A stretch of 64,000 nucleotides of DNA, from positions 1 through 64,000 of the forward strand of contig JABHBK010000016.1 of NCBI GenBank assembly GCA_018673915.1, given 5' to 3'. The stretch comes from Nitrospina sp. (GTDB lineage: Bacteria > Nitrospinota > Nitrospinia > Nitrospinales > VA-1). Under the pieces are notes generated by a model, which was given only the letters and a program-made list of their open reading frames with translations, ran no database searches and was not told the origin of the DNA. The stretch's first letter is position 1. Every line of letters begins with the position of its first letter. The position numbers were made by a program, and so were the translations under genes. Positions 1 through 64,000 of this stretch are shown in pieces.

Positions 1-1
1 C

Positions 2-499
2 ACCGGACATCTTGTCTTCAGCACCCTGCACACAAACTCCGCTCCAGAAACCATTACCCGGCTTTTGGACATGGGAATGAATCCGCTCAACTTTGCCGAT
101 GCCTTGCTCCTCATTGTCGCGCAAAGACTGGTTCGTACCCTCTGCAAAAAATGTAAGGAAGACTATCATCCAAATCAGGAAGAGTTTGATGCATTAGCTA
201 AAGAATATGGCGATGGCTTTGAAAATTTAAATATTCAATATTCTGATGACTTAATGCTAAAAAAACCGGTGGGATGCAATAACTGCAATGATACGGGCTA
301 TGCAGGACGTACCGGATTGCATGAGTGCCTTGAAGGAACCGATGATATTAAAAGAATGATCATGAAACAGTCACTAGTCGAAGATTTGCGCAAGCAGGCT
401 ATCAGTGATGGCATGACGACCCTCAAACAGGATGGAATCTACAAAGTATTCAAAGGGGATTGTGACTTGAAACAAGTCATGGCCGTTTGTATTGTCTAA
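2..499 (+). CDS. Type II/IV secretion ATPase (PilB/GspE family), C-terminal part, 5' truncated by window edge
   Basis: Frame is open from base 2: TGHLVFSTLHTNSAPETITRLLDMGMNP..FADALLLIVAQRLVRTLCKKCKE, followed by a CNNCNDTGYAGRTGLHE Zn motif, typical of PilB/GspE. Confidence 0.92.
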   Translation, partial: TGHLVFSTLHTNSAPETITRLLDMGMNPLNFADALLLIVAQRLVRTLCKKCKEDYHPNQEEFDALAKEYGDGFENLNIQYSDDLMLKKPVGCNNCNDTGYAGRTGLHECLEGTDDIKRMIMKQSLVEDLRKQAISDGMTTLKQDGIYKVFKGDCDLKQVMAVCIV

Positions 500-550
500 C
501 TTTAAATTTTACTCTTGAATATACGAAGGTGGGAAAACCCAGTCCGGCTC

Positions 551-1873
551 TTAGTGGACGGCAATAGGATGACCTTCATCCCATTCTTTTATTTTATCTA
601 AAGCATTCATTGCGATCTTCTGATTCCTCAGTTTTTTATCGCGTATCCGCATGTCTTGAACCCAGAATAAACCGAAATTAATATTCATCGGTTGGAATCC
701 TTTACTACCCGATTTCGTTAAATAATTTATCAAAGCGCCCAAAGCGGTATCTGCTGGAGGTGGGCCATAGGAACTCCCTGAAATTTTTGCCACTGCGCTC
801 AAGCCAGCTAAAAGGCCCATCGCAGATGACTCTACATAACCTTCAACTCCGGTAACTTGACCCGCAAAATAAATCCCGGGATGACTCTTCAACTCAAGTT
901 GATTATTCAGGAGACTGGGTGAATTGATATAAGTATTGCGATGGATCGCTCCAAATCGGAAAAACTCAGCATTCTCCAAACCTGGAATCATGGAAAAAAT
1001 CCTTTTTTGTTCAGGGTAAGTGAGCTTGGTCTGAAACCCCACCAAGTTATAGGCAGAACTGTCCCGGTTTTCTCGACGTAATTGCACCACCGCATGAGCA
1101 ATCTTTCCGGTTTTGGGGTTGGTTAAACCAACTGGTTTCAATGGGCCAAATGCCAGAGTGCGGTCTCCCCGCTCAGCCAGTACTTCAATAGGCATACAGC
1201 CTTCAAAGTAAACCGCTTTTTCAAAAGTGGCAAAAGGAACTTTTTCTGAAGCCTTTAATTCCCTGACAAATTCATAATACTGTGCCTCGCTCATGGGGCA
1301 ATTCAAGTAATCCGCATCACCCTTGTCATAACGCGAAGCAAAAAATGCTTTGTCGTAATCTATCGAATCAGCATTAACTATTGGAGATAGCGCATCATAA
1401 AAATAAAGATATTCCTGACCCACCAGTTTTGAAATTTGTTCAGATAGATGCGGGGATGTTAGAGGGCCGGTGGCAATAATGACAGGGCCTTCTTGAGGTA
1501 TTTCTTTGACCTCTTCACGCTTGAAGGTAATATTGGGATGACTGGATAACTTTTCAGTAATTTCCTTCGAAAATAAGTCTCGGTCGACCGCCAATGCTGA
1601 ACCGGCAGGAACGGAGTTATTATCACCAGATGCAATAACAATGGATTTAAAGTGACGTAATTCTTCTTTAAGAATAAATGGTGCGGAATGAGGCAGGTTG
1701 TTGCCTAAGGAGTTACTGCAAACGAGTTCGGCACAATTTTCGGTTTTATGAACAGGAGTTCGAGTTACCGGTCGCATTTCATACAATACAACCTTCACAC
1801 CCCGCTCAGCAGCCTGCCAAGCCGCTTCAGAGCCTGCAAGCCCTGCCCCGATTACTGTTAAATAATCCTTCAC
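551..1873 (-). CDS. trmFO: Methylenetetrahydrofolate--tRNA-(uracil-5-)-methyltransferase TrmFO
   Basis: MKDYLTVIGAGLAGSEAAWQAAERGVKVVLYEMRP FAD-binding start; 440 aa; GQVTGVEGYVESSAMGL motif. Confidence 0.96.
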   Translation of the reverse strand: MKDYLTVIGAGLAGSEAAWQAAERGVKVVLYEMRPVTRTPVHKTENCAELVCSNSLGNNLPHSAPFILKEELRHFKSIVIASGDNNSVPAGSALAVDRDLFSKEITEKLSSHPNITFKREEVKEIPQEGPVIIATGPLTSPHLSEQISKLVGQEYLYFYDALSPIVNADSIDYDKAFFASRYDKGDADYLNCPMSEAQYYEFVRELKASEKVPFATFEKAVYFEGCMPIEVLAERGDRTLAFGPLKPVGLTNPKTGKIAHAVVQLRRENRDSSAYNLVGFQTKLTYPEQKRIFSMIPGLENAEFFRFGAIHRNTYINSPSLLNNQLELKSHPGIYFAGQVTGVEGYVESSAMGLLAGLSAVAKISGSSYGPPPADTALGALINYLTKSGSKGFQPMNINFGLFWVQDMRIRDKKLRNQKIAMNALDKIKEWDEGHPIAVH

Positions 1874-1879
1874 AATCGA

Positions 1880-4144
1880 TCAAGCCGCAGCATTTGTTTT
1901 TTTGAAGCCGCAATTTGGACAAAGCACGGAAGGGTCTTCATTCTTTTTCCATTTTTCTATCAAAAATGGATTCTTACACTCTGGGCAAGCTTCACCCACG
2001 GGCTTATCCCAGGATGTGAATTTACAATCTGGATATTTCGTGCAACCATAAAATGTTCTGCCCTTTTTTGAACGGCGGGAAGCAATCTCGCCTTCACAAG
2101 TTTCCTCAGGACAAGCTATGCCAAGCCCAATCGGTTTGGTAAATTTGCATTCGGGATATTTGGAACAAGCAATGAATTTTCCAAAACGCCCTCTTTTCAT
2201 AATTAATGGCGCCTCACACTTGTCACAATTGCCTTCCACCTCATCAGTCTTGGCCCCATCCTCAGAATCACCTTTGTCACCAAGGTCTCGCGTATTTTTA
2301 CACTCTGGATAACCCGAACATGCCATAAATTTTCCAAAGCGACCCCATTTAATAATCATAGGCTGGTCACATTTATCACAGACCTCATCGGTTTCTTCTA
2401 CCTGGGCTTTAAAGTCCTTCATTTTTTCTTCGGCTTTTTCCAAATCTGCTTTAAAGGGGATATAAAAAGAGTTTAGCGCCTCAACCCACCCCAGCTTTCC
2501 TCCTTCAATATCATCCAATTGCTCTTCCATTTTTGCAGTAAACTCTGTGGTCATGATATCTGGGAAGTTTTCAACCAAAAGATCATTGATCATAAATCCA
2601 AGTTCAACAGGTTGCAGGCGCCGCTCTACATTTTGAATATAGTCCCTGTCCTTAATCACACTGATGGTCGCAGCATAAGTACTAGGACGTCCGACTCCTT
2701 TATCTTCCAACTCCTTAACCAGCATCGCCTCAGAAAAACGGGCGGGAGGCTGGGTAAAGTGTTGCTCGGGAAGTATTTCGTGAACTTTTAATACTTCACC
2801 TTTTTCCAATGCAGGAAGCAGGCGATCATCCCCTTTGCCTTCCGGTTTCGATTCATCGCTCTGGTCGTCATCCTGGCTTTCAACATAAACTTTCATAAAG
2901 CCCGCAAATTTCAATATAGAACCGTTACTACGAAACAAATAATTTCCCGACTGAATATCAAATTGGGTGGTATCCAAAACGGCTGGAACCATCTGGCAAG
3001 AAACGAAACGCGACCAAATTAATTGATAAAGCCTGTAGGAATCTTTTTCAAGATTATCTTTGATGGTACTCGGCTCTATTTTTACATCCGTGGGCCGGAT
3101 TGCCTCATGGGCTTCTTGAGCTGACTTTTTACTTTTATACGTATTAGGTGCGGTGGGCAGAAACTCTTTCCCATATCTTTCAGGAATAAACGCCCGAACT
3201 TCTTCAAGAGCCTGATCAGACAACTTTACAGAATCAGTACGCATATAAGTGATGAGACCCACTGTTCCCTTTTTCCCCAGCGTAATTCCTTCATACAACC
3301 GCTGCGCTAACATCATGGTCTTTTTGGGAGAAAAATTTAGTTTTCGAGATGCTTCCTGCTGCAGTGTACTCGTGATAAAAGGCGCGCTGGGATTTCTTTT
3401 CCTCTCTTTTTTAACAATATTTTCGAGAACAGGTTTAGCGCCTTCCATGCCTTTGAGGATTTCATCTGCCTCGGCTTTATTGGCAACCTCAACTTTCTTC
3501 CCAGCAACCTTAAATAGTTTGGCCTGGAATAGAGGCTTCTTGCTGCCTTCCAATTCCAAAGTGATAGACCAATACTCCCGAGGTTTGAAAGCTAGAATCT
3601 CACGTTCCCTTTCACAAACAATCCGTAAAGCAACAGATTGAACTCGACCCGCACTCAGCCCACGATGGACTTTTTTCCATAAGATAGGGCTGATTTTATA
3701 TCCCACCAACCTATCTAGAATCCTACGAGCCTGTTGCGCATTCACACGGTTATTGTTGAGCTCGGTAGGGTTTTTAATAGCATCCAAAACCGCCTTTTTA
3801 GTGATTTCGTTAAACGTCACCCGATAGATTTTGCCCTTGGTGAACCTTGCCACCTCATTGCCAATATGGTGGGCAATAGCTTCCCCTTCACGGTCCGGGT
3901 CCGGGGCGAGATAAATCGTGTCACACTTCTTGGCAGCAGTTTTCAGTTCCTGGAGAATTTTTCCTTTTCCCCGGATGGTGATGTACTCGGGGGCAAAGTC
4001 ATTATCAACATCAACTCCAAGTTTTTTCTTGGGCAAATCTTTGAGATGACCTACAGAAGCCTTTATTATAAAATCCTTGCCAACTATCTTTTTAAGCGTG
4101 TTGACTTTGGTAGGGGACTCAACGATTAATAACGATTTAGCCAT
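1880..4144 (-). CDS. topA: DNA topoisomerase I
   Basis: Toprim start MAKSLLIVESPTKVNTLKKIVG; active-site region LITYMRTDS; C-terminal four-cysteine zinc fingers. Confidence 0.98.
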   Translation of the reverse strand: MAKSLLIVESPTKVNTLKKIVGKDFIIKASVGHLKDLPKKKLGVDVDNDFAPEYITIRGKGKILQELKTAAKKCDTIYLAPDPDREGEAIAHHIGNEVARFTKGKIYRVTFNEITKKAVLDAIKNPTELNNNRVNAQQARRILDRLVGYKISPILWKKVHRGLSAGRVQSVALRIVCEREREILAFKPREYWSITLELEGSKKPLFQAKLFKVAGKKVEVANKAEADEILKGMEGAKPVLENIVKKERKRNPSAPFITSTLQQEASRKLNFSPKKTMMLAQRLYEGITLGKKGTVGLITYMRTDSVKLSDQALEEVRAFIPERYGKEFLPTAPNTYKSKKSAQEAHEAIRPTDVKIEPSTIKDNLEKDSYRLYQLIWSRFVSCQMVPAVLDTTQFDIQSGNYLFRSNGSILKFAGFMKVYVESQDDDQSDESKPEGKGDDRLLPALEKGEVLKVHEILPEQHFTQPPARFSEAMLVKELEDKGVGRPSTYAATISVIKDRDYIQNVERRLQPVELGFMINDLLVENFPDIMTTEFTAKMEEQLDDIEGGKLGWVEALNSFYIPFKADLEKAEEKMKDFKAQVEETDEVCDKCDQPMIIKWGRFGKFMACSGYPECKNTRDLGDKGDSEDGAKTDEVEGNCDKCEAPLIMKRGRFGKFIACSKYPECKFTKPIGLGIACPEETCEGEIASRRSKKGRTFYGCTKYPDCKFTSWDKPVGEACPECKNPFLIEKWKKNEDPSVLCPNCGFKKTNAAA

Positions 4145-4159
4145 ATTTCCTCACTAGTT

Positions 4160-5275
4160 TTATTCATCACCACAATTAGAAATATACATTTTCCCACTCA
4201 ATTGACGAACCACACCTCGCAATTCCAGTTGCAACAGTGTAGCCGAAACTTGCGCAGGAGACAAATTACTGTTTTCAATCAAATTATCTATATGCCTGCC
4301 TTCCAGTGATAATAATGAGAAAATCTTTTTTTCCTCGTCATTATCAAGCAGGATTTTGGGTTTCTCAATTTCGGCCTGAGCCTTCAAACTTTCACCCAAC
4401 GCAGGCAATAGCTCTTCAAGGATAGATTCTGGACTATCGACCAACTTAGCACCAGACTTGATCAGGTTATTAGTCCCTTTGCTTTTAGGAGAGGTAATAT
4501 TTCCAGGAATCGCAAAAACCTCCCTGCCCTGTTCCAAAGCAAAATCAGCAGTAATCAAGGCCCCACTCTTTTCAGCCGCCTCTACAACCACCGTTCCTAA
4601 TGCCAATCCACTCAAAATTCTGTTTCGTGCTGGGAAATTATTACGGTCCGGTCGCATTAAAACAGGAAACTCAGATAAAATAGCCCCTTGCTCGACTATT
4701 TGTTTCCTTAAATTAAGGTTCTCCGGTGGATAAGTATGCCCCAATCCACAACCAAAGACAGCAATAGTATCTGCACCGGCAGTTAAAGCTGCCTTGTGCG
4801 CCAAAGTATCTATTCCCCTAGCCAAGCCACTGATTATACTAAAACCAGCAGAGGCCAGTTTCAAACAAAGTCTTTCCGCAACTAGTTTTCCATATTCAGA
4901 GGGAGTGCGCGTTCCCACAACCGCCAAAGGCAAAGCAATGGTGTTTAAAGCTTTTCCTTTTATATAAAGAATGGGTGGAGGGTCGTAAATAGACTTCAGT
5001 AAAGGAGAATATTCCGGGCTTTCGAGAGTTAAAACCCGCAAACCTTCATTATCTGCCAACCTTAATTCACGTTCTGCGGCTAAGTCAACATCAAAACGCT
5101 TGATTTCATCCACAACCTTGCGGCCAACACCCTGGATTCTCTGCAAATCTTCTCTTGCTGCGGAAAACACCTCACGAGGTGAACCAAAACCCTGCACAAG
5201 ACGGTGGAATAGAGTTCGACCCACTCCAACAACCATATTTAAAGCCAACCAATATTTCAGGGTCTCTCTATCCAT
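4160..5275 (-). CDS. dprA: DNA-processing protein DprA/Smf
   Basis: VVGTRTPSEYG...SGLARGIDTLAHKAAL...FPARNRILSGLA...GALITADFALEQGREVFAIPGN Rossmann-like DprA motifs. Confidence 0.96.
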   Translation of the reverse strand: MDRETLKYWLALNMVVGVGRTLFHRLVQGFGSPREVFSAAREDLQRIQGVGRKVVDEIKRFDVDLAAERELRLADNEGLRVLTLESPEYSPLLKSIYDPPPILYIKGKALNTIALPLAVVGTRTPSEYGKLVAERLCLKLASAGFSIISGLARGIDTLAHKAALTAGADTIAVFGCGLGHTYPPENLNLRKQIVEQGAILSEFPVLMRPDRNNFPARNRILSGLALGTVVVEAAEKSGALITADFALEQGREVFAIPGNITSPKSKGTNNLIKSGAKLVDSPESILEELLPALGESLKAQAEIEKPKILLDNDEEKKIFSLLSLEGRHIDNLIENSNLSPAQVSATLLQLELRGVVRQLSGKMYISNCGDE

Positions 5276-6102
5276 GAGGCTTTTACCCGATTTAAATCTG
5301 CAACAGCCAAGTTAAAGTGATAAACCGAATCATAATAGCCGCTCAACACCCGGGTGTATATAATAAGTGCTTCAAACAAGTCTCCTGCATCTCCAATCCC
5401 AAAATCATAGTTTGCCACTTCACTCACCAGCAAAGCCCGAGTAATTTTACGATTCGATCTGGAAATATTAAGTTTCTCTCGGGTTTCAACAGCTTTTAAA
5501 TAACCCGTCCTGAGTGCAAGCTCTTTACTATTTATTCCCTTTGAAACCATAACAGGGGTCAGCCCAGATTCCTTAAACCATGTATCATAATTTGCAAATT
5601 TGAACTGGACAGGTTCTATCTTGGAATCAAGCATTTCTCTATCTGGAAAAGAACTATCCTTAAAAATTAAAGCCAAGGATAATATCGCAGTCTTTATTTC
5701 ACTTTCCAACTCAATGATGCTATTCAAGGTGCCAGCGAGGCCTAGTTTAAGCTTTGTAATGGCTGATTGACTAACATCCTCTTCACCTAAATCGAATTTT
5801 TCTTCCGCTTTTGTAACCGCCTTTTCAAAATGCCCCTGCACTTCTTTTAATATTTCAAGTTTCTGCGTTTTGCTTTGAACCTGATAATAATATTTCTGGA
5901 CTTGATATTCTTTATCAGCTAAAAACAGAACATCATTTCCCGCATAAAGAGAACTTACTTCATCCACCGCTCTTTGCAAATCAGGCAATGGCTCTAACCC
6001 ACCAGCCATAGAACTAGATAATAAACCTGCATAAACCACAAAAATAACTGCTATATATTTGAGCAAAGGCTTAATTAAATTCCTTTTTGATTTTTTATAC
6101 AT
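5257..6102 (-). CDS. Hypothetical secreted helical protein (possibly TolC-like/outer membrane efflux-type)
   Basis: 281 aa ORF with N-terminal signal-like hydrophobic stretch; predicted helical, heptad-rich. Overlaps the dprA start by 19 bp. Confidence 0.6.
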   Translation of the reverse strand: MYKKSKRNLIKPLLKYIAVIFVVYAGLLSSSMAGGLEPLPDLQRAVDEVSSLYAGNDVLFLADKEYQVQKYYYQVQSKTQKLEILKEVQGHFEKAVTKAEEKFDLGEEDVSQSAITKLKLGLAGTLNSIIELESEIKTAILSLALIFKDSSFPDREMLDSKIEPVQFKFANYDTWFKESGLTPVMVSKGINSKELALRTGYLKAVETREKLNISRSNRKITRALLVSEVANYDFGIGDAGDLFEALIIYTRVLSGYYDSVYHFNLAVADLNRVKASWIERP

Positions 6103-6530
6103 AAAAATTAGTCTGGTTAATTAATATCATTTAAATATTAAGGGAAAGAGACCGCAGGAAAGAAAAAAGGGGTACTAAACTTCTAAAAAGAAACCTTGAT
6201 GGCAACCAAGAATGTTCTCTTTATTGGAAAATGTCCTGGTTCAGGACAGAAGCTCAGTACCCCAGAATGATCAAAAGGTACCACACGCCCCTACCCCTGT
6301 CAATTTTAATATGGACTCTTCATCCCGATTTTAACAAATTTTTGACAAAATTATGCTTTAATTACATATGCTTACATACCACCCGCCATTTTAGCCCCAA
6401 AACTAAGCAATTTAAAACCATAGTTTTCAACACTTTAAATTTTATTGCATCTCCAATTTTTGCAGCCCCTAAAACACAAATTATGTGCCTAAGAATATTC
6501 ATATTTAACAATATTTCAATAGGTTACCTG

Positions 6531-7373
6531 TCATATAAATGAGAATGGAACCGGTATAAACGTTACAACGAAAATGGCTATGGATACCAGCCCCAGAACC
6601 TTTTCCCGATGACTCAAATCTTCAATTTCATCGGTTAACGGGGCTGTTTTAAAACCTACCAGCGCTATCATCACGGCCCAGAAAAACCAACCCGACCAAA
6701 AATAACCCAGCGGAAATAATCCTATATAAAAAATACGTCCCAGCAACCCATGTTTATTCGGGAAAAGAGCAAAAATGATATGCCCACCATCCAATTGACC
6801 TATGGGTATCAGGTTTAATGCCGTCACAAACATTCCTATCCAACCTGCAAACGCTATTGGATGGAGATTGATATTCAAATCGGGGGACTGAGGATTCACT
6901 CCCAAGACCCATTCCGAACAAAGGTTCAACACCAATGAACTGCCAAAATTAACTCCTTCAATACCCAATGCTGGTGACACAGTTGAAAGAGACAAACCGT
7001 ATATCAAAGTGGGTAAGGCCACAATAAAACCCGCTATGGGACCGGCGGAACCAATTTCCATCAAAACCCTGCGGTTAGGAATAACCTGTTTGATCTGAAT
7101 AAAAGCACCAAAGGTTCCAGCAATGAAGACAGGTGGCGCAGGAATAAAATAAGGAAGCGTTGAACGAACCCCATTTCTTCTACTGGCCCAGTAATGCCCG
7201 AATTCATGCGCACCTAATATAAAAACCAAGCTAATTGAAAAGAGAAAACCGCCTGACAGAAATGTCGTTACGAGGGTTGCTGACAATAATAAGGAAAAGA
7301 GCCACCAACCACCTGGCGTGGGGCCAATGGGCAAGGGCTCCTCATGTCGAGATAACTTTTCGCTAGCAGACAC
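6531..7373 (-). CDS. Site-2 protease family (M50) membrane metalloprotease
   Basis: HEFGHYWASRRNGV zinc motif (HExxH) and NLIPIGQLDGGHI second motif in a multi-TM protein. Confidence 0.88.
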   Translation of the reverse strand: MSASEKLSRHEEPLPIGPTPGGWWLFSLLLSATLVTTFLSGGFLFSISLVFILGAHEFGHYWASRRNGVRSTLPYFIPAPPVFIAGTFGAFIQIKQVIPNRRVLMEIGSAGPIAGFIVALPTLIYGLSLSTVSPALGIEGVNFGSSLVLNLCSEWVLGVNPQSPDLNINLHPIAFAGWIGMFVTALNLIPIGQLDGGHIIFALFPNKHGLLGRIFYIGLFPLGYFWSGWFFWAVMIALVGFKTAPLTDEIEDLSHREKVLGLVSIAIFVVTFIPVPFSFI

Positions 7374-7381
7374 GGCTAGTG

Positions 7382-8680
7382 CTATTCGGCAATCGGCTTA
7401 AGAGTGTGAGTGAATTCGCGGGCATTGTCACCGGAGTAGTCAGCAACGATTTGGCCGTTGCCATGGAGTTTGTATTTATAGATAACCAATCCTTCCAGCC
7501 CTACCGGTCCTCTGGCATGCGTTCTGTTAGTGCTTATTCCTATTTCAGCGCCCAATCCATACCTGAATCCATCGGCAAAACGTGTCGACGCATTCCACAT
7601 AACACTGGCCGAACCCACCTCATTAAGAAACTGCTCTGCCCGGTCACTGTTTTCGGTAATGATCACATCCGTATGCCCAGAACCATGCTTATTGATAAAC
7701 TTCACCGCGTCAGAAAGACTATCTACAGTTTTAATGGACAATTTAAGGTCACTATATTCTAAATCCCAGTCAGCCTCGCAGGCCTCGGCCACCTCAGCAA
7801 CCAAATGACATGTTTTTATGCAACCCACAAGTTCCACCTTTTTTTCTCTAAATTTTTCCACCAAGCCTGGCAAAACCTTATCAGCGATGTCCTTATGTAC
7901 CAGAAGGGTCTCTATTGCATTGCAGGCCGCCGGATATTGCAACTTAGAGTCCAAACATATTCTGATGGCCTTATCTATATCCGCGAATTTATCTATATAG
8001 CCGTGACAAATTCCTTCTGAATGCCCCAGGACAGGGATTCTAGTATTTTCCTGAATGTACCTCACGAAAGAATTACTCCCCCGGGGAACAATTAAATGAA
8101 TATATTTATCTTCCTTAAGCATGTCCGCCACTTCTAAACGCGTCTCAATCATTTGAACCGCCGCTTGGGGAACGCCGGGCACTTTGTTCATGGCTTCCAC
8201 TAAAAGACCAACAATCACCTTATTGGAATTCTGTGCTTCGGTTCCCCCCTTCAAGATGACAGCATTGCCCGATTTAAAACATAGCGAGGAGATTTGAGGA
8301 ACCGCATCGGGCCGAGCTTCAAAAATTGCCCCAATCACGCCAATAGGGCAAGTGACTTGCTCAACCACCAGGTCCTGATCCATCTCCATCACACTTTTCA
8401 CCACCCCTACTGGATCTTGCAACTCCGCTACACTGCGAATACCTTTAGACATTCCCCGAACTTTTTCCTCATTCAAGACCAGACGGTCCACCAATGCCTT
8501 GGGAATTCCCTCATTTTTAGCAAACTCCAGATCTTTTTTATTTGCCGCTAAAATGGAATCGCAATTCGCTTCCAGAGCATCCGCCATCAACCTCAAAGCC
8601 TGATTTTTTAAATCTGTAGAAAGATGGGCTAAAACCAATGCGGAAGTATTAGCATTTTTTGCTATTTCAGAAACATTCAT
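7382..8680 (-). CDS. proA: Glutamate-5-semialdehyde dehydrogenase (gamma-glutamyl phosphate reductase)
   Basis: 432 aa; CPIGVIGAIFEARPDAVPQISSLCFKSGNAVILKGG; HARGPVGLEGL C-terminal motif. Confidence 0.96.
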   Translation of the reverse strand: MNVSEIAKNANTSALVLAHLSTDLKNQALRLMADALEANCDSILAANKKDLEFAKNEGIPKALVDRLVLNEEKVRGMSKGIRSVAELQDPVGVVKSVMEMDQDLVVEQVTCPIGVIGAIFEARPDAVPQISSLCFKSGNAVILKGGTEAQNSNKVIVGLLVEAMNKVPGVPQAAVQMIETRLEVADMLKEDKYIHLIVPRGSNSFVRYIQENTRIPVLGHSEGICHGYIDKFADIDKAIRICLDSKLQYPAACNAIETLLVHKDIADKVLPGLVEKFREKKVELVGCIKTCHLVAEVAEACEADWDLEYSDLKLSIKTVDSLSDAVKFINKHGSGHTDVIITENSDRAEQFLNEVGSASVMWNASTRFADGFRYGLGAEIGISTNRTHARGPVGLEGLVIYKYKLHGNGQIVADYSGDNAREFTHTLKPIAE

Positions 8681-8840
8681 ATCTATTTAAAGACTTTCCT
8701 TTTATTAAGCGAGTAGCATTCATTAATCAGCAATAAGTCGCATGTGAAACAAGATTATAGCATCCCTTTCCTTAAATTTTGCTCAGGTTGATCGGAGGAA
8801 AGCAAAATAAGCCCAGGAATATAACTATTAAAATAACGAT

Positions 8841-10976
8841 TTAAGGGAAGTTATGAACGGTAATTTTGACTTCAAGGCCATCCTGCATCCAACCAAAATT
8901 ACCGTGACCCGCAATAGTAGAAATACTTCCTTTCCCGTCTATTTTGCGAATGCGGTTGTTGTCTCGATCGGTAAAGATTAAATTCCCGCTTTTATCAAAA
9001 ACCATTCTGAAAGGTCTTTTCAACTGAGCTTTAGTAGCAAGCCCATTGTCTCCCGTAAAACCCGGTTCGCCAGTACCCGCAACCAGAGAAATAATACCGC
9101 TCGCATCAATCTTTCTAATTCTTGCAGTTTGCTCTTCCGCCAGATACAGGGTTCCATCAGAACTCAAGACTAATCCTCCTGGAGACCTGATGCCCGCATC
9201 TATCGCCAGACCGTTATCCCCATCGTCTTTAAATTCACCGGTCCCACCAACAATTTGAAACTTTCCATCCCTGTCCAATTTACCAATCCGGCTGCTTCCT
9301 GAATCAGAAAAGTAAATCGTCCCTAGATCATCCACTCGAACACTATTGGGATGGAATTCTTCGCCCATTGGCACCATGGTCTCATCCAAAACCTTGTGTA
9401 TGGTGCCATCCTTCTCTATTTTACGGATCGAACGACTTGTAGCATCTGAAATATACACATTCCCGGCCTTATCGGTGGCGATATCACTGATCGTGTAGAA
9501 CGAAGCCGCAACTGCAGGTCCCCCATCCCCATCACTGCCCTGCTGTCCGTTACCGGCAAAATGCGTTATCGTGCCTGCGGCATCTATTTTTCGAATGACC
9601 CAGCCATTGCCAAGACGATGAACAACATAAAGATTGTCCTCATGATCGATGGCAATCGTTGAAGGCATGAATAAGGCTGCAGACAAGGCCGGCCCCCCAT
9701 TACCTTCATTGCCTTCACGCCCGTTTCCGGCAAATGTAGTAATGATTCCATCAGGAGCCAGTTTGCGAATTCTATGGTGTTGCAAATCAGCAAACAGGAT
9801 ATTATCGTGACTGTCTATAACAATTCCCGAAGGAGTATTCAGCGTAGCTCCCCGCCCCGGTCCTCCATCCCCTTTAAAAAGAGACTCACCATTGCCGGCG
9901 AGCGTGGTCACCCTATAATTTTTCAATCCAACACCACGCACGCGAAAATGAGTGCGGTCCACCACCACCAACTGGTTATCGGGATGAATTGCCAGGACCA
10001 AAGGAAGGTGTAAGCTGGTTTCAGGAGCAATTTCATTGTCTCCATTAAATTCGGTCTTACCTATTCCCATTAAAGTTGTGATGACTCCTTGTTGGTCTAT
10101 TTTGCGGATTCGATTATTGTTCCGGTCAGCAATATATATATTGTCTTCAGCATCGACCACCACATCCGTGGGATAAGCCAGATTGGAATAAGAAGCAGGA
10201 CCATAATCTCCACCGAAGGAATGCATGCTGTCACCAGCCAGGGTAGTGATGACTCCCTGGGTATCCACTTTGCGAACGCGATTGTTGCCACGATCAGCGA
10301 TATACAGATTTCCCTGCCGATCCAGTGAAATTCCAAAAGGAAATTTCAGCAAAGCATTTTTGGCCAGACCAAAATCACCGCCAAAACCTTCCAGTCCTAC
10401 CCCTGCTACGGTAGTGATTATTCCCTCCTGATCCACTTTGCGGATTCGATGATTGGATCGGTCAGAAATATAGAGGTCGCCATTAGGCCCAACTTCAATA
10501 TCTGACGGAAAGTGCAACTGGGCTGCCAACGCCGAGCCTCCATCCCCGCCAAAATCTGGCTCGCCGGTTCCCACTAGGGTGGTGATGATGCCATCGGGGG
10601 TAACTTTACGAATCCGGTGATTATTTCGGTCTGCAATGTACAAATTGCCTTCACCATCCAACGCCAAACCCGCGGGGAAATTTAGAGCCGCATCGAGTGC
10701 AGGACCCCCATCGCCAGAAAACCCAGCAATCCCGTTACCCGCAATAGTGGTGATGATGCCATCTGGAGTAACTTTTCTAATCCGGTTTTTCGAACGATGC
10801 GAAAGGTAAATATTTCCATCCCGGTCCACCACAACCCCATCCACCAAAGTCAAAGTGACAGAAGTCGCAAGTTTTCCATCACCCACATCTTTATAGGGAA
10901 AAGATTCAGCGGCTAAAGCCGGGGAGGAAATAGCGAGAACCACAAGTGATATAGTATATATAAGGTAGTTTCTCAT
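8841..10976 (-). CDS. Secreted NHL-repeat beta-propeller protein
   Basis: Many tandem repeats of the form D..GNLYIADRNNHRIRKVTPDGIITTLAGTG..GFGGDGGPA. Signal-peptide-like start MRNYLIYTISLVVLAISSPALA at 10976 (ORF extends to 10994). Confidence 0.88.
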   Translation of the reverse strand: MRNYLIYTISLVVLAISSPALAAESFPYKDVGDGKLATSVTLTLVDGVVVDRDGNIYLSHRSKNRIRKVTPDGIITTIAGNGIAGFSGDGGPALDAALNFPAGLALDGEGNLYIADRNNHRIRKVTPDGIITTLVGTGEPDFGGDGGSALAAQLHFPSDIEVGPNGDLYISDRSNHRIRKVDQEGIITTVAGVGLEGFGGDFGLAKNALLKFPFGISLDRQGNLYIADRGNNRVRKVDTQGVITTLAGDSMHSFGGDYGPASYSNLAYPTDVVVDAEDNIYIADRNNNRIRKIDQQGVITTLMGIGKTEFNGDNEIAPETSLHLPLVLAIHPDNQLVVVDRTHFRVRGVGLKNYRVTTLAGNGESLFKGDGGPGRGATLNTPSGIVIDSHDNILFADLQHHRIRKLAPDGIITTFAGNGREGNEGNGGPALSAALFMPSTIAIDHEDNLYVVHRLGNGWVIRKIDAAGTITHFAGNGQQGSDGDGGPAVAASFYTISDIATDKAGNVYISDATSRSIRKIEKDGTIHKVLDETMVPMGEEFHPNSVRVDDLGTIYFSDSGSSRIGKLDRDGKFQIVGGTGEFKDDGDNGLAIDAGIRSPGGLVLSSDGTLYLAEEQTARIRKIDASGIISLVAGTGEPGFTGDNGLATKAQLKRPFRMVFDKSGNLIFTDRDNNRIRKIDGKGSISTIAGHGNFGWMQDGLEVKITVHNFP

Positions 10977-11010
10977 ATTAGGAACTCCACTCACGCTGGC
11001 CGACGGCCGG

Positions 11011-11805
11011 TCAGCGATAGATAATTTGCACTTTTCCTTTACGGTTGGCCTTGAAAGCCGCCAAGGTGGTCGCTTCCCCCAACAAGTTCATCGCCAAATC
11101 CAAAACTTTTAATTCGGGGAAGTATTGTGACTCAATCAAGGCGATTGCTCCCTGATCGGTAATACTATTTTGCCCCAGATACAACGACTCCAGCTTTGGA
11201 AAACTTTGCGAATTAGCCAAGGCCTGTGCCCCGCCATCTCCAATTTCGTTACGGAACAAATTCAACGTCACTAATTGTGGCAACTCATTGGCAGAAGCAA
11301 GAAACTCGGCCCCCGCCGGGGTGATCAAGTTATCGTTCAGCATCAGGGTTTTCAGGTTCATGAAATTTTTAGAAACCACCATCAACTCGATACTGTCATC
11401 ACTGATTTCGTTCTTCCACAGCTTCAATGATTCCAGCTGCTTCAAATATGGTGAATCCGAAATAGCTTTCAGGCCCAGGTCGCCCAACAAATTCCCCCAC
11501 AAATCCAAATGCTTCAAACCAGCCAGATGCGGAGACTTTGCAAGCGCCTTCATACCCCCAGATCTAATATTATTTCCCTGCAGGTAAAGAGTGGTGATTT
11601 CAGAAAGAGACTCCATCTTAGCCAATTGTTTGGCCCCCTTTTTACCAATTTTCAATCCGCTGAGGTCCAGAGTCTTGCCGTCATGACTGATACGCTTGGT
11701 GATTAAAGTGGAAAAATCCTCAGCCCACACTAACAAGGGGGTAGTCAATATGAAAACCAGAAGGGAAATTGCGCTGAGAAGAGGTTTTATTCGGGGCTCT
11801 AACAT
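11011..11805 (-). CDS. Secreted leucine-rich-repeat (RNI-like) protein
   Basis: Repeats LKHLDLWGNLLGDLGLKAISDSPYLKQLESLKLWKNEISDDS; signal-like N-terminus. Confidence 0.85.
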   Translation of the reverse strand: MLEPRIKPLLSAISLLVFILTTPLLVWAEDFSTLITKRISHDGKTLDLSGLKIGKKGAKQLAKMESLSEITTLYLQGNNIRSGGMKALAKSPHLAGLKHLDLWGNLLGDLGLKAISDSPYLKQLESLKLWKNEISDDSIELMVVSKNFMNLKTLMLNDNLITPAGAEFLASANELPQLVTLNLFRNEIGDGGAQALANSQSFPKLESLYLGQNSITDQGAIALIESQYFPELKVLDLAMNLLGEATTLAAFKANRKGKVQIIYR

Positions 11806-11813
11806 AAAGTCAG

Positions 11814-11930
11814 GTTAACAAATACTTGAAGACAGTGTAAACAGATTTGTTCAGGCTTTAAATGTGCTGGAAAAGGTTCCATTAGTTCTGGCAACCCCCA
11901 CCCTCTCCTGATCCTTAACAGGAATCGTCC
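11814..11930 (-). pseudogene. Degenerate duplicate of the 3' end of the glycosyltransferase gene at 14252..14935
   Basis: 11817-11930 (taacaaatacttgaaga...ggctttaa..gtgc.ggaaaaggttcc...cacccctctcc..gaat..tcc) aligns by eye with 14258-14372 in the same orientation, with scattered substitutions and at least one 1-nt indel. Confidence 0.75.
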
Positions 11931-11982
11931 AATAGCAGGCATTTATCATTCAACCAACGGAAATAATACCTATAATATTAAA

Positions 11983-12510
11983 ATGATTAGCAAAATTGAA
12001 ATTCGCGAAAGTCGCCCCAATGATATCACCGGGATCGAACAACTGTATGTGGACTCCTTCCCCGACGAGGACCTGTTACCGCTTGTTAGGGAACTTCAGG
12101 ATTTTGGGCAGGGCGTGATATCACTCGTTGGGATACGTGAAAAGGAAATCGTAGGGCATATCAGCTTCACGTTTTGCCACGTTGAGGGAGGGAAGAATAG
12201 GGTCGCGCTTTTAGGCCCGCTCGCGGTAACACCACCTTTGCATAAGCAGGGGATCGGAAGCACATTGGTTCAGATGGCTTTTAAGCACTTGGAAAACTCT
12301 AAAGTTGGCTATGTATTTGTTCTCGGTGACCCAGCTTATTACAGTCGCTTTGGATTCAAGGCAGAGGACAAAGTCGTTACACCTTATCCATTACCGACGG
12401 AATGGCAAGGAGCATGGCAGTCCATCCGCCTGTGCGATGCAGAAACGCCTCATGAGGGAAAACTGTCTGTGCCAGAACCATGGCGTCAAATTGCGCTCTG
12501 GACTTCTTGA
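11983..12510 (+). CDS. GNAT family N-acetyltransferase
   Basis: IEIRESRPNDITGIEQLY...LLGPLAVTPPLHKQGIGSTLVQMAFKHL...VFVLGDPAYYSRFGF motifs. Confidence 0.9.
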   Translation: MISKIEIRESRPNDITGIEQLYVDSFPDEDLLPLVRELQDFGQGVISLVGIREKEIVGHISFTFCHVEGGKNRVALLGPLAVTPPLHKQGIGSTLVQMAFKHLENSKVGYVFVLGDPAYYSRFGFKAEDKVVTPYPLPTEWQGAWQSIRLCDAETPHEGKLSVPEPWRQIALWTS

Positions 12511-12680
12511 CTTACTAACCCCCCTGCTTACCCAAGCCAGAAGCAGACATCATTGAATTCCCCCTTCGTGTCAATAACGACATGTCTCCGTTCGGCCAAA
12601 AGCGGACATTCAATTATATTTTAAAAACATTTTAAAAGAATGATGCATTGGGTTTACAAAGGTATGATCAAATTTCCTAT

Positions 12681-13091
12681 TCAGGTTTTTTGTCTTTGGA
12701 ATCCTGTTTTTTTAGGGCCAAAGATTCTATTGTACACCCACCATAATGGGTAAAGAGGGGGGAAGCTGGTCATGATAAACCCTTTATTCGGCTCACGAGG
12801 TTGTTTCATGACCTTGAAACCGACATAACCCAGAAATAATGCAAACGCAAAAAACTCGAAGGAAACAACAATCTCTTCCATTGGATCTGCTATGTATTCA
12901 ACACCATTGACAGTTGCTGCCATATTTCCTTCACTAAAAGGAATTAGCAAACTAATAATAGCAAAACCTATAGATATGATTCTGCAACTGATCCTTAATC
13001 TATTATAAGCTAAAGGATCTTTAGGGATAATTAGCTTCCAAAATTTTCCTGGTAATGTACCCATATGAATTTCCAAGGGTTGGCTACGCAA
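12681..13091 (-). CDS. Hypothetical small membrane protein
   Basis: 136 aa ORF with two or more hydrophobic segments; no recognised family. Confidence 0.45.
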   Translation of the reverse strand: MRSQPLEIHMGTLPGKFWKLIIPKDPLAYNRLRISCRIISIGFAIISLLIPFSEGNMAATVNGVEYIADPMEEIVVSFEFFAFALFLGYVGFKVMKQPREPNKGFIMTSFPPLYPLWWVYNRIFGPKKTGFQRQKT

Positions 13092-13222
13092 TTAATTCAT
13101 GTATCACTTATTGTCCGCTTTGGGTCGTTTGCGGTCTTACGATTGAATTCTAACTGTTCGGTGAGAAAAATAAAAGTAGGTGCGCAGGAAAGGTCTGTTT
13201 TCGGTTGCCATTGATCAGGTTT

Positions 13223-14050
13223 TTATCGATGTTTCTCCGCTTTGACCGCAAAATCAGCTAGGGTTTCGGTTCCTTCAGCCACGATAATTTCTTGGGTATG
13301 TTCCCCCGCATAGGGGTGCCAGGCTGTCACCTTATACTTCCCCGCCGGAACCTGATCCAATTTGAATGATCCGTTGGCATCGGTAATGAAGAAATAGGGA
13401 TTCCAGATAATTCTCGCCTCTGCCTCCATATAATTATGCTGGCCGCATTGCAAAAAGAAATGTTTGTCTTTCCGCTTAAAACGTTTTAACGATTTTGTCG
13501 CATCCGCGATCAAAACCTCTGAGGATAATGGTTTGTTGAACAGGACTTTTCGACGGGCACCCGATACCAGGTATCCAATAGGGTTATGCAACACGCCTCC
13601 ATCATGGGTAGTCACAGTCAGGTTGCCGGTTTTTTCTCCTTTCCCTGTTTTCCTGATGACGGCAAGGGGGGGGGATATATCACAGTTTTTAAAATGAAAC
13701 ATTGTAAAGCCTTCCGTTTCGCTGTTCCTCCTCCAGGCTTTTCCTTGTCCAATATTTTCTATAAATACCACTGCATTCTGCAACAATCCGTTTGAGCTGA
13801 GAATTTTATGATCAAATCTCACTCCATCTTTAGCCTCTGGATGTTTTGAGCAAGTTTCTCCGTTTTTTTCTTTCATCAGATCTATGCGGACATCCTTGGG
13901 GGGGCCTTCGTATTGAACTACTCCGGAAACTGACCCTCCATTTGCAACCTCTTCTTCAACGTATTTGGATTTCCCGGCAGAAACATCCATCGTCGGTAAT
14001 ATTAATGGCAGGATGAAGGCAACTAATCCTGTTAAAAACTTCCTATCCAT
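13223..14050 (-). CDS. Secreted carboxypeptidase-regulatory-like (plastocyanin-like context) domain protein
   Basis: Signal-like start MDRKFLTGLVAFILPLILPTMDVSAG at 14050 (ORF extends to 14158). GSVSGVVQYEGPPKDVRIDL; QCGQHNYMEAEARIIWNPYFFITDANGSFKLDQVPAGKYKVTAWHPYAGEHTQEI. Confidence 0.75.
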   Translation of the reverse strand: MDRKFLTGLVAFILPLILPTMDVSAGKSKYVEEEVANGGSVSGVVQYEGPPKDVRIDLMKEKNGETCSKHPEAKDGVRFDHKILSSNGLLQNAVVFIENIGQGKAWRRNSETEGFTMFHFKNCDISPPLAVIRKTGKGEKTGNLTVTTHDGGVLHNPIGYLVSGARRKVLFNKPLSSEVLIADATKSLKRFKRKDKHFFLQCGQHNYMEAEARIIWNPYFFITDANGSFKLDQVPAGKYKVTAWHPYAGEHTQEIIVAEGTETLADFAVKAEKHR

Positions 14051-14160
14051 ATTGGTTCTTTTCCTGTTTAAACTTTGAAATAAATTCACAGCTTGCCCAG
14101 GGCCAAATATACCAGATTCCTGCAATTTGTGTGAGGTGCGGAAAACAGTTAAAGGCACTC

Positions 14161-14195
14161 AAGAGGTCACGGGTTCGATCCCCGGCAGCTCCACT
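14161..14195 (+). other. tRNA/tmRNA 3'-end remnant (T-arm plus acceptor 3' strand)
   Basis: aagaggtcacgggttcgatccccggcagctccac: T-loop TTCGATC flanked by GGG/CCC, then CAGCTCCA acceptor end. No complementary GGAGCTG 5' acceptor or full cloverleaf seen upstream. Confidence 0.6.
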
Positions 14196-14251
14196 TTGAA
14201 TAAGAAAATGTCCGCTATGGGTCGATAACGGAATAGTGTTCGAAAATAAAA

Positions 14252-14935
14252 TCAAACTAACAAATACTTGAAGATCGTATAAATAATTTTAGTGCCGGCT
14301 TTAATGGTGCCGGAAAAGGTTCCGGTGATTTTAGAAACACCCACCCTCTCCCGGTATTTCACGGGAATCTCCATGATTCGCAATCCCTTTTTAACCGCTT
14401 TGATCTGCATCTCCACGGTCCATCCAAAATTAGTATCCTGCATGGCAATGGCTTGCAAGGAATCATAACGAATAGCTCGAAACGGTCCCAGGTCGGTATA
14501 CTGATGTCGGAAAAACAGACGCATTAAAAATACGGCCAGTTGGTTGCCATAACGCGATTGCGGCAATAATGCCAAACGGCTTTGTGGAAGTATCATCCGG
14601 CTCCCCAAAACAAAATCCATTTCTCCGGCCTCAATAGGGGCAATCAACTTAACAATTTCTTCCGGATAATCACTAAAATCTCCATCCAGAAACACCACGA
14701 TATGGGGGCTATCTAATGCAGAAATTCCCTTCAGGCAGGCAGAACCATATCCTCTTCTTTTTTCGGCAACCACCCGCGCCCCCTTATCAAGAGCTGTTCG
14801 GGCAGTATTGTCGGTGGAATTATTATCCACAACAATGACTTCATGAATAAGATTTAACGGTAGAGCATCAAGAACCAGTCCGATGGACTTCTCTTCATTG
14901 AAAGCAGGAATGATAACAGAAATGCGGGAAGGCAT
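14252..14935 (-). CDS. Glycosyltransferase family 2 (dolichyl-phosphate/polyprenyl-type)
   Basis: MPSRISVIIPAFNEEKSIGLVLDALP...EVIVVDNNSTDNTA...VVFLDGDFSDYPEEI...VLGSRM. Confidence 0.9.
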   Translation of the reverse strand: MPSRISVIIPAFNEEKSIGLVLDALPLNLIHEVIVVDNNSTDNTARTALDKGARVVAEKRRGYGSACLKGISALDSPHIVVFLDGDFSDYPEEIVKLIAPIEAGEMDFVLGSRMILPQSRLALLPQSRYGNQLAVFLMRLFFRHQYTDLGPFRAIRYDSLQAIAMQDTNFGWTVEMQIKAVKKGLRIMEIPVKYRERVGVSKITGTFSGTIKAGTKIIYTIFKYLLV

Positions 14936-14953
14936 GGAGGCACATCCTCCGGT

Positions 14954-15751
14954 TTAAGAACAATTAGTCAGAGATTTTTTAATACCGGATACAAAGTCCG
15001 CAATGTTTCGATTGCGTTCCACCGGGTCGGAATGGGATTCGATCAACTTGACGATAGCGCTTCCAATAATAACACCATCGGAACATTGCGCGGCTTCCTG
15101 AGCCTGCTCCGGTCCGGAGATTCCAAAACCTACCAGAACAGGGAGCTGGACTTTACTTTTTATTTCTGTGACTTTCTCCTCAAGGTTTTTAGAGAGAGCC
15201 GATTGAGTTCCCGTTGTTCCCGTCAACGAAACATAATAAATGAAACCTTTACTTAGCTCACCAATGCGCTCGATCCGCTCCGGGGTACTGGTAGGGGCGA
15301 GAAGAAAAATCATATCCAGTTTTTTTTCGTTCGCATAGCCGAGAAACTCCTCTGCTTCTTCGGGAGGAAGGTCGGGAAGAATCACTCCATCCACACCCGC
15401 CTTGACGGCATCTTCTACAAATGCTTTCTGGCCATAAACAAAAATGGGATTAAAACTGCTCATCAGAACAATCGGCAGTTCAGACTCGCTCCTTATATCC
15501 TTTACCAACTCGATAATTTTTTTCAAGGTGGTTTTATTTTGTAAAGAACGATGCGAAGAAGCTTGAATGATAGGACCGTCTGCAAGAGGATCTGAAAATG
15601 GAACCCCAATTTCGATGAGATCGGCTCCACTTTTTTCTATCACAGAAAAAATTTCTTTAGACGCAGACAGATCAGGGTCCCCTGCCGTAAAAAAAGCAAC
15701 CAGGGCTTTATTGCCATTTAAACTATTGAACCTATCCTGTATCCGACTCAC
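14954..15751 (-). CDS. trpA: Tryptophan synthase alpha chain
   Basis: [54 protein letters not shown]. Confidence 0.98.
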
Positions 15752-16947
15752 AACGAAACTCCCATTCTATCCGCCACCTGATTCACATCTTTGTCTCCCC
15801 TGCCTGAGAGACAAACTAAAATGATTTCATCCTTTTTCATAGTGGGAGCTATTTTCATTACATGCGCAATGGCATGTGAAGACTCAAGAGCTGGGATAAT
15901 TCCTTCTTTATGAGAAAGAAGTTTAAAACCTCCCATCGCTTCTTCATCGGTGATCGTTACATACTTAGCCCTGCCCGATTCCCTGAGATAACTATGCTCA
16001 CAACCCACTCCCGGATAATCCAATCCAGCCGATATCGAATGTGCTTCCGTCACTTGGCCATCTTCTTCATGCAGAAGATAACTCATCATTCCGTGCAGAA
16101 CTCCGGTGGACCCTTTAGTGAGGGACGCACCGTGTTTGTCCGTATCCAGCCCCAGACCAGCGGCTTCTACACCTACCAGGTTAACTTCTTCCTTTTCCAA
16201 AAACGGATAAAACAGTCCCATCGAGTTACTGCCTCCGCCTACACAGGCGACACAGGTGTTGGGCAGTCTGCCTTCGACCTCCAAAATCTGTTCGGTGGAT
16301 TCCTCTCCGATAATTTTCTGAAAATCCCTGACAATCATAGGATAAGGATGCGGGCCCACAACTGAACCAATAATATAATGTGTGCTCTCAACGGTGGTGA
16401 TCCAGTTTCTTATGGCTTCGCTGGTTGCATCCTTAAGCGTTCGTGTTCCAGCGGTAACAGGGATAACGTTTGCCCCTAAAAGTTTCATGCGAAAAACATT
16501 GAGTGCCTGCCTGCGCATGTCTTCCTCACCCATGAACACATCGCACTCCAGCCCGAACAAAGAAGCCGCCGTAGCCGTTGCAACACCATGCTGCCCCGCC
16601 CCGGTTTCGGCAATCACCCTCTTCTTTCCCATCCTCATTGCCAACAAGGCACTACCGATGGTGTTATTAATTTTATGTGCCCCGGTATGCGTGAGGTCTT
16701 CGCGTTTCAAATAAATTTTCGCACCACCAAGATGTTCCGTAAGCCGCTCGGCAAAATAAAGAGCAGTCGGACGACCGACATAATGCTTCAGGTAATAGTT
16801 AAGATCCTTTTGAAATTGCGGATCATTTTTTGCCTCCTCATAAACGCGCTCTAATTGTTCCAGAGCGGGCATCAGGGTTTCAATGACATACTTGCCCCCA
16901 AATTTTCCGAAATGCCCTTTAAGATCAGGCAGTTTATGCGGTTTCAT
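15748..16947 (-). CDS. trpB: Tryptophan synthase beta chain
   Basis: [49 protein letters not shown]. Confidence 0.98.
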
Positions 16948-17582
16948 GATTTACTCCCAGACTTGATATTATTCAAAAACGCTCGAACCTTTTCAGGGTC
17001 TTTAATTCCCGGCGATTTTTCCACTCCAGAACAAACATCAACCCCATACGGGCGAGCCTGACTAATGGCCTGGCGAATATTGCGAGGAGTGAGCCCTCCA
17101 GCCAAAATAACCGGTCCCACTTTTTTAGCAGGATGAACCAGGTTCCAGTCAAAAACTTTTCCTGTACCGCCATGCAGGTTCTCGGTAAATGTATCCAGAA
17201 GAAAACCGCTAACAGAATATTTCTCCAACTGCTTGATAGACTGGAGATCTTTAACTCGAAACGCCTTAATCACGCGACGTTGAATTTTCCGGCAATATGA
17301 CGGGGACTCTTCACCATGCAACTGCACCAAGTCCAGGCCGCAATATTCGGCAACCTTGTTCACCTGGTCAGCACTTTCATTGACAAAAACACCAACCGTG
17401 TCAACAAACGGCGGCAGTTTAGAAATTATTTCTCGAACTTCTTTCATGTTAACCGAGCGCGGACTTTTTTTGTAAAAAATAAAACCTACCGCATCCGCCC
17501 CCTGCTCGACCGCAAGCACCGCATCTTTCAACTGCGTCATGCCACAGATTTTAACTTTAACTTGTGAGTTCAGAGTCGCCAT
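16944..17582 (-). CDS. trpF: Phosphoribosylanthranilate isomerase
   Basis: [65 protein letters not shown]. Confidence 0.97.
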
Positions 17583-17624
17583 TATTAAAAGTAACTAATA
17601 TATAATTCCATTTTTCAGAGAGCG

Positions 17625-18443
17625 CTATTGCTCATTGCGTTCAGAGTCTTGCTGACCGTTGCCGATAAGTATTTTTAATTTTTCAGGAATGTTTTCCGAG
17701 GTCATCAAACTCTCACCAATTAAAAATGCATGAGCCCCGATTTTTTCAAATTCTTCTATCTCTTCTCTGCCGCGAATTCCACTTTCGCAAACCAGGGTAT
17801 TGCCGGGTTCCTGTAAAGCCATCGGGATAAGTCGTCTGGCGATATTCAAATCTGTTTTACCATTCGTCAGATCGCGGTTGTTGATACCAATCAAGCTGGC
17901 CTTGGCCTCAAAGGCTTTTTCCATATCCCATTCATTATGGGTTTCCACTAATGCTGGCAGGCCCAACTCCTTGCCCAACAAAAGCAAATCAGTCAGCTGG
18001 CTTTGGTCCAGCCAGGTGGCAATTAACAGAAACAGATCTGCTCCATACGCCCTCGACTCATAAACCTGATATTCATCACTGATAAAATCTTTACGGAGCA
18101 ATGGGATCGGGGCAATCGGCCTCACTTCTTCGAGTATTCCTATATTGCTTCCGAAATAATTGCTTTCAGTCAGAATTGATAGGGTGACCGCTCCATGCTT
18201 AACGTAATCGTCGGCGATTTCGCTGGCATTGAAATTTTCACGAAGTTCGCCCTTAAAAGGGGTACACCGTTTAATTTCTGCGATAACTTTTGAATGCTTC
18301 CCCTCATTCAGGGCCTTGAAAACATCCCGGATAGGTGCCTGATCCCCAATGCGCAGCTTGAGCTCAGGCAAAGGCAGGTTACGCTTCGTTTCTGCCAATT
18401 CCTTTTGTTTATCGGCGAAAATTTTATCAAGTATATTCGTCAT
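17625..18443 (-). CDS. trpC: Indole-3-glycerol phosphate synthase
   Basis: MTNILDKIFADKQKELAETK start at 18443 (ORF extends to 18560, overlapping trpD). VIAEIKRCTPFKGEL; PLLRKDFISDEYQVYESRAYGAD. Confidence 0.96.
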   Translation of the reverse strand: MTNILDKIFADKQKELAETKRNLPLPELKLRIGDQAPIRDVFKALNEGKHSKVIAEIKRCTPFKGELRENFNASEIADDYVKHGAVTLSILTESNYFGSNIGILEEVRPIAPIPLLRKDFISDEYQVYESRAYGADLFLLIATWLDQSQLTDLLLLGKELGLPALVETHNEWDMEKAFEAKASLIGINNRDLTNGKTDLNIARRLIPMALQEPGNTLVCESGIRGREEIEEFEKIGAHAFLIGESLMTSENIPEKLKILIGNGQQDSERNEQ

Positions 18444-18444
18444 T

Positions 18445-19458
18445 TTAAGCGTGGGTGATGCGGCACAAATCTTCCAACTTTTCTCGCGCTTTACCCGATT
18501 CAATGGAATTAGTAGCCAACTGAATTCCTCGTTCGAGAGAGTCGGCTTTTCCTGCGACATAAATTGCCGCCGCAGAATTTATAAGAACGATATCTCTTCT
18601 CGGCCCTTTTTCACCATCCAGTATTTTCTGGATCGTGGTGGCATTTTCCTCCGGGGTTCCCCCCTTGAGGTCATCGGAATCACAATAATTAAAGCCAAAT
18701 TTTTTAGGGTCGAGACTATAACTTGTGACTTCCCCATTTTTCAATTCTGCAACCTGACTTTCGCCGGTAAGAGTAATTTCGTCCAAACCATCGGAGCCAT
18801 GAACAACCAGAGCATGAAGGCAACCCAAATCTCGAAGAACTTCTGCCAGAGGTTGAACCCATTTCACATCAAAAACCCCCAGCACCTGAGCCTGGGCATT
18901 AGCAGGATTGGTCAAAGGGCCCAGTAGATTAAAAACAGTGCGAAAACCTAGTTCTTTCCGAACTCCTGCTGCATGCTTCATAGCTTTATGCATCAAAGGA
19001 GCAAACAGAAAACCAATACCCGCCTCATCCACGCAACGCTTTACAACAATGAGGTTGGCATCCAGGTTCACCCCAAGGCATTTCAAAACATCGGCGCTCC
19101 CGGAACGACTGGATACAGCCCGGTTGCCATGCTTGGCAACAATGACCCCAGCACCTGCCGAAACCAACGCACTGGCAGTAGATATATTAAAGGTGTCAGC
19201 ACCATCTCCACCTGTCCCGCAAGTGTCCACCAGATGGGTCGATTTGATATCGAGTTTTTCCGCTTTTGCCCGCATCACCTTGGCCGCCCCAACAATTTCC
19301 GGAACAGTTTCACCTTTTATATGTAATGCGGTTAAGAAAGCGGCCAATTGGGAGTCTGCCACCTCCCCTTCCATAATCTGAGTCATGGCAGAAAGCATTT
19401 CATCTTCGGATAGATCATTTCCATCCACAAGGGAATGAAGGGAAGCTTTAAACGTCAT
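18445..19458 (-). CDS. trpD: Anthranilate phosphoribosyltransferase
   Basis: [48 protein letters not shown]. Confidence 0.98.
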
Positions 19459-20027
19459 GCGTGGTTTCCTTTAATAAAATTCCCCAGCAACTCCTTTCCA
19501 CATGCGGTCAAAATAGATTCCGGGTGAAATTGCACGCCCTCTACCGCAAGCTCCTTATGGCGAATTCCCATTATTTCATTATCATCACTCTCTGCAGAAA
19601 TTTCAAAACAGTCCGGCAGGTTTTTCCGGTTCAATACCAGCGAGTGGTAGCGAGTTGCCTCAAACGGATCGGGAAGATCTTTAAAAAGCGTTTTACCATC
19701 GTGCCGGATCATGGAAGTCTTGCCATGCATCAGGCGACCGGCTTTGATAATTTCTCCGCCAAACGCAACGCCCACCGACTGATGTCCCAGGCAAACGCCC
19801 AAAATCGGAATCTTCCCGGCAAAATGTTTAACCACTTCCACCGATACCCCTGCTTTCGCTGGAGTACAAGGACCAGGGGAAACAACGATCTTTTCTGGGT
19901 TCAGCTTTTCAATTTCCTTCACGCTTATCTGATCGTTTCTATCCACACGAATTTCGGCACCCAGTTCACCCATGTATTGCACCAGGTTATAGGTGAACGA
20001 GTCGTAATTGTCGATCATCAGAATCAT
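19455..20027 (-). CDS. trpG: Anthranilate synthase component II (glutamine amidotransferase)
   Basis: [46 protein letters not shown]. Confidence 0.97.
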
Positions 20028-21511
20028 ACCACCAACCCCTTTTCGGCTACTTCAATCGCTTTCAGCAAAGCCCGCCCCTTGTTCATGGTCTCTTCAAATT
20101 CTGTTTTTGGAACCGAGTCGGCAACAATTCCTCCACCCACACCAAGATAAGCTGTGTTTTCTTTAATCAGTAAAGTCCGAATGGCTATGGCCATATCCAT
20201 GTTACCGTTAAAACTGATATAACCCACCGCCCCGCCATAAAGTCCGCGCCGGGTCGGCTCCAACTCATCAATGATTTCCATGGCCCTTATTTTCGGAGCG
20301 CCGGATAGGGTGCCAGCAGGGAAAGCCGCTTGCAGAACATCAAAACAGTCCAGACCTTTTTTAAGTTTTCCGCGAACATTGGAAACAATATGCATGACAT
20401 GGGAATATCGCTCAATAGTAAAGCTTTCGTCCACTTCCACCGTACTGATTTCAGCCACACGCCCAATATCGTTTCTTCCCAAATCCACAAGCATGATGTG
20501 CTCAGCCAGTTCTTTTTCATCCTTTAACAAGTCTTGCTCCAACTCCCTGTCTTCCGCTTCGCTTTTTCCCCGCTTACGGGTTCCAGCTATGGGTCGAACT
20601 TCAACTTTTTCATCCTCCAGTCGAACCAGAACCTCCGGAGAAGAACCCACAACCTGAAGCTCACCGAACTTAAGATAATACATATAAGGAGAAGGGTTGA
20701 TGGTTCGCAGAGCTCGGTAAATATCAAACGGATCCCGGCTAATGGAAAATTTCAAGCGCTGAGAAAACACCACCTGAATGGCATCCCCTTCCAGAATATA
20801 TTGTTTGATCCGAATCACCGCCTGTTTGTGATCTTCCTCTTTCATGTTGGATTCAAAATTCAGCACAGACTCTGCGGTTTCATCAGGCTCTGAACTTCTG
20901 AGAAGAGGAGCTTTTAATTTTTCTTCCAGTGCGGATATTTTCTGGATAGTATTTTCATACACCGCAGATAAATTATCCCCCTCTACAAAAGCGTTCGAAA
21001 CAATTTTAATAGTCTGCGAAACATTATCGAACACCAGCAGAGTATCGGTGATGACGAACTGTGAGTCCGGCACATCAAGATCATCTATCGTTTGTTCGGG
21101 AAGCTCCTCAAAAAAGCGAACCATGTCATAACTGACAAACCCTACCGCTCCGCCTGAAAACCGGGGCAATCCCTCAGAAGGCACCGGCTGGTAGCGGGAC
21201 AAAATCTCCTTCACCGCTGAAAGTGGACTGCCCGACTGAATTTCACTTTCTTCCCGCTTGCCGTTTGCGATGACGGTCAAAGTCCGGCCCTTAGTGCTGA
21301 CAATGACCGAGGGGTCACAGCCCAAAATGCAATAACGCGCCCACTTCTCCCCGCCTTCGATACTCTCCAACAGAAAAGAGTATTCCCCTCCACTGATTTT
21401 CATATAAGCGGATACAGGCGTATCGAGATCAGCCAGAATTTCCTTATAAACAGGAATCAGGTTTCCCGATTTGGCTTTCTCTTTAAATTCTTCTAAAGAA
21501 GGTTTGAACAT
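20024..21511 (-). CDS. trpE: Anthranilate synthase component I
   Basis: [42 protein letters not shown]. Confidence 0.97.
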
Positions 21512-21533
21512 AACGACTTTATAAGTTCACATT

Positions 21534-21562
21534 AAAATAAAAAAGCACAGGAAACCTGTGCT
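21534..21562 (-). terminator. Intrinsic-terminator-like hairpin about 30 nt upstream of trpE; candidate attenuator
   Basis: Perfect inverted repeat AGCACAGG-AAA-CCTGTGCT (21544-21562). On the minus strand it is followed by TTTTTTATTTT just before the trpE ATG. Confidence 0.75.
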
Positions 21563-21762
21563 CTAGCACCCGGAGTTCGGCAATAGCAACGTGTTTATTT
21601 TGCGTTCAATAGGCTTCACGGCTTAATGAATTCTTTCTCATCAGCCCAAAACTAGGGGGAAATATATTTAATATCAATCACTTAGAAACAAGACCTTAAC
21701 ATCACGTCAAAGCCGGTGTCAAGCAGTTTAGGGGGATGGTTTCGAGGGTAAGCGCTGAACTA

Positions 21763-22593
21763 TCAGCCTTCTACGGCTTTCCAATCTTCTCCGTTCCAGC
21801 GCAGGATCAGTCCGTTATCGCCGACGATATAAATATTTTCATCGCTAGTGCCCCAGATGCCGGTGAGATATTCTTTCGTGTTGGATTCTATCCGGGTCCA
21901 TTGATCGCCATCCAGATAAAGAATCATTCCTTCATCGCCAATAGCAAACACCATTTCTGAGGAAGGCCCCCAGACATCAAGAAAAAACTCCATGGTCTGA
22001 GATGGCATTTCAGTCATTTCGACTCCATTGAATTTAAAAATGGCACCATCGGACCCAACTATATATATCTGATCCGGACCAAACCCACATATGCCATAAA
22101 ACTCTGCATTGGAATTAAATGTCATACGAACCCAACGTTCTCCATCCTGCTTGAGAACAAGGCCATCATAACCCACGGCAATCATGCCACCTTCTTTACT
22201 ACCCCATAATCGGGTTATATCCGTATCGGTTCCCGTCTGAGTATACTTCCAGGAACTACCATCGTAGCGAAGGATTTTACCCAATCTGGAACAGGCATAG
22301 ATTTCATCGGGGCCAAGTCCAAAGATCCCCGTCATGGGCGGAAGTTTTTCCGTATCTTCCGGCGTCCAGGTTTTTCCATCGTAATGGAGGATTACGCCAT
22401 CGGTCACCACTGCATAAACATTATCCGGCGCACTGCCCCAGATATCCTTGAAGGTCCAACGTCCACCGGTTTCCATAGGCGACCATTGATTGCCGTCATA
22501 GTGCAGGAGTGTTCCCTCGGCACCGCCGACAAAGATATCATTTTCGTTGAAGCCAAAAATAGATAAAAGATGGCTGGAAGTTAGAGCAGACAT
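21763..22593 (-). CDS. Beta-propeller repeat protein (WG..DxIYAVG..G.ILHYDG type)
   Basis: Tandem ~40-aa repeats such as LLHYDGNQWSPMETGGRWTFKDIWGSAPDNVYAVVTDGVILHYDG. Confidence 0.8.
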   Translation of the reverse strand: MSALTSSHLLSIFGFNENDIFVGGAEGTLLHYDGNQWSPMETGGRWTFKDIWGSAPDNVYAVVTDGVILHYDGKTWTPEDTEKLPPMTGIFGLGPDEIYACSRLGKILRYDGSSWKYTQTGTDTDITRLWGSKEGGMIAVGYDGLVLKQDGERWVRMTFNSNAEFYGICGFGPDQIYIVGSDGAIFKFNGVEMTEMPSQTMEFFLDVWGPSSEMVFAIGDEGMILYLDGDQWTRIESNTKEYLTGIWGTSDENIYIVGDNGLILRWNGEDWKAVEG

Positions 22594-22633
22594 AATGGTT
22601 CCTCAAGTCTATTTTTGTTTTCTAAATGGTCAA

Positions 22634-23470
22634 TCATATGGACATATCGCTCCATTCCTTGCCATCAAATTTAATCACTGTTCCATTCTCACCCGTTACA
22701 TATACCTGATCCGGTCCGAGTCCCTTAACCTTGGTGAAGTATTCATTCTTGATAGGCTCAATGGTCGACCATTTTTTTCCATCGTAGTGAAGCATAATGG
22801 CGTTATCTCCGACCACATATATATTGTCTTCGGAGGTTCCCCAGATACTCAAAAGATATTCTTCAGTCCCCGATTCCATCGGTTTCCAATCCTCTCCGTC
22901 ACTGCGCAAAATGGTACCGTGGGAGCCGCATATAAAAACATTGTCATTAGAAGTACCCCAGACACCGAACAGGGAGATTTGTTCATCGGTCAAATCTTCA
23001 CGGCGTTGGAATTCTTTGCCATTATAAAATCGATAAATTCCTTCTCCACCCACCGTGTGGATATGTTCAATATCTTCCCCCCACATACCGAACAAGTCAT
23101 GAATGGTATTGGGTTCACGGTAGTCCCATTTTTCACCATTCCAGTAAAGCATTCGGCCGCCAACCCCGTACAGGAACACATTATTTTCATCTATACCATA
23201 TGCTGAGTTGAGTGAGTCGTAACTTCCTGTATCAACCCGTTTCCATTCCTTACCATTATAGAGAAGAACAACACCGCCAATACCCACAGCATAAATGCTT
23301 TGTTCATTCGCCCCCCAAATGCCCATCAGCGGGTTGGTGTTATCCGTGCGAACGGGTAACCACTCCTGCCCATCCCAATGCTGAGGGATGCCATCCTTTC
23401 CAACCACGTAGATACTGTCCTCTCGGAAAGGCATGATATCGAGAAGATCAGGTTTTTCACCTGTAAACAT
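22634..23470 (-). CDS. Beta-propeller repeat protein, paralog of 21763..22593
   Basis: Same repeat signature: ILRSDGEDWKPMESGTEEYLLSIWGTSEDNIYVVGDNAIMLHYDGKKW. Confidence 0.8.
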   Translation of the reverse strand: MFTGEKPDLLDIMPFREDSIYVVGKDGIPQHWDGQEWLPVRTDNTNPLMGIWGANEQSIYAVGIGGVVLLYNGKEWKRVDTGSYDSLNSAYGIDENNVFLYGVGGRMLYWNGEKWDYREPNTIHDLFGMWGEDIEHIHTVGGEGIYRFYNGKEFQRREDLTDEQISLFGVWGTSNDNVFICGSHGTILRSDGEDWKPMESGTEEYLLSIWGTSEDNIYVVGDNAIMLHYDGKKWSTIEPIKNEYFTKVKGLGPDQVYVTGENGTVIKFDGKEWSDMSI

Positions 23471-23541
23471 AATTAAGAGCCTGCAAAGAAGTAATTCACT
23501 ATTATTACTCTTTCCCTTTCAGGAAGACATAAAAACTCTTC

Positions 23542-23580
23542 AAAAAAAGAAAGGGCTCCCGGTCATAAAACCGAGAACCC
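23542..23580 (-). terminator. Rho-independent terminator after the LRR gene
   Basis: Minus strand GGGTTCTCGGT-ttatg-ACCGGGAGCCC followed by TTTCTTTTTTTG. Confidence 0.7.
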
Positions 23581-23602
23581 CTAATTCGCCGCCACTACCA
23601 AA

Positions 23603-24511
23603 TCAAGCTTCGGCCTTGGCTTTATAAAAATAAACATCCTTCAGTTTGGGAAAATTTTTATTATCCTTGTATAAGGCCTGCACCCCTTCGCTTACATCGT
23701 TATGGATTAAGACCAATGTTTCAAGGTTAGGAAGGTTTGTAGATTCGGATAAGATTCTGGCACCCATACTACCCAATTCCGCCTCATACAAATCGATCAA
23801 GGTGAGGTTTCTAAAATTCTCAGAACTTGCAATGGCTTCAGCACCTCGAAGCCCTATGGGATTAAATGTCAGGGTCAATTGAGTCAGGTTACTCAAATTT
23901 TCCGATGCGGCGAGTGCCTCCACCCCTTCCCCTTCAATAAAATTCCAATTCAAGTTCAATTCTGACAGCTTGCTCAAGTTTTTGGATTCAGCAATTGCGG
24001 TTGCACCTTCATTACCAATATTATTTCTATATAAAGAAAGTTGCGTAATGCGAGTCAGTGTCTCAGAAGTAGCCAGGGCTTTTACGCCTTCATCCCCAAT
24101 CTTGTCTCCCAACCAAAGAGAAACAAGGTTCCCCAGAATATTGGAGGTCGCCACCATCTTGGCGCCTTCAGCAGTGATCTCATTATCGCTTAATATCAAC
24201 TCAGAAAGGTTAAGCATGGTTTTAGCTTCTGCCAAAGCCTTCAGGCCATCATCGGTCACCTTATTTTTAAACAGGTTCAAGGCCGTCAAAAACTTCATTT
24301 TATCACTGGCCGCCAAAGCCTTGAGACCCTCATCCCCAATATCATTGAACTCCAGAAACAGGGCGGTGACACCTTTAACCTTGTCGGACTCAAGAACTTT
24401 TATCAAGTCCTCATCATCCAGTTCCTTTTCCCTCAAATCCAGTTCACTATTATCAGTATTCAGTCCCTGGTCAATGAGGCTGTCAATATCTTTAACTTCT
24501 TTTTCAGCCAT
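23603..24511 (-). CDS. Leucine-rich-repeat (RNI-like) protein, no obvious signal peptide
   Basis: Repeats such as LTALNLFKNKVTDDGLKALAEAKTMLNLSELILSDNEITAEGAKMVA. Confidence 0.85.
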   Translation of the reverse strand: MAEKEVKDIDSLIDQGLNTDNSELDLREKELDDEDLIKVLESDKVKGVTALFLEFNDIGDEGLKALAASDKMKFLTALNLFKNKVTDDGLKALAEAKTMLNLSELILSDNEITAEGAKMVATSNILGNLVSLWLGDKIGDEGVKALATSETLTRITQLSLYRNNIGNEGATAIAESKNLSKLSELNLNWNFIEGEGVEALAASENLSNLTQLTLTFNPIGLRGAEAIASSENFRNLTLIDLYEAELGSMGARILSESTNLPNLETLVLIHNDVSEGVQALYKDNKNFPKLKDVYFYKAKAEA

Positions 24512-24807
24512 TGGTACAAACTCCAGAAAAAATCACTATTTTTGCTAATTACGGGTAGTCCATTATTTTAAGACAGTATCTGCGCTTGTAAAGCTTAAAA
24601 ATCCAATTTTTTACACCATTAGCCCAAAACTACATAATTCCTTAGATTGTCTTGGAAAATATCAGGATCTAAAAATTCAAAAATTGAAAATTAAAAATTT
24701 TTAATATCATTATTTAGCAAATTAAATTATATTTTCAAAGTTCAATTAAAAAAATTCTTCGCAATTCCCCGATAAATTCAAATCAACTTCACCCAAAGGT
24801 TTTTCTA

Positions 24808-25800
24808 ATGCCACAAAAGATTGATGAAATAACAGAGCGAATTAACCAGGCCAGCGGATTTATTCCCCCACTATTGCACGAATTGGAACAAGTCATGGTG
24901 GGGCAAAAATATCTGATCGAGCGTTTGATATTGGGACTCTTAACCGGAGAACATATTCTTCTGGAAGGAGTGCCGGGGCTTGCCAAGACCACTTCAGTAA
25001 AAACCCTGGCCGAAACTGTAAAAGCAGAATTCAAACGCATTCAGTTTACCCCCGACCTGTTACCGGCTGATTTACTGGGAACCCAGATATACCAACCTAA
25101 AACTGGCGATTTCGATATAAAAAAAGGCCCTCTTTTCTCCAACATCATCCTTGCAGATGAAATCAACCGGGCTCCGGCCAAAGTTCAAAGTGCCCTACTC
25201 GAAGCCATGCAGGAAAGGCAGATCACCATTGCCGGTACCACTTTCAAGCTTGAAGAACCGTTCATGGTGATTGCCACCCAAAATCCTATTGAGCAGGAAG
25301 GCACCTATCCCCTGCCAGAAGCTCAGGTGGATAGGTTCATGCTAAAACTTCATATCGACTATCCCACACGGGAGGAAGAAAAAATTATCATGCAAAGGAT
25401 GTCCACCTCCAATAATGCTTATCAGGTCAAGCAGGTGGTATCCCCCGCAGAAATCCTGCAGGCACGGAAAGTGTTCGACGAAATATATATTGATGAAAAC
25501 CTGCAGGACTATATTATCAACCTGGTTGCGGCGACCCGCGACCCGGCAGGCAATCAGATGTCTTCACTAAAAGGAATGATTCAATTCGGTGCATCTCCAC
25601 GGGCATCTATCTTTTTGAACCGCTGTGCAAAGGCCTATGCATTTTTGCAGCGCCGTGGGTATGTCGTTCCTCATGATATTAAAACCATCGGTTTGGATGT
25701 GTTGAGGCACAGGATCATCCTTTCATATCAAGCCGAAGCCGAGAATGTGACTTCAGATGATATTCTCAAGAAAATATTCGACACCCTTGAAGTTCCTTAA
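24808..25800 (+). CDS. MoxR family AAA ATPase
   Basis: GQKYLIERLILGLLTGEHILLEGVPGLAKTTSVKTLA; QFTPDLLPADLLGTQIY; LADEINRAPAKVQSALLEAMQERQITIAG. Confidence 0.95.
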   Translation: MPQKIDEITERINQASGFIPPLLHELEQVMVGQKYLIERLILGLLTGEHILLEGVPGLAKTTSVKTLAETVKAEFKRIQFTPDLLPADLLGTQIYQPKTGDFDIKKGPLFSNIILADEINRAPAKVQSALLEAMQERQITIAGTTFKLEEPFMVIATQNPIEQEGTYPLPEAQVDRFMLKLHIDYPTREEEKIIMQRMSTSNNAYQVKQVVSPAEILQARKVFDEIYIDENLQDYIINLVAATRDPAGNQMSSLKGMIQFGASPRASIFLNRCAKAYAFLQRRGYVVPHDIKTIGLDVLRHRIILSYQAEAENVTSDDILKKIFDTLEVP

Positions 25801-25802
25801 CC

Positions 25803-26750
25803 ATGCTTAAAACCCTGACTCACACATTTCGAGATTGGTTCCAGGAACCCGCTCCGACGCCGGAGCAAGAAAAAAACCTGTCGCCCGAACTTTTGCAACG
25901 GATCAAAGCCATTCAAATTAAAACCAACTATCTGGTCAATGACATCATGGCAGGCGAATATGTTTCTGCATTTAAGGGACGAGGAATGGAATTCAGCGAG
26001 GTACGGGAATACCAGCCTGGGGACGATGTCCGATTGATCGACTGGAATGTAACCGCCAGAATGAATCAACCCTTCATTAAAGAGTTCAAGGAAGAACGTG
26101 AGTTAACCCTCATGCTTCTGGTTGATGTGAGTTCTTCTGGAGAATTCGGTTCTGCTGGAAAACTTAAAAATGAAGTTTCTGCTGAAATTGCCTCGATCCT
26201 CGCTTTCGCCGCCATTAAAAATAACGACAAAATTGGTTTAATCGTTTTCTCGGACAAAATTGAACACACCATACCGCCAAAAAAGGGAAAAGCTCATATC
26301 TGGAATATCATTCGAACCATTCTGGATTTCAAACCAGAAGGAAAAGGCACCGATCTTTCTCTGCCTCTGGAGTATCTTTTGAATATTCAGAAAAGAAAAG
26401 CTACGGCCTTTTTAATTTCCGATTTCCAGGATGACAACTACGAAGAAAAACTGAAACTGGCAAAACAAAAACACGATCTGGTTGCTATATCAATTAGCGA
26501 CCCAAGGGAGGAGACCCTTCCTGATGTCGGCCTGATTCATCTTGAGGATGCCGAGTCAGGAGAAACCTTATTGGTAGACACCAGTGATAATGAAATGACC
26601 CAAAAATATTCCAGGCAATTTCAGGGGAAAAGGGAAAAACGAAAAACATACTTCCAATCCATAGGAATTGATACCATCGAAATCCAAACAGATCGATCCT
26701 TAACCGATCCAATCATCCGCTATTTCAAATTTAGGGAAAAGAAACATTGA
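25803..26750 (+). CDS. DUF58 domain protein
   Basis: GMEFSEVREYQPGDDVRLIDWNVTARMNQPFIKEFKEERELTLMLLVDVSSS. Confidence 0.93.
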   Translation: MLKTLTHTFRDWFQEPAPTPEQEKNLSPELLQRIKAIQIKTNYLVNDIMAGEYVSAFKGRGMEFSEVREYQPGDDVRLIDWNVTARMNQPFIKEFKEERELTLMLLVDVSSSGEFGSAGKLKNEVSAEIASILAFAAIKNNDKIGLIVFSDKIEHTIPPKKGKAHIWNIIRTILDFKPEGKGTDLSLPLEYLLNIQKRKATAFLISDFQDDNYEEKLKLAKQKHDLVAISISDPREETLPDVGLIHLEDAESGETLLVDTSDNEMTQKYSRQFQGKREKRKTYFQSIGIDTIEIQTDRSLTDPIIRYFKFREKKH

Positions 26751-26751
26751 A

Positions 26752-27216
26752 ATGAGTCAAACACCCAAAAGTATTCCAGTTGATGGAGTCAGCAAAAAGC
26801 TGAAAACCGTTGTCATTATCCTTACCGTGTTAACCCTTTTTGCTTTTGTGGCCTTGTTCACCAAACTTGCCAGCAAACAACCTACTCCCAAAATAAGCAA
26901 TTCGGCTGTTCGAGCCATTGAATTAAATATGAGTTTGAGCGATGAATATCAAGCTGTGGGAACCCGACTCATGAATTCTGGTTTAAGAGAACAAGCCATC
27001 GATCAGTTTATCCAGGTCTGGGAGATGCAAAAAGTGGGCAGTGCCGAAAGAGCAAAAGCCGCTCATACTGTCGGACGTTTATATGTAGACCTTAATAATT
27101 GTGAGGAAGCTCTGGTCTGGTTGTTTCGCGCTGAGACTTCGAAATCAGACCTGGTGCTGAGTCCGCTAATTGACACATGCCTTGCAAAAGTAAGGAGTAG
27201 TAATCCCGGCCAATGA
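26752..27216 (+). CDS. Hypothetical membrane-anchored protein with TPR-like C-terminus
   Basis: Single N-terminal TM; short operonic gap and overlap with neighbours. Confidence 0.6.
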   Translation: MSQTPKSIPVDGVSKKLKTVVIILTVLTLFAFVALFTKLASKQPTPKISNSAVRAIELNMSLSDEYQAVGTRLMNSGLREQAIDQFIQVWEMQKVGSAERAKAAHTVGRLYVDLNNCEEALVWLFRAETSKSDLVLSPLIDTCLAKVRSSNPGQ

Positions 27217-28193
27217 AAAAAGCAATGAGCCTGACCCATTTTCCAGTTTTTCTTTTTGCCCTTATATTTTTAATAATTCAATTCAACAAACCTGGGGAAA
27301 CCTCTAATCCAGTTTCCGTCACAACCCGCGTTTCTCCCAACGATTTCACGCTGGGTGATATCGCAACCTATATTATCTCTGTCCAGCATGATCCAGACAT
27401 CCAACCTACCGCTCCCGAGGTGATACCACCAAAAGAATTGGAGTTTGTCGACAAAGGGAAAAGTCCGCCCAAAGAATCAAACGGACAAACCGTCCAAGAG
27501 TACTGGTATAAGCTTCGCATCGATGATATTGGCACATTGACACTCCCGCCCCTTCCTGTTTCTTTTGATGCTCCAGACCAAAAGCAAACAGGAAAAACCA
27601 TTCAGGGCACCATTATGGCACCCGAAGTATCTCTTGAAGTTCAATCGCTGGTAAAAATTCAGGGAGACACAAAAGGAATTCGCGACATCAAACCTTTGCA
27701 AGAAATTTCACCTCCCTGGTTTCATTATCTTTGGATGGCTCTTGGGGTTCTAGCTCTTTTAGCGCTATTTTACTTTATCTGGCATAAATGGAAATCCCGA
27801 TCCATCAAGCATGCCAATTCCCCGGCAATTCCAACTTTAACCCCGGAGCAGTTAGCCTATAAAGAGCTTGAAGCTCTCAGAGTTAAGGGGTGGATTCAAA
27901 TTGGGCGCACTCAAGATCATTTTTTTGAGTTATCAGAAATCTTTCGCCGCTACCTGGAGAACCGCTTCCAATTTCCGGCGCGGGAATGGACCACGGAAGA
28001 AATTACAGCCCACTTTAAACATTTTCATGGACTCAATGAAAATCTAAAACATCAGGCCCGAAGTATCTTGACTCAAACGGATCGCATCAAATTTGCAAAG
28101 GCTGAGCTTGCCGAAGGACGGGATGAAATTAAATCAATCATCAACTTTATTCGAGAAGCTTGCCCAACAAAACCAGTTTCGAAACAATCATGA
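27213..28193 (+). CDS. BatD/DUF4381-like membrane protein of the Bat cluster
   Basis: N-terminal TM, BatD-like extracellular region, second TM at YLWMALGVLALLALFYFIWHKWK. Overlaps the next gene start (ATGA). Confidence 0.65.
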   Translation: MKKAMSLTHFPVFLFALIFLIIQFNKPGETSNPVSVTTRVSPNDFTLGDIATYIISVQHDPDIQPTAPEVIPPKELEFVDKGKSPPKESNGQTVQEYWYKLRIDDIGTLTLPPLPVSFDAPDQKQTGKTIQGTIMAPEVSLEVQSLVKIQGDTKGIRDIKPLQEISPPWFHYLWMALGVLALLALFYFIWHKWKSRSIKHANSPAIPTLTPEQLAYKELEALRVKGWIQIGRTQDHFFELSEIFRRYLENRFQFPAREWTTEEITAHFKHFHGLNENLKHQARSILTQTDRIKFAKAELAEGRDEIKSIINFIREACPTKPVSKQS

Positions 28194-29182
28194 ACTTTTT
28201 CCAATTTCAAGATCCCTGGCTTCTACTTTTTCTATTAGGGCTACCCCTGCTTGCTTTACAAAGAAAAAAGGAAGCCTCAATACATTTTTCATCCATCCTT
28301 GCGCTGAAAGCTCTTCGCCCATCCCGGGTTGATCTTTACGCTGGGCTTCCCAATATAATTCGTTTTCTGGCATTGGCTCTTTTAATAATTGCTTTAGCCC
28401 GTCCACAGGAGGGACATAAGAGCACCGAGATTCTTTCTATAGGTGTCGATATTATGTTGGCCCTGGATACGTCAGGAAGCATGCGGGCTCTGGATTTTAT
28501 TGAAGATGAGAAACGCATCACCCGGCTTACAGTAGTAAAAGATGTTGTCTCCAAATTTATTGACAACCGGCCCAATGACAGAATCGGCATGGTCGTATTT
28601 GGGGAGCAGGCCTACACCCAATGCCCTTTGACCCTTGACCAGGACATTTTGCAATCGTTTTTGAGCAAGCTGGAAATTGGCATGGCAGGAGACTCTACCG
28701 CCATAGGCTCAGCAATAGGTATCGCGGTAAAACGACTCAAAGACCTGGAGTCAAAATCCAAAGTAATGATTCTGTTAACAGATGGCAGAAGCAATGCAGG
28801 AGCCCTGCCTCCCATTCAGGCCGCCCAGGCGGCCAAAACATTTGGCATAAAAATTTACACCATTGGAGTAGGCACTAAAGGCAAAGCACCCTTTCTAGTC
28901 AACTCTGTTTTTGGCCAACGTTATGTTTATCAGGAAGTGGATATTGACGAAGTCACTCTTAAAGAAATATCCAAAATAACCGGCGGCCAATATTTTCGAG
29001 CTACCGATGTAGAATCTCTTAAAAATATTTATGACCAAATAGATGAAATGGAAAAATCCGAAGTAAAGGTGATTGACCACTCGGAATACAAGGAGCTTTT
29101 TTATTATTTTCTAGTACCTGGGCTTCTGCTTCTGTTACTGGAGGCCGGTCTCTCCAACACCTTATTAAGAAGGGTCCCTTAA
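28190..29182 (+). CDS. VWA-domain protein, BatA-like
   Basis: VDIMLALDTSGSMRALDFIEDEKRITRLTVVKDVVSKFI (MIDAS DxSGS). Start MNFFQFQDPWLL at 28190. Confidence 0.9.
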   Translation: MNFFQFQDPWLLLFLLGLPLLALQRKKEASIHFSSILALKALRPSRVDLYAGLPNIIRFLALALLIIALARPQEGHKSTEILSIGVDIMLALDTSGSMRALDFIEDEKRITRLTVVKDVVSKFIDNRPNDRIGMVVFGEQAYTQCPLTLDQDILQSFLSKLEIGMAGDSTAIGSAIGIAVKRLKDLESKSKVMILLTDGRSNAGALPPIQAAQAAKTFGIKIYTIGVGTKGKAPFLVNSVFGQRYVYQEVDIDEVTLKEISKITGGQYFRATDVESLKNIYDQIDEMEKSEVKVIDHSEYKELFYYFLVPGLLLLLLEAGLSNTLLRRVP

Positions 29183-29185
29183 ATC

Positions 29186-30199
29186 ATGAAATTTGGCGAT
29201 CCAAGCTACCTTCATTGTTTGTGGTTTCTGATTCCATTCCTGTTTTTCATGGTGTGGGGCTTAAAGAAGAAAAAGCAGCTAACTGCAAATTTTTGCGGAA
29301 ATCCTTTGCTTTCAAAATTGGTCCATCCTGGAGTGGAAAAAGCGCGCCGCAAAAAAACCATCTTCATCTGTCTGGCAATTATTTTTATTCTGCTTGCCCT
29401 AACTCGTCCACGCTGGGGTTATCACTGGGAAGATCTGCATCAGCAGGGAGTGGATGTCATTGTCGCCCTGGATGTTTCCAACAGCATGCTGGCAGAAGAT
29501 ATTAAACCCAACCGCCTTGAGAGAGCCAAACGAAAAATCTCAGATCTTCTTAATATGCTAGAAGGCGATCGAATCGGGTTGGTAGCTTTTGCTGGAACTT
29601 CTTTTGTTCAATGCCCTCTGACTCTCGATTACGCAGCGGCCCGGATATTTCTTTCCGCCATTGACACTCAATTAATCCCAGTACAGGGAACAGCTATTGG
29701 CAATGCAATCACAACTTCAGCAAAAGCCTTTCGCACACAGGATAAAAAATCCAAAGCTCTTATTTTGATAACTGACGGTGAAGACCAAACAGGAAAAGCT
29801 CTGTCAGCGGCAAAATCAGCAAAAGACCAGGGCGTTAAAATATACACCATTGGTATCGGAGGAGAAATTGGAGCCCCCTTACCCAACCCTTCTGACAAAG
29901 GGGGATTCAGGAAAAATCAACAGGGAGAAGTGATCCTTTCCAAGCTTGATGAAATCACTTTGCAAAAAATAGCTTTGGAGACAGGGGGCAGTTACGTCCG
30001 CTCTGTAACTGGCGATATCGATCTAAAAACCATTTATAAAGACCAAATAAAAGCACATATCGAGAAAAAAGAGCTTAAGTCAGAACGGCGCAAAATCTGG
30101 CAGGAACGTTTCCAATGGTTTATTTTTATAGGATTATTTTTTCTGGTTATTGAAACCTGCATAGCTGAAAGGAAGCCCCTGGAGAACCCACAAAATTAG
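29186..30199 (+). CDS. VWA-domain protein, BatB-like
   Basis: VDVIVALDVSNSMLAEDIKPNRLERAKRKISDLLNMLEGDRIGLVAFAG. Confidence 0.9.
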   Translation: MKFGDPSYLHCLWFLIPFLFFMVWGLKKKKQLTANFCGNPLLSKLVHPGVEKARRKKTIFICLAIIFILLALTRPRWGYHWEDLHQQGVDVIVALDVSNSMLAEDIKPNRLERAKRKISDLLNMLEGDRIGLVAFAGTSFVQCPLTLDYAAARIFLSAIDTQLIPVQGTAIGNAITTSAKAFRTQDKKSKALILITDGEDQTGKALSAAKSAKDQGVKIYTIGIGGEIGAPLPNPSDKGGFRKNQQGEVILSKLDEITLQKIALETGGSYVRSVTGDIDLKTIYKDQIKAHIEKKELKSERRKIWQERFQWFIFIGLFFLVIETCIAERKPLENPQN

Positions 30200-30375
30200 C
30201 CTGCATTCATCATTCAGTTTTTGGTAAAATAACACCAGGCATAGGGCCAACGAGAAATCGGGTCATTGCCAACTGCCTGCTCCTGCTAAGGGGCCTTGAC
30301 AATATGGGATTACAATCTTATCTCATATATCAGGCATTGTTTTTGCTGTTTTAATATTTATGAAAGGAAGAAAAA

Positions 30376-31077
30376 ATGCAAAGTTCTCCTAGAACCATGA
30401 GCGTAGATGCCGTTGCCGCAGAGCAACAGCGATTCATGGTACGTGTTTATAACTGGATGGCTGCCGGACTGGGAATAACCGGATTTATGGCTTTATATGT
30501 TTCCAGCAGTGAAACATTGATGAGTATCGTTTTTGGCAACCCCATTATACCTATTGTTCTCATCGTTGCCCAAATCGGACTCGTTTTTTGGCTGGCATCA
30601 AGAGTAATGCAAATGAGCGTGAGCCAGGCAACCGGTGTGTTTATGCTCTATGCCGGGCTGACCGGTGTCACTTTTTCTATTCTTTTCGTGGTTTATACCT
30701 CAGCATCCATTACCTCCACGTTTATGGTCACTGCAGGCACCTTCGGCGCAATGAGCCTTTACGGTTATACAACCAAAAAAGACCTGACCTCTTGGGGAAG
30801 TTTTCTATTTATGGGTTTGATTGGAATCATCATTGCTTCAGTGGTAAATATTTTTATGCAAAGTTCCATGATGCACATGATCATTTCCTATGCCGGAGTA
30901 CTCATCTTTGTCGGGTTGACCGCTTATGATACTCAGAAAATTAAAGAGATGAATATTCTCGGCAATGAAGGCACCGATGAAGATACCAAAGAAGCTATCC
31001 GCGGAGCTCTGACTCTGTATCTGGATTTCATCAATCTGTTTCTAATGCTCTTAAGACTGATGGGAGACAGGAGGTAA
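30376..31077 (+). CDS. Bax inhibitor-1 (BI-1/YccA) family membrane protein
   Basis: Seven-TM; VYNWMAAGLGITGFMALYVS; LTAYDTQKIKEM; LYLDFINLFLMLLRLMGDRR. Confidence 0.93.
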   Translation: MQSSPRTMSVDAVAAEQQRFMVRVYNWMAAGLGITGFMALYVSSSETLMSIVFGNPIIPIVLIVAQIGLVFWLASRVMQMSVSQATGVFMLYAGLTGVTFSILFVVYTSASITSTFMVTAGTFGAMSLYGYTTKKDLTSWGSFLFMGLIGIIIASVVNIFMQSSMMHMIISYAGVLIFVGLTAYDTQKIKEMNILGNEGTDEDTKEAIRGALTLYLDFINLFLMLLRLMGDRR

Positions 31078-31108
31078 TAACAAGTTGAAATTGGTTCATT
31101 CCAAATCC

Positions 31109-31142
31109 GGGTGTTTCCGGTCCGTTGAGGCCGGAAACACCC
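31109..31142 (+). terminator. Perfect 12-bp stem hairpin downstream of the BI-1 gene
   Basis: GGGTGTTTCCGG-tccgttgagg-CCGGAAACACCC; poor T-run. Confidence 0.6.
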
Positions 31143-31162
31143 CTTCGTTAATACCTAAAGCT

Positions 31163-31921
31163 ATGGTTTGGAATCTTCAGACCAAAATCCTAATCGTCCT
31201 GTTCATTATTGTTCCTCTACCCTTAACCGGTTATGCAGAATCGGTAGACTCTAAAATACAGAATGGCATCACTCAATATCATGAAGGGCAATATAAAGAA
31301 GCAGGTGAAAACTTCTCTTCAGCACAAACCGATCGTCCTGAGGACAACCGCTTAGGCTACAACTTAGGCAATGCACTTTATAAGGAAGAAAAATTTCAGG
31401 AAGCGTTAAAGACTTATACCCATTCTTCTTTGAACGAAAAAGATCCAGACATCAGAAAAAATTCTATATACAACGCCGGCAACACATTGGTGAAACTGGG
31501 GAAACTGAAAGAAGCTGAGTCGGCATACAAAAAAGTCCTGACCCTTGATGCGAGTGACATGGATGCCAAATATAATCTGGAGTATGTTCGCGAACAATTA
31601 AAACAGAAAGAAGAACAGGATTCCGAGCAGGATAAAAATAAAAACGAAGACTCCGATTCTTCTTCAGAAAATGAACAAGGTGAAAACCAGGAACAAAGCA
31701 AAGATGGCAAGCAACCAAAAGAGGACCCAAATCCGCCGTCAGAAAATGCTGAATCCGAAAATAATGATTCAGAAAACTCTCAAGAGGACGAAAAATCCGC
31801 AATGGATGTCTCTCCGGAAGAAGCGGAGCGGATGCTAAGAGGGCTCACCGAAGATTTAAAAAGCATCAGCCGAATGCAGGCCGGGAAAACAAAATCTACC
31901 TATCAAGGAAACGACTGGTAA
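31163..31921 (+). CDS. TPR protein, BatC-like
   Basis: Signal-like start MVWNLQTKILIVLFIIVPLPLTGYA at 31163 (ORF track 31085). TPRs, then acidic Glu/Asn/Ser-rich tail. Confidence 0.8.
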   Translation: MVWNLQTKILIVLFIIVPLPLTGYAESVDSKIQNGITQYHEGQYKEAGENFSSAQTDRPEDNRLGYNLGNALYKEEKFQEALKTYTHSSLNEKDPDIRKNSIYNAGNTLVKLGKLKEAESAYKKVLTLDASDMDAKYNLEYVREQLKQKEEQDSEQDKNKNEDSDSSSENEQGENQEQSKDGKQPKEDPNPPSENAESENNDSENSQEDEKSAMDVSPEEAERMLRGLTEDLKSISRMQAGKTKSTYQGNDW

Positions 31922-31923
31922 CA

Positions 31924-33705
31924 ATGAATAGGGTCCATTTCAAAAAAATAGCATTACTATTCCTTGTTGCCACGCTGAATTTATTAACCGTTTCCCATAG
32001 TTTCGGACAAAATGTTTCCGTCTCGGCAACGGTAGATAAAAATCATTTGTCTTTGGAAGATGTCCTTCAACTATCCATTATTATTAAAGGTACGCAGAAC
32101 ACTCCCCCTCCCGAACTACCTTCTCTACCTGACTTCAGGATTGTTTCCGCTGGCACTTCTTCATCCACTCAATACATCAATACTCAGCGTAGCGTTTCAA
32201 TCACCCACAATTTCAGGTTAACTCCCATGAATACGGGAACCTTTGTTATAGGACCTGCACGGGTGCGAGCAAACGGAAAAACTTATTCTACCCAGCCCAT
32301 AACCATCAAGGTGGAAAAGCCTGCTACTCAGGGAACAATAGGAAATAAGAACGCGTTTGTTGTAACTTCCCTGTCAAGCAAGAAAGCCTATATTGGAGAG
32401 CAACTGATATACACCTTCCGGTTGTTTCATCGTGTGGATGCTAAAAACCTGAATTTAAAATTACCTTTCGATAAGGCCTGGTTTAGCAAAGAGGAACTTG
32501 GAGAGCCTAAGTCATACATTAAAGTTATAAACGGTATGCAGTATCATGTGCAGGAATTATCAACAGCGCTATTCCCATTAAAAGTTGGACAGCATGAAAT
32601 TGCTCCCTCAGTGATCGATTTGGATCTTTTACATCCATCTCAAAGCCGATCACGGCGAGATCCCTTCGGCCAGTTTTTTGGCCGACGTACTCAGGCAGAA
32701 CACAAAGTTCTACGCTCCAAACCTATTCCGATTGAAATTCTATCTCTGCCCGATGGAGCCCCTAAAGGATTTGAAAATTTAATCGGCCAATTTGAGATTT
32801 CCGCCAAACCAGGAAAAAATAATCTGGAAGTTGGAGACACCACCACATTGACCGTAACCATTTCTGGAAAAGGCAATGTTCGGGATATTTCCTTGAAGGA
32901 ACCCCCTTTAAAAGGGTATTTTAAAATCTATCCCGATAAGCCCGAGTTTCATCAAACCGTTCAAGACAATCAAATTTTTGGTAAAAAGGTTTTTAAATTT
33001 GCTCTTGTGCCACTAGAGGCTGGAAATAGAATCCTGCCTAAATTCTCACTCCCCTATTTTGATTCGGCAAAGTCCCAGTATCGTGTCGTGGAGACCCAAC
33101 CCATTTCCTTAACAATAAGGCCTTCTGCTGCAAAAGAAGAGCTCAACCTGGTTCAATCAGGAAAACAAAACATTCCTGCACCCAAACCAGAAATTGAAAC
33201 TCTTGGCAGAGATATTTTGCCCATTTTCACCAAGCTGGAAAAATTTCAAAATACTAGAACCGATCCTCATTCCTTGACCTTTCTGGGCACTGGTTTCGGC
33301 TCTCCTATGATCCTCTTTCTGCTTGCCGCGTTTTTGATTAAACAGCAGAAGCGGATGAAACATGACGTGGCGTATTATCGTCGTCGAAATGCTTATAAAA
33401 ATGCAACGCAGCGTTTAAAACAAATGTCATCCTTTGAGCATTCCGATTCTAAAGAGTTTGGCAGAGTACTATCAGAAATTCTTCGAGAATATATAGGGAA
33501 CAAGCTGAATCTTCCAGGTAAAGCAACTACTGCTGAGGAGGTAGAGATTCGGTTAAAAGAATCGGACTATGAATCTGCCAATATGACTCGAAAGTTTCTC
33601 GATAAATGCGAGACTCTTCAGTTTGCCCCCATAGCCAGCGGTAGCACAAAGGAGTTGCTTGGAGAATCTGAAAACCTGATTAAACTATTGGAGAAACAAT
33701 CGTGA
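31924..33705 (+). CDS. BatD-like protein
   Basis: NVSVSATVDKNHLSLEDVLQLSIIIKGTQN...; large periplasmic Ig-like region then TM. Confidence 0.88.
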   Translation: MNRVHFKKIALLFLVATLNLLTVSHSFGQNVSVSATVDKNHLSLEDVLQLSIIIKGTQNTPPPELPSLPDFRIVSAGTSSSTQYINTQRSVSITHNFRLTPMNTGTFVIGPARVRANGKTYSTQPITIKVEKPATQGTIGNKNAFVVTSLSSKKAYIGEQLIYTFRLFHRVDAKNLNLKLPFDKAWFSKEELGEPKSYIKVINGMQYHVQELSTALFPLKVGQHEIAPSVIDLDLLHPSQSRSRRDPFGQFFGRRTQAEHKVLRSKPIPIEILSLPDGAPKGFENLIGQFEISAKPGKNNLEVGDTTTLTVTISGKGNVRDISLKEPPLKGYFKIYPDKPEFHQTVQDNQIFGKKVFKFALVPLEAGNRILPKFSLPYFDSAKSQYRVVETQPISLTIRPSAAKEELNLVQSGKQNIPAPKPEIETLGRDILPIFTKLEKFQNTRTDPHSLTFLGTGFGSPMILFLLAAFLIKQQKRMKHDVAYYRRRNAYKNATQRLKQMSSFEHSDSKEFGRVLSEILREYIGNKLNLPGKATTAEEVEIRLKESDYESANMTRKFLDKCETLQFAPIASGSTKELLGESENLIKLLEKQS

Positions 33706-34457
33706 AGTTTTCCAATAGCTTTTCATTAATTTTATTATTCGCACTTATACTCTTCACCAGTCTTCCTACGAATGCCTCTGAACATTTGCAAGAAATCGTT
33801 CGCGCCAATGACCTCTATTCTGAAAAAAACTATACAAAGTCCGCCCAAGCTTATGAATCCTTGATTGATAAAGGTGTGCATAACGGATACCTGTATTACA
33901 ACCTGGGCAATACTTATATTCGCATGGGAAAAACAGGACCCGCAGTATTAAATTATATTCGCGCCCGAAAATGGATTCCTCGGGACGAAAATCTTGAAGC
34001 AAATTTAAAGTTTGCCATTCAACAAACTCAGGACAAGATAGAACTCCCCCCTCAGGGAACCCTGGGCACCCTCTTTTTTTGGGTTAACGATTTCAATTTA
34101 AGTGAACTCATCAATATTGCCATGATCTTGAATATGGTTTTCTGGGCCGCTCTTGCCCTGTGGATGTGTTTTCGCATCGCTCCTCTGAAAATTGCCCGCA
34201 ATGCCCTTCTTGGTTTTCTTTTACTTTCATTATTCTCAATCGGAGTTAAACTTATTAACAAATCCGATTTAGATCTGGGAGTGGTTCTGGCAAAAAGAGT
34301 CGAAGTGAAGTCCGGACGTGCTGATGATGCCGTTACCTTATTTCAACTGCATGAGGGCGCACTGGTTAAAATTTCGGACAGTCATGAAAATTGGCTCGAA
34401 GTTCGTCTCAACGATGAACAAAAAGGCTGGGTTCCCAAGACCGCTATTGGAACCTGA
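33702..34457 (+). CDS. TPR/SH3-domain protein, BatE-like
   Basis: N-terminal TPRs (GYLYYNLGNTYIRMGKTGPAVLNYIRARK), TMs, C-terminal SH3-like VKSGRADDAVTLFQLHEGALVKISDSHENWLEVRL. Confidence 0.85.
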   Translation: MKFSNSFSLILLFALILFTSLPTNASEHLQEIVRANDLYSEKNYTKSAQAYESLIDKGVHNGYLYYNLGNTYIRMGKTGPAVLNYIRARKWIPRDENLEANLKFAIQQTQDKIELPPQGTLGTLFFWVNDFNLSELINIAMILNMVFWAALALWMCFRIAPLKIARNALLGFLLLSLFSIGVKLINKSDLDLGVVLAKRVEVKSGRADDAVTLFQLHEGALVKISDSHENWLEVRLNDEQKGWVPKTAIGT

Positions 34458-34481
34458 TATCCTTCCCGCAGAGCAGGAGCC

Positions 34482-35018
34482 ATGAGTAACAAATTACCTC
34501 ATACTGTAGGGGGCTGGAGTGCCATACGCTATTCGCTGAAAATGGCGAATCGAGCCGGAGGATTGTGGCCCATGCTTAAAGCACTAGCATCCCGAAATAA
34601 TTGCAAAAGTTGCGCATTGGGAATGGGTGGACAAAAAGGTGGAATGCGGGATGAAAAAGGTCACTTCCCTGCTGTTTGCAATAAATCTTTCATGGCCCAG
34701 GCTTCAGATATGCAGGGAGCCCTGCCCAAAGATTTTTTTAATCAATTCGACATTGCCTCCCTTTCCAAATGGACTCCTCGAGACTTGGAACTGAGTGGCC
34801 GCCTAACTCAACCAGTCCTCTGTGAATCCAAAGATTCGCACTACCGTCCCATAACATGGTCGGAAGCCATGGACCGGGTGGTCAGCAAACTCCAAGCCAC
34901 CTCTGCTGACAGATCTTTCTTTTATGCCAGTGGTCGCTCTTCCAATGAAGCAGGTTTCCTTCTGCAGCTCTTTGCCAGAATGTATGGAACAAATAACGTC
35001 AACAATTGTTCCTATTAT
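34482..35018 (+). pseudogene. 5' part of YdeP/FdhF-like molybdopterin oxidoreductase, interrupted by mobile element
   Basis: NNCKSCALGMGGQKGGMRDE...LTQPVLCESKDSHYRPITWSEAMDRV...SFFYASGRSSNEAGFLLQLFARMYGTNNVNNCSYY. The frame then runs into element DNA and stops at 35039. Confidence 0.9.
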
Positions 35019-35247
35019 CGACATATTTTTACACTCTGAAAGCACATTATTTTTCAATGGGTTATTGACCGTCATTTGGTTGACCATGCGTTTGTAGGAT
35101 GTTTGCAGAGTCACATTCAAAATACTCATTTATTCACCTGCGATAATTAAACATGACTCAAAACCTTATTAATAGTATACGATATGTGCTTAATTATCAA
35201 CCCTTATTATTGATCTTTTTCTTCTTTTATTATGTATTTTATAGTTG

Positions 35248-35277
35248 ACATATTGTCTCTTTTATAAGACAATGTGT
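35248..35277 (+). promoter_or_regulatory. Palindromic operator / promoter of the TA operon
   Basis: Near-perfect inverted repeat ACATATTGTCT-cttttata-AGACAATGTGT (10/11), overlapping TTGACA (35245-35250) and a GACAAT -10-like hexamer 17 bp downstream, just before the toxin start. Confidence 0.65.
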
Positions 35278-35279
35278 TT

Positions 35280-35573
35280 ATGGAAATCAAAACAACAACC
35301 GCATACGCAGAATGGTTTTTAGGACTCAAAGATGTTAAAGCTAAAGCCAAAATAGCGGTGCGGGTTAATAGGATTAAAGCGGGAAATTTTGGAGACTGCA
35401 AATCACTAAAAAACGGTGTCTCAGAGTTGAAGATTAATTCTGGCCCCGGATACAGAGTTTATTTTGGAAAACAGGGAAACGAAATAATCATTCTGATTGC
35501 GGGTAGCACAAAAGCCAACCAGCAAAAAGCGATCAATAAAGCAAAAATACTATGGGAGGAAATAAACAAATGA
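35280..35573 (+). CDS. Type II toxin, RelE/ParE superfamily (HigB/addiction-module killer type)
   Basis: FLGLKDVKAKAKIAVRVNRIKAGNFGDCKSLKNGVSELKINSGPGYRVYFGKQGNEIIILIAGSTKANQQKAINKAKILWEE. Confidence 0.93.
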   Translation: MEIKTTTAYAEWFLGLKDVKAKAKIAVRVNRIKAGNFGDCKSLKNGVSELKINSGPGYRVYFGKQGNEIIILIAGSTKANQQKAINKAKILWEEINK

Positions 35574-35881
35574 AATTAATAAACCATGACACATTAATTG
35601 AACAAGCTCTCCAAGACCCTAAATTTTTAGAAGAATACTTAAATGAAGCACTCAAGGAAGATGATGTTGAAACTTTTTTAATTGCCCTTAGACATATTGC
35701 AAAGTCAAAAAGTGGTGGAATTACGGGATTCGCTAAACACGCTGGATTTAGCCGTGGAACAATATACAAAACACTCTCAAAAAAAGGCAACCCTACTATC
35801 GGGAGCTTAAATAATTTTCTTGGTGCGGTAGGATTCCGATTAAAAGTTGAAAAAGTTGAAAAAGAACCGATTCACGCATGA
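35570..35881 (+). CDS. Cognate antitoxin, HTH (HigA/addiction-module antidote type)
   Basis: LNEALKEDDVETFLIALRHIAKSKSGGITGFAKHAGFSRGTIYKTLSKKGNPTIGSLNNFLGAVGFRL. Start overlaps the toxin stop (ATGA). Confidence 0.92.
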   Translation: MKLINHDTLIEQALQDPKFLEEYLNEALKEDDVETFLIALRHIAKSKSGGITGFAKHAGFSRGTIYKTLSKKGNPTIGSLNNFLGAVGFRLKVEKVEKEPIHA

Positions 35882-36942
35882 TCAAATTTCTTGACCCCCT
35901 CAATAAGTTTTTCCCGGTCAACTCTGGCATAGATGAGCGTGGTATTAAAATCACCATGCCCCATCAACTCCTGAATGGTGGTTAATGGAACCCCCTCTCT
36001 AATCAAGTAGCAAGCTCCAAAATGCCTGAATTGGTGCATGGCCCCTCTAGGCCAGCCTAGCTTTTTAAACGCCCTGCCCACCGTATTAGATACCGCATCG
36101 GCCTTCCAATCAGGGAACCATCTGCCATCTTCTGCCAAAGGTGTAGGGATTCCATCAAAAGCCTTTCTCAATTTATCTGTCATTGGAACAAACAAAGCTG
36201 GCCTGTTTTTATATCTGGTTTTTCTCCGTGCATAAGTAATACCATGATCCAGCGAACCGCTAAAGCGTACATCCTTTTTTCTAAGGTGCAATAAATCGCT
36301 CAATGGCAAGGTTGAGTGCATGGCAACTTCACAAAGGCTGGCATACTTTTTAGAGCGTGGCCCCTTCTTTAATTCCGCAATAACAGCAAGGGCCAATTCC
36401 TCTGAAACGATTTGCGAACCGTCAAAGGTTTCACCGGGAATGAAGGTTAAGGCTTTATAGTCAATTTCAAGCCCCAATTCCCTACCTACCCTCAATATTG
36501 CTAAGGCGGTTGCCTCTGGTTTAGTACTGGCGATTCTCTCAGCCCATTCCTGACTATCAATTTCAGATAATCTTTTGCCTGCAAACTCAGGAACCAAATG
36601 AACCTTTAAATTTCTTAATTTATTTTTTCGGTCAACTTTAGGATCATACTCTTTTTCCAGCTTATCAAACTTGATATGGAATTTTTGATACACGCCCTGC
36701 CTGATCAGCATTTTAATTTCAAACAGGTGTTGCCTTGCCTCATCCTCATTTGCAGTTTTGAGGCTTTGGTATTTAATCAAAGTTCCTTCAAACTTTCGTT
36801 CCTTGGCATACCAGTACCCGCTACGCTTAACAATTTCATCCGGCATAATAAAATCCCCCTTTTCACGGTAACTTGAAACCTTCAAGCTCCACCACTCAGG
36901 TAAAGATTTTAACACGCTTAAATTATTAATGGGTGCAGTCAT
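35872..36942 (-). CDS. Tyrosine recombinase / phage-type integrase
   Basis: C-terminal HQFRHFGACYLIREGVPLTTIQELMGHGDFNTTLIYARV (HxxR...GH...Y). The Arg-I region reads STLPLSDLLHLRKKDVRF. Confidence 0.93.
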   Translation of the reverse strand: MTAPINNLSVLKSLPEWWSLKVSSYREKGDFIMPDEIVKRSGYWYAKERKFEGTLIKYQSLKTANEDEARQHLFEIKMLIRQGVYQKFHIKFDKLEKEYDPKVDRKNKLRNLKVHLVPEFAGKRLSEIDSQEWAERIASTKPEATALAILRVGRELGLEIDYKALTFIPGETFDGSQIVSEELALAVIAELKKGPRSKKYASLCEVAMHSTLPLSDLLHLRKKDVRFSGSLDHGITYARRKTRYKNRPALFVPMTDKLRKAFDGIPTPLAEDGRWFPDWKADAVSNTVGRAFKKLGWPRGAMHQFRHFGACYLIREGVPLTTIQELMGHGDFNTTLIYARVDREKLIEGVKKFDHA

Positions 36943-36960
36943 TTATAAATTATTGATTCC

Positions 36961-37107
36961 TTAATTGTTACAAATTCCCAAGTATTTAGAAATAATGCCT
37001 TTCGCTTCCTCATACGAGTGGCAAACAGCGACCTCATAGCCCTGCACAAACAACGCATCTAGCCGTTTTTGTTGATCCTTGGTGGGCTTGTTCTTCCCAT
37101 ATTTCAT
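36961..37107 (-). CDS. Small protein resembling the C-terminal end of phage VRR-NUC nucleases
   Basis: MKYGKNKPTKDQQKRLDALFVQGYEVAVCHSYEEAKGIISKYLG resembles the 'tpeQ..wi..L...Gy.v.vc...eea...i..YL' tail seen in VRR-NUC proteins. Confidence 0.5.
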   Translation of the reverse strand: MKYGKNKPTKDQQKRLDALFVQGYEVAVCHSYEEAKGIISKYLGICNN

Positions 37108-37337
37108 TTCTTTTTCTCCTTCCAGTGGATACAGCCGAAGTCTTTTGCTGATGAGTTCATGTGAATAACAACCCCCTGTATAGAGCAAGTGTTAGAAAAT
37201 GGTGGGCTACCTTTTGTGTCTAGATTCTCACATAAATCGCAAGTTCCTATGACTGATAAGCCTTTAGCTTTATCAAGCCAATGCGTAAAAGCAACTACAG
37301 CTTTCCCTGTGGTTAATAACCAATCTTCAAGTTTCAT
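37104..37337 (-). CDS. Hypothetical small cysteine-containing element protein
   Basis: 77 aa MKLEDWLLTTGKAVVAFTHWLDKAKG...CDLCENLDTKG...; 4-bp overlap (ATGA) with the next ORF suggests translational coupling. Confidence 0.5.
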   Translation of the reverse strand: MKLEDWLLTTGKAVVAFTHWLDKAKGLSVIGTCDLCENLDTKGSPPFSNTCSIQGVVIHMNSSAKDFGCIHWKEKKK

Positions 37338-37420
37338 GTTGTCTCCTTTTTAAGCGAAAGAGAACGGGGCCGGTGGCTCTCGTAACTAGTATGCGAGTCT
37401 TACCTCAACACAACCCCTAA

Positions 37421-37478
37421 CCGTTTAGATGAGAACCCTAGTTGCTAATTCATCACTCACGTTTAAGGGTTCAAACGG
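37421..37478. other. Interrupted inverted repeat in a non-coding part of the element
   Basis: CCGTTT-agatga-GAACCCT ... AGGGTTC-AAACGG; both arm pairs perfectly complementary. Confidence 0.5.
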
Positions 37479-37628
37479 CTTCTCTCTATTTCTGCATATA
37501 TACATAATTTTTGGGGATACCACCTTGACCCACTCCCCTGCGGGCTATAGACGCTTCTTGGTGATTAAGAGTCAGAGCCATGATTAAAATATTCCCTTCG
37601 CAAGTAAACATGAAAATTATATTGTGTG

Positions 37629-38171
37629 TTAGTGCTTATCGAACCCCACCGCACTGGGTTTCATGATGTTTAGAGTCTGATCGATAGCTCCAGACTTGAA
37701 AAGATTTCTTGGTCTAATTACTGTAAATTCTTTCATGCCGTACCTAACCGCCCTTATTAACTGCAAGCCCTTCACATAATTTTTGTATACATCGGGGTTA
37801 TGAGTTTCCATAAAATGAATACCATCCACGCCCGTATGATGATCCTTGCAAAGCCATAAAATATCCACAGGGCGGGTATAATCAGTATGGTGAGCGTGTT
37901 TATCCTTTCTTGTCCGACACGCCAAGCATGGCCTTGGCTTTAGCCTTTGAGCCTCAATCCTAGCCTTTACCTTGACAGGGTTTTGCGCCCTGTACCTTTT
38001 GGCATTTGCCTCTCTTGCAAAAGCCTTATCCTTGAAAGCTCTGGTGGCTTTCTTTCTATCTTCACGCTCCAACTTCTCAGACCTCTCCCTCGCCTCGCAC
38101 TTATGGCAAGGTTTAGGCAGAGTATGTTTTTCAATCAACCTGATCTTCTTTTCCTCTAGCCAAATATCCAT
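37629..38171 (-). CDS. HNH/zinc-finger phage-type protein
   Basis: CLACRTRKDKHAHHTDYTRPVDILWLCKDHHTGVDG: CxxC...AHHxDYxxPxxxxWLCxxHH. Confidence 0.7.
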   Translation of the reverse strand: MDIWLEEKKIRLIEKHTLPKPCHKCEARERSEKLEREDRKKATRAFKDKAFAREANAKRYRAQNPVKVKARIEAQRLKPRPCLACRTRKDKHAHHTDYTRPVDILWLCKDHHTGVDGIHFMETHNPDVYKNYVKGLQLIRAVRYGMKEFTVIRPRNLFKSGAIDQTLNIMKPSAVGFDKH

Positions 38172-38298
38172 ATTAATGACACCTTATGATTGTTGGAGCT
38201 TTGTAGGAGAAAATATAGCGAAAATGATTTTCTGACATCATTGTTTTATAATGAGTTATCCCCATTTCATCCCCCATGTAAGTAATTGTTCCTATTAT

Positions 38299-39951
38299 TG
38301 TCATCAAGCTTCAGGCGTTGGGCTCTCCCAGAGCTTGGGAACAAGTACCGCAACGGTTGACCTGGAAGATCTCGATCAGGCCGATCTTGTTTTCCTAATT
38401 GGGGCCAATCCTGCTTCCAATCACCCTCGTTTCATGCGAATTCTCATGGATGTTCGTCGACGCGGAGGTCAAGTGGTCGTGATCAACCCTGCCAGAGAAC
38501 GCGGGCTGGAAAATTTCAGTGTCCCGTCAGATATGCGGAGCCTTCTATTTGGATCAGAAATCTCCAGCCTTTACCTGCAACCTCATATAGGCGGAGATAT
38601 CCCTCTTTTTAAAGCTATTGCAAAAGCCCTTCTGTCGGAAAAGGACCCCGGCATACTAGACCGAGACTTTATAAACCACCACACGCAAAATTTTGAAGAT
38701 GTCGAGAAGGATATCAAATCCGAATCCTGGGAAACATTAGAGTCTGCTTCAGGTATTTCACGAGGGGAAATAGAAAAAACTGCTCAAATTTATTCTAAGA
38801 GCAAAAACACCGTGTTTGCCTGGGCTATGGGTATCACTCATCATGCATTCGGGGTCGACAATGTGCAAGCCATTGTCAACCTGGCACTCATGCGAGGAAT
38901 GGTAGGAAAAAAACATGCCGGGCTCCTACCTTTAAGAGGACATAGCAACGTGCAGGGAATTGGTTCTATGGGTTTCACTCCACAATTGAAACAAGCAGTT
39001 TTAGATAACCTGGAATCTGAATTCCCGGTGACCCTGCCCACCCAACCAGGCCTAGACACCTTGGGCTGTGTGGAAGCTGCAAATAATGGGAAATTTGACT
39101 TTGCCTGGAACCTTGGAGGAAATTTGTATGGTTCTAATCCCGATTCCCGATTTGCCCAGACGGCTCTTTCTAAAATTGGTTTTAGTCTTTTTCTCAATAC
39201 CACCTTGAATCAAGGGCATTTTCTCGGTCGAGGCCAAACCAGCATTATTCTTCCCGTTTCAGCTAGGGATGAAGAGCCGGAACCCACCACACAGGAGAGT
39301 ATGTTTAGTTATATTCGACTCAGTAACGGAGGCCAGCAACGCTATTCGGGACCCAAAAGTGAAGTAAAAATAATCGCAGAAATTGGTCAACGTGTTCTAA
39401 AGGACTCCCCTCTCCCCTGGAAATCATTAAGCGAAACGGGAAATATACGGGAAATCATCAGCACCGTCATCCCAGGGTTCAAGCCCATCAAAAATATTGA
39501 CCAAACAAAGAAGGAATTCCATATTGATGGAAGAATTCTTCATACGCCCAAATTCCCGCTTCCCGACGGAAAAGCTAGTTTTAAAGTCTGCCCCATTCCT
39601 GCCGTTAAAAGAAATAAGGAAAATAGCTTTATTTTAATGACGGTTCGCTCAGAAGGTCAGTTTAATACTGTCGTATATGAACCGGATGATCGCTATCGTG
39701 GCGTCTCTTCACGCAATGTCGTTTTAATGAATGAAGAGGATATTAAAAAAGTCGGCTCCAAAGAAGGCGACCTTGTAACCATAAAAAATGAGACGGGGAC
39801 CATGGCAGGACAAAAGTTACAGGCGTATCCTATCAAACCGGGGAATATCATGATGTATTATCCGGAAAGCAACGTTCTCGTACCACGACAAATTGATCCC
39901 AAATCAAAAACCCCTTCTTTTAAATCGATAGAAGTATTTTTGGAAAAATAG
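38299..39951 (+). pseudogene. 3' part of YdeP/FdhF-like molybdopterin oxidoreductase
   Basis: CHQASGVGLSQSLGTSTATVDLEDLDQADLVFLIGANPASNHPRFMRILMDVRRRGGQVVVINPARERGLE..., plus C-terminal molydopterin dinucleotide-binding domain. ORF track begins at 38251 inside the element. Confidence 0.92.
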
Positions 39952-39953
39952 TT

Positions 39954-40736
39954 ATGAAACCGAACCATATTCTCAACCGTCCACAATTGTTTTTGCCGTA
40001 TTTTTTATCAGCCCTCTTTCTTTTGACCCCTGCAATACTACTGGCTGGAAATTCTGCCCCCTTTGTGACCAAAATCAGGGTTACCGGTAATACTCTTGTT
40101 GACCCCTTTGATATGGAGGGTTACCTGGATTTAGGAAACGGATTGAACATGACCCCGGAAATCATGGATCTGGTCGTGAGTGAATTGAAAGCTAACTTTA
40201 ATTATCACGGATATCCTTTAATTGGAGCCTATTCCACACTTAAAGTTAGAAAAGGAGTAATGACTATAAAGGTTGATGAAAAGGATGAATACCGGTGGGG
40301 CAAACCTCGTGCTGAAAGAGCTACACTCAAACGTGCTTTTCTTCATGACATGACCCTCAAAGAATCAAAAAAACAAAAAGTCATTAAAACCTTGGTGAAA
40401 GGCTACCAAAAACAAAAATTGATTGAAGAAATCGTGGCTGAATTTCTAGTGGAAAAGCAGAGGAAGCTCATCGAGGAAATCCATTACCAAAGAATAGTGG
40501 CTTTGCGAGAAAAAGTTGTAGATAAGGTCAGAGCGTTTCAGACCATAAAGAGAAATATGGAAGAACAAGAACACCTAAGAGTTGAGGGAATGAAGGATCG
40601 AATAGAATCCGCCGGACTTAAAAAATTTGCTGATCAGGTTGAAGAAGTACCAGAAATGACTTCAGAAGAGTACACCGACCTGGATGAATTTTTAGATAAT
40701 GTTGTTTTTGAAGAAATGCTGAAGCCAGGACTTTAA
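39954..40736 (+). CDS. Secreted protein with POTRA-like domain and charged coiled-coil tail
   Basis: Signal-like N-terminus, FVTKIRVTGNTLVDPFDMEGYLDLGNGLNMTPEIMDLVVSELKANFNYHGYPLIGAYST (POTRA-like), no following beta-barrel. Confidence 0.65.
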   Translation: MKPNHILNRPQLFLPYFLSALFLLTPAILLAGNSAPFVTKIRVTGNTLVDPFDMEGYLDLGNGLNMTPEIMDLVVSELKANFNYHGYPLIGAYSTLKVRKGVMTIKVDEKDEYRWGKPRAERATLKRAFLHDMTLKESKKQKVIKTLVKGYQKQKLIEEIVAEFLVEKQRKLIEEIHYQRIVALREKVVDKVRAFQTIKRNMEEQEHLRVEGMKDRIESAGLKKFADQVEEVPEMTSEEYTDLDEFLDNVVFEEMLKPGL

Positions 40737-40744
40737 TCCGTCAT

Positions 40745-41146
40745 TTAACTTAAAGCGGAAAGAAAGCCTTGAATCTGGGCTTTTTTCTTGGCGTCCCCAT
40801 CCCTATGAATCCCAATCACTTTTTCGACAACCCCTTTTAATTTCCTGTCCTGCATCATATACATAAAATCTTCATAAAGGCGGGACTGCTCTGTAGACTT
40901 TTCCATATCAGGAGACAATTTCCTGCTTACTGGCCCTTTACCTGTTAATAACCAGAAAATATTTAAATCAGTATGGGTCGACAAATTTGCCAAGGTAGTG
41001 GCCGAAGGCAATGACTTATCGTTTTCCAAGTCAGAAAGCGAGCCCTGTGAAACTTTAATTAAATGAGAAAGTTGCATCAGCTTTAATGGAACGGACTTCC
41101 TCCATGCTCTCAATCGTTTTCCGGTGGTTTTTTGATTTTCCATTTG
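40745..41146 (-). CDS. XRE-family HTH regulator
   Basis: TTGKRLRAWRKSVPLKLMQLSHLIKVSQGSLSDLENDKSLPSATTLANLS. ORF extends to 41266; start chosen at the internal MENQKTTGKRL region, approximate. Confidence 0.75.
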   Translation of the reverse strand, partial: QMENQKTTGKRLRAWRKSVPLKLMQLSHLIKVSQGSLSDLENDKSLPSATTLANLSTHTDLNIFWLLTGKGPVSRKLSPDMEKSTEQSRLYEDFMYMMQDRKLKGVVEKVIGIHRDGDAKKKAQIQGFLSALS

Positions 41147-41294
41147 GCCGCTCATTCTTAATGTTCCTCCGGTTAAAAAATTCATGCTATTCCTCCATAT
41201 CCGAGAGATAACCTGAACTGCCAAAGTCATGAATCCTTCGAGTACGAACCTTGTCCGCATTGGCATCAGGCAGGTTCATCATAAGGATATTTTG

Positions 41295-41900
41295 TTAAGT
41301 GTCAATAGTTCTTGAAAAAACTCCATCCCCGTACTCCCAAATTTCATCCAGAAGATAATCACGGGTTTTAATTTTTCCTGGGTTTTTAATCAGGTGGGAG
41401 AGAAGTTTAAACTCCGTCAATGTCAATTCCACCACTTGACCATCAACCTGAACCTGATGCTTCCCCAAATCAATGGACAACGGACCCACCTGAATATGTT
41501 CCTGAGTCTCGGGGTTGTCTTGAAAGTGAAATATGCGCTTTAATAATCCCTTAACTCTCAGGATCAATTCTCTAGGGTTATAAGGTTTCGTCACATAATC
41601 ATCCGCTCCAAATTCTAACCCTAAAATTCGGTCCACTTCATCATCCCGGGCAGTCAGCATAATAATGGCAAGATCACGAGTCTTTTCATCGGACCGAAGA
41701 GCTCTGCAAACGTCCATTCCATTCATGCGAGGCATATTCACATCCAAAATGACCAAATCTGGCAAATCAGTTGCAATCATCTCAAGGGCTGCTTCTCCAT
41801 CGGGAGCAGTATCAATCTGGTAGCCTTCTTTACGGAGCTTTACTTCCAAAGCTGCCAATAGTTCCTTGTCGTCATCAACTAAAAGAATTCGGTAGGTCAT
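41295..41900 (-). CDS. OmpR-type response regulator, C-terminally truncated
   Basis: RILLVDDDKELLAALEVKLRKEG...PDLVILDVNMPRMNGMDVC...LGADDYVTKPYNPREL; wHTH ends abruptly at LLDEIWEYGDGVFSRTIDT*. Confidence 0.9.
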   Translation of the reverse strand: MTYRILLVDDDKELLAALEVKLRKEGYQIDTAPDGEAALEMIATDLPDLVILDVNMPRMNGMDVCRALRSDEKTRDLAIIMLTARDDEVDRILGLEFGADDYVTKPYNPRELILRVKGLLKRIFHFQDNPETQEHIQVGPLSIDLGKHQVQVDGQVVELTLTEFKLLSHLIKNPGKIKTRDYLLDEIWEYGDGVFSRTIDT

Positions 41901-41922
41901 TATGTTCCCGGTAATTAAATAT

Positions 41923-42579
41923 TTAGCTCGGTACCTGCTTATCAGAAAAAAAGTTCACGCAATCATCAACAATCCAATCAATGCACGAAATAAGGCCATG
42001 GTCGGAATCCAATTCTTTTAATTGGCACCAAGGGCGCGACTTGGCAAAATCTCGGGACTCCTGAATATCCACTGTCTCATCATGAATTCCATGAACTACC
42101 CGGATTGGGATTTTTCGGCTCAATGGTAAGGAGTCCCAGTGTATTGCATCGCGAAATAAATCCGTCTTTAGTGCCATCTCCTTATTGTAGCGGTAATGAA
42201 ATACCTGGATCAAGTACGGAAGCAAATTGAGGGAGTTCTTATCCCAGCCCATATTTTCCATCCAGCGATTGAGGAAATTAAAACCCGGGGCCATCAGATA
42301 TAAGGCCTCTATTTGCGTTCGAGTTTCTGCAGTTAATGCCGCTAAATAGCCTCCCATACTACTACCTATTAGAGCAAAGCGTGCATCAGGCCTTTCATCA
42401 ATAATTTTTTGAACCACCGAAACCTGTTTCGTCAGGGTGAGATTTTCAAAACCACCTTCCTGTAAATCCGGAATCGTGAGGGAAAGGCCAGCTTTCTTGA
42501 AATGATTTTTGAATACAAGCGCTTTTTGGGAGCTTGGCCCTGACGCGAATCCGTGAAGATAAATAAATTCTATCATCCC
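41923..42579 (-). CDS. YqiA/YcfP-like alpha/beta-fold esterase
   Basis: MIEFIYLHGFASGPSSQKA start at 42579; ALIGSSMGGYLAALTAE; VVHGIHDETVD; DSDHGL. Confidence 0.85.
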   Translation of the reverse strand, partial: GMIEFIYLHGFASGPSSQKALVFKNHFKKAGLSLTIPDLQEGGFENLTLTKQVSVVQKIIDERPDARFALIGSSMGGYLAALTAETRTQIEALYLMAPGFNFLNRWMENMGWDKNSLNLLPYLIQVFHYRYNKEMALKTDLFRDAIHWDSLPLSRKIPIRVVHGIHDETVDIQESRDFAKSRPWCQLKELDSDHGLISCIDWIVDDCVNFFSDKQVPS

Positions 42580-42583
42580 TTGC

Positions 42584-43831
42584 TTATGATGAGACCCGAG
42601 TCTGAAGGTCTTCCTCTTTTTCAAGACCCTGAATCCTATGGCGTATCTTCCACAATAGCACCAGTCCAGGTATCGCTGCTAAAAATGTTACCCCAAAAAA
42701 TAAAAGCCATCCAAAATCATCCACCAGAATTCCCGATGCGGGGCCCACAAACACACGTCCCAAGGAAGCCAAAGCCGATAATAAAGCAAATTGTGTTGCC
42801 GTAAAATTGTGATGACACAATGCCATCAAGAAAGCCACAAAGGCCGCAGTTCCCATACCACCAGCTAGATTTTCAAAGGCAATGGTAAAAACCATCATGG
42901 CATAATTCTTTCCCAACAAAGCTAAAACCATAAATGATAAGTTTGATATCGCTTGCAATAGCCCGAATAATAATAGCGAACGAAATAATCCCAAACGAGC
43001 CATAAGAGCGCCGCCAAACAGAGCGCCTACAATAGTCGCCGCTAACCCCATACCCTTGTTTATGGCCCCCACTTCACCTACAGAAAACCCGACACCGCGA
43101 ATTAAAAAGCTTGTAGTCAGGCTTCCCGCAAACGCGTCCCCCAGTTTATAAAGAATAATCAAAGCCAACATTACCCAGGCACCCTCACGGGAAAAAAACT
43201 CTATTAAAGGCCCACCAATGGCCTCCTTCAAGGTCTTAGGGGGAATGCCAGGATCTTCCGGTTCAGGGCTCATCCAGGTAGCCATCATTCCCACCACCAT
43301 CAAGCCTGCCATAATCATATACGTTAAACGCCACCCTAAAACTTCCGAGAGGATTAAGGCCAAAGCACCTGAAACAAGCATCGCAATTCTGTACCCCGTT
43401 ACTGAAACCGCCGCGCCCAAACCTCGCTCCTTTTCTCTCAACACTTCTGTGCGGTAAGCATCCACAACAATATCCTGAGAGGAAGAGGCAAATGCCAAAC
43501 TAAGGGCAAAAAAAGCAAGAACCCAAGGAGCTTCTTTAGGGGAAACAAAGCTCATTGTAAAAATCGAGGCCAAAAGTAAAAGTTGAAACACAAAAATCCA
43601 ACCGCGTCTTCGCCCAAACAGGGGAATGACATACCGATCCAATAAGGGGGCCCAAATAAATTTCAAGGTATATGGCAAACCCACCAAAGTGAACAGGCCA
43701 ATAGTTTTGATATCCACACCCTCTACCGTCAACCAAGCCTGTAAGGTTCCCCCTGATAGTGCCAAAGGCAACCCTGAGGAAAAACCTAAAAACAAAACCG
43801 CCAACACTCTTCGATTTAAAAATAAATCCAT
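42584..43831 (-). CDS. MFS transporter, AmpG-like
   Basis: LFLGFSSGLPLALSGGTLQAWLTVEGVDIKTIGLFTLVGLPYTLKFIWAPLLDRYVIP typical of AmpG. Confidence 0.88.
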   Translation of the reverse strand: MDLFLNRRVLAVLFLGFSSGLPLALSGGTLQAWLTVEGVDIKTIGLFTLVGLPYTLKFIWAPLLDRYVIPLFGRRRGWIFVFQLLLLASIFTMSFVSPKEAPWVLAFFALSLAFASSSQDIVVDAYRTEVLREKERGLGAAVSVTGYRIAMLVSGALALILSEVLGWRLTYMIMAGLMVVGMMATWMSPEPEDPGIPPKTLKEAIGGPLIEFFSREGAWVMLALIILYKLGDAFAGSLTTSFLIRGVGFSVGEVGAINKGMGLAATIVGALFGGALMARLGLFRSLLLFGLLQAISNLSFMVLALLGKNYAMMVFTIAFENLAGGMGTAAFVAFLMALCHHNFTATQFALLSALASLGRVFVGPASGILVDDFGWLLFFGVTFLAAIPGLVLLWKIRHRIQGLEKEEDLQTRVSS

Positions 43832-44131
43832 TTTATCGCTTATTTACAGTACTTTATATATAAATTACGAATACTATACATCAATAAATTGCTTAAGATT
43901 TTACATACCTCTAAATTCCTTATATCATTAAACTCTGAGAGTTTCAGGCATTTTACCGAGGGCAATGACTTTACCTAGTCAGTATGGGCAATTGACAAGA
44001 GATAACATCATTAAATAAAATTGACCTGCAAGAACACGATCCCAACCTGGGGCAATATCCATAAATTCTTGTTATTATATAACCTTTTCCATCTTTTCTA
44101 CCGATATGCAGGAGAACCAAAAGGCTAAATT

Positions 44132-45727
44132 ATGAAAAACATGGAATCCCTGCAATTGATTAAAGAGCAACTCAAAATAAAGTCAGTCGAGTTGCGCAAA
44201 GCTAACGAGGAAAAGGGGCAAGTCACAAATAAGATCAAAGATCTGATCACCTTTAACCAAGGTGAGGTAAAAAAACTTAAAGAGACTATTAAGAAAACTG
44301 AGGGAGATGTTGCAGAGCAAAAAAGTTTGCTCGATGCGGCCCGTCTCGCAAAAAATATTGGCTTGGATGCCAGCAGAAAGGAAAAAGAAGAAGAGGAGGC
44401 CGAAATAAGCAAGCGTCTTGAGGCCAAAATGGACGATAAAATGAAAAGCAAAATGGCCGAGCTTGCCTCTAAAATGGAAGCCCTCAAGAACCGGGTTGAA
44501 AAAGAAAAGGGAGCAAACAAAAAATTCGGGCGGGAACGAGAAGTTTTGATGAAAGAATTAAAACGCCTTCGACAGGATACTGGAACCACCGACAACTTAA
44601 AGAAGAAGATTGAGAGCCTGAAAGTGGATTTGGCAAAAGCTAAAAAGACATCCATGTCCTCAGGAGTAGTTACAGAAGATATTGTAAAAGAAAAAGACTC
44701 ACTCATCAAAAAGTATGAGGATATGCTTTACGGTGGCATGGATGCAGGTGAAGACGGCATGCTTCCCGCCGAAATCATCCAGGAATTAAAGGAAGAAGTA
44801 GAAGATCTTGAAAAAGAACGGCGCACAATGATCGTAGAGCTGGAAATGCTCAAAGAAGACAATGCTGAAATGGACATGAAAATTGTCCTAATGGAAGAAG
44901 AAAAAGGGCGCGGTGGTAAAGGAGGGGGTGGCGACGGCGGTGATTTTCGCCCTGTAGAAGGCCGTTCAGCGCAGACCTCTGAGTTCTCCGGGGGACTGGA
45001 AAACTTCCTCATCACCTATTCCGATATGATCACACTAATTCTGGTGGTATTTGTTTTGATGTACAGCGTTTCCAAGTTGGATGAAAATAAGTTTGCCGAA
45101 GCACTATCTTCATTCCAGACAAAAAGAATGCGTATTGAAAGTGTCAATGTTCGTTTGAGCAAAGCAGAAATGAAAATGCTGGAGCGAGTAAGAGAACTGG
45201 TTAAAGATAACGTTGATGCGGAAAGCCTCGCACGCAGTGACACGCGTACCATTCTTCATCGCTTACCCACGTCAGACCTTTTTGCTCCCGGCGAAGCATT
45301 CTTTAACGAAGGCGCAGAAGATCTAATCATTTCCACTATAAAAGAAGATATGCAGGAAGGTGTCAGGCAAGTGTTGGTAGATGGTCACACCGACAACGTC
45401 CCGATGAAAAGCGCCAAGTTTCCTTCTAACTGGGAGCTTTCGGCTGCCAGAGCTTCAAAGGTGGCAAGGTTTATTATAGAAAAAATGAGGTTTCCGCCTG
45501 CCCAAATGGTTGTAACAGGTTATGGGGAATTTCGCCCGCTTAAAGCCAACACCGATGACGATGCCCGTGCCGCCAATCGGCGAGTTGAGATTAAAATTTT
45601 GAAAGCGCTCGAAGTAGCAAAAGATGAAGCTAAAGGCACAAAGAAAAAATCTGGCAAGGGGGAAAAACCTGGTAAGGGGAAAAAATCTGGAGCTTCCGCA
45701 GAGTCGGCAATAAGTATAAAGCAATAA
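44132..45727 (+). CDS. MotB-like OmpA-domain protein with ~280-aa N-terminal coiled coil
   Basis: Coiled coil (residues 1 to about 255), then ENFLITYSDMITLILVVFVLMYSVSKLDENKF (MotB TM with conserved Asp), then OmpA-like VDGHTDNVPMKSAKFPSNWELSAARASKVARFI..RRVEI. Confidence 0.9.
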   Translation: MKNMESLQLIKEQLKIKSVELRKANEEKGQVTNKIKDLITFNQGEVKKLKETIKKTEGDVAEQKSLLDAARLAKNIGLDASRKEKEEEEAEISKRLEAKMDDKMKSKMAELASKMEALKNRVEKEKGANKKFGREREVLMKELKRLRQDTGTTDNLKKKIESLKVDLAKAKKTSMSSGVVTEDIVKEKDSLIKKYEDMLYGGMDAGEDGMLPAEIIQELKEEVEDLEKERRTMIVELEMLKEDNAEMDMKIVLMEEEKGRGGKGGGGDGGDFRPVEGRSAQTSEFSGGLENFLITYSDMITLILVVFVLMYSVSKLDENKFAEALSSFQTKRMRIESVNVRLSKAEMKMLERVRELVKDNVDAESLARSDTRTILHRLPTSDLFAPGEAFFNEGAEDLIISTIKEDMQEGVRQVLVDGHTDNVPMKSAKFPSNWELSAARASKVARFIIEKMRFPPAQMVVTGYGEFRPLKANTDDDARAANRRVEIKILKALEVAKDEAKGTKKKSGKGEKPGKGKKSGASAESAISIKQ

Positions 45728-45841
45728 ATAAGCAGTTATTGCCAGTTCTAGGATTCTTCTAAATTTTTTGAGTAAGTGTTTTAACAGTTTTTAGAGTAAA
45801 ATGATTATTAAGCAATTGAACCTTCCGTCAAAGCTATTGTT

Positions 45842-48043
45842 ATGGAATCAATCGAAAAACAAATCGCCGAGCAAATGGAAGCAGAGAGCCAGCAAATGGA
45901 AGGGGATGCCCCTGCTCCAGACATACTACCCCTGGAACTTTCGCAAGAAAATATTGCAAAAGCTCGCAAAGTTCTCAACAAAACAGATGCAGAAATGCTC
46001 TTGTCAAACCGGCAGGATTATTTAAGGTTCAACCGCTTCAAAATAGATCGAAACCTGGTCACCCTGTCTGAGATTGATCGCCTGATTTTTCTAGTTGTTC
46101 CACGCCTTCTTCATGTGCACCAGGAAGGCTTGCCAGGTTATTTTGAAGGCGACCCGCCTTGTGGCATCCACAATTTTGTTCTGGATAAAGAAGCCCAAGT
46201 TGCCGCCGAAAAGCTATTTCCCGATATCATCATCCGCAGGAATCCAGAACTGAAGCCCGTCATCCACACCGCATTACTCATGGGTAGTGTGGGTTCCATT
46301 GCCCAAACAGTAAAGTCCGATCTGGATTACACCCTTCTGATAGATAAAAATGATTTCACCGAAGAAAGCATGAAACTGTTCCAGAAAAAACTGAACTTGA
46401 TAGAAACCTGGACCTGGGACAATTACAAGCTGGAAACCCATTTTTTCATCAATGATTTTGAAGAAGTCAAAAATAACATCTTTGGTGAAAGTGACAGTGA
46501 AAGCACAGGGTCCGCCCTGGCAAAACTTCTGAAAGAAGAAATGTATCGAACCATGATCATTGTCACCGGAAAAATTCCCTTCTGGCTGGTTGCTCCCGTG
46601 AGCTGTGATGACAATAGGTATTATGAGTTGTATGAAAAACTTATGTCAGGGGAAACCCTGCTCAGAAAAGAAGAATTTATCGACATGGGCAATGTGGATG
46701 ATATTTCCGATGGAGAATTTTTTGGTGGGTCTATATGGGCCTTGATTAAATCTTTCAAGTCCCCTTTTAAAACACTCATGAAAATGGGGGTGCTTGAAGA
46801 TTATATGTTTGGCGACACCAAATCGAACCTGCTATGCCATCAAATTAAAGATAAATACTATAACGATGTTCCCTACCTGGATATAGACCCTTATCTGGGA
46901 ATGTTCGAGCGGGTACAAAAGTTTTTTGCTGACACAAAATCGGAAGACGATGTCGATGCCCTGAGACATGCATTTTATTTAAAGGTAGGGACACAAGTCA
47001 CTGCCGAAGAGTTTGAAAAGGGTTCCGATGTTTGGAGGAAAAGTACGCTGATCAAAATGCTTAAAGAGTGGGGTTGGACTCCTGATAAAATTGAGAAGCT
47101 GAACAAGTATTCTGGCTGGCAAATGATGCACAAGGTAGACTTGGGAAACCGTATTAATAAAATCTTGATGGCCTCCTACAAAAACATCTCTGAAAAGAAT
47201 AAAACCCTTGACCCGAGCGAGAGCTTAATCACCGAGAAAGATACTCATCTTTTAGGTCGGAAGCTTTTCAGCTTTTACAGGGCCGCCCCTAATAAAGTTG
47301 ATAACCTGGGTGCTTTGGTAGATGGTAAAACCGCTGAAAATGAACTTACTTTCATTTTGGAGCAAAAGGATAAACAAACTAAACCAGAATGGTATCTGGT
47401 TCGAGGCAGAACGCAATCCTTTCTTGAGCAAATTGACAAGGATGATATCATTAGGAAATCAGCAACTCTCCCCTTTCTTCTAGCTTTTACCGTTTTTAAC
47501 CATCTTTACAGTGATAGCACCGAAGTTTTATTAAGAGCAGAGGGAGAATCCATCAAGGAAAATGACCTGGTTTCACTACTCGGAATACTCAAAAGCTTCA
47601 TTGAGTCCGTCAATATCGCCGCATTATCCAATGAAGATTTGTTGAACGAAGCTAAGATTAACCAGTTGTTCATGTTGGTGGACTTTGGCAACCCTCCTCC
47701 ACCCGATATAAGCATGGGAAACATCAGGGATTGTAAAAATAACGATGAATTGACAAAATTTATCAATAAACGAATTGAGAAAGCAAGGAGCATCACAACG
47801 ATTTATTTAACTTCATGGGGCGAACTGTTCTGTAAATCTTATGCAGGGTTAAATTGTATGGCCAGATGTATCTCCGACCTGAGCACCCAACTTACCCCTG
47901 AAAAGGTTGAAAAATCGGATTTTCTTAAGGTTTACATCCCTTGCGGCCGAAAAGAAATACTACAGATACCCTGGCTGAACAATTATATTGTGCGCTCATT
48001 ATTGATTCGAGCCACAGCTAATTTGCAAAAAACAGCCAGTTGA
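45842..48043 (+). CDS. Class I adenylate cyclase-like protein
   Basis: RLIFLVVPRLLHVHQEGLPGYFEGDPPCGIHNF; ALLMGSVGSIAQTVKSDLDYTLLID (nucleotidyltransferase GSxGS..SDLD); ETHFFINDF; EEMYRTMIIVTGKIPFWLVAPV. Confidence 0.85.
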   Translation: MESIEKQIAEQMEAESQQMEGDAPAPDILPLELSQENIAKARKVLNKTDAEMLLSNRQDYLRFNRFKIDRNLVTLSEIDRLIFLVVPRLLHVHQEGLPGYFEGDPPCGIHNFVLDKEAQVAAEKLFPDIIIRRNPELKPVIHTALLMGSVGSIAQTVKSDLDYTLLIDKNDFTEESMKLFQKKLNLIETWTWDNYKLETHFFINDFEEVKNNIFGESDSESTGSALAKLLKEEMYRTMIIVTGKIPFWLVAPVSCDDNRYYELYEKLMSGETLLRKEEFIDMGNVDDISDGEFFGGSIWALIKSFKSPFKTLMKMGVLEDYMFGDTKSNLLCHQIKDKYYNDVPYLDIDPYLGMFERVQKFFADTKSEDDVDALRHAFYLKVGTQVTAEEFEKGSDVWRKSTLIKMLKEWGWTPDKIEKLNKYSGWQMMHKVDLGNRINKILMASYKNISEKNKTLDPSESLITEKDTHLLGRKLFSFYRAAPNKVDNLGALVDGKTAENELTFILEQKDKQTKPEWYLVRGRTQSFLEQIDKDDIIRKSATLPFLLAFTVFNHLYSDSTEVLLRAEGESIKENDLVSLLGILKSFIESVNIAALSNEDLLNEAKINQLFMLVDFGNPPPPDISMGNIRDCKNNDELTKFINKRIEKARSITTIYLTSWGELFCKSYAGLNCMARCISDLSTQLTPEKVEKSDFLKVYIPCGRKEILQIPWLNNYIVRSLLIRATANLQKTAS

Positions 48044-48078
48044 ACCTAAAATTTAAATTCGCGGTCTAATATAGCTCC

Positions 48079-48906
48079 ATGGCAACAGCAACTCAGGAAG
48101 CTCAAGGTACCGCCGCAGACGCAGCTCAGGAAGAGCGGCAGGATACAGGAATAGACACCGGTACCCTGATGGGTGTACTTTCCGGAGTATTTCTCATTAC
48201 GGTAGCAATTATTCGTGGTGGAGACGCTGGGGTATTTATCAATATCAACAGCGCTTTAATCGTTGTTGGGGGATCGATAGCCACCGCTTTTATAGCATTT
48301 CCAGCAAAGAAGATAACCACACTGATGCCGGTTTTATATAACGCGTTTAAACCCGGCGTTTATGAGCCGGAAGATTATGTCGATGACATTATGAGATTGG
48401 CCTCCAAATATCGTTCTGGGGGCATGAAACAGCTTGAAAATGAAGAGGGCAAAGTAGACAACCGGTTCTTACGGAATGGAATCGCCATGATCGTGGATGG
48501 GTACAACGCCAAGGAAATTCATGAGCTTATGGACAGAGAAATGAACGCTATGCTCGACAGGCACAACTCGGGACAAAAGGTTTTACGATTTATGTCTGTG
48601 CAGGCTCCCGTTTTTGGAATGGCAGGAACCCTAATTGGACTGGTACAAATGTTAATGCATATTGACGATCCATCGACGATTGGGCCCGCCTTGGCCACTG
48701 CTTTGATCACTACATTTTATGGCCTCATGCTCGCCAACCTGGTTCTCACTCCTCTTGCGGCAAAGTTAAGTATGAGAACAGATATGGAGGGCATCTTGGG
48801 CAGATCAATTCGAGTTGGCATCATTGGAATTCATGACAGGGTAAATCCAGCAAAAATTCAGCGGAATATGAATGCGCTTCTTCCACCAGATCAGCAAAGG
48901 GAATAA
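48079..48906 (+). CDS. MotA/TolQ/ExbB-type proton channel (MotA-like)
   Basis: QAPVFGMAGTLIGLVQMLMHIDDPSTIGPALATALITTFYGLMLANLVLTPLAAKL. Confidence 0.93.
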   Translation: MATATQEAQGTAADAAQEERQDTGIDTGTLMGVLSGVFLITVAIIRGGDAGVFININSALIVVGGSIATAFIAFPAKKITTLMPVLYNAFKPGVYEPEDYVDDIMRLASKYRSGGMKQLENEEGKVDNRFLRNGIAMIVDGYNAKEIHELMDREMNAMLDRHNSGQKVLRFMSVQAPVFGMAGTLIGLVQMLMHIDDPSTIGPALATALITTFYGLMLANLVLTPLAAKLSMRTDMEGILGRSIRVGIIGIHDRVNPAKIQRNMNALLPPDQQRE

Positions 48907-48912
48907 AAGTAA

Positions 48913-49764
48913 ATGTCAAACGTTGATGAGATAATTGCATTAGTCCTGAGAGAACCCAAACAAGATGGGGGCGATTTTAGCGGCTTTGATTTAAAAGGAG
49001 TGAGTCTTAATGGCGCAAGCTTTGTATACGCCACTCTGATTGGTACCGTTATGGACGACTCCGAATTGCGCGAGGTCGACTTTTCTCAAGCTTCCCTGGG
49101 AAAGACATCCTTTAAGAATGCTAAAATTAAAGATCTGAATTTTACTGGAGCAACTCTCGAAGAATCCAACTTTGAAGGTGCCACCTTGATGGATTGTAAT
49201 TTTAAAAATGCCGATCTATCCAATAGTGATTTCTCACAGACGAAAATAAGCAATTGTGATTTTCAGGGAGCAAATTTAGGTCACGCCAGCTTTTATTCCG
49301 CCACTATAGATGATACCAACATGGGCTTTGCCAGAATGATGTATGTTTTTATGAAGCAAGTCATCATTAATAAATCCCGATTGGGTGGAATCAATGCACG
49401 GGGGTCTGACTTAAGCTTTTCAAAAATGACAGAAGTAGATTTAAAGGGCTCCATTTTGAAATATGCGGACCTTAACTCCTGCACCTTTAAGGACGTCAAC
49501 CTGACCAACTCAAACCTGATAGGCGTGGAGTTGAAAGATGCTCAATGCGCAGGAATCATTTGGGAAGAAGCCAACCTGGAAGGATCTGACCTGACCTACG
49601 CCAATCTGGAAGGAAGCAATCTGAAAAATGCTTTTCTTCTCGAAGCTAATTTGCATGGTACAAATTTCACCAACGCAAACCTTGCCGACGCGTATTTAGT
49701 GGATGCCAACATTGCAAAAGCAATCACCAAAGGTGCCAACCTGGAAAACACCATCCTAGCCTAA
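48913..49764 (+). CDS. Pentapeptide-repeat protein
   Basis: Repeats A(D/N)LxxSxF e.g. FKNADLSNSDFSQTKISNCDFQGANLGHASF, EANLEGSDLTYANLEGSNLKNAFLLEANLHGTNFTNANLADAYL. Confidence 0.95.
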   Translation: MSNVDEIIALVLREPKQDGGDFSGFDLKGVSLNGASFVYATLIGTVMDDSELREVDFSQASLGKTSFKNAKIKDLNFTGATLEESNFEGATLMDCNFKNADLSNSDFSQTKISNCDFQGANLGHASFYSATIDDTNMGFARMMYVFMKQVIINKSRLGGINARGSDLSFSKMTEVDLKGSILKYADLNSCTFKDVNLTNSNLIGVELKDAQCAGIIWEEANLEGSDLTYANLEGSNLKNAFLLEANLHGTNFTNANLADAYLVDANIAKAITKGANLENTILA

Positions 49765-49802
49765 AAATTTCCAAGCTTTATTTTTGCATCATCCTTAAAT
49801 TC

Positions 49803-50693
49803 TCATAGACCCGGTTTTTCATTGATGATTTCTGACGCGCACCGGAATCCCACATTCTCAAAAAAATCATTAGGATTGGCCTCGGTGCGAGTGAACGCAT
49901 ACCGGTAAGCTGGCAAGAAATAATGTCCGGCCTTCTGGAAACCGTTTCCCCTTAAAACTTTTAGCTCTTTGCCGAACCTGGCATCCGGTTTTAAATTTCC
50001 CGGATAAGGAAGATACCAGTCCTGAGTCCATTCCATGACATTGCCAGACAAACCATATATTTTAAATGGGCTAACATCCTCAGGATAGGCAGTGACAGCG
50101 GCTGCTTTTCGATCTCCATCAATCCCCAGATTCGCCTTACCTTTAACAAACTCTTTCCCCCAAGGATAAGGCAAACCATTTGTGCCGCGCGCAGACTTTT
50201 CCCATTGCGCTTCAGTGGGCAGTTGTTTTCCTGCCCAAACACAATACGACCAGCCTTCCCACCATGTAACCTGGGTAACGGGATACAAGCCCTGCCCTTC
50301 AAGATATTTCCCCTTCACCCAGTGGGCAGGAAGATCGGTAAATTGGGTCGCCTTCAAAAACTTATGATATTCCTCATTGGTCACTTCATACCGGTCCATA
50401 TAAAACGATCCGAGAAACAATTTTCTTTCTGGATGCTGATCGAGAAAAAGCGGCTTAACTGCACCAATTTTTTTATGCGTTCCCTCCGTATCCACCATAT
50501 TTGTCCCCATAATGAATTCACCAGATGGAATGAGAATCATTTCTTTCTGGTCTTTCTCAGAAACCTTTATGGCGGACAAAAGATCCATTTCTTTCTCACA
50601 ATCACACACCTCACATCCCCCAAGAAAAAACAAAAGCAATATACAAACTGCTGAGGTATAGTTTACAAAATCAACCCGGGAATTCTTCTTCAT
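49803..50693 (-). CDS. Formylglycine-generating enzyme (SUMF1/FGE)-like lipoprotein
   Basis: LFFLGGCEVC lipobox; MILIPSGEFIMGTN; YEVTNEEYHKFL; PVTQVTWWEGWSYCVWAGKQLPTEAQWEKSARG; GNVMEWTQDWY. Start at 50693 (ORF extends to 50873). Confidence 0.9.
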   Translation of the reverse strand: MKKNSRVDFVNYTSAVCILLLFFLGGCEVCDCEKEMDLLSAIKVSEKDQKEMILIPSGEFIMGTNMVDTEGTHKKIGAVKPLFLDQHPERKLFLGSFYMDRYEVTNEEYHKFLKATQFTDLPAHWVKGKYLEGQGLYPVTQVTWWEGWSYCVWAGKQLPTEAQWEKSARGTNGLPYPWGKEFVKGKANLGIDGDRKAAAVTAYPEDVSPFKIYGLSGNVMEWTQDWYLPYPGNLKPDARFGKELKVLRGNGFQKAGHYFLPAYRYAFTRTEANPNDFFENVGFRCASEIINEKPGL

Positions 50694-51864
50694 GCAAAAA
50701 AAACCTTTCAATTTTTCAAATAAATTTAGAGCCATTATATTCCTTTTCATCGCAGTGGCGAGCTTTATCCCTGCAAATACCACCCATGCTTTCAAAATAC
50801 CCGAACAAACCTCAGGAGAATCCTTTCCCCATATTTTGAAGACGCAAACCTTTGACCTCAATACCCGAAACATTAAAGTGTTGACCTCTCAAGGCAAGCA
50901 CCTGTGGATGGGAACCGGAAGAGGCATCATCCATTACGATACCCATACCCGCGAAGATTATGATGTCTATGACAACCAAAACCATTTGCTCAGCAATGGA
51001 ATTTTTGCAATAAGTATGGACCTCAATAACCATCCCTGGATAGGAACCTATGGGGGTGGACTCAGTCATTTTAACGGCAAAAAATGGATCCACTACAATA
51101 CCCCGCAAGGTTTAAACGATGCCTTTGTCTACGACATCAAGTTCGATAGCAATTCTATTTGGCTTGCAACCTGGAGCGGCATTAACCGGGTGACAGGCAA
51201 TCCTGATTCAAGGGAAAACTGGGAAAGTTTTACTGTTGAAAACACAGAAGGCGGATTGATCGATAACTGGGTCTATGCTATCGAAATTGAGCCTTCCGGA
51301 AAAATATGGTTCGGCACAGAATCAGGACTCTCTGCTTATGCTAACGGGAAATGGGAAGCATTCAACCACAGCAACGGACTCGGAGCTGCATACGATCAAG
51401 TAAAGGAAGAAAACAGAGGCATCCTATCGAATTTTCAAGGGCAGCATCATTCTCCCTCCATCCCTAATATGCAGAATTCTGATTATCGCCCCAATTATGT
51501 GATTTCCATGCTGCTGGACAAGAAAAATCGCTTGTGGGTCGGCACCTGGGGTGGAGGCTTAAGCATGCTGGACACCCAAACCCTGGAATTTCGCAATTTC
51601 ACCATGAAGGATGGACTACCGGGAAATTTTATCCTCGCTCTGGAATCAGACGGATCAGACGGATTGTGGATCGGCACCAACAACGGATTAAGCCGTTTTA
51701 ATGGAAAAATCTTTCAAAATTTTTCAGCGATCAACGGTTTGAAGTCAAAGTTTATTTTTAGTATTGAAGCAGCCTCAGACCATTCCCTGTGGGTAGGCGG
51801 TAATCGTTCTCTGACTAGAATGATTCTCGATCCCGAAACCGGAATCCCACTGAATATCAACTAG
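50692..51864 (+). CDS. Secreted two-component-regulator-type propeller protein
   Basis: Repeats LWMGTGRGIIHYDTHT, PWIGTYGGGLSHFNGKKW, LWVGTWGGGLSMLDTQT, LWIGTNNGLSRFNGK; signal-like N-terminus; no kinase domain. Confidence 0.88.
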   Translation: MQKKPFNFSNKFRAIIFLFIAVASFIPANTTHAFKIPEQTSGESFPHILKTQTFDLNTRNIKVLTSQGKHLWMGTGRGIIHYDTHTREDYDVYDNQNHLLSNGIFAISMDLNNHPWIGTYGGGLSHFNGKKWIHYNTPQGLNDAFVYDIKFDSNSIWLATWSGINRVTGNPDSRENWESFTVENTEGGLIDNWVYAIEIEPSGKIWFGTESGLSAYANGKWEAFNHSNGLGAAYDQVKEENRGILSNFQGQHHSPSIPNMQNSDYRPNYVISMLLDKKNRLWVGTWGGGLSMLDTQTLEFRNFTMKDGLPGNFILALESDGSDGLWIGTNNGLSRFNGKIFQNFSAINGLKSKFIFSIEAASDHSLWVGGNRSLTRMILDPETGIPLNIN

Positions 51865-51881
51865 GCCCAGCATCACGTTAG

Positions 51882-52166
51882 TTAAAAATCCTCGTCATCG
51901 GGGTCATCTTCTACGAACGCTTCATCCACTTGGTCTTGCTCAGCTTTATCTATTAATTCCTTTATTTGTTCATAGCCCGCTGCTAATTTCTGAATATTGA
52001 CCAATAAGTTAATCAAATCAGCTTCCTTGCATTCGCGAATTCCTGCTACAAGGGCACCCCGTTCATCCTCTTCATATTTCTGATCCCATTTGTCAAAAAC
52101 ACTGAGGATCTTATTCTTACAATGAATCAAATCATAAAAAAAACTTTGAATTTCTATTTTTGGCAT
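51882..52166 (-). CDS. Hypothetical acidic protein
   Basis: 94 aa ORF, acidic C-terminus EDDPDDEDF. Confidence 0.5.
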   Translation of the reverse strand: MPKIEIQSFFYDLIHCKNKILSVFDKWDQKYEEDERGALVAGIRECKEADLINLLVNIQKLAAGYEQIKELIDKAEQDQVDEAFVEDDPDDEDF

Positions 52167-52358
52167 AATATTCCTAACATTAAAAATTGAGTTTTACGTG
52201 TTTGAGTAATTCTTTCACTCCCATTATCGGGAACAACCTACTAATCGCACAAGCCTCCTGCTTTTTTATTTACACATTTTTCAACCCTGATATTATAGGC
52301 GGAGTAGTAGAACTGGCAAATAACAATTTCTTTAACTTAAATTATTTAATAGAGTTTT

Positions 52359-52841
52359 ATGTCAAGCGAAGATCGATTTAAAGACAACGGAAATGAAACC
52401 ATTACGGATACCAAGTATAACTTGACCTGGGCGAAGCAAGACAGTTATCAAATGCGCGATAAATGGTGCTCCTGGAAAGGTGCACACAATTATATCAACT
52501 GGCTCAATGAACAAAAGTTTGCCGGTTTTGACGACTGGAGACTGCCTAAAAGCCAGGAATGCAGAAACCTGTATGACCATGACTCTAAAAACACCGACTT
52601 CGATGGAGATATTGTTCATATCGACTATATATTCCCGGAGGGCTGTGGGTCCACATACTGGTGTGTGGAGGATCAGGGAATCAACGCCAATGCTTATAAT
52701 TTTTACAGTGACCGGGCTTATCAAGTAAGAAAAAAAGCCAAGGATGAAGAAAACATGTGCTGCCGAGCTATCCGCACCTCTGGGCCACCCGTGAAAAAAA
52801 GCGGTCGATTATCCAATACGGGCCGTACACGGAGGGAGTAA
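52359..52841 (+). CDS. DUF1566/Lcl-like domain protein
   Basis: DRFKDNGNETITDTKYNLTWAKQDS...AHNYINWLNEQKFAGFDDWRLPKSQECRNL. Confidence 0.85.
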   Translation: MSSEDRFKDNGNETITDTKYNLTWAKQDSYQMRDKWCSWKGAHNYINWLNEQKFAGFDDWRLPKSQECRNLYDHDSKNTDFDGDIVHIDYIFPEGCGSTYWCVEDQGINANAYNFYSDRAYQVRKKAKDEENMCCRAIRTSGPPVKKSGRLSNTGRTRRE

Positions 52842-52857
52842 CCGGGCTCCGCCCGGT
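52841..52857 (+). terminator. Hairpin at the stop codon of the DUF1566 gene
   Basis: ACCGGGC-TCC-GCCCGGT perfect inverted repeat; no strong T-run. Confidence 0.5.
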
Positions 52858-52912
52858 AGGAACTAGCAATAACTTGTTGCGCCAAAAGAACGATTGCCCG
52901 CAAAATAAACAC

Positions 52913-52960
52913 AATGCTAATCCCCTCCCACGGGAGTGGGTCGGCTGTCGCATTAGCATT
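52913..52960. repeat. Nested inverted-repeat element upstream of alr
   Basis: Outer arms AATGCTAAT (52913-52921) / ATTAGCATT (52952-52960); inner CTCCC-AC-GGGAG (52925-52936). Confidence 0.6.
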
Positions 52961-53009
52961 ATGCTGGCCTCTTAAACAATTAATAACCCAGTATTACACT
53001 GATAACACC

Positions 53010-54155
53010 ATGGCATACCACCGCGCGACTTGCGCTGAAATTGACCTGCAGGCATTTCGACATAACATTCTGACCCTGAGAAAGTATCTCGAGCCTCAAA
53101 CCCAAATCATGGCTGTCGTCAAAGCCGATGCCTATGGCCATGGAGCCATACCCTGTGCCCGTGTAGCCGTTGAAAATGGGGCAGACTCTCTTGGGGTTGG
53201 GGTGATTGAGGAAGGGATCGAACTCAGGGAAAATGGTTTAAATATTCCTATTGTAGTATTAGCCAGCATCTTTCCCAATGAGGCAGAAGACTTGGTAAAG
53301 CACAATCTTGCAACTATACTTTGCACTCCGTCTCTGGCTCAAGCTCTTTCCAAAGAAGCAGAAAAACAAAATAAAATTATCTCAATTCATATCAAGGTAG
53401 ATACGGGGATGAACCGGCTTGGAGTCTCTCCTGAAAATTTACCTGCACTACTGAGCCAGATTCGTAGTTTAAAGAACCTCAAAATCGAAGCTATCTCTAC
53501 ACATTTTTCCTCAGCCGATGATGAAGACCTTTCCATCACTCAGGACCAACTCGAAAAATTTAATTCCGCGCTGACCCTTTTGCAAAAAGAAGGTGTTCCC
53601 ACGCCAATGATCCATTGCGCAAACACATCCGCACTGTTCAAATTCCCAGAAAGCCATTTCGATATGGTCAGACCTGGGCTCATCCTATACGGAGCCCTCC
53701 CCTCTCCTTCATTGCAATCAGTTTTAGACCAGGAAGAAAACCTGAGTCCATTCCAACCCGTAATGCAATGGAAAACTCAGGTCATTATGGCTAAACCTGT
53801 TGCCAAGGGTCAGTCAGTGAGCTATGCAAGGACCTTCACAACACAGAGGGATAGCCTTATAGCCACCCTTCCTATTGGTTATGCGGATGGGCTCCATCGT
53901 ATTCTGGCTAATAATATGGATGTCCTGATTCGAGGGAAACGCGTGCCACAAGTCGGAAATGTTTGCATGGATATGATTCTAATCGATGTTACCGGCATTC
54001 CAGGGGTAGAAACAGGAGATGAAGTTGTTATCTTTGGCAGGCAGGGGGACCAGATGATTTCTGTTGAGGAACTAGCAGTGAGAGGCAAGACTCTTCCCTA
54101 CGAAATTCTTTGCAATGTCGGCAAACGGGTTCCTCGAGTCTATCGCAACGGGTAA
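53010..54155 (+). CDS. alr: Alanine racemase
   Basis: RATCAEIDLQAFRHNI..AVVKADAYGHGA; KVDTGMNRLG; SYARTFTTQRDSLIATLPIGYADG. Start MAYHRATCAEI at 53010 (ORF extends to 52914). Confidence 0.96.
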   Translation: MAYHRATCAEIDLQAFRHNILTLRKYLEPQTQIMAVVKADAYGHGAIPCARVAVENGADSLGVGVIEEGIELRENGLNIPIVVLASIFPNEAEDLVKHNLATILCTPSLAQALSKEAEKQNKIISIHIKVDTGMNRLGVSPENLPALLSQIRSLKNLKIEAISTHFSSADDEDLSITQDQLEKFNSALTLLQKEGVPTPMIHCANTSALFKFPESHFDMVRPGLILYGALPSPSLQSVLDQEENLSPFQPVMQWKTQVIMAKPVAKGQSVSYARTFTTQRDSLIATLPIGYADGLHRILANNMDVLIRGKRVPQVGNVCMDMILIDVTGIPGVETGDEVVIFGRQGDQMISVEELAVRGKTLPYEILCNVGKRVPRVYRNG

Positions 54156-55055
54156 TCATTCCATCTTTAATTCTAAAAGATTACTCACTCCATTTGCTGA
54201 GCAGTATTTGCGGATACCTTCAATCACATGAAGAGTTGAAGCCGGATCAATAAAGTTGGCTGTTCCAATTTGGACCGCTTTTGCTCCGGCTAATAAAAAC
54301 TCCACTGCATCTTCTCCGCTCGCTATACCTCCTATCCCAATAACCGGAATTTGCACGGCACGTGCGGTTTGATACACAAGGTTTAAAGCTAGCGGTTTAA
54401 TAGCAGGCCCCGAAAGCCCCCCTGTTTTATTGGCCAAATGGTGCTTTCTGGTTTTCAAGTCAATCGACATCCCGACAAAGGTATTGCACACCGACAAGGC
54501 ATCGGCCCCGGCACTCTCTGCGGCCTTGGCAAGCACGGTAATATCTGTGACGTTGGGGGATAACTTAACAATAAGAAATTTTTGCGTCACCTTTCGAACG
54601 GAAGAAACTACATCCATTAAAACTTCAGGGTCAGAGCTAAATTGCAAGCCGCCTTTTTCCACATTAGGACAGGAAACATTCATTTCCAGAGCATCCACAC
54701 GTTCTACATCGGATAAAGCCTGAGCCATCTCCACATATTCCGGGGTGGTGTCTCCAAAAAAATTGACGATGATTCGAGTATTAAAATTTTTTAGTTGAGG
54801 TAGCTTCTCTGATAAAAAAGCCTCCAGTCCGATATTTTCCAAGCCGATCGCATTAAGCATGCCGGAAGAAGTTTCAATAACTCTGGGCACAGGGTTACCC
54901 ACTTTCGGCTTTAAAGAAAGTCCCTTGGTAGAGAACCCACCAAGAGCATTCAAATCTATAAGAGAACCGTACTCCAGACCATAACCAAAAGTTCCAGAAG
55001 CCGCAATAACCGGATTATTTAAACATAAACTGCCTAATTTGACTGACAGGTCCAT
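54156..55055 (-). CDS. pyrD: Dihydroorotate dehydrogenase B catalytic subunit
   Basis: LNNPVIAASGTFGYGLEY; LEMNVSCPNVEKGG; KLSPNVTDI; IGIGGIASGEDAVEFLLAGAKAVQIGTAN. Confidence 0.95.
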   Translation of the reverse strand: MDLSVKLGSLCLNNPVIAASGTFGYGLEYGSLIDLNALGGFSTKGLSLKPKVGNPVPRVIETSSGMLNAIGLENIGLEAFLSEKLPQLKNFNTRIIVNFFGDTTPEYVEMAQALSDVERVDALEMNVSCPNVEKGGLQFSSDPEVLMDVVSSVRKVTQKFLIVKLSPNVTDITVLAKAAESAGADALSVCNTFVGMSIDLKTRKHHLANKTGGLSGPAIKPLALNLVYQTARAVQIPVIGIGGIASGEDAVEFLLAGAKAVQIGTANFIDPASTLHVIEGIRKYCSANGVSNLLELKME

Positions 55056-55241
55056 CAGTGGGCCTTTCTTATCTAATTGACAATTAAGGAGTTATCGGAT
55101 ATATTTTGTAAAGATTAATGGTGGACAGGGTTAGACACTCCCTGTTTTTTTATATCCTAACATTCACAACCGAAGTTGTCCCCATTAATTAAAACAGGTG
55201 CAATTTTTATCCACAAACCCACTTAACAGGGGCTCCCAATC

Positions 55242-56225
55242 ATGCTGGAAATTAAGGAACAGGAAAACTCTCCTGTCGAAGAAAACAACCCACCCGAAGT
55301 TAATAAATATCATAAGCGAATTGATGATCTGATTGAAGACGCAGAGATCGAAGCTGAGATCGAAGCAGAAAAAAATATTCGATCTAAAAATTCGCGCATG
55401 TTTTCTATTTCTATGATTGGTATCTGCCTATTAGGGTTGGTCTATTTCCAGATAAATTACCAAGCCGCTCTCTCTCCGGTTGAACCAGAAGCTCCAATAC
55501 AAAAACCGGAAACACCTGAGGAGAGCTTGGCTAAACAGGTTCCTGTAGTCGAAGATGGATCAATCGCTTCTAACCTACCGATTGCGCCCACCGCTAGCCC
55601 AGGAAAGGTTAAAAAGGAGATAAACCCGTTCGTCGCACCGCCAAAACCTAAAAGTATTATTCCTCCAGCCAAAACCAATAAAGTAAAAAAACCAGCAAAA
55701 ATCAAAAAAACATCACAAACTCCAAAACCAAAGCCGAGTCCGATCAAAACACCAGCAGTAAAGCTCAATGAGGACTCGAGGTTCTTTATTCAAGCAGGAG
55801 CCTTCAGCGTCAAGAAAAATGCGGAACTATATTTAAAACAACTCCAAGCCAAAGGCTTTGCACCCTCTATACAGACGCGATCTAACATTAAGAAGCAGCA
55901 TATTGTCACGGTTGGAAGCTTTGCTAATGCAAAAGCCGGAGATAAAAAATTAAGAGAACTTGCAAGCAAAGGATTCAATGCATCGACCTATAAAAACTCC
56001 AAAAACTCCTTTAGCCTTAAAGTGGGTCAATTCATAAACCTGAAAGAGGCTCGAAGCCTACAGGATAAACTGAGTGTGAAAGGATTTTTATCTGAATCAC
56101 GCACAGCGAATGAACCGGCTAAAACCTATATCGTTCAATTAGGAGTTTTCCCCAACCGCGAAAAAGCTCTCCTTGTTAAGGAAAAACTGGCTCGAGCAGG
56201 TTACCCTAAAACATTTCTGCGCTAA
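55242..56225 (+). CDS. SPOR-domain membrane protein
   Basis: Single TM then Pro/Lys-rich linker, then RFFIQAGAFSVKKNAELYLKQLQAKGFAPSI and YIVQLGVFPNREKALLVKEKLARAGYP. Confidence 0.88.
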   Translation: MLEIKEQENSPVEENNPPEVNKYHKRIDDLIEDAEIEAEIEAEKNIRSKNSRMFSISMIGICLLGLVYFQINYQAALSPVEPEAPIQKPETPEESLAKQVPVVEDGSIASNLPIAPTASPGKVKKEINPFVAPPKPKSIIPPAKTNKVKKPAKIKKTSQTPKPKPSPIKTPAVKLNEDSRFFIQAGAFSVKKNAELYLKQLQAKGFAPSIQTRSNIKKQHIVTVGSFANAKAGDKKLRELASKGFNASTYKNSKNSFSLKVGQFINLKEARSLQDKLSVKGFLSESRTANEPAKTYIVQLGVFPNREKALLVKEKLARAGYPKTFLR

Positions 56226-56402
56226 TCTGAGCGTCTGGCAAGCCACCGTTAGCAACACATGGCTTTGACCCGCACATGAGTCTCAATGACTTATTTGATA
56301 ATTGCTCTTGCTTCCAATGCATGTTATCAATTCATTTGTTTTCTATAGGCGGGTTACCATTTTTTTTCACATCTATTAGCTCAGACTAAATTAAGGCTTA
56401 AA

Positions 56403-57344
56403 TTGCTCGACCTTGTAAAAATCTTTGCCGGACTAGCACTATTGTTTTACGGAGGAAACTACCTGGTAACAGGCAGTGTTCGCCTTGCACGTGTCCTTAA
56501 AATCAGCCCCTTCGTAATCGGAGCTACAATCATTGCATTTGGTACCTCTGCGCCCGAACTTTCCGTCGCTATTCTAGCTTCCTTGCAGGGAACTTCTGAA
56601 CTGGCTATGGGCAATGTAATAGGTAGTAACATTGCAAACATTGGCCTCGTTCTCGGCTTGACGACTCTCATAGCCCCCCTATATATCAAACCTGACCGTC
56701 TCAAGCGGGAATCGCCTCCGTTTCTATTGGCAACTTTCCTCATTTTAGTAATCGCCTGGAATCTGGAGATCGGCAGATACGAAGGACTATTCATGGTTTT
56801 TCTCTTAGGCCTCTATATATTGCGGTCTTTCAGTCATAAAGAAGATTTTAATGAAGAGCTGGAAGATGAAGTTCCTCTTTTTGCAGGTAAGGGTCCCTCT
56901 TATCAAATCTTTCTTATTATCGCGGGGCTGGGTATTCTGGTTGGAGGTGCCAAACTCCTGGTAGCGGGAGGTGTGGGCATCGCCCGTGATCTAGGAATCA
57001 GCGAGTGGTTCATAGGCATTACCATCGTTGCGGTGGGAACCAGCCTTCCAGAAATAGTTTCTTCCGTAATCGCCGCGAAACGAGGACATGGCGAAATGGC
57101 AATCGGGAACATTTTTGGAAGCAATATCTTTAACATTCTGATGGTGTTAGGCCTGACCGCCACCATTCATCCTTTGCAGATAAAAGAACCCATAGAACCA
57201 GACTTGCTCATCGCAACCGCCATTACCCTGTTGTTGCTGGGCATGATAAGATACGGGAACTATTCGCTGGGAAAAGCAAAGGGAGGGTTTTTGATTGTAA
57301 TTTATTGTATTTATATAGGACTGAAAGGGACTGGAACTTTATAA
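56403..57344 (+). CDS. Calcium/sodium antiporter (CaCA, YrbG-like)
   Basis: Two alpha repeats: IAFGTSAPELSVAILASLQGTSELAMGNVIGSNIANI and VAVGTSLPEIVSSVIAAKRGHGEMAIGNIFGSNIFNI. ORF track starts at a TTG (base 56403). Confidence 0.94.
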   Translation: MLDLVKIFAGLALLFYGGNYLVTGSVRLARVLKISPFVIGATIIAFGTSAPELSVAILASLQGTSELAMGNVIGSNIANIGLVLGLTTLIAPLYIKPDRLKRESPPFLLATFLILVIAWNLEIGRYEGLFMVFLLGLYILRSFSHKEDFNEELEDEVPLFAGKGPSYQIFLIIAGLGILVGGAKLLVAGGVGIARDLGISEWFIGITIVAVGTSLPEIVSSVIAAKRGHGEMAIGNIFGSNIFNILMVLGLTATIHPLQIKEPIEPDLLIATAITLLLLGMIRYGNYSLGKAKGGFLIVIYCIYIGLKGTGTL

Positions 57345-57352
57345 ACCTGATA

Positions 57353-59359
57353 TCAGGCGGGTGGCTTCGGCTTTACATTTTTAAACTTCCATAATTGTTG
57401 CTTGTAATAAGGGTTGTTGGGCACCAAATTAATGGCTTCTTGAATTTTTGCCATTGCCTTATCACTTTCTCCCTGAACGTAGAGAATTTCTGAAAGAGTA
57501 TCAATAAACTCAGGTCGGCTGGGAAAGGCTTTCAGGGTCTGGCTAGAAAGTTCGAAAGCCTTCGGAAGATTAGAACTTTTCTTTGCATATAACCAAGCCA
57601 GTCTATTCATGGTTTCATAATTTCCGGCTTTCAATTCCAGGGATTTTTCACAATATCCCGTAGCGGCGGTAAAATAACCCTTCTTCGTATAAACATTACA
57701 AATCGCCATAAATATTTCAGAGTTTTTCGCCTCTTTCTTTGAAACAGGAAGAAGTATATTTAACGCCTGGTCCAAATTCTTCTTTTCAACAAGTGCCAGT
57801 GCCAACCCCATAATAAAGTTTGAGTTTTGAGGCTCTAAACCTAAAGCAGTTTTGAATTTTTCTTGAGCCAGTTCGATATTACCTCTTCCCAATAGCACTT
57901 TACCTAACTCATAATGGAAAGCCGCCTGTTTTGCATCCAGTGCAATCGCATTAGATAATAATGATTGGGCACGCCCCCATTTTTCTTCACTGGAAACCAG
58001 TTTCCCCAATTGATAATGGCTTTCTGCATCTTTAGAATTTAGCTTGATAGCTTTTTCCAGTGCCGCTTGAGCTTTTTTATTTTGATTTTTATCTGCATAA
58101 ATTCTGCCTAGCCGCGCCTGCACTACAGGGTTACCGGAGTCAAGATTTTCCGCAACCTCGTAGGTTATAAGAGACTCATCAAGCATCCCTTGAATGTAAT
58201 ACCAATCTGCAAGACGAATTTGAGCTGAGAAGTTTTCAGGAAACAGGTTGGCTGCTTTTTTGAAAGCCGTTAGTGCATCTTCTTCCTTACCGCTTTCCAG
58301 AAGAAGTTTTCCTAAAATCAAATGTAATCGGGGTTCATCACCATTAAACTTTATCGCTTCATTTATCTCTGCAATAGATTTCCCATAATTTTTTTCGCGT
58401 GCGTAAAGGGCACTCAATGCTTCATGGGTCTTAAAATCATCAGGCGCCAACCCGACACCCATTTCAAGTGCTTCATGGGCTTTTTCCAATTCACCCTGCT
58501 CCAAGTATAAAAGACCTAGATTATAGAAGGTCCCTCCATTCTTGGGGTCAATTTCGAGTGCCTGCATATAGGAATCTATAGCTTCTTTTAATTGTCCTTT
58601 AGAAGAATAAGATTTTGCTTGCTTGACACGGTATTCTCCATTGGCGGGATTTAAATCAATAGCTCTCTGGAACTGGGCCAACGAATCATTGTACCGTTTG
58701 TCTTCGAAATAAACTTCCCCGAGTCCGGCATAAACTTTAGGTTCGACCCTGGAAATGGTCAGGGCTTTTTTAAATATCTCCTCCGCATCGGCATATTGCT
58801 TTTCGGCAACAAGGCTGTAGCCTTTTTGGATCAGCGGCTCCAGTTTATCCCCACCCTTTGGATACAGCCAAGTCACCCCTGCAATAGCCAGAACAACAGC
58901 CGCAATTCCTGCGGCCTTTTTCAATTGGAAACCATTCCTGGTTTCTGCACTTGCAGCGGTAGATTTATCGGAAGTAGAAGAAGCTTTGACTTTTTTAGAA
59001 ACAGGGCGTTCCAGGGTTTCCATTTCTTCTTTGATGGTTTTAGGCGCCTCATCAATCATCTTGCAGCGACCTTCAAAGTTGGAACCTTCATCAATGATCA
59101 AATGATAAGTAGATATATCTCCCACCAATCGACTGTCATTCATAAGAGCTACTTTGTTTTCAGCAAACAGGTTCCCCTGCACAAAACCCATATTGGTCAC
59201 ATGATGGGTTTTAATATTGCCTAAAACCTTGCCCGACTTGCCAATTACAAAATGGTTGGTTGAGTATATTTCGCCCTCAAATTCCCCATCAAAATGAACC
59301 GAGCCTTTTACCCACAGGGTACCTTTAAGCCTGATTCCTTTTCCAAAGTAGGAGTCCAT
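57353..59359 (-). CDS. Bactofilin domain fused to TM and TPR array
   Basis: N-terminal KGIRLKGTLWVKGSVHFDGEFEGEIYSTNHFVIGKSGKVLGNI (bactofilin), TM AAGIAAVVLAIAGVTWLYP, then more than 10 TPRs. Confidence 0.85.
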   Translation of the reverse strand: MDSYFGKGIRLKGTLWVKGSVHFDGEFEGEIYSTNHFVIGKSGKVLGNIKTHHVTNMGFVQGNLFAENKVALMNDSRLVGDISTYHLIIDEGSNFEGRCKMIDEAPKTIKEEMETLERPVSKKVKASSTSDKSTAASAETRNGFQLKKAAGIAAVVLAIAGVTWLYPKGGDKLEPLIQKGYSLVAEKQYADAEEIFKKALTISRVEPKVYAGLGEVYFEDKRYNDSLAQFQRAIDLNPANGEYRVKQAKSYSSKGQLKEAIDSYMQALEIDPKNGGTFYNLGLLYLEQGELEKAHEALEMGVGLAPDDFKTHEALSALYAREKNYGKSIAEINEAIKFNGDEPRLHLILGKLLLESGKEEDALTAFKKAANLFPENFSAQIRLADWYYIQGMLDESLITYEVAENLDSGNPVVQARLGRIYADKNQNKKAQAALEKAIKLNSKDAESHYQLGKLVSSEEKWGRAQSLLSNAIALDAKQAAFHYELGKVLLGRGNIELAQEKFKTALGLEPQNSNFIMGLALALVEKKNLDQALNILLPVSKKEAKNSEIFMAICNVYTKKGYFTAATGYCEKSLELKAGNYETMNRLAWLYAKKSSNLPKAFELSSQTLKAFPSRPEFIDTLSEILYVQGESDKAMAKIQEAINLVPNNPYYKQQLWKFKNVKPKPPA

Positions 59360-59645
59360 AGATTATGACGTGATTTCTTAATTAAATTTAAAAGTTAGGA
59401 ATGATTTGGATAGTATCAAATAATAGAACAAGTTACAACCCATACCGATTTTAATGCATGAATGAAACTTGCCACTCACCCTAGCGCTATCAGATGAGCA
59501 CATTCACAATGAATGATTGCGCATAAATTATAACCATCACTCTGGCGGTTGAAAAATATGCTTATAACTGGTATTTTATGCGCTTTTACATTTTCTCGTT
59601 TCAGACTTTCATATAAATCAAACACTCAATTTTACTAGGGGAACC

Positions 59646-60365
59646 ATGTCCAGAGATCAAGGCCGCAGCTTCAACGATTGCAGAAAAATCAAGATTACTA
59701 AAAACTACACCATGCATCCAGCTGGCTCGGTTCTTATTCAAATGGGAAACACCAAAGTCATCTGCGCCGCCACAGTTGAGGAAAAGGTACCCTCCTTTCT
59801 TCGAGGCAAAAATAGCGGCTGGGTCACAGCGGAATACTCCATGCTCCCCTCTTCGACCAATACCCGAAGTCCCCGAGAAGCATCTAGAGGAAAACTGTCG
59901 GGGCGGACACAGGAAATCCAAAGGCTAATAGGCCGCTCACTCCGAACAGTTATTGATCTTAAAAAATTAGGGGAACGCACCATTTGGCTCGACTGCGATG
60001 TCATCCAGGCAGATGGCGGTACTCGTTGCGCTTCTATTACAGGGGCCTTTATAGCGGCGGTCATGGCAACGAAAAAATTAAAAAAAGAAAAACTGCTCGA
60101 TGAATTACCGATTAAAGACTATGTTGCCGCTGTGAGCGTAGGAATTGTCAACGGCAAAAAAATGCTTGACCTGGATTACAGCGAAGATTCCAATGCCGAT
60201 GTTGATCTAAATATTGTTAAAACAGGCTCAGGAGGATACGTCGAAATTCAAGGAACCGCCGAACAAGAACCCTTCGATGACAAACAATTGGATGGCCTTC
60301 TAAAAATAGCCGACAAAGGAATTAAAGAACTCATCGCCCTACAGAAAAAAACAGTCGGCCATTAA
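59646..60365 (+). CDS. rph: Ribonuclease PH
   Basis: [75 protein letters not shown]. Confidence 0.97.
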
Positions 60366-60399
60366 CCCCCGGCTAAGGAAGTCTATCGCAAACTCACCT

Positions 60400-61059
60400 C
60401 TAATGACGCCGAGAGGTTACTCCATTTTTAGGACAGGTCTCTGCGATAGGGCAAGACCCACAAAACGGCGAAACCGGTTTGCAAATATTTTGCCCGAATG
60501 TAACGAGTAAATCGTTATATCCTTTCCAGAACCGTCTCGGCAGTTTGTTTCTCAATACCTTTTCTGTTTCATCAGGGGACTTGGTTTTCACATATCCCCA
60601 ACGATTGGAAATACGGTGAACATGGATATCCACACAAATTCCGGGTTTATCATGCCCTAAAGTCAGGGTCAGGTTGGCAGTTTTTCGCCCTACCCCTTTT
60701 AATTTGAGAAGCTCTTCCAGCTTATCTGGAACCTCTCCTTCATAAATATCTACTAAATCTTTGCAAATTTCTTTTAGGGATTGCGTTTTGTTACGGTAAA
60801 ACGCTGCGGGATAAATAGCCTTTTCTATTTTAGATTTTGAAAGTTTTAATAGTTTCTCCGGGCTATTGGCTAACCCAAGCAAGCGGGTCGAGGCCGTTTC
60901 GGTGACTTCATCACGGGTCCTCAGGCTAATGATACAACTAACCAGCACCGCAAAAGGATCGTGCTTTTGGCTAATGACCGTCACGCTGGGAGTCCGAAAA
61001 CCACGGACTGCCTTTTTCACTGTGGCCAAAGCCTGATTTATAGGAAACTCTTCCGGCAT
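60400..61059 (-). CDS. nth: Endonuclease III-like DNA glycosylase
   Basis: LEELLKLKGVGRKTANLTLTLGHDKPGICVDIHVHRISNR; C-terminal [4Fe-4S] CKPVSPFCGSCPIAETC. Start MPEEFPINQ at 61059 (ORF extends to 61140). Confidence 0.92.
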   Translation of the reverse strand: MPEEFPINQALATVKKAVRGFRTPSVTVISQKHDPFAVLVSCIISLRTRDEVTETASTRLLGLANSPEKLLKLSKSKIEKAIYPAAFYRNKTQSLKEICKDLVDIYEGEVPDKLEELLKLKGVGRKTANLTLTLGHDKPGICVDIHVHRISNRWGYVKTKSPDETEKVLRNKLPRRFWKGYNDLLVTFGQNICKPVSPFCGSCPIAETCPKNGVTSRRH

Positions 61060-61140
61060 TCTTAATTCCTGACTTTGTTCAATTTTACTCGCCAAAATAA
61101 TTCTTATTAGTAAAAAAGCGTTGATTTTGCTAGTATACAA

Positions 61141-61182
61141 GGTTCAAAAAAACCATCCTCCACAAAAGCTTTGTGGTGAACC
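61141..61182 (+). promoter_or_regulatory. Leader hairpin upstream of ilvH
   Basis: GGTTC...CCACAAA-AGC-TTTGTGG-t-GAACC nested inverted repeats ending 22 nt before the ATG. Confidence 0.45.
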
Positions 61183-61203
61183 TTAAAAGCGGATTTTAGT
61201 AAA

Positions 61204-61692
61204 ATGCAGCATACCATTTCTGTATTAATGAACAATCGATTCGGTGTTTTGTCCCGTGTATCGGGTCTTTTCAGTAGCCGCGGTTTTAACATTGAAAGCC
61301 TGAATGTCGCAGAAACATCCGACCCAAAAGTTTCTCGCATGACTATAGTTACCCGAGGTGACGAGGCTAAAATCGAGCAAATCACCAAACAACTCAATAA
61401 ACTGGTCGATGTTATTAAAGTCGTTGATCTCACTGAGGAAAAATTTGTCGATCGCGAAATAGTATTGATCAAAATGAACGCTGAAGTTCGAGTTCGGGAA
61501 GAAATTCTCCGAATCGTAGATCTGTTTCGGGCCAAAGTTGTCGATGTGAGCCCAAGCACCTACACCATTGAAATAACCGGGGATGAGGGAAAAGTAGCCG
61601 GGTTTCTTGAGCTTCTAACCCCATTGGGAATCAAAGAAATGGTCCGGTCTGGAAGAATTGCTATCAGTCGTGGACAAAAATCGATCAACTAA
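61204..61692 (+). CDS. ilvH: Acetolactate synthase small (regulatory) subunit
   Basis: QHTISVLMNNRFGVLSRVSGLFSSRGFNIESLNVAETSDPKVSRMTIV. Confidence 0.96.
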   Translation: MQHTISVLMNNRFGVLSRVSGLFSSRGFNIESLNVAETSDPKVSRMTIVTRGDEAKIEQITKQLNKLVDVIKVVDLTEEKFVDREIVLIKMNAEVRVREEILRIVDLFRAKVVDVSPSTYTIEITGDEGKVAGFLELLTPLGIKEMVRSGRIAISRGQKSIN

Positions 61693-61719
61693 TATTGCAC
61701 CAAGATAAGGAGAATCATT

Positions 61720-62721
61720 TTGTCGAAGATTTTTTATAACAAAGACGCAGACATTAAAATCTTAAAGAAGAAAACCATTGCCATTATTGGTTACGGAAGT
61801 CAGGGGCACGCCCATGCCCGCAACCTTCACGATAGTGGAATGAAAGTTATTGTTGGACTGAGAAAAGATAGCGCATTCTGGAAACGAGCGCAAAAGGACG
61901 GTCTGAACGTCATGGCTGTTCCAGAAGCTACTAAAAAATCCGACATCATGATGATCTTGATCCCCGATGACAAGCAAAAAGCCATGTATGAAATGGACAT
62001 CGCTCCCAATTTGAAAAAAGGCATGGCTCTGGCTTTTGGGCATGGATTCAATATTCACTTTGGACAAGTAGTTCCCCCAAAAGACGTGGATGTTTTTATG
62101 GTCGCTCCAAAAGGCCCCGGGCATCTAGTCAGAAGAACTTATGAACAAGGCGCAGGCGTTCCTTGTCTGATGGCGGTTCACCAAAACGTCACAAAAAACG
62201 CGAGAAAAATTGCCCTAGCCTATGCAAAAGGTATTGGCGGAACTCGCGCCGGTGTTCTGGAAACTAATTTTAAAGAAGAAACCGAAACCGACTTGTTTGG
62301 GGAACAGGCAGTATTGTGCGGCGGTGTCAGCGAATTGATCCGCGCCGGTTACGACACATTAGTAGATGCCGGATACAACCCAGACCTTGCTTATTTTGAA
62401 TGCCTTCATGAACTCAAATTGATTGTTGATCTCATCTATGAAGGTGGCATTGGCAATATGCGCTACTCTATAAGCACCACTGCGGCCTATGGAGACGTAA
62501 CCCGTGGACCACGAATCATTACCCAGGAAACCCGTGATGAAATGAAACGAATTCTCGGCGAGATTCAGAGCGGAGCTTTTGCCAAAGAATTTATTCTGGA
62601 AAACCTGGCCAACCGCCCTATGTTTAATGCTCGACTGGCACAGGACAAAGAACACCGTATCGAAGTGGTCGGAGAAAAGCTCAGGAAAATGATGCCATTC
62701 GTTGGCAAGAAGGTGCAGTAA
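61720..62721 (+). CDS. ilvC: Ketol-acid reductoisomerase
   Basis: [54 protein letters not shown] start after AAGGAGA. Confidence 0.98.
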
Positions 62722-62727
62722 GGCCGT

Positions 62728-63357
62728 ATGCGTATACCTATTGCTAATGAAGGGTACATGTTTATCCTTCCCCTTGCTGTTTTAACCGGGGCTTGTTGGG
62801 CTTTATCCTGGTTCTGGGCCACTGGCCTTTTTGGTGGACTGTTTCTTTTTGTCACTTGGTTTTTTCGTGACCCTGAAAGGAGTATTCCCGAAGACCCGAA
62901 GTCCATTGTTTCCCCGGGAGATGGCAAGGTCGTCGAAATTGTGCCAGAAAAAGACCCCTTGCTAGAAGAGTCCTACACACGGATTAGTATTTTCTTGAAT
63001 GTCTTTAACGTTCATGTAAACCGGGTACCCATATCCGGAAAAATACAGGCCACCCGTTATAACCCAGGAAAATTTCTTAACGCAGCCAGTCACAAAGCTT
63101 CTCTGGACAATGAACAAAGCGCTATCCTATTGAATAATGGACATGTTACAATTTTAGTGAAGCAGATCGCCGGGTTGATCGCCCGCAGGATAGTTTGCTG
63201 GGCCAAAGAAGGTGATGAGTATGAGCGAGGACAACGTTTTGGCCTGATCCGGTTTGGCTCTCGAGTAGATATCTTCGTGCCTGAGGGCACCGAAATAAAA
63301 GTAGCCGTTGGCGATATTGTCAGCGGAGGAAGCTCCATCATTGGCTTTCTAAAGTAA
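62728..63357 (+). CDS. psd: Phosphatidylserine decarboxylase
   Basis: TWFFRDPERSIPEDPKSIVSPGDGKVVEI; ISIFLNVFNVHVNRVPISG; GGSSIIGFLK cleavage-site region. Confidence 0.94.
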   Translation: MRIPIANEGYMFILPLAVLTGACWALSWFWATGLFGGLFLFVTWFFRDPERSIPEDPKSIVSPGDGKVVEIVPEKDPLLEESYTRISIFLNVFNVHVNRVPISGKIQATRYNPGKFLNAASHKASLDNEQSAILLNNGHVTILVKQIAGLIARRIVCWAKEGDEYERGQRFGLIRFGSRVDIFVPEGTEIKVAVGDIVSGGSSIIGFLK

Positions 63358-63364
63358 AACGACC

Positions 63365-64000
63365 ATGGAACCTAAAAAAGGCATTCATATACTACCCAGT
63401 TTGTTTACCACGGGAAACGTGTTCTGTGGTTTCTATTCGATGGTAGCAGTGCTGAATGAAAAATATTACTTAGCCGCCTGGGCCATAGTGATCGGAATGA
63501 TTTTTGATGGGTTGGATGGTCGTATCGCAAGGTTGACAAAAACCACCAGCGCATTTGGCGAGCAATATGACTCATTGGCAGATATCATCTCCTTTGGCAT
63601 GGCGCCGGCCTTTCTAGTCTACTCATGGGTATTGAAACCCTTTGGCCGATTGGGTTGGATGGCCGCTTTCCTTTTTCTTCTATGCGCGGCCCTGAGACTG
63701 GCCCGCTTCAATGTGACCAAGCCGGAAGTTCGCAGTCAACATTTTATCGGTCTGCCAAGTCCTGCAGCAGCTGTTGTGATCGCATCCATTGTGATCGCTT
63801 TTGAAGACTTGTTTGCAACGCGTATGAACCCTTTTATTATGGTAATGGTGGTTTATATCCTGGCGTTTCTCATGGTTAGCAATATTAAATACCCCGCCTT
63901 CAAAAAATTCGACTTAAAAAAACGGGTTGTGTTCTCCCGTTTTCTTTTCGTGATTTTATTCATTTATGTTCTGGCAACAATACCGCGGGTCGCATTATTC
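63365..64000 (+). CDS. pssA: CDP-diacylglycerol--serine O-phosphatidyltransferase, 3' truncated by window edge
   Basis: MEPKKGIHILPSLFTTGNVFCGFYSMVAV; FDGLDGRIARLTKTTSAFGEQYDSLADIISFGMAPA CDP-alcohol transferase motif. Confidence 0.94.
   Translation, partial: MEPKKGIHILPSLFTTGNVFCGFYSMVAVLNEKYYLAAWAIVIGMIFDGLDGRIARLTKTTSAFGEQYDSLADIISFGMAPAFLVYSWVLKPFGRLGWMAAFLFLLCAALRLARFNVTKPEVRSQHFIGLPSPAAAVVIASIVIAFEDLFATRMNPFIMVMVVYILAFLMVSNIKYPAFKKFDLKKRVVFSRFLFVILFIYVLATIPRVALF

Follow-up and report, generated by a model that had tools for sequence, protein, structure and literature searches.

The 64,000-nucleotide stretch of DNA analysed here (the window), whose host is a marine nitrite-oxidising bacterium, encodes a MotB-like protein of 531 aa with a long N-terminal cytoplasmic rod (44132..45727; ORF, Pfam, alignment and dN/dS), which together with its orthologues is referred to as MotBcc. 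The gene lies on the + strand, as do all features of the module discussed below. MotBcc and a nearby MotA most likely form an additional flagellar-type stator, as judged from sequence comparison, and a rod-bearing stator beside a cyclase suggests a motor wired to the second messenger cAMP. Our best reading, held tentatively, is that of a stator with a cytosolic signalling or docking arm, for which a class I adenylate cyclase and/or a pentapeptide-repeat protein may be the clients. The observations behind it are the architecture of the protein, the selection acting on the rod, the FliG-contact residues of MotA, the conservation of the module and the co-occurrence with flagella.

In the standard MotB topology the OmpA domain is periplasmic and the N-terminus cytoplasmic. 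MotBcc showed a single transmembrane (TM) candidate by hydrophobicity (~291–313) and Pfam matches to MotB_plug (287–330) and OmpA (384–483), and because the OmpA domain is periplasmic and there is one TM helix, the ~280 charged residues that stand N-terminal of this helix are placed in the cytoplasm. The original prediction, which spanned 44132–45010 (residues 1–293 of an ORF that runs on to 45727), had claimed such a long cytoplasmic part in front of the channel helix, and this was borne out by the single TM helix, the OmpA domain on its far side and the conservation across the order. The TM helix (residues 291–313, 45002..45070; Pfam, alignment and hydrophobicity) carries the channel Asp298 (45023–45025), invariant in 27/27 orthologues in the alignment, so that the ion-conducting Asp is indeed kept, and is followed by a plug region (residues 316–330, 45077..45121; Pfam and AlphaFold) and an OmpA-type peptidoglycan-binding domain (residues 384–483, 45281..45580; Pfam). 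The TM helix with channel Asp, the plug and the OmpA peptidoglycan domain are features of a flagellar-type B subunit; the short cytoplasmic N-terminus that is usual in such subunits, although not strictly defining, is absent from MotBcc, the ~280 residues standing in its place. A promoter-like TTGACA-18-TAAAAT (43992..44021, + strand) is found 5′ of motB, a weak match in a region where the number of such sites is near chance.

In an alignment of 27 orthologues, M1 of MotBcc was invariant across the order and M4 varied. Comparison with seven near relatives, from which some saturated dS values were excluded, gave dN/dS values of 0.05–0.23 for residues 1–75, 0.01–0.04 for residues 180–259 and 0.00–0.04 for the TM–OmpA part, with up to 0.56 in the C-terminal tail. 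Since the values for residues 180–259 are low and similar to those of TM–OmpA, the extension is translated and under selection. An internal start near the TM helix, one of two weak points named in the original prediction, was ruled out by the invariant M1 and the low dN/dS in residues 180–259; the other, an extension unique to this genome or poorly conserved, did not materialise either, the rod tip and a mid-rod joint being conserved in the 27 orthologues. Mean column identity was 0.80 over the first 15 residues, 0.65–0.71 at 181–255 and 0.81–0.86 over the TM stretch, and fell to 0.28–0.38 in a variable spacer (residues 76–105) and at 256–270.

The coiled-coil and structure predictions suggested at the outset gave a heptad signal above permuted columns (z = 6.3 for hydrophobic residues at a/d positions across the alignment) and, in the AlphaFold monomer (mean pLDDT 71), rod helices at 4–75, 102–175, 180–200 and 212–259, after which come a disordered linker and, at 279–313, a membrane helix. 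The ~290 residues of heptads originally described were thus upheld as a long extension with heptad pattern, but the signal lies in separate segments with breaks at ~57–105 and ~169–203, and the extension is a segmented rod, not one continuous coil. Specifically, residues 1–75 (44132..44356; alignment and AlphaFold) comprise the first helix and the conserved tip (SLQL-KEQLK), residues 102–175 (44435..44656; heptad score and AlphaFold) a second long helix in which the heptad pattern is strongest, residues 181–217 (44672..44782; alignment and dN/dS) the conserved joint (EKDSLIKKYEDMLYGG...GMLPAEIIQELK), which a paralogue has too, and residues 212–259 (44765..44908; heptad score and AlphaFold) a membrane-proximal helix. 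At 1.5 angstrom per residue, the fully extended rod helices would together measure roughly 30 nm. The Gly-rich linker (residues 260–278, 44909..44965; alignment and AlphaFold), predicted to be disordered, is present here, as had been noted, and in near relatives, but the alignment showed that it is not an order-wide feature.

The gene order MotBcc, class I adenylate cyclase, MotA, pentapeptide protein was found at 26 loci. In the window the successive intergenic gaps are 114, 35 and 6 bp, and in some relatives (L075, L076 and L079) the motA and pentapeptide genes overlap by at least 1 base. Conservation extends to the flanking MFS, hydrolase and regulator genes, which are syntenic too, so gene order alone is weak evidence, supportive and not decisive. 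The cyclase (733 aa, 45842..48043; Pfam and alignment) is a class I adenylate cyclase, predicted to make cAMP, with the Adenyl_cycl_N and Adenylate_cycl domains and the GS...SDLD catalytic motif (46283–46327) in common with CyaA-type enzymes; its residues G148, S149, S159, D160 and D162 were invariant in 28 aligned homologues, outgroups included. It differs from the CyaA type in its place inside a stator module, in matching positions 1–405 only of the 601-position Pfam profile, and in a Thr shortly after the DxD motif, shared by the order-specific cyclases at a position that is Trp in outgroup class I cyclases. A sequence search for a solved structure of the cyclase gave none at E up to 1, and a fold search returned weak nucleotidyltransferase matches only. 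The pentapeptide-repeat protein (283 aa, 48913..49764; Pfam and hydrophobicity) is without a TM segment.

The MotA-like protein (275 aa, 48079..48906) has PomA as its closest match among solved structures. Its residues R112 (48412–48414) and E120 (48436–48438) align with PomA R88 and E96, the equivalents of the FliG-contact residues E. coli R90 and E98. Both residues were invariant in 24 module-type MotAs, and the Glu is lost in the MotA of the paralogue. In E. coli, MotA R90 and E98 contact FliG (PMC12505986). The genome of the window encodes a flagellar rotor (FliF and FliG) and FlhA, and a match to flhA was found in 36/36 MotBcc genomes (a few partial, at contig ends), with MotBcc in 0/10 genomes without intact flhA; this co-occurrence (Fisher p = 9e-5) is confounded, as is its p value, by kinship of the genomes and by genome reduction. 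In several genomes an ordinary MotB is encoded ~18–20 kb from flhA, which indicates that MotBcc is part of a stator additional to it. The retention of the FliG-contact residues together with flhA in 36/36 genomes argues for an additional stator of flagellar type and against Zorya.

The stator seems always to be accompanied by the cyclase, which occurs in all MotBcc genomes except one (G019) whose locus hits a contig end. The converse does not hold, as several genomes keep the cyclase–pentapeptide pair at this locus but have neither motA nor motB there. L145 still shows broken fragments of both motor genes, and L042 has a motA remnant within the pair as well as a divergent motA upstream. The pair can therefore outlive the motor genes, so that the cyclase does not need the rod and has work beyond the stator. 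In L047 (5484–8693) the pair is preceded by two tandem divergent motB genes with long N-termini and one motA.

The search for homologues of the same architecture, also suggested originally, yielded orthologues in the order, complete or partial in 36/64 of its genomes, and the relatives are Nitrospina-group records. Among the matches listed, the rod was found in this one order only: none of the MotB matches listed for genomes of other families, in the class or the domain, included it, their starts being at profile position ~257 at least, with other phyla thinly sampled. A plasmid search with the rod gave no match. One long MotB of another family was inspected (L169) and was rejected as a rod-bearing protein, its extra length being in the periplasmic linker.

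A second family in the order, MotBcc2, shares ~26–30% identity with MotBcc and has the tip and joint motifs in common. At its loci it is accompanied by a MotA of its own and a PilZ gene, or has a cNMP–GGDEF–EAL gene nearby (two genomes checked for the latter). The genes at these paralogous stator loci (L057:6101–8215 and L061:9711–11822) encode cNMP-binding–PAS–GGDEF–EAL proteins, in which cAMP and c-di-GMP signalling might converge. The genome of the window has MotBcc and an ordinary 273-aa MotB only. In one further genome, and only there, a single frame (L066:1922–3745) encodes a response-regulator receiver domain (Pfam E 1.2e-20) at the N-terminus, followed by coil, TM, plug and OmpA; to judge by its domain content, this fusion shows that the N-terminal end of the rod has been used for signalling. 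The gene lies downstream of an HD-domain gene and is convergent with a MotA gene.

These data are consistent with a model in which MotBcc and MotA would form a 5:2 ion-driven flagellar-type stator beside the ordinary stator of the cell. In 5:2 motors the B dimer is the axle and the A pentamer turns around it (PMC9389320), so a rod extending from the B N-termini would lie on the motor axis. The two N-termini would emerge from the MotA pentamer on its cytoplasmic side as a segmented coiled-coil rod, probably dimeric, with hinges at the linker and the conserved joint, and since MotA rotates and MotB is anchored in peptidoglycan, this rod would be a stationary arm. Its tip and joint may dock cytosolic signalling proteins near the motor, the likely clients in the module of the window being the class I adenylate cyclase and the pentapeptide protein. 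The dimeric state, the docking, the identity of the clients and the link to cAMP are the parts of the model that we infer; stator engagement and cAMP would then be linked in one direction or both, and the coupling of the rod-bearing stator to the cyclase may be direct. Of the lever or docking rod originally proposed, docking is favoured over a fixed-length lever because the tip and joint are conserved and the spacers variable, and the single receiver fusion points the same way. A signalling role for the arm is favoured because the tip and joint recur in MotBcc2 beside PilZ or near cNMP–GGDEF–EAL genes. In Pseudomonas, cAMP rises with flagellar load and influences the motor by a route that depends on MotAB (PMC6855561). 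A narrower idea, that the cyclase and/or the pentapeptide protein are physically mounted on the rod, as a motor-borne sensor turning engagement or load into cAMP or as a cyclase-gated stator, is a weaker possibility.

The rod could instead serve the flagellum itself: it would anchor the additional stator at the C-ring or at a polar scaffold and control its recruitment, with the cyclase and pentapeptide genes as co-expressed neighbours that influence motility through diffusible cAMP. This would explain why two stator families share the tip and joint, with the cyclase gene accompanying just one of them, why a divergent MotB/MotA pair with a long MotB N-terminus adjoins fliG (L069) and why the cyclase and pentapeptide genes remain where the motor genes are gone, and the ~20 cNMP-binding domains of the genome could act downstream; however, the ordinary MotB in these genomes functions with no rod and the receiver domain before one rod points to signalling, and we regard this explanation as doubtful. 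A passive spacer or single charged helix with no specific partners, retained just for length or expression, is an improbable account of the extension, as the tip and joint are conserved nearly like the TM helix, have very low dN/dS and recur as the same motifs in the paralogue, even though the composition is highly charged (K+E ~32%) and residues 76–105 and the linker vary freely.

A non-flagellar 5:2 motor, for instance a defence or envelope machine resembling Zorya whose effectors would be the cyclase and the pentapeptide protein, has similarly little in its favour. The B subunit weakly matches ZorB models (E 4e-17), and a pentapeptide protein together with a nucleotidyltransferase-fold enzyme is reminiscent of Hailong HalB/HalA (weak matches). 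Defence models, however, matched none of MotA, the cyclase and the pentapeptide protein, and an assignment to Zorya or to any other known defence system was rejected on that basis; the 275-aa MotA matches no model of a ZorA-type A subunit with a long C-terminal tail, and in a PADLOC scan of the module proteins neither the cyclase nor the pentapeptide protein matched ZorC, ZorD or ZorE. The PomA-like MotA with its FliG residues, the strict co-occurrence with flhA, the pentapeptide protein lacking a TM segment and the vertical conservation of one chromosomal locus across the order, unlike defence islands, also argue against such a machine. Zorya ZorAB (PMC11890865) shares with the present system a 5:2-type motor family and a long cytoplasmic appendage. 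The likeness to ZorA drawn in the original prediction stands as an analogy only: the ZorA tail is a bundle of five A-subunit C-termini (PMC11890865), whereas the rod is on the B-subunit N-terminus, co-occurs with flagella and has no partner matching a Zorya A-subunit model.

Compared with MotAB/PomAB (PMC12505986), the four-TM MotA, the R/E FliG contacts, the Asp in the MotB TM helix, the plug and the OmpA domain are shared; the present system differs in the ~280-residue cytoplasmic rod before the TM helix, in the cyclase gene that lies between motB and motA, and in being additional to an ordinary stator. In the passages of that stator survey consulted, a B-subunit extension of the rod kind is not described. 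In the open-access literature searched, neither a cytoplasmic coiled coil on MotB nor a stator–cyclase–pentapeptide module had a precedent, and the text of the Nitrospina gracilis genome paper mentions neither flagella nor a cyclase. The parts are known already, and the B-subunit rod and the MotB–cyclase–MotA–pentapeptide module appear to be new against this literature. In Pseudomonas aeruginosa, load, stators and cAMP are likewise functionally linked (PMC6855561), but through FlhF/FimV and with unlinked cyclase genes, whereas here the stator and cyclase genes adjoin and a cytosolic arm is present. The question of what physically links load, cAMP and stators, raised by the Pseudomonas work (PMC6855561), becomes directly testable here through the adjoining genes and the conserved arm. 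More generally, B subunits of 5:2 motors can bear large cytoplasmic modules, once with a fused receiver domain.

Elsewhere in the window, a ~3.2 kb insertion (35025–38274) with a tyrosine integrase (35872–36942, − strand) and an HNH-like ORF (37629–38171, − strand) splits a gene that in relatives encodes a 750-aa oxidoreductase (34473–35024 and 38275–39948), with ~10 codons repeated at both ends.
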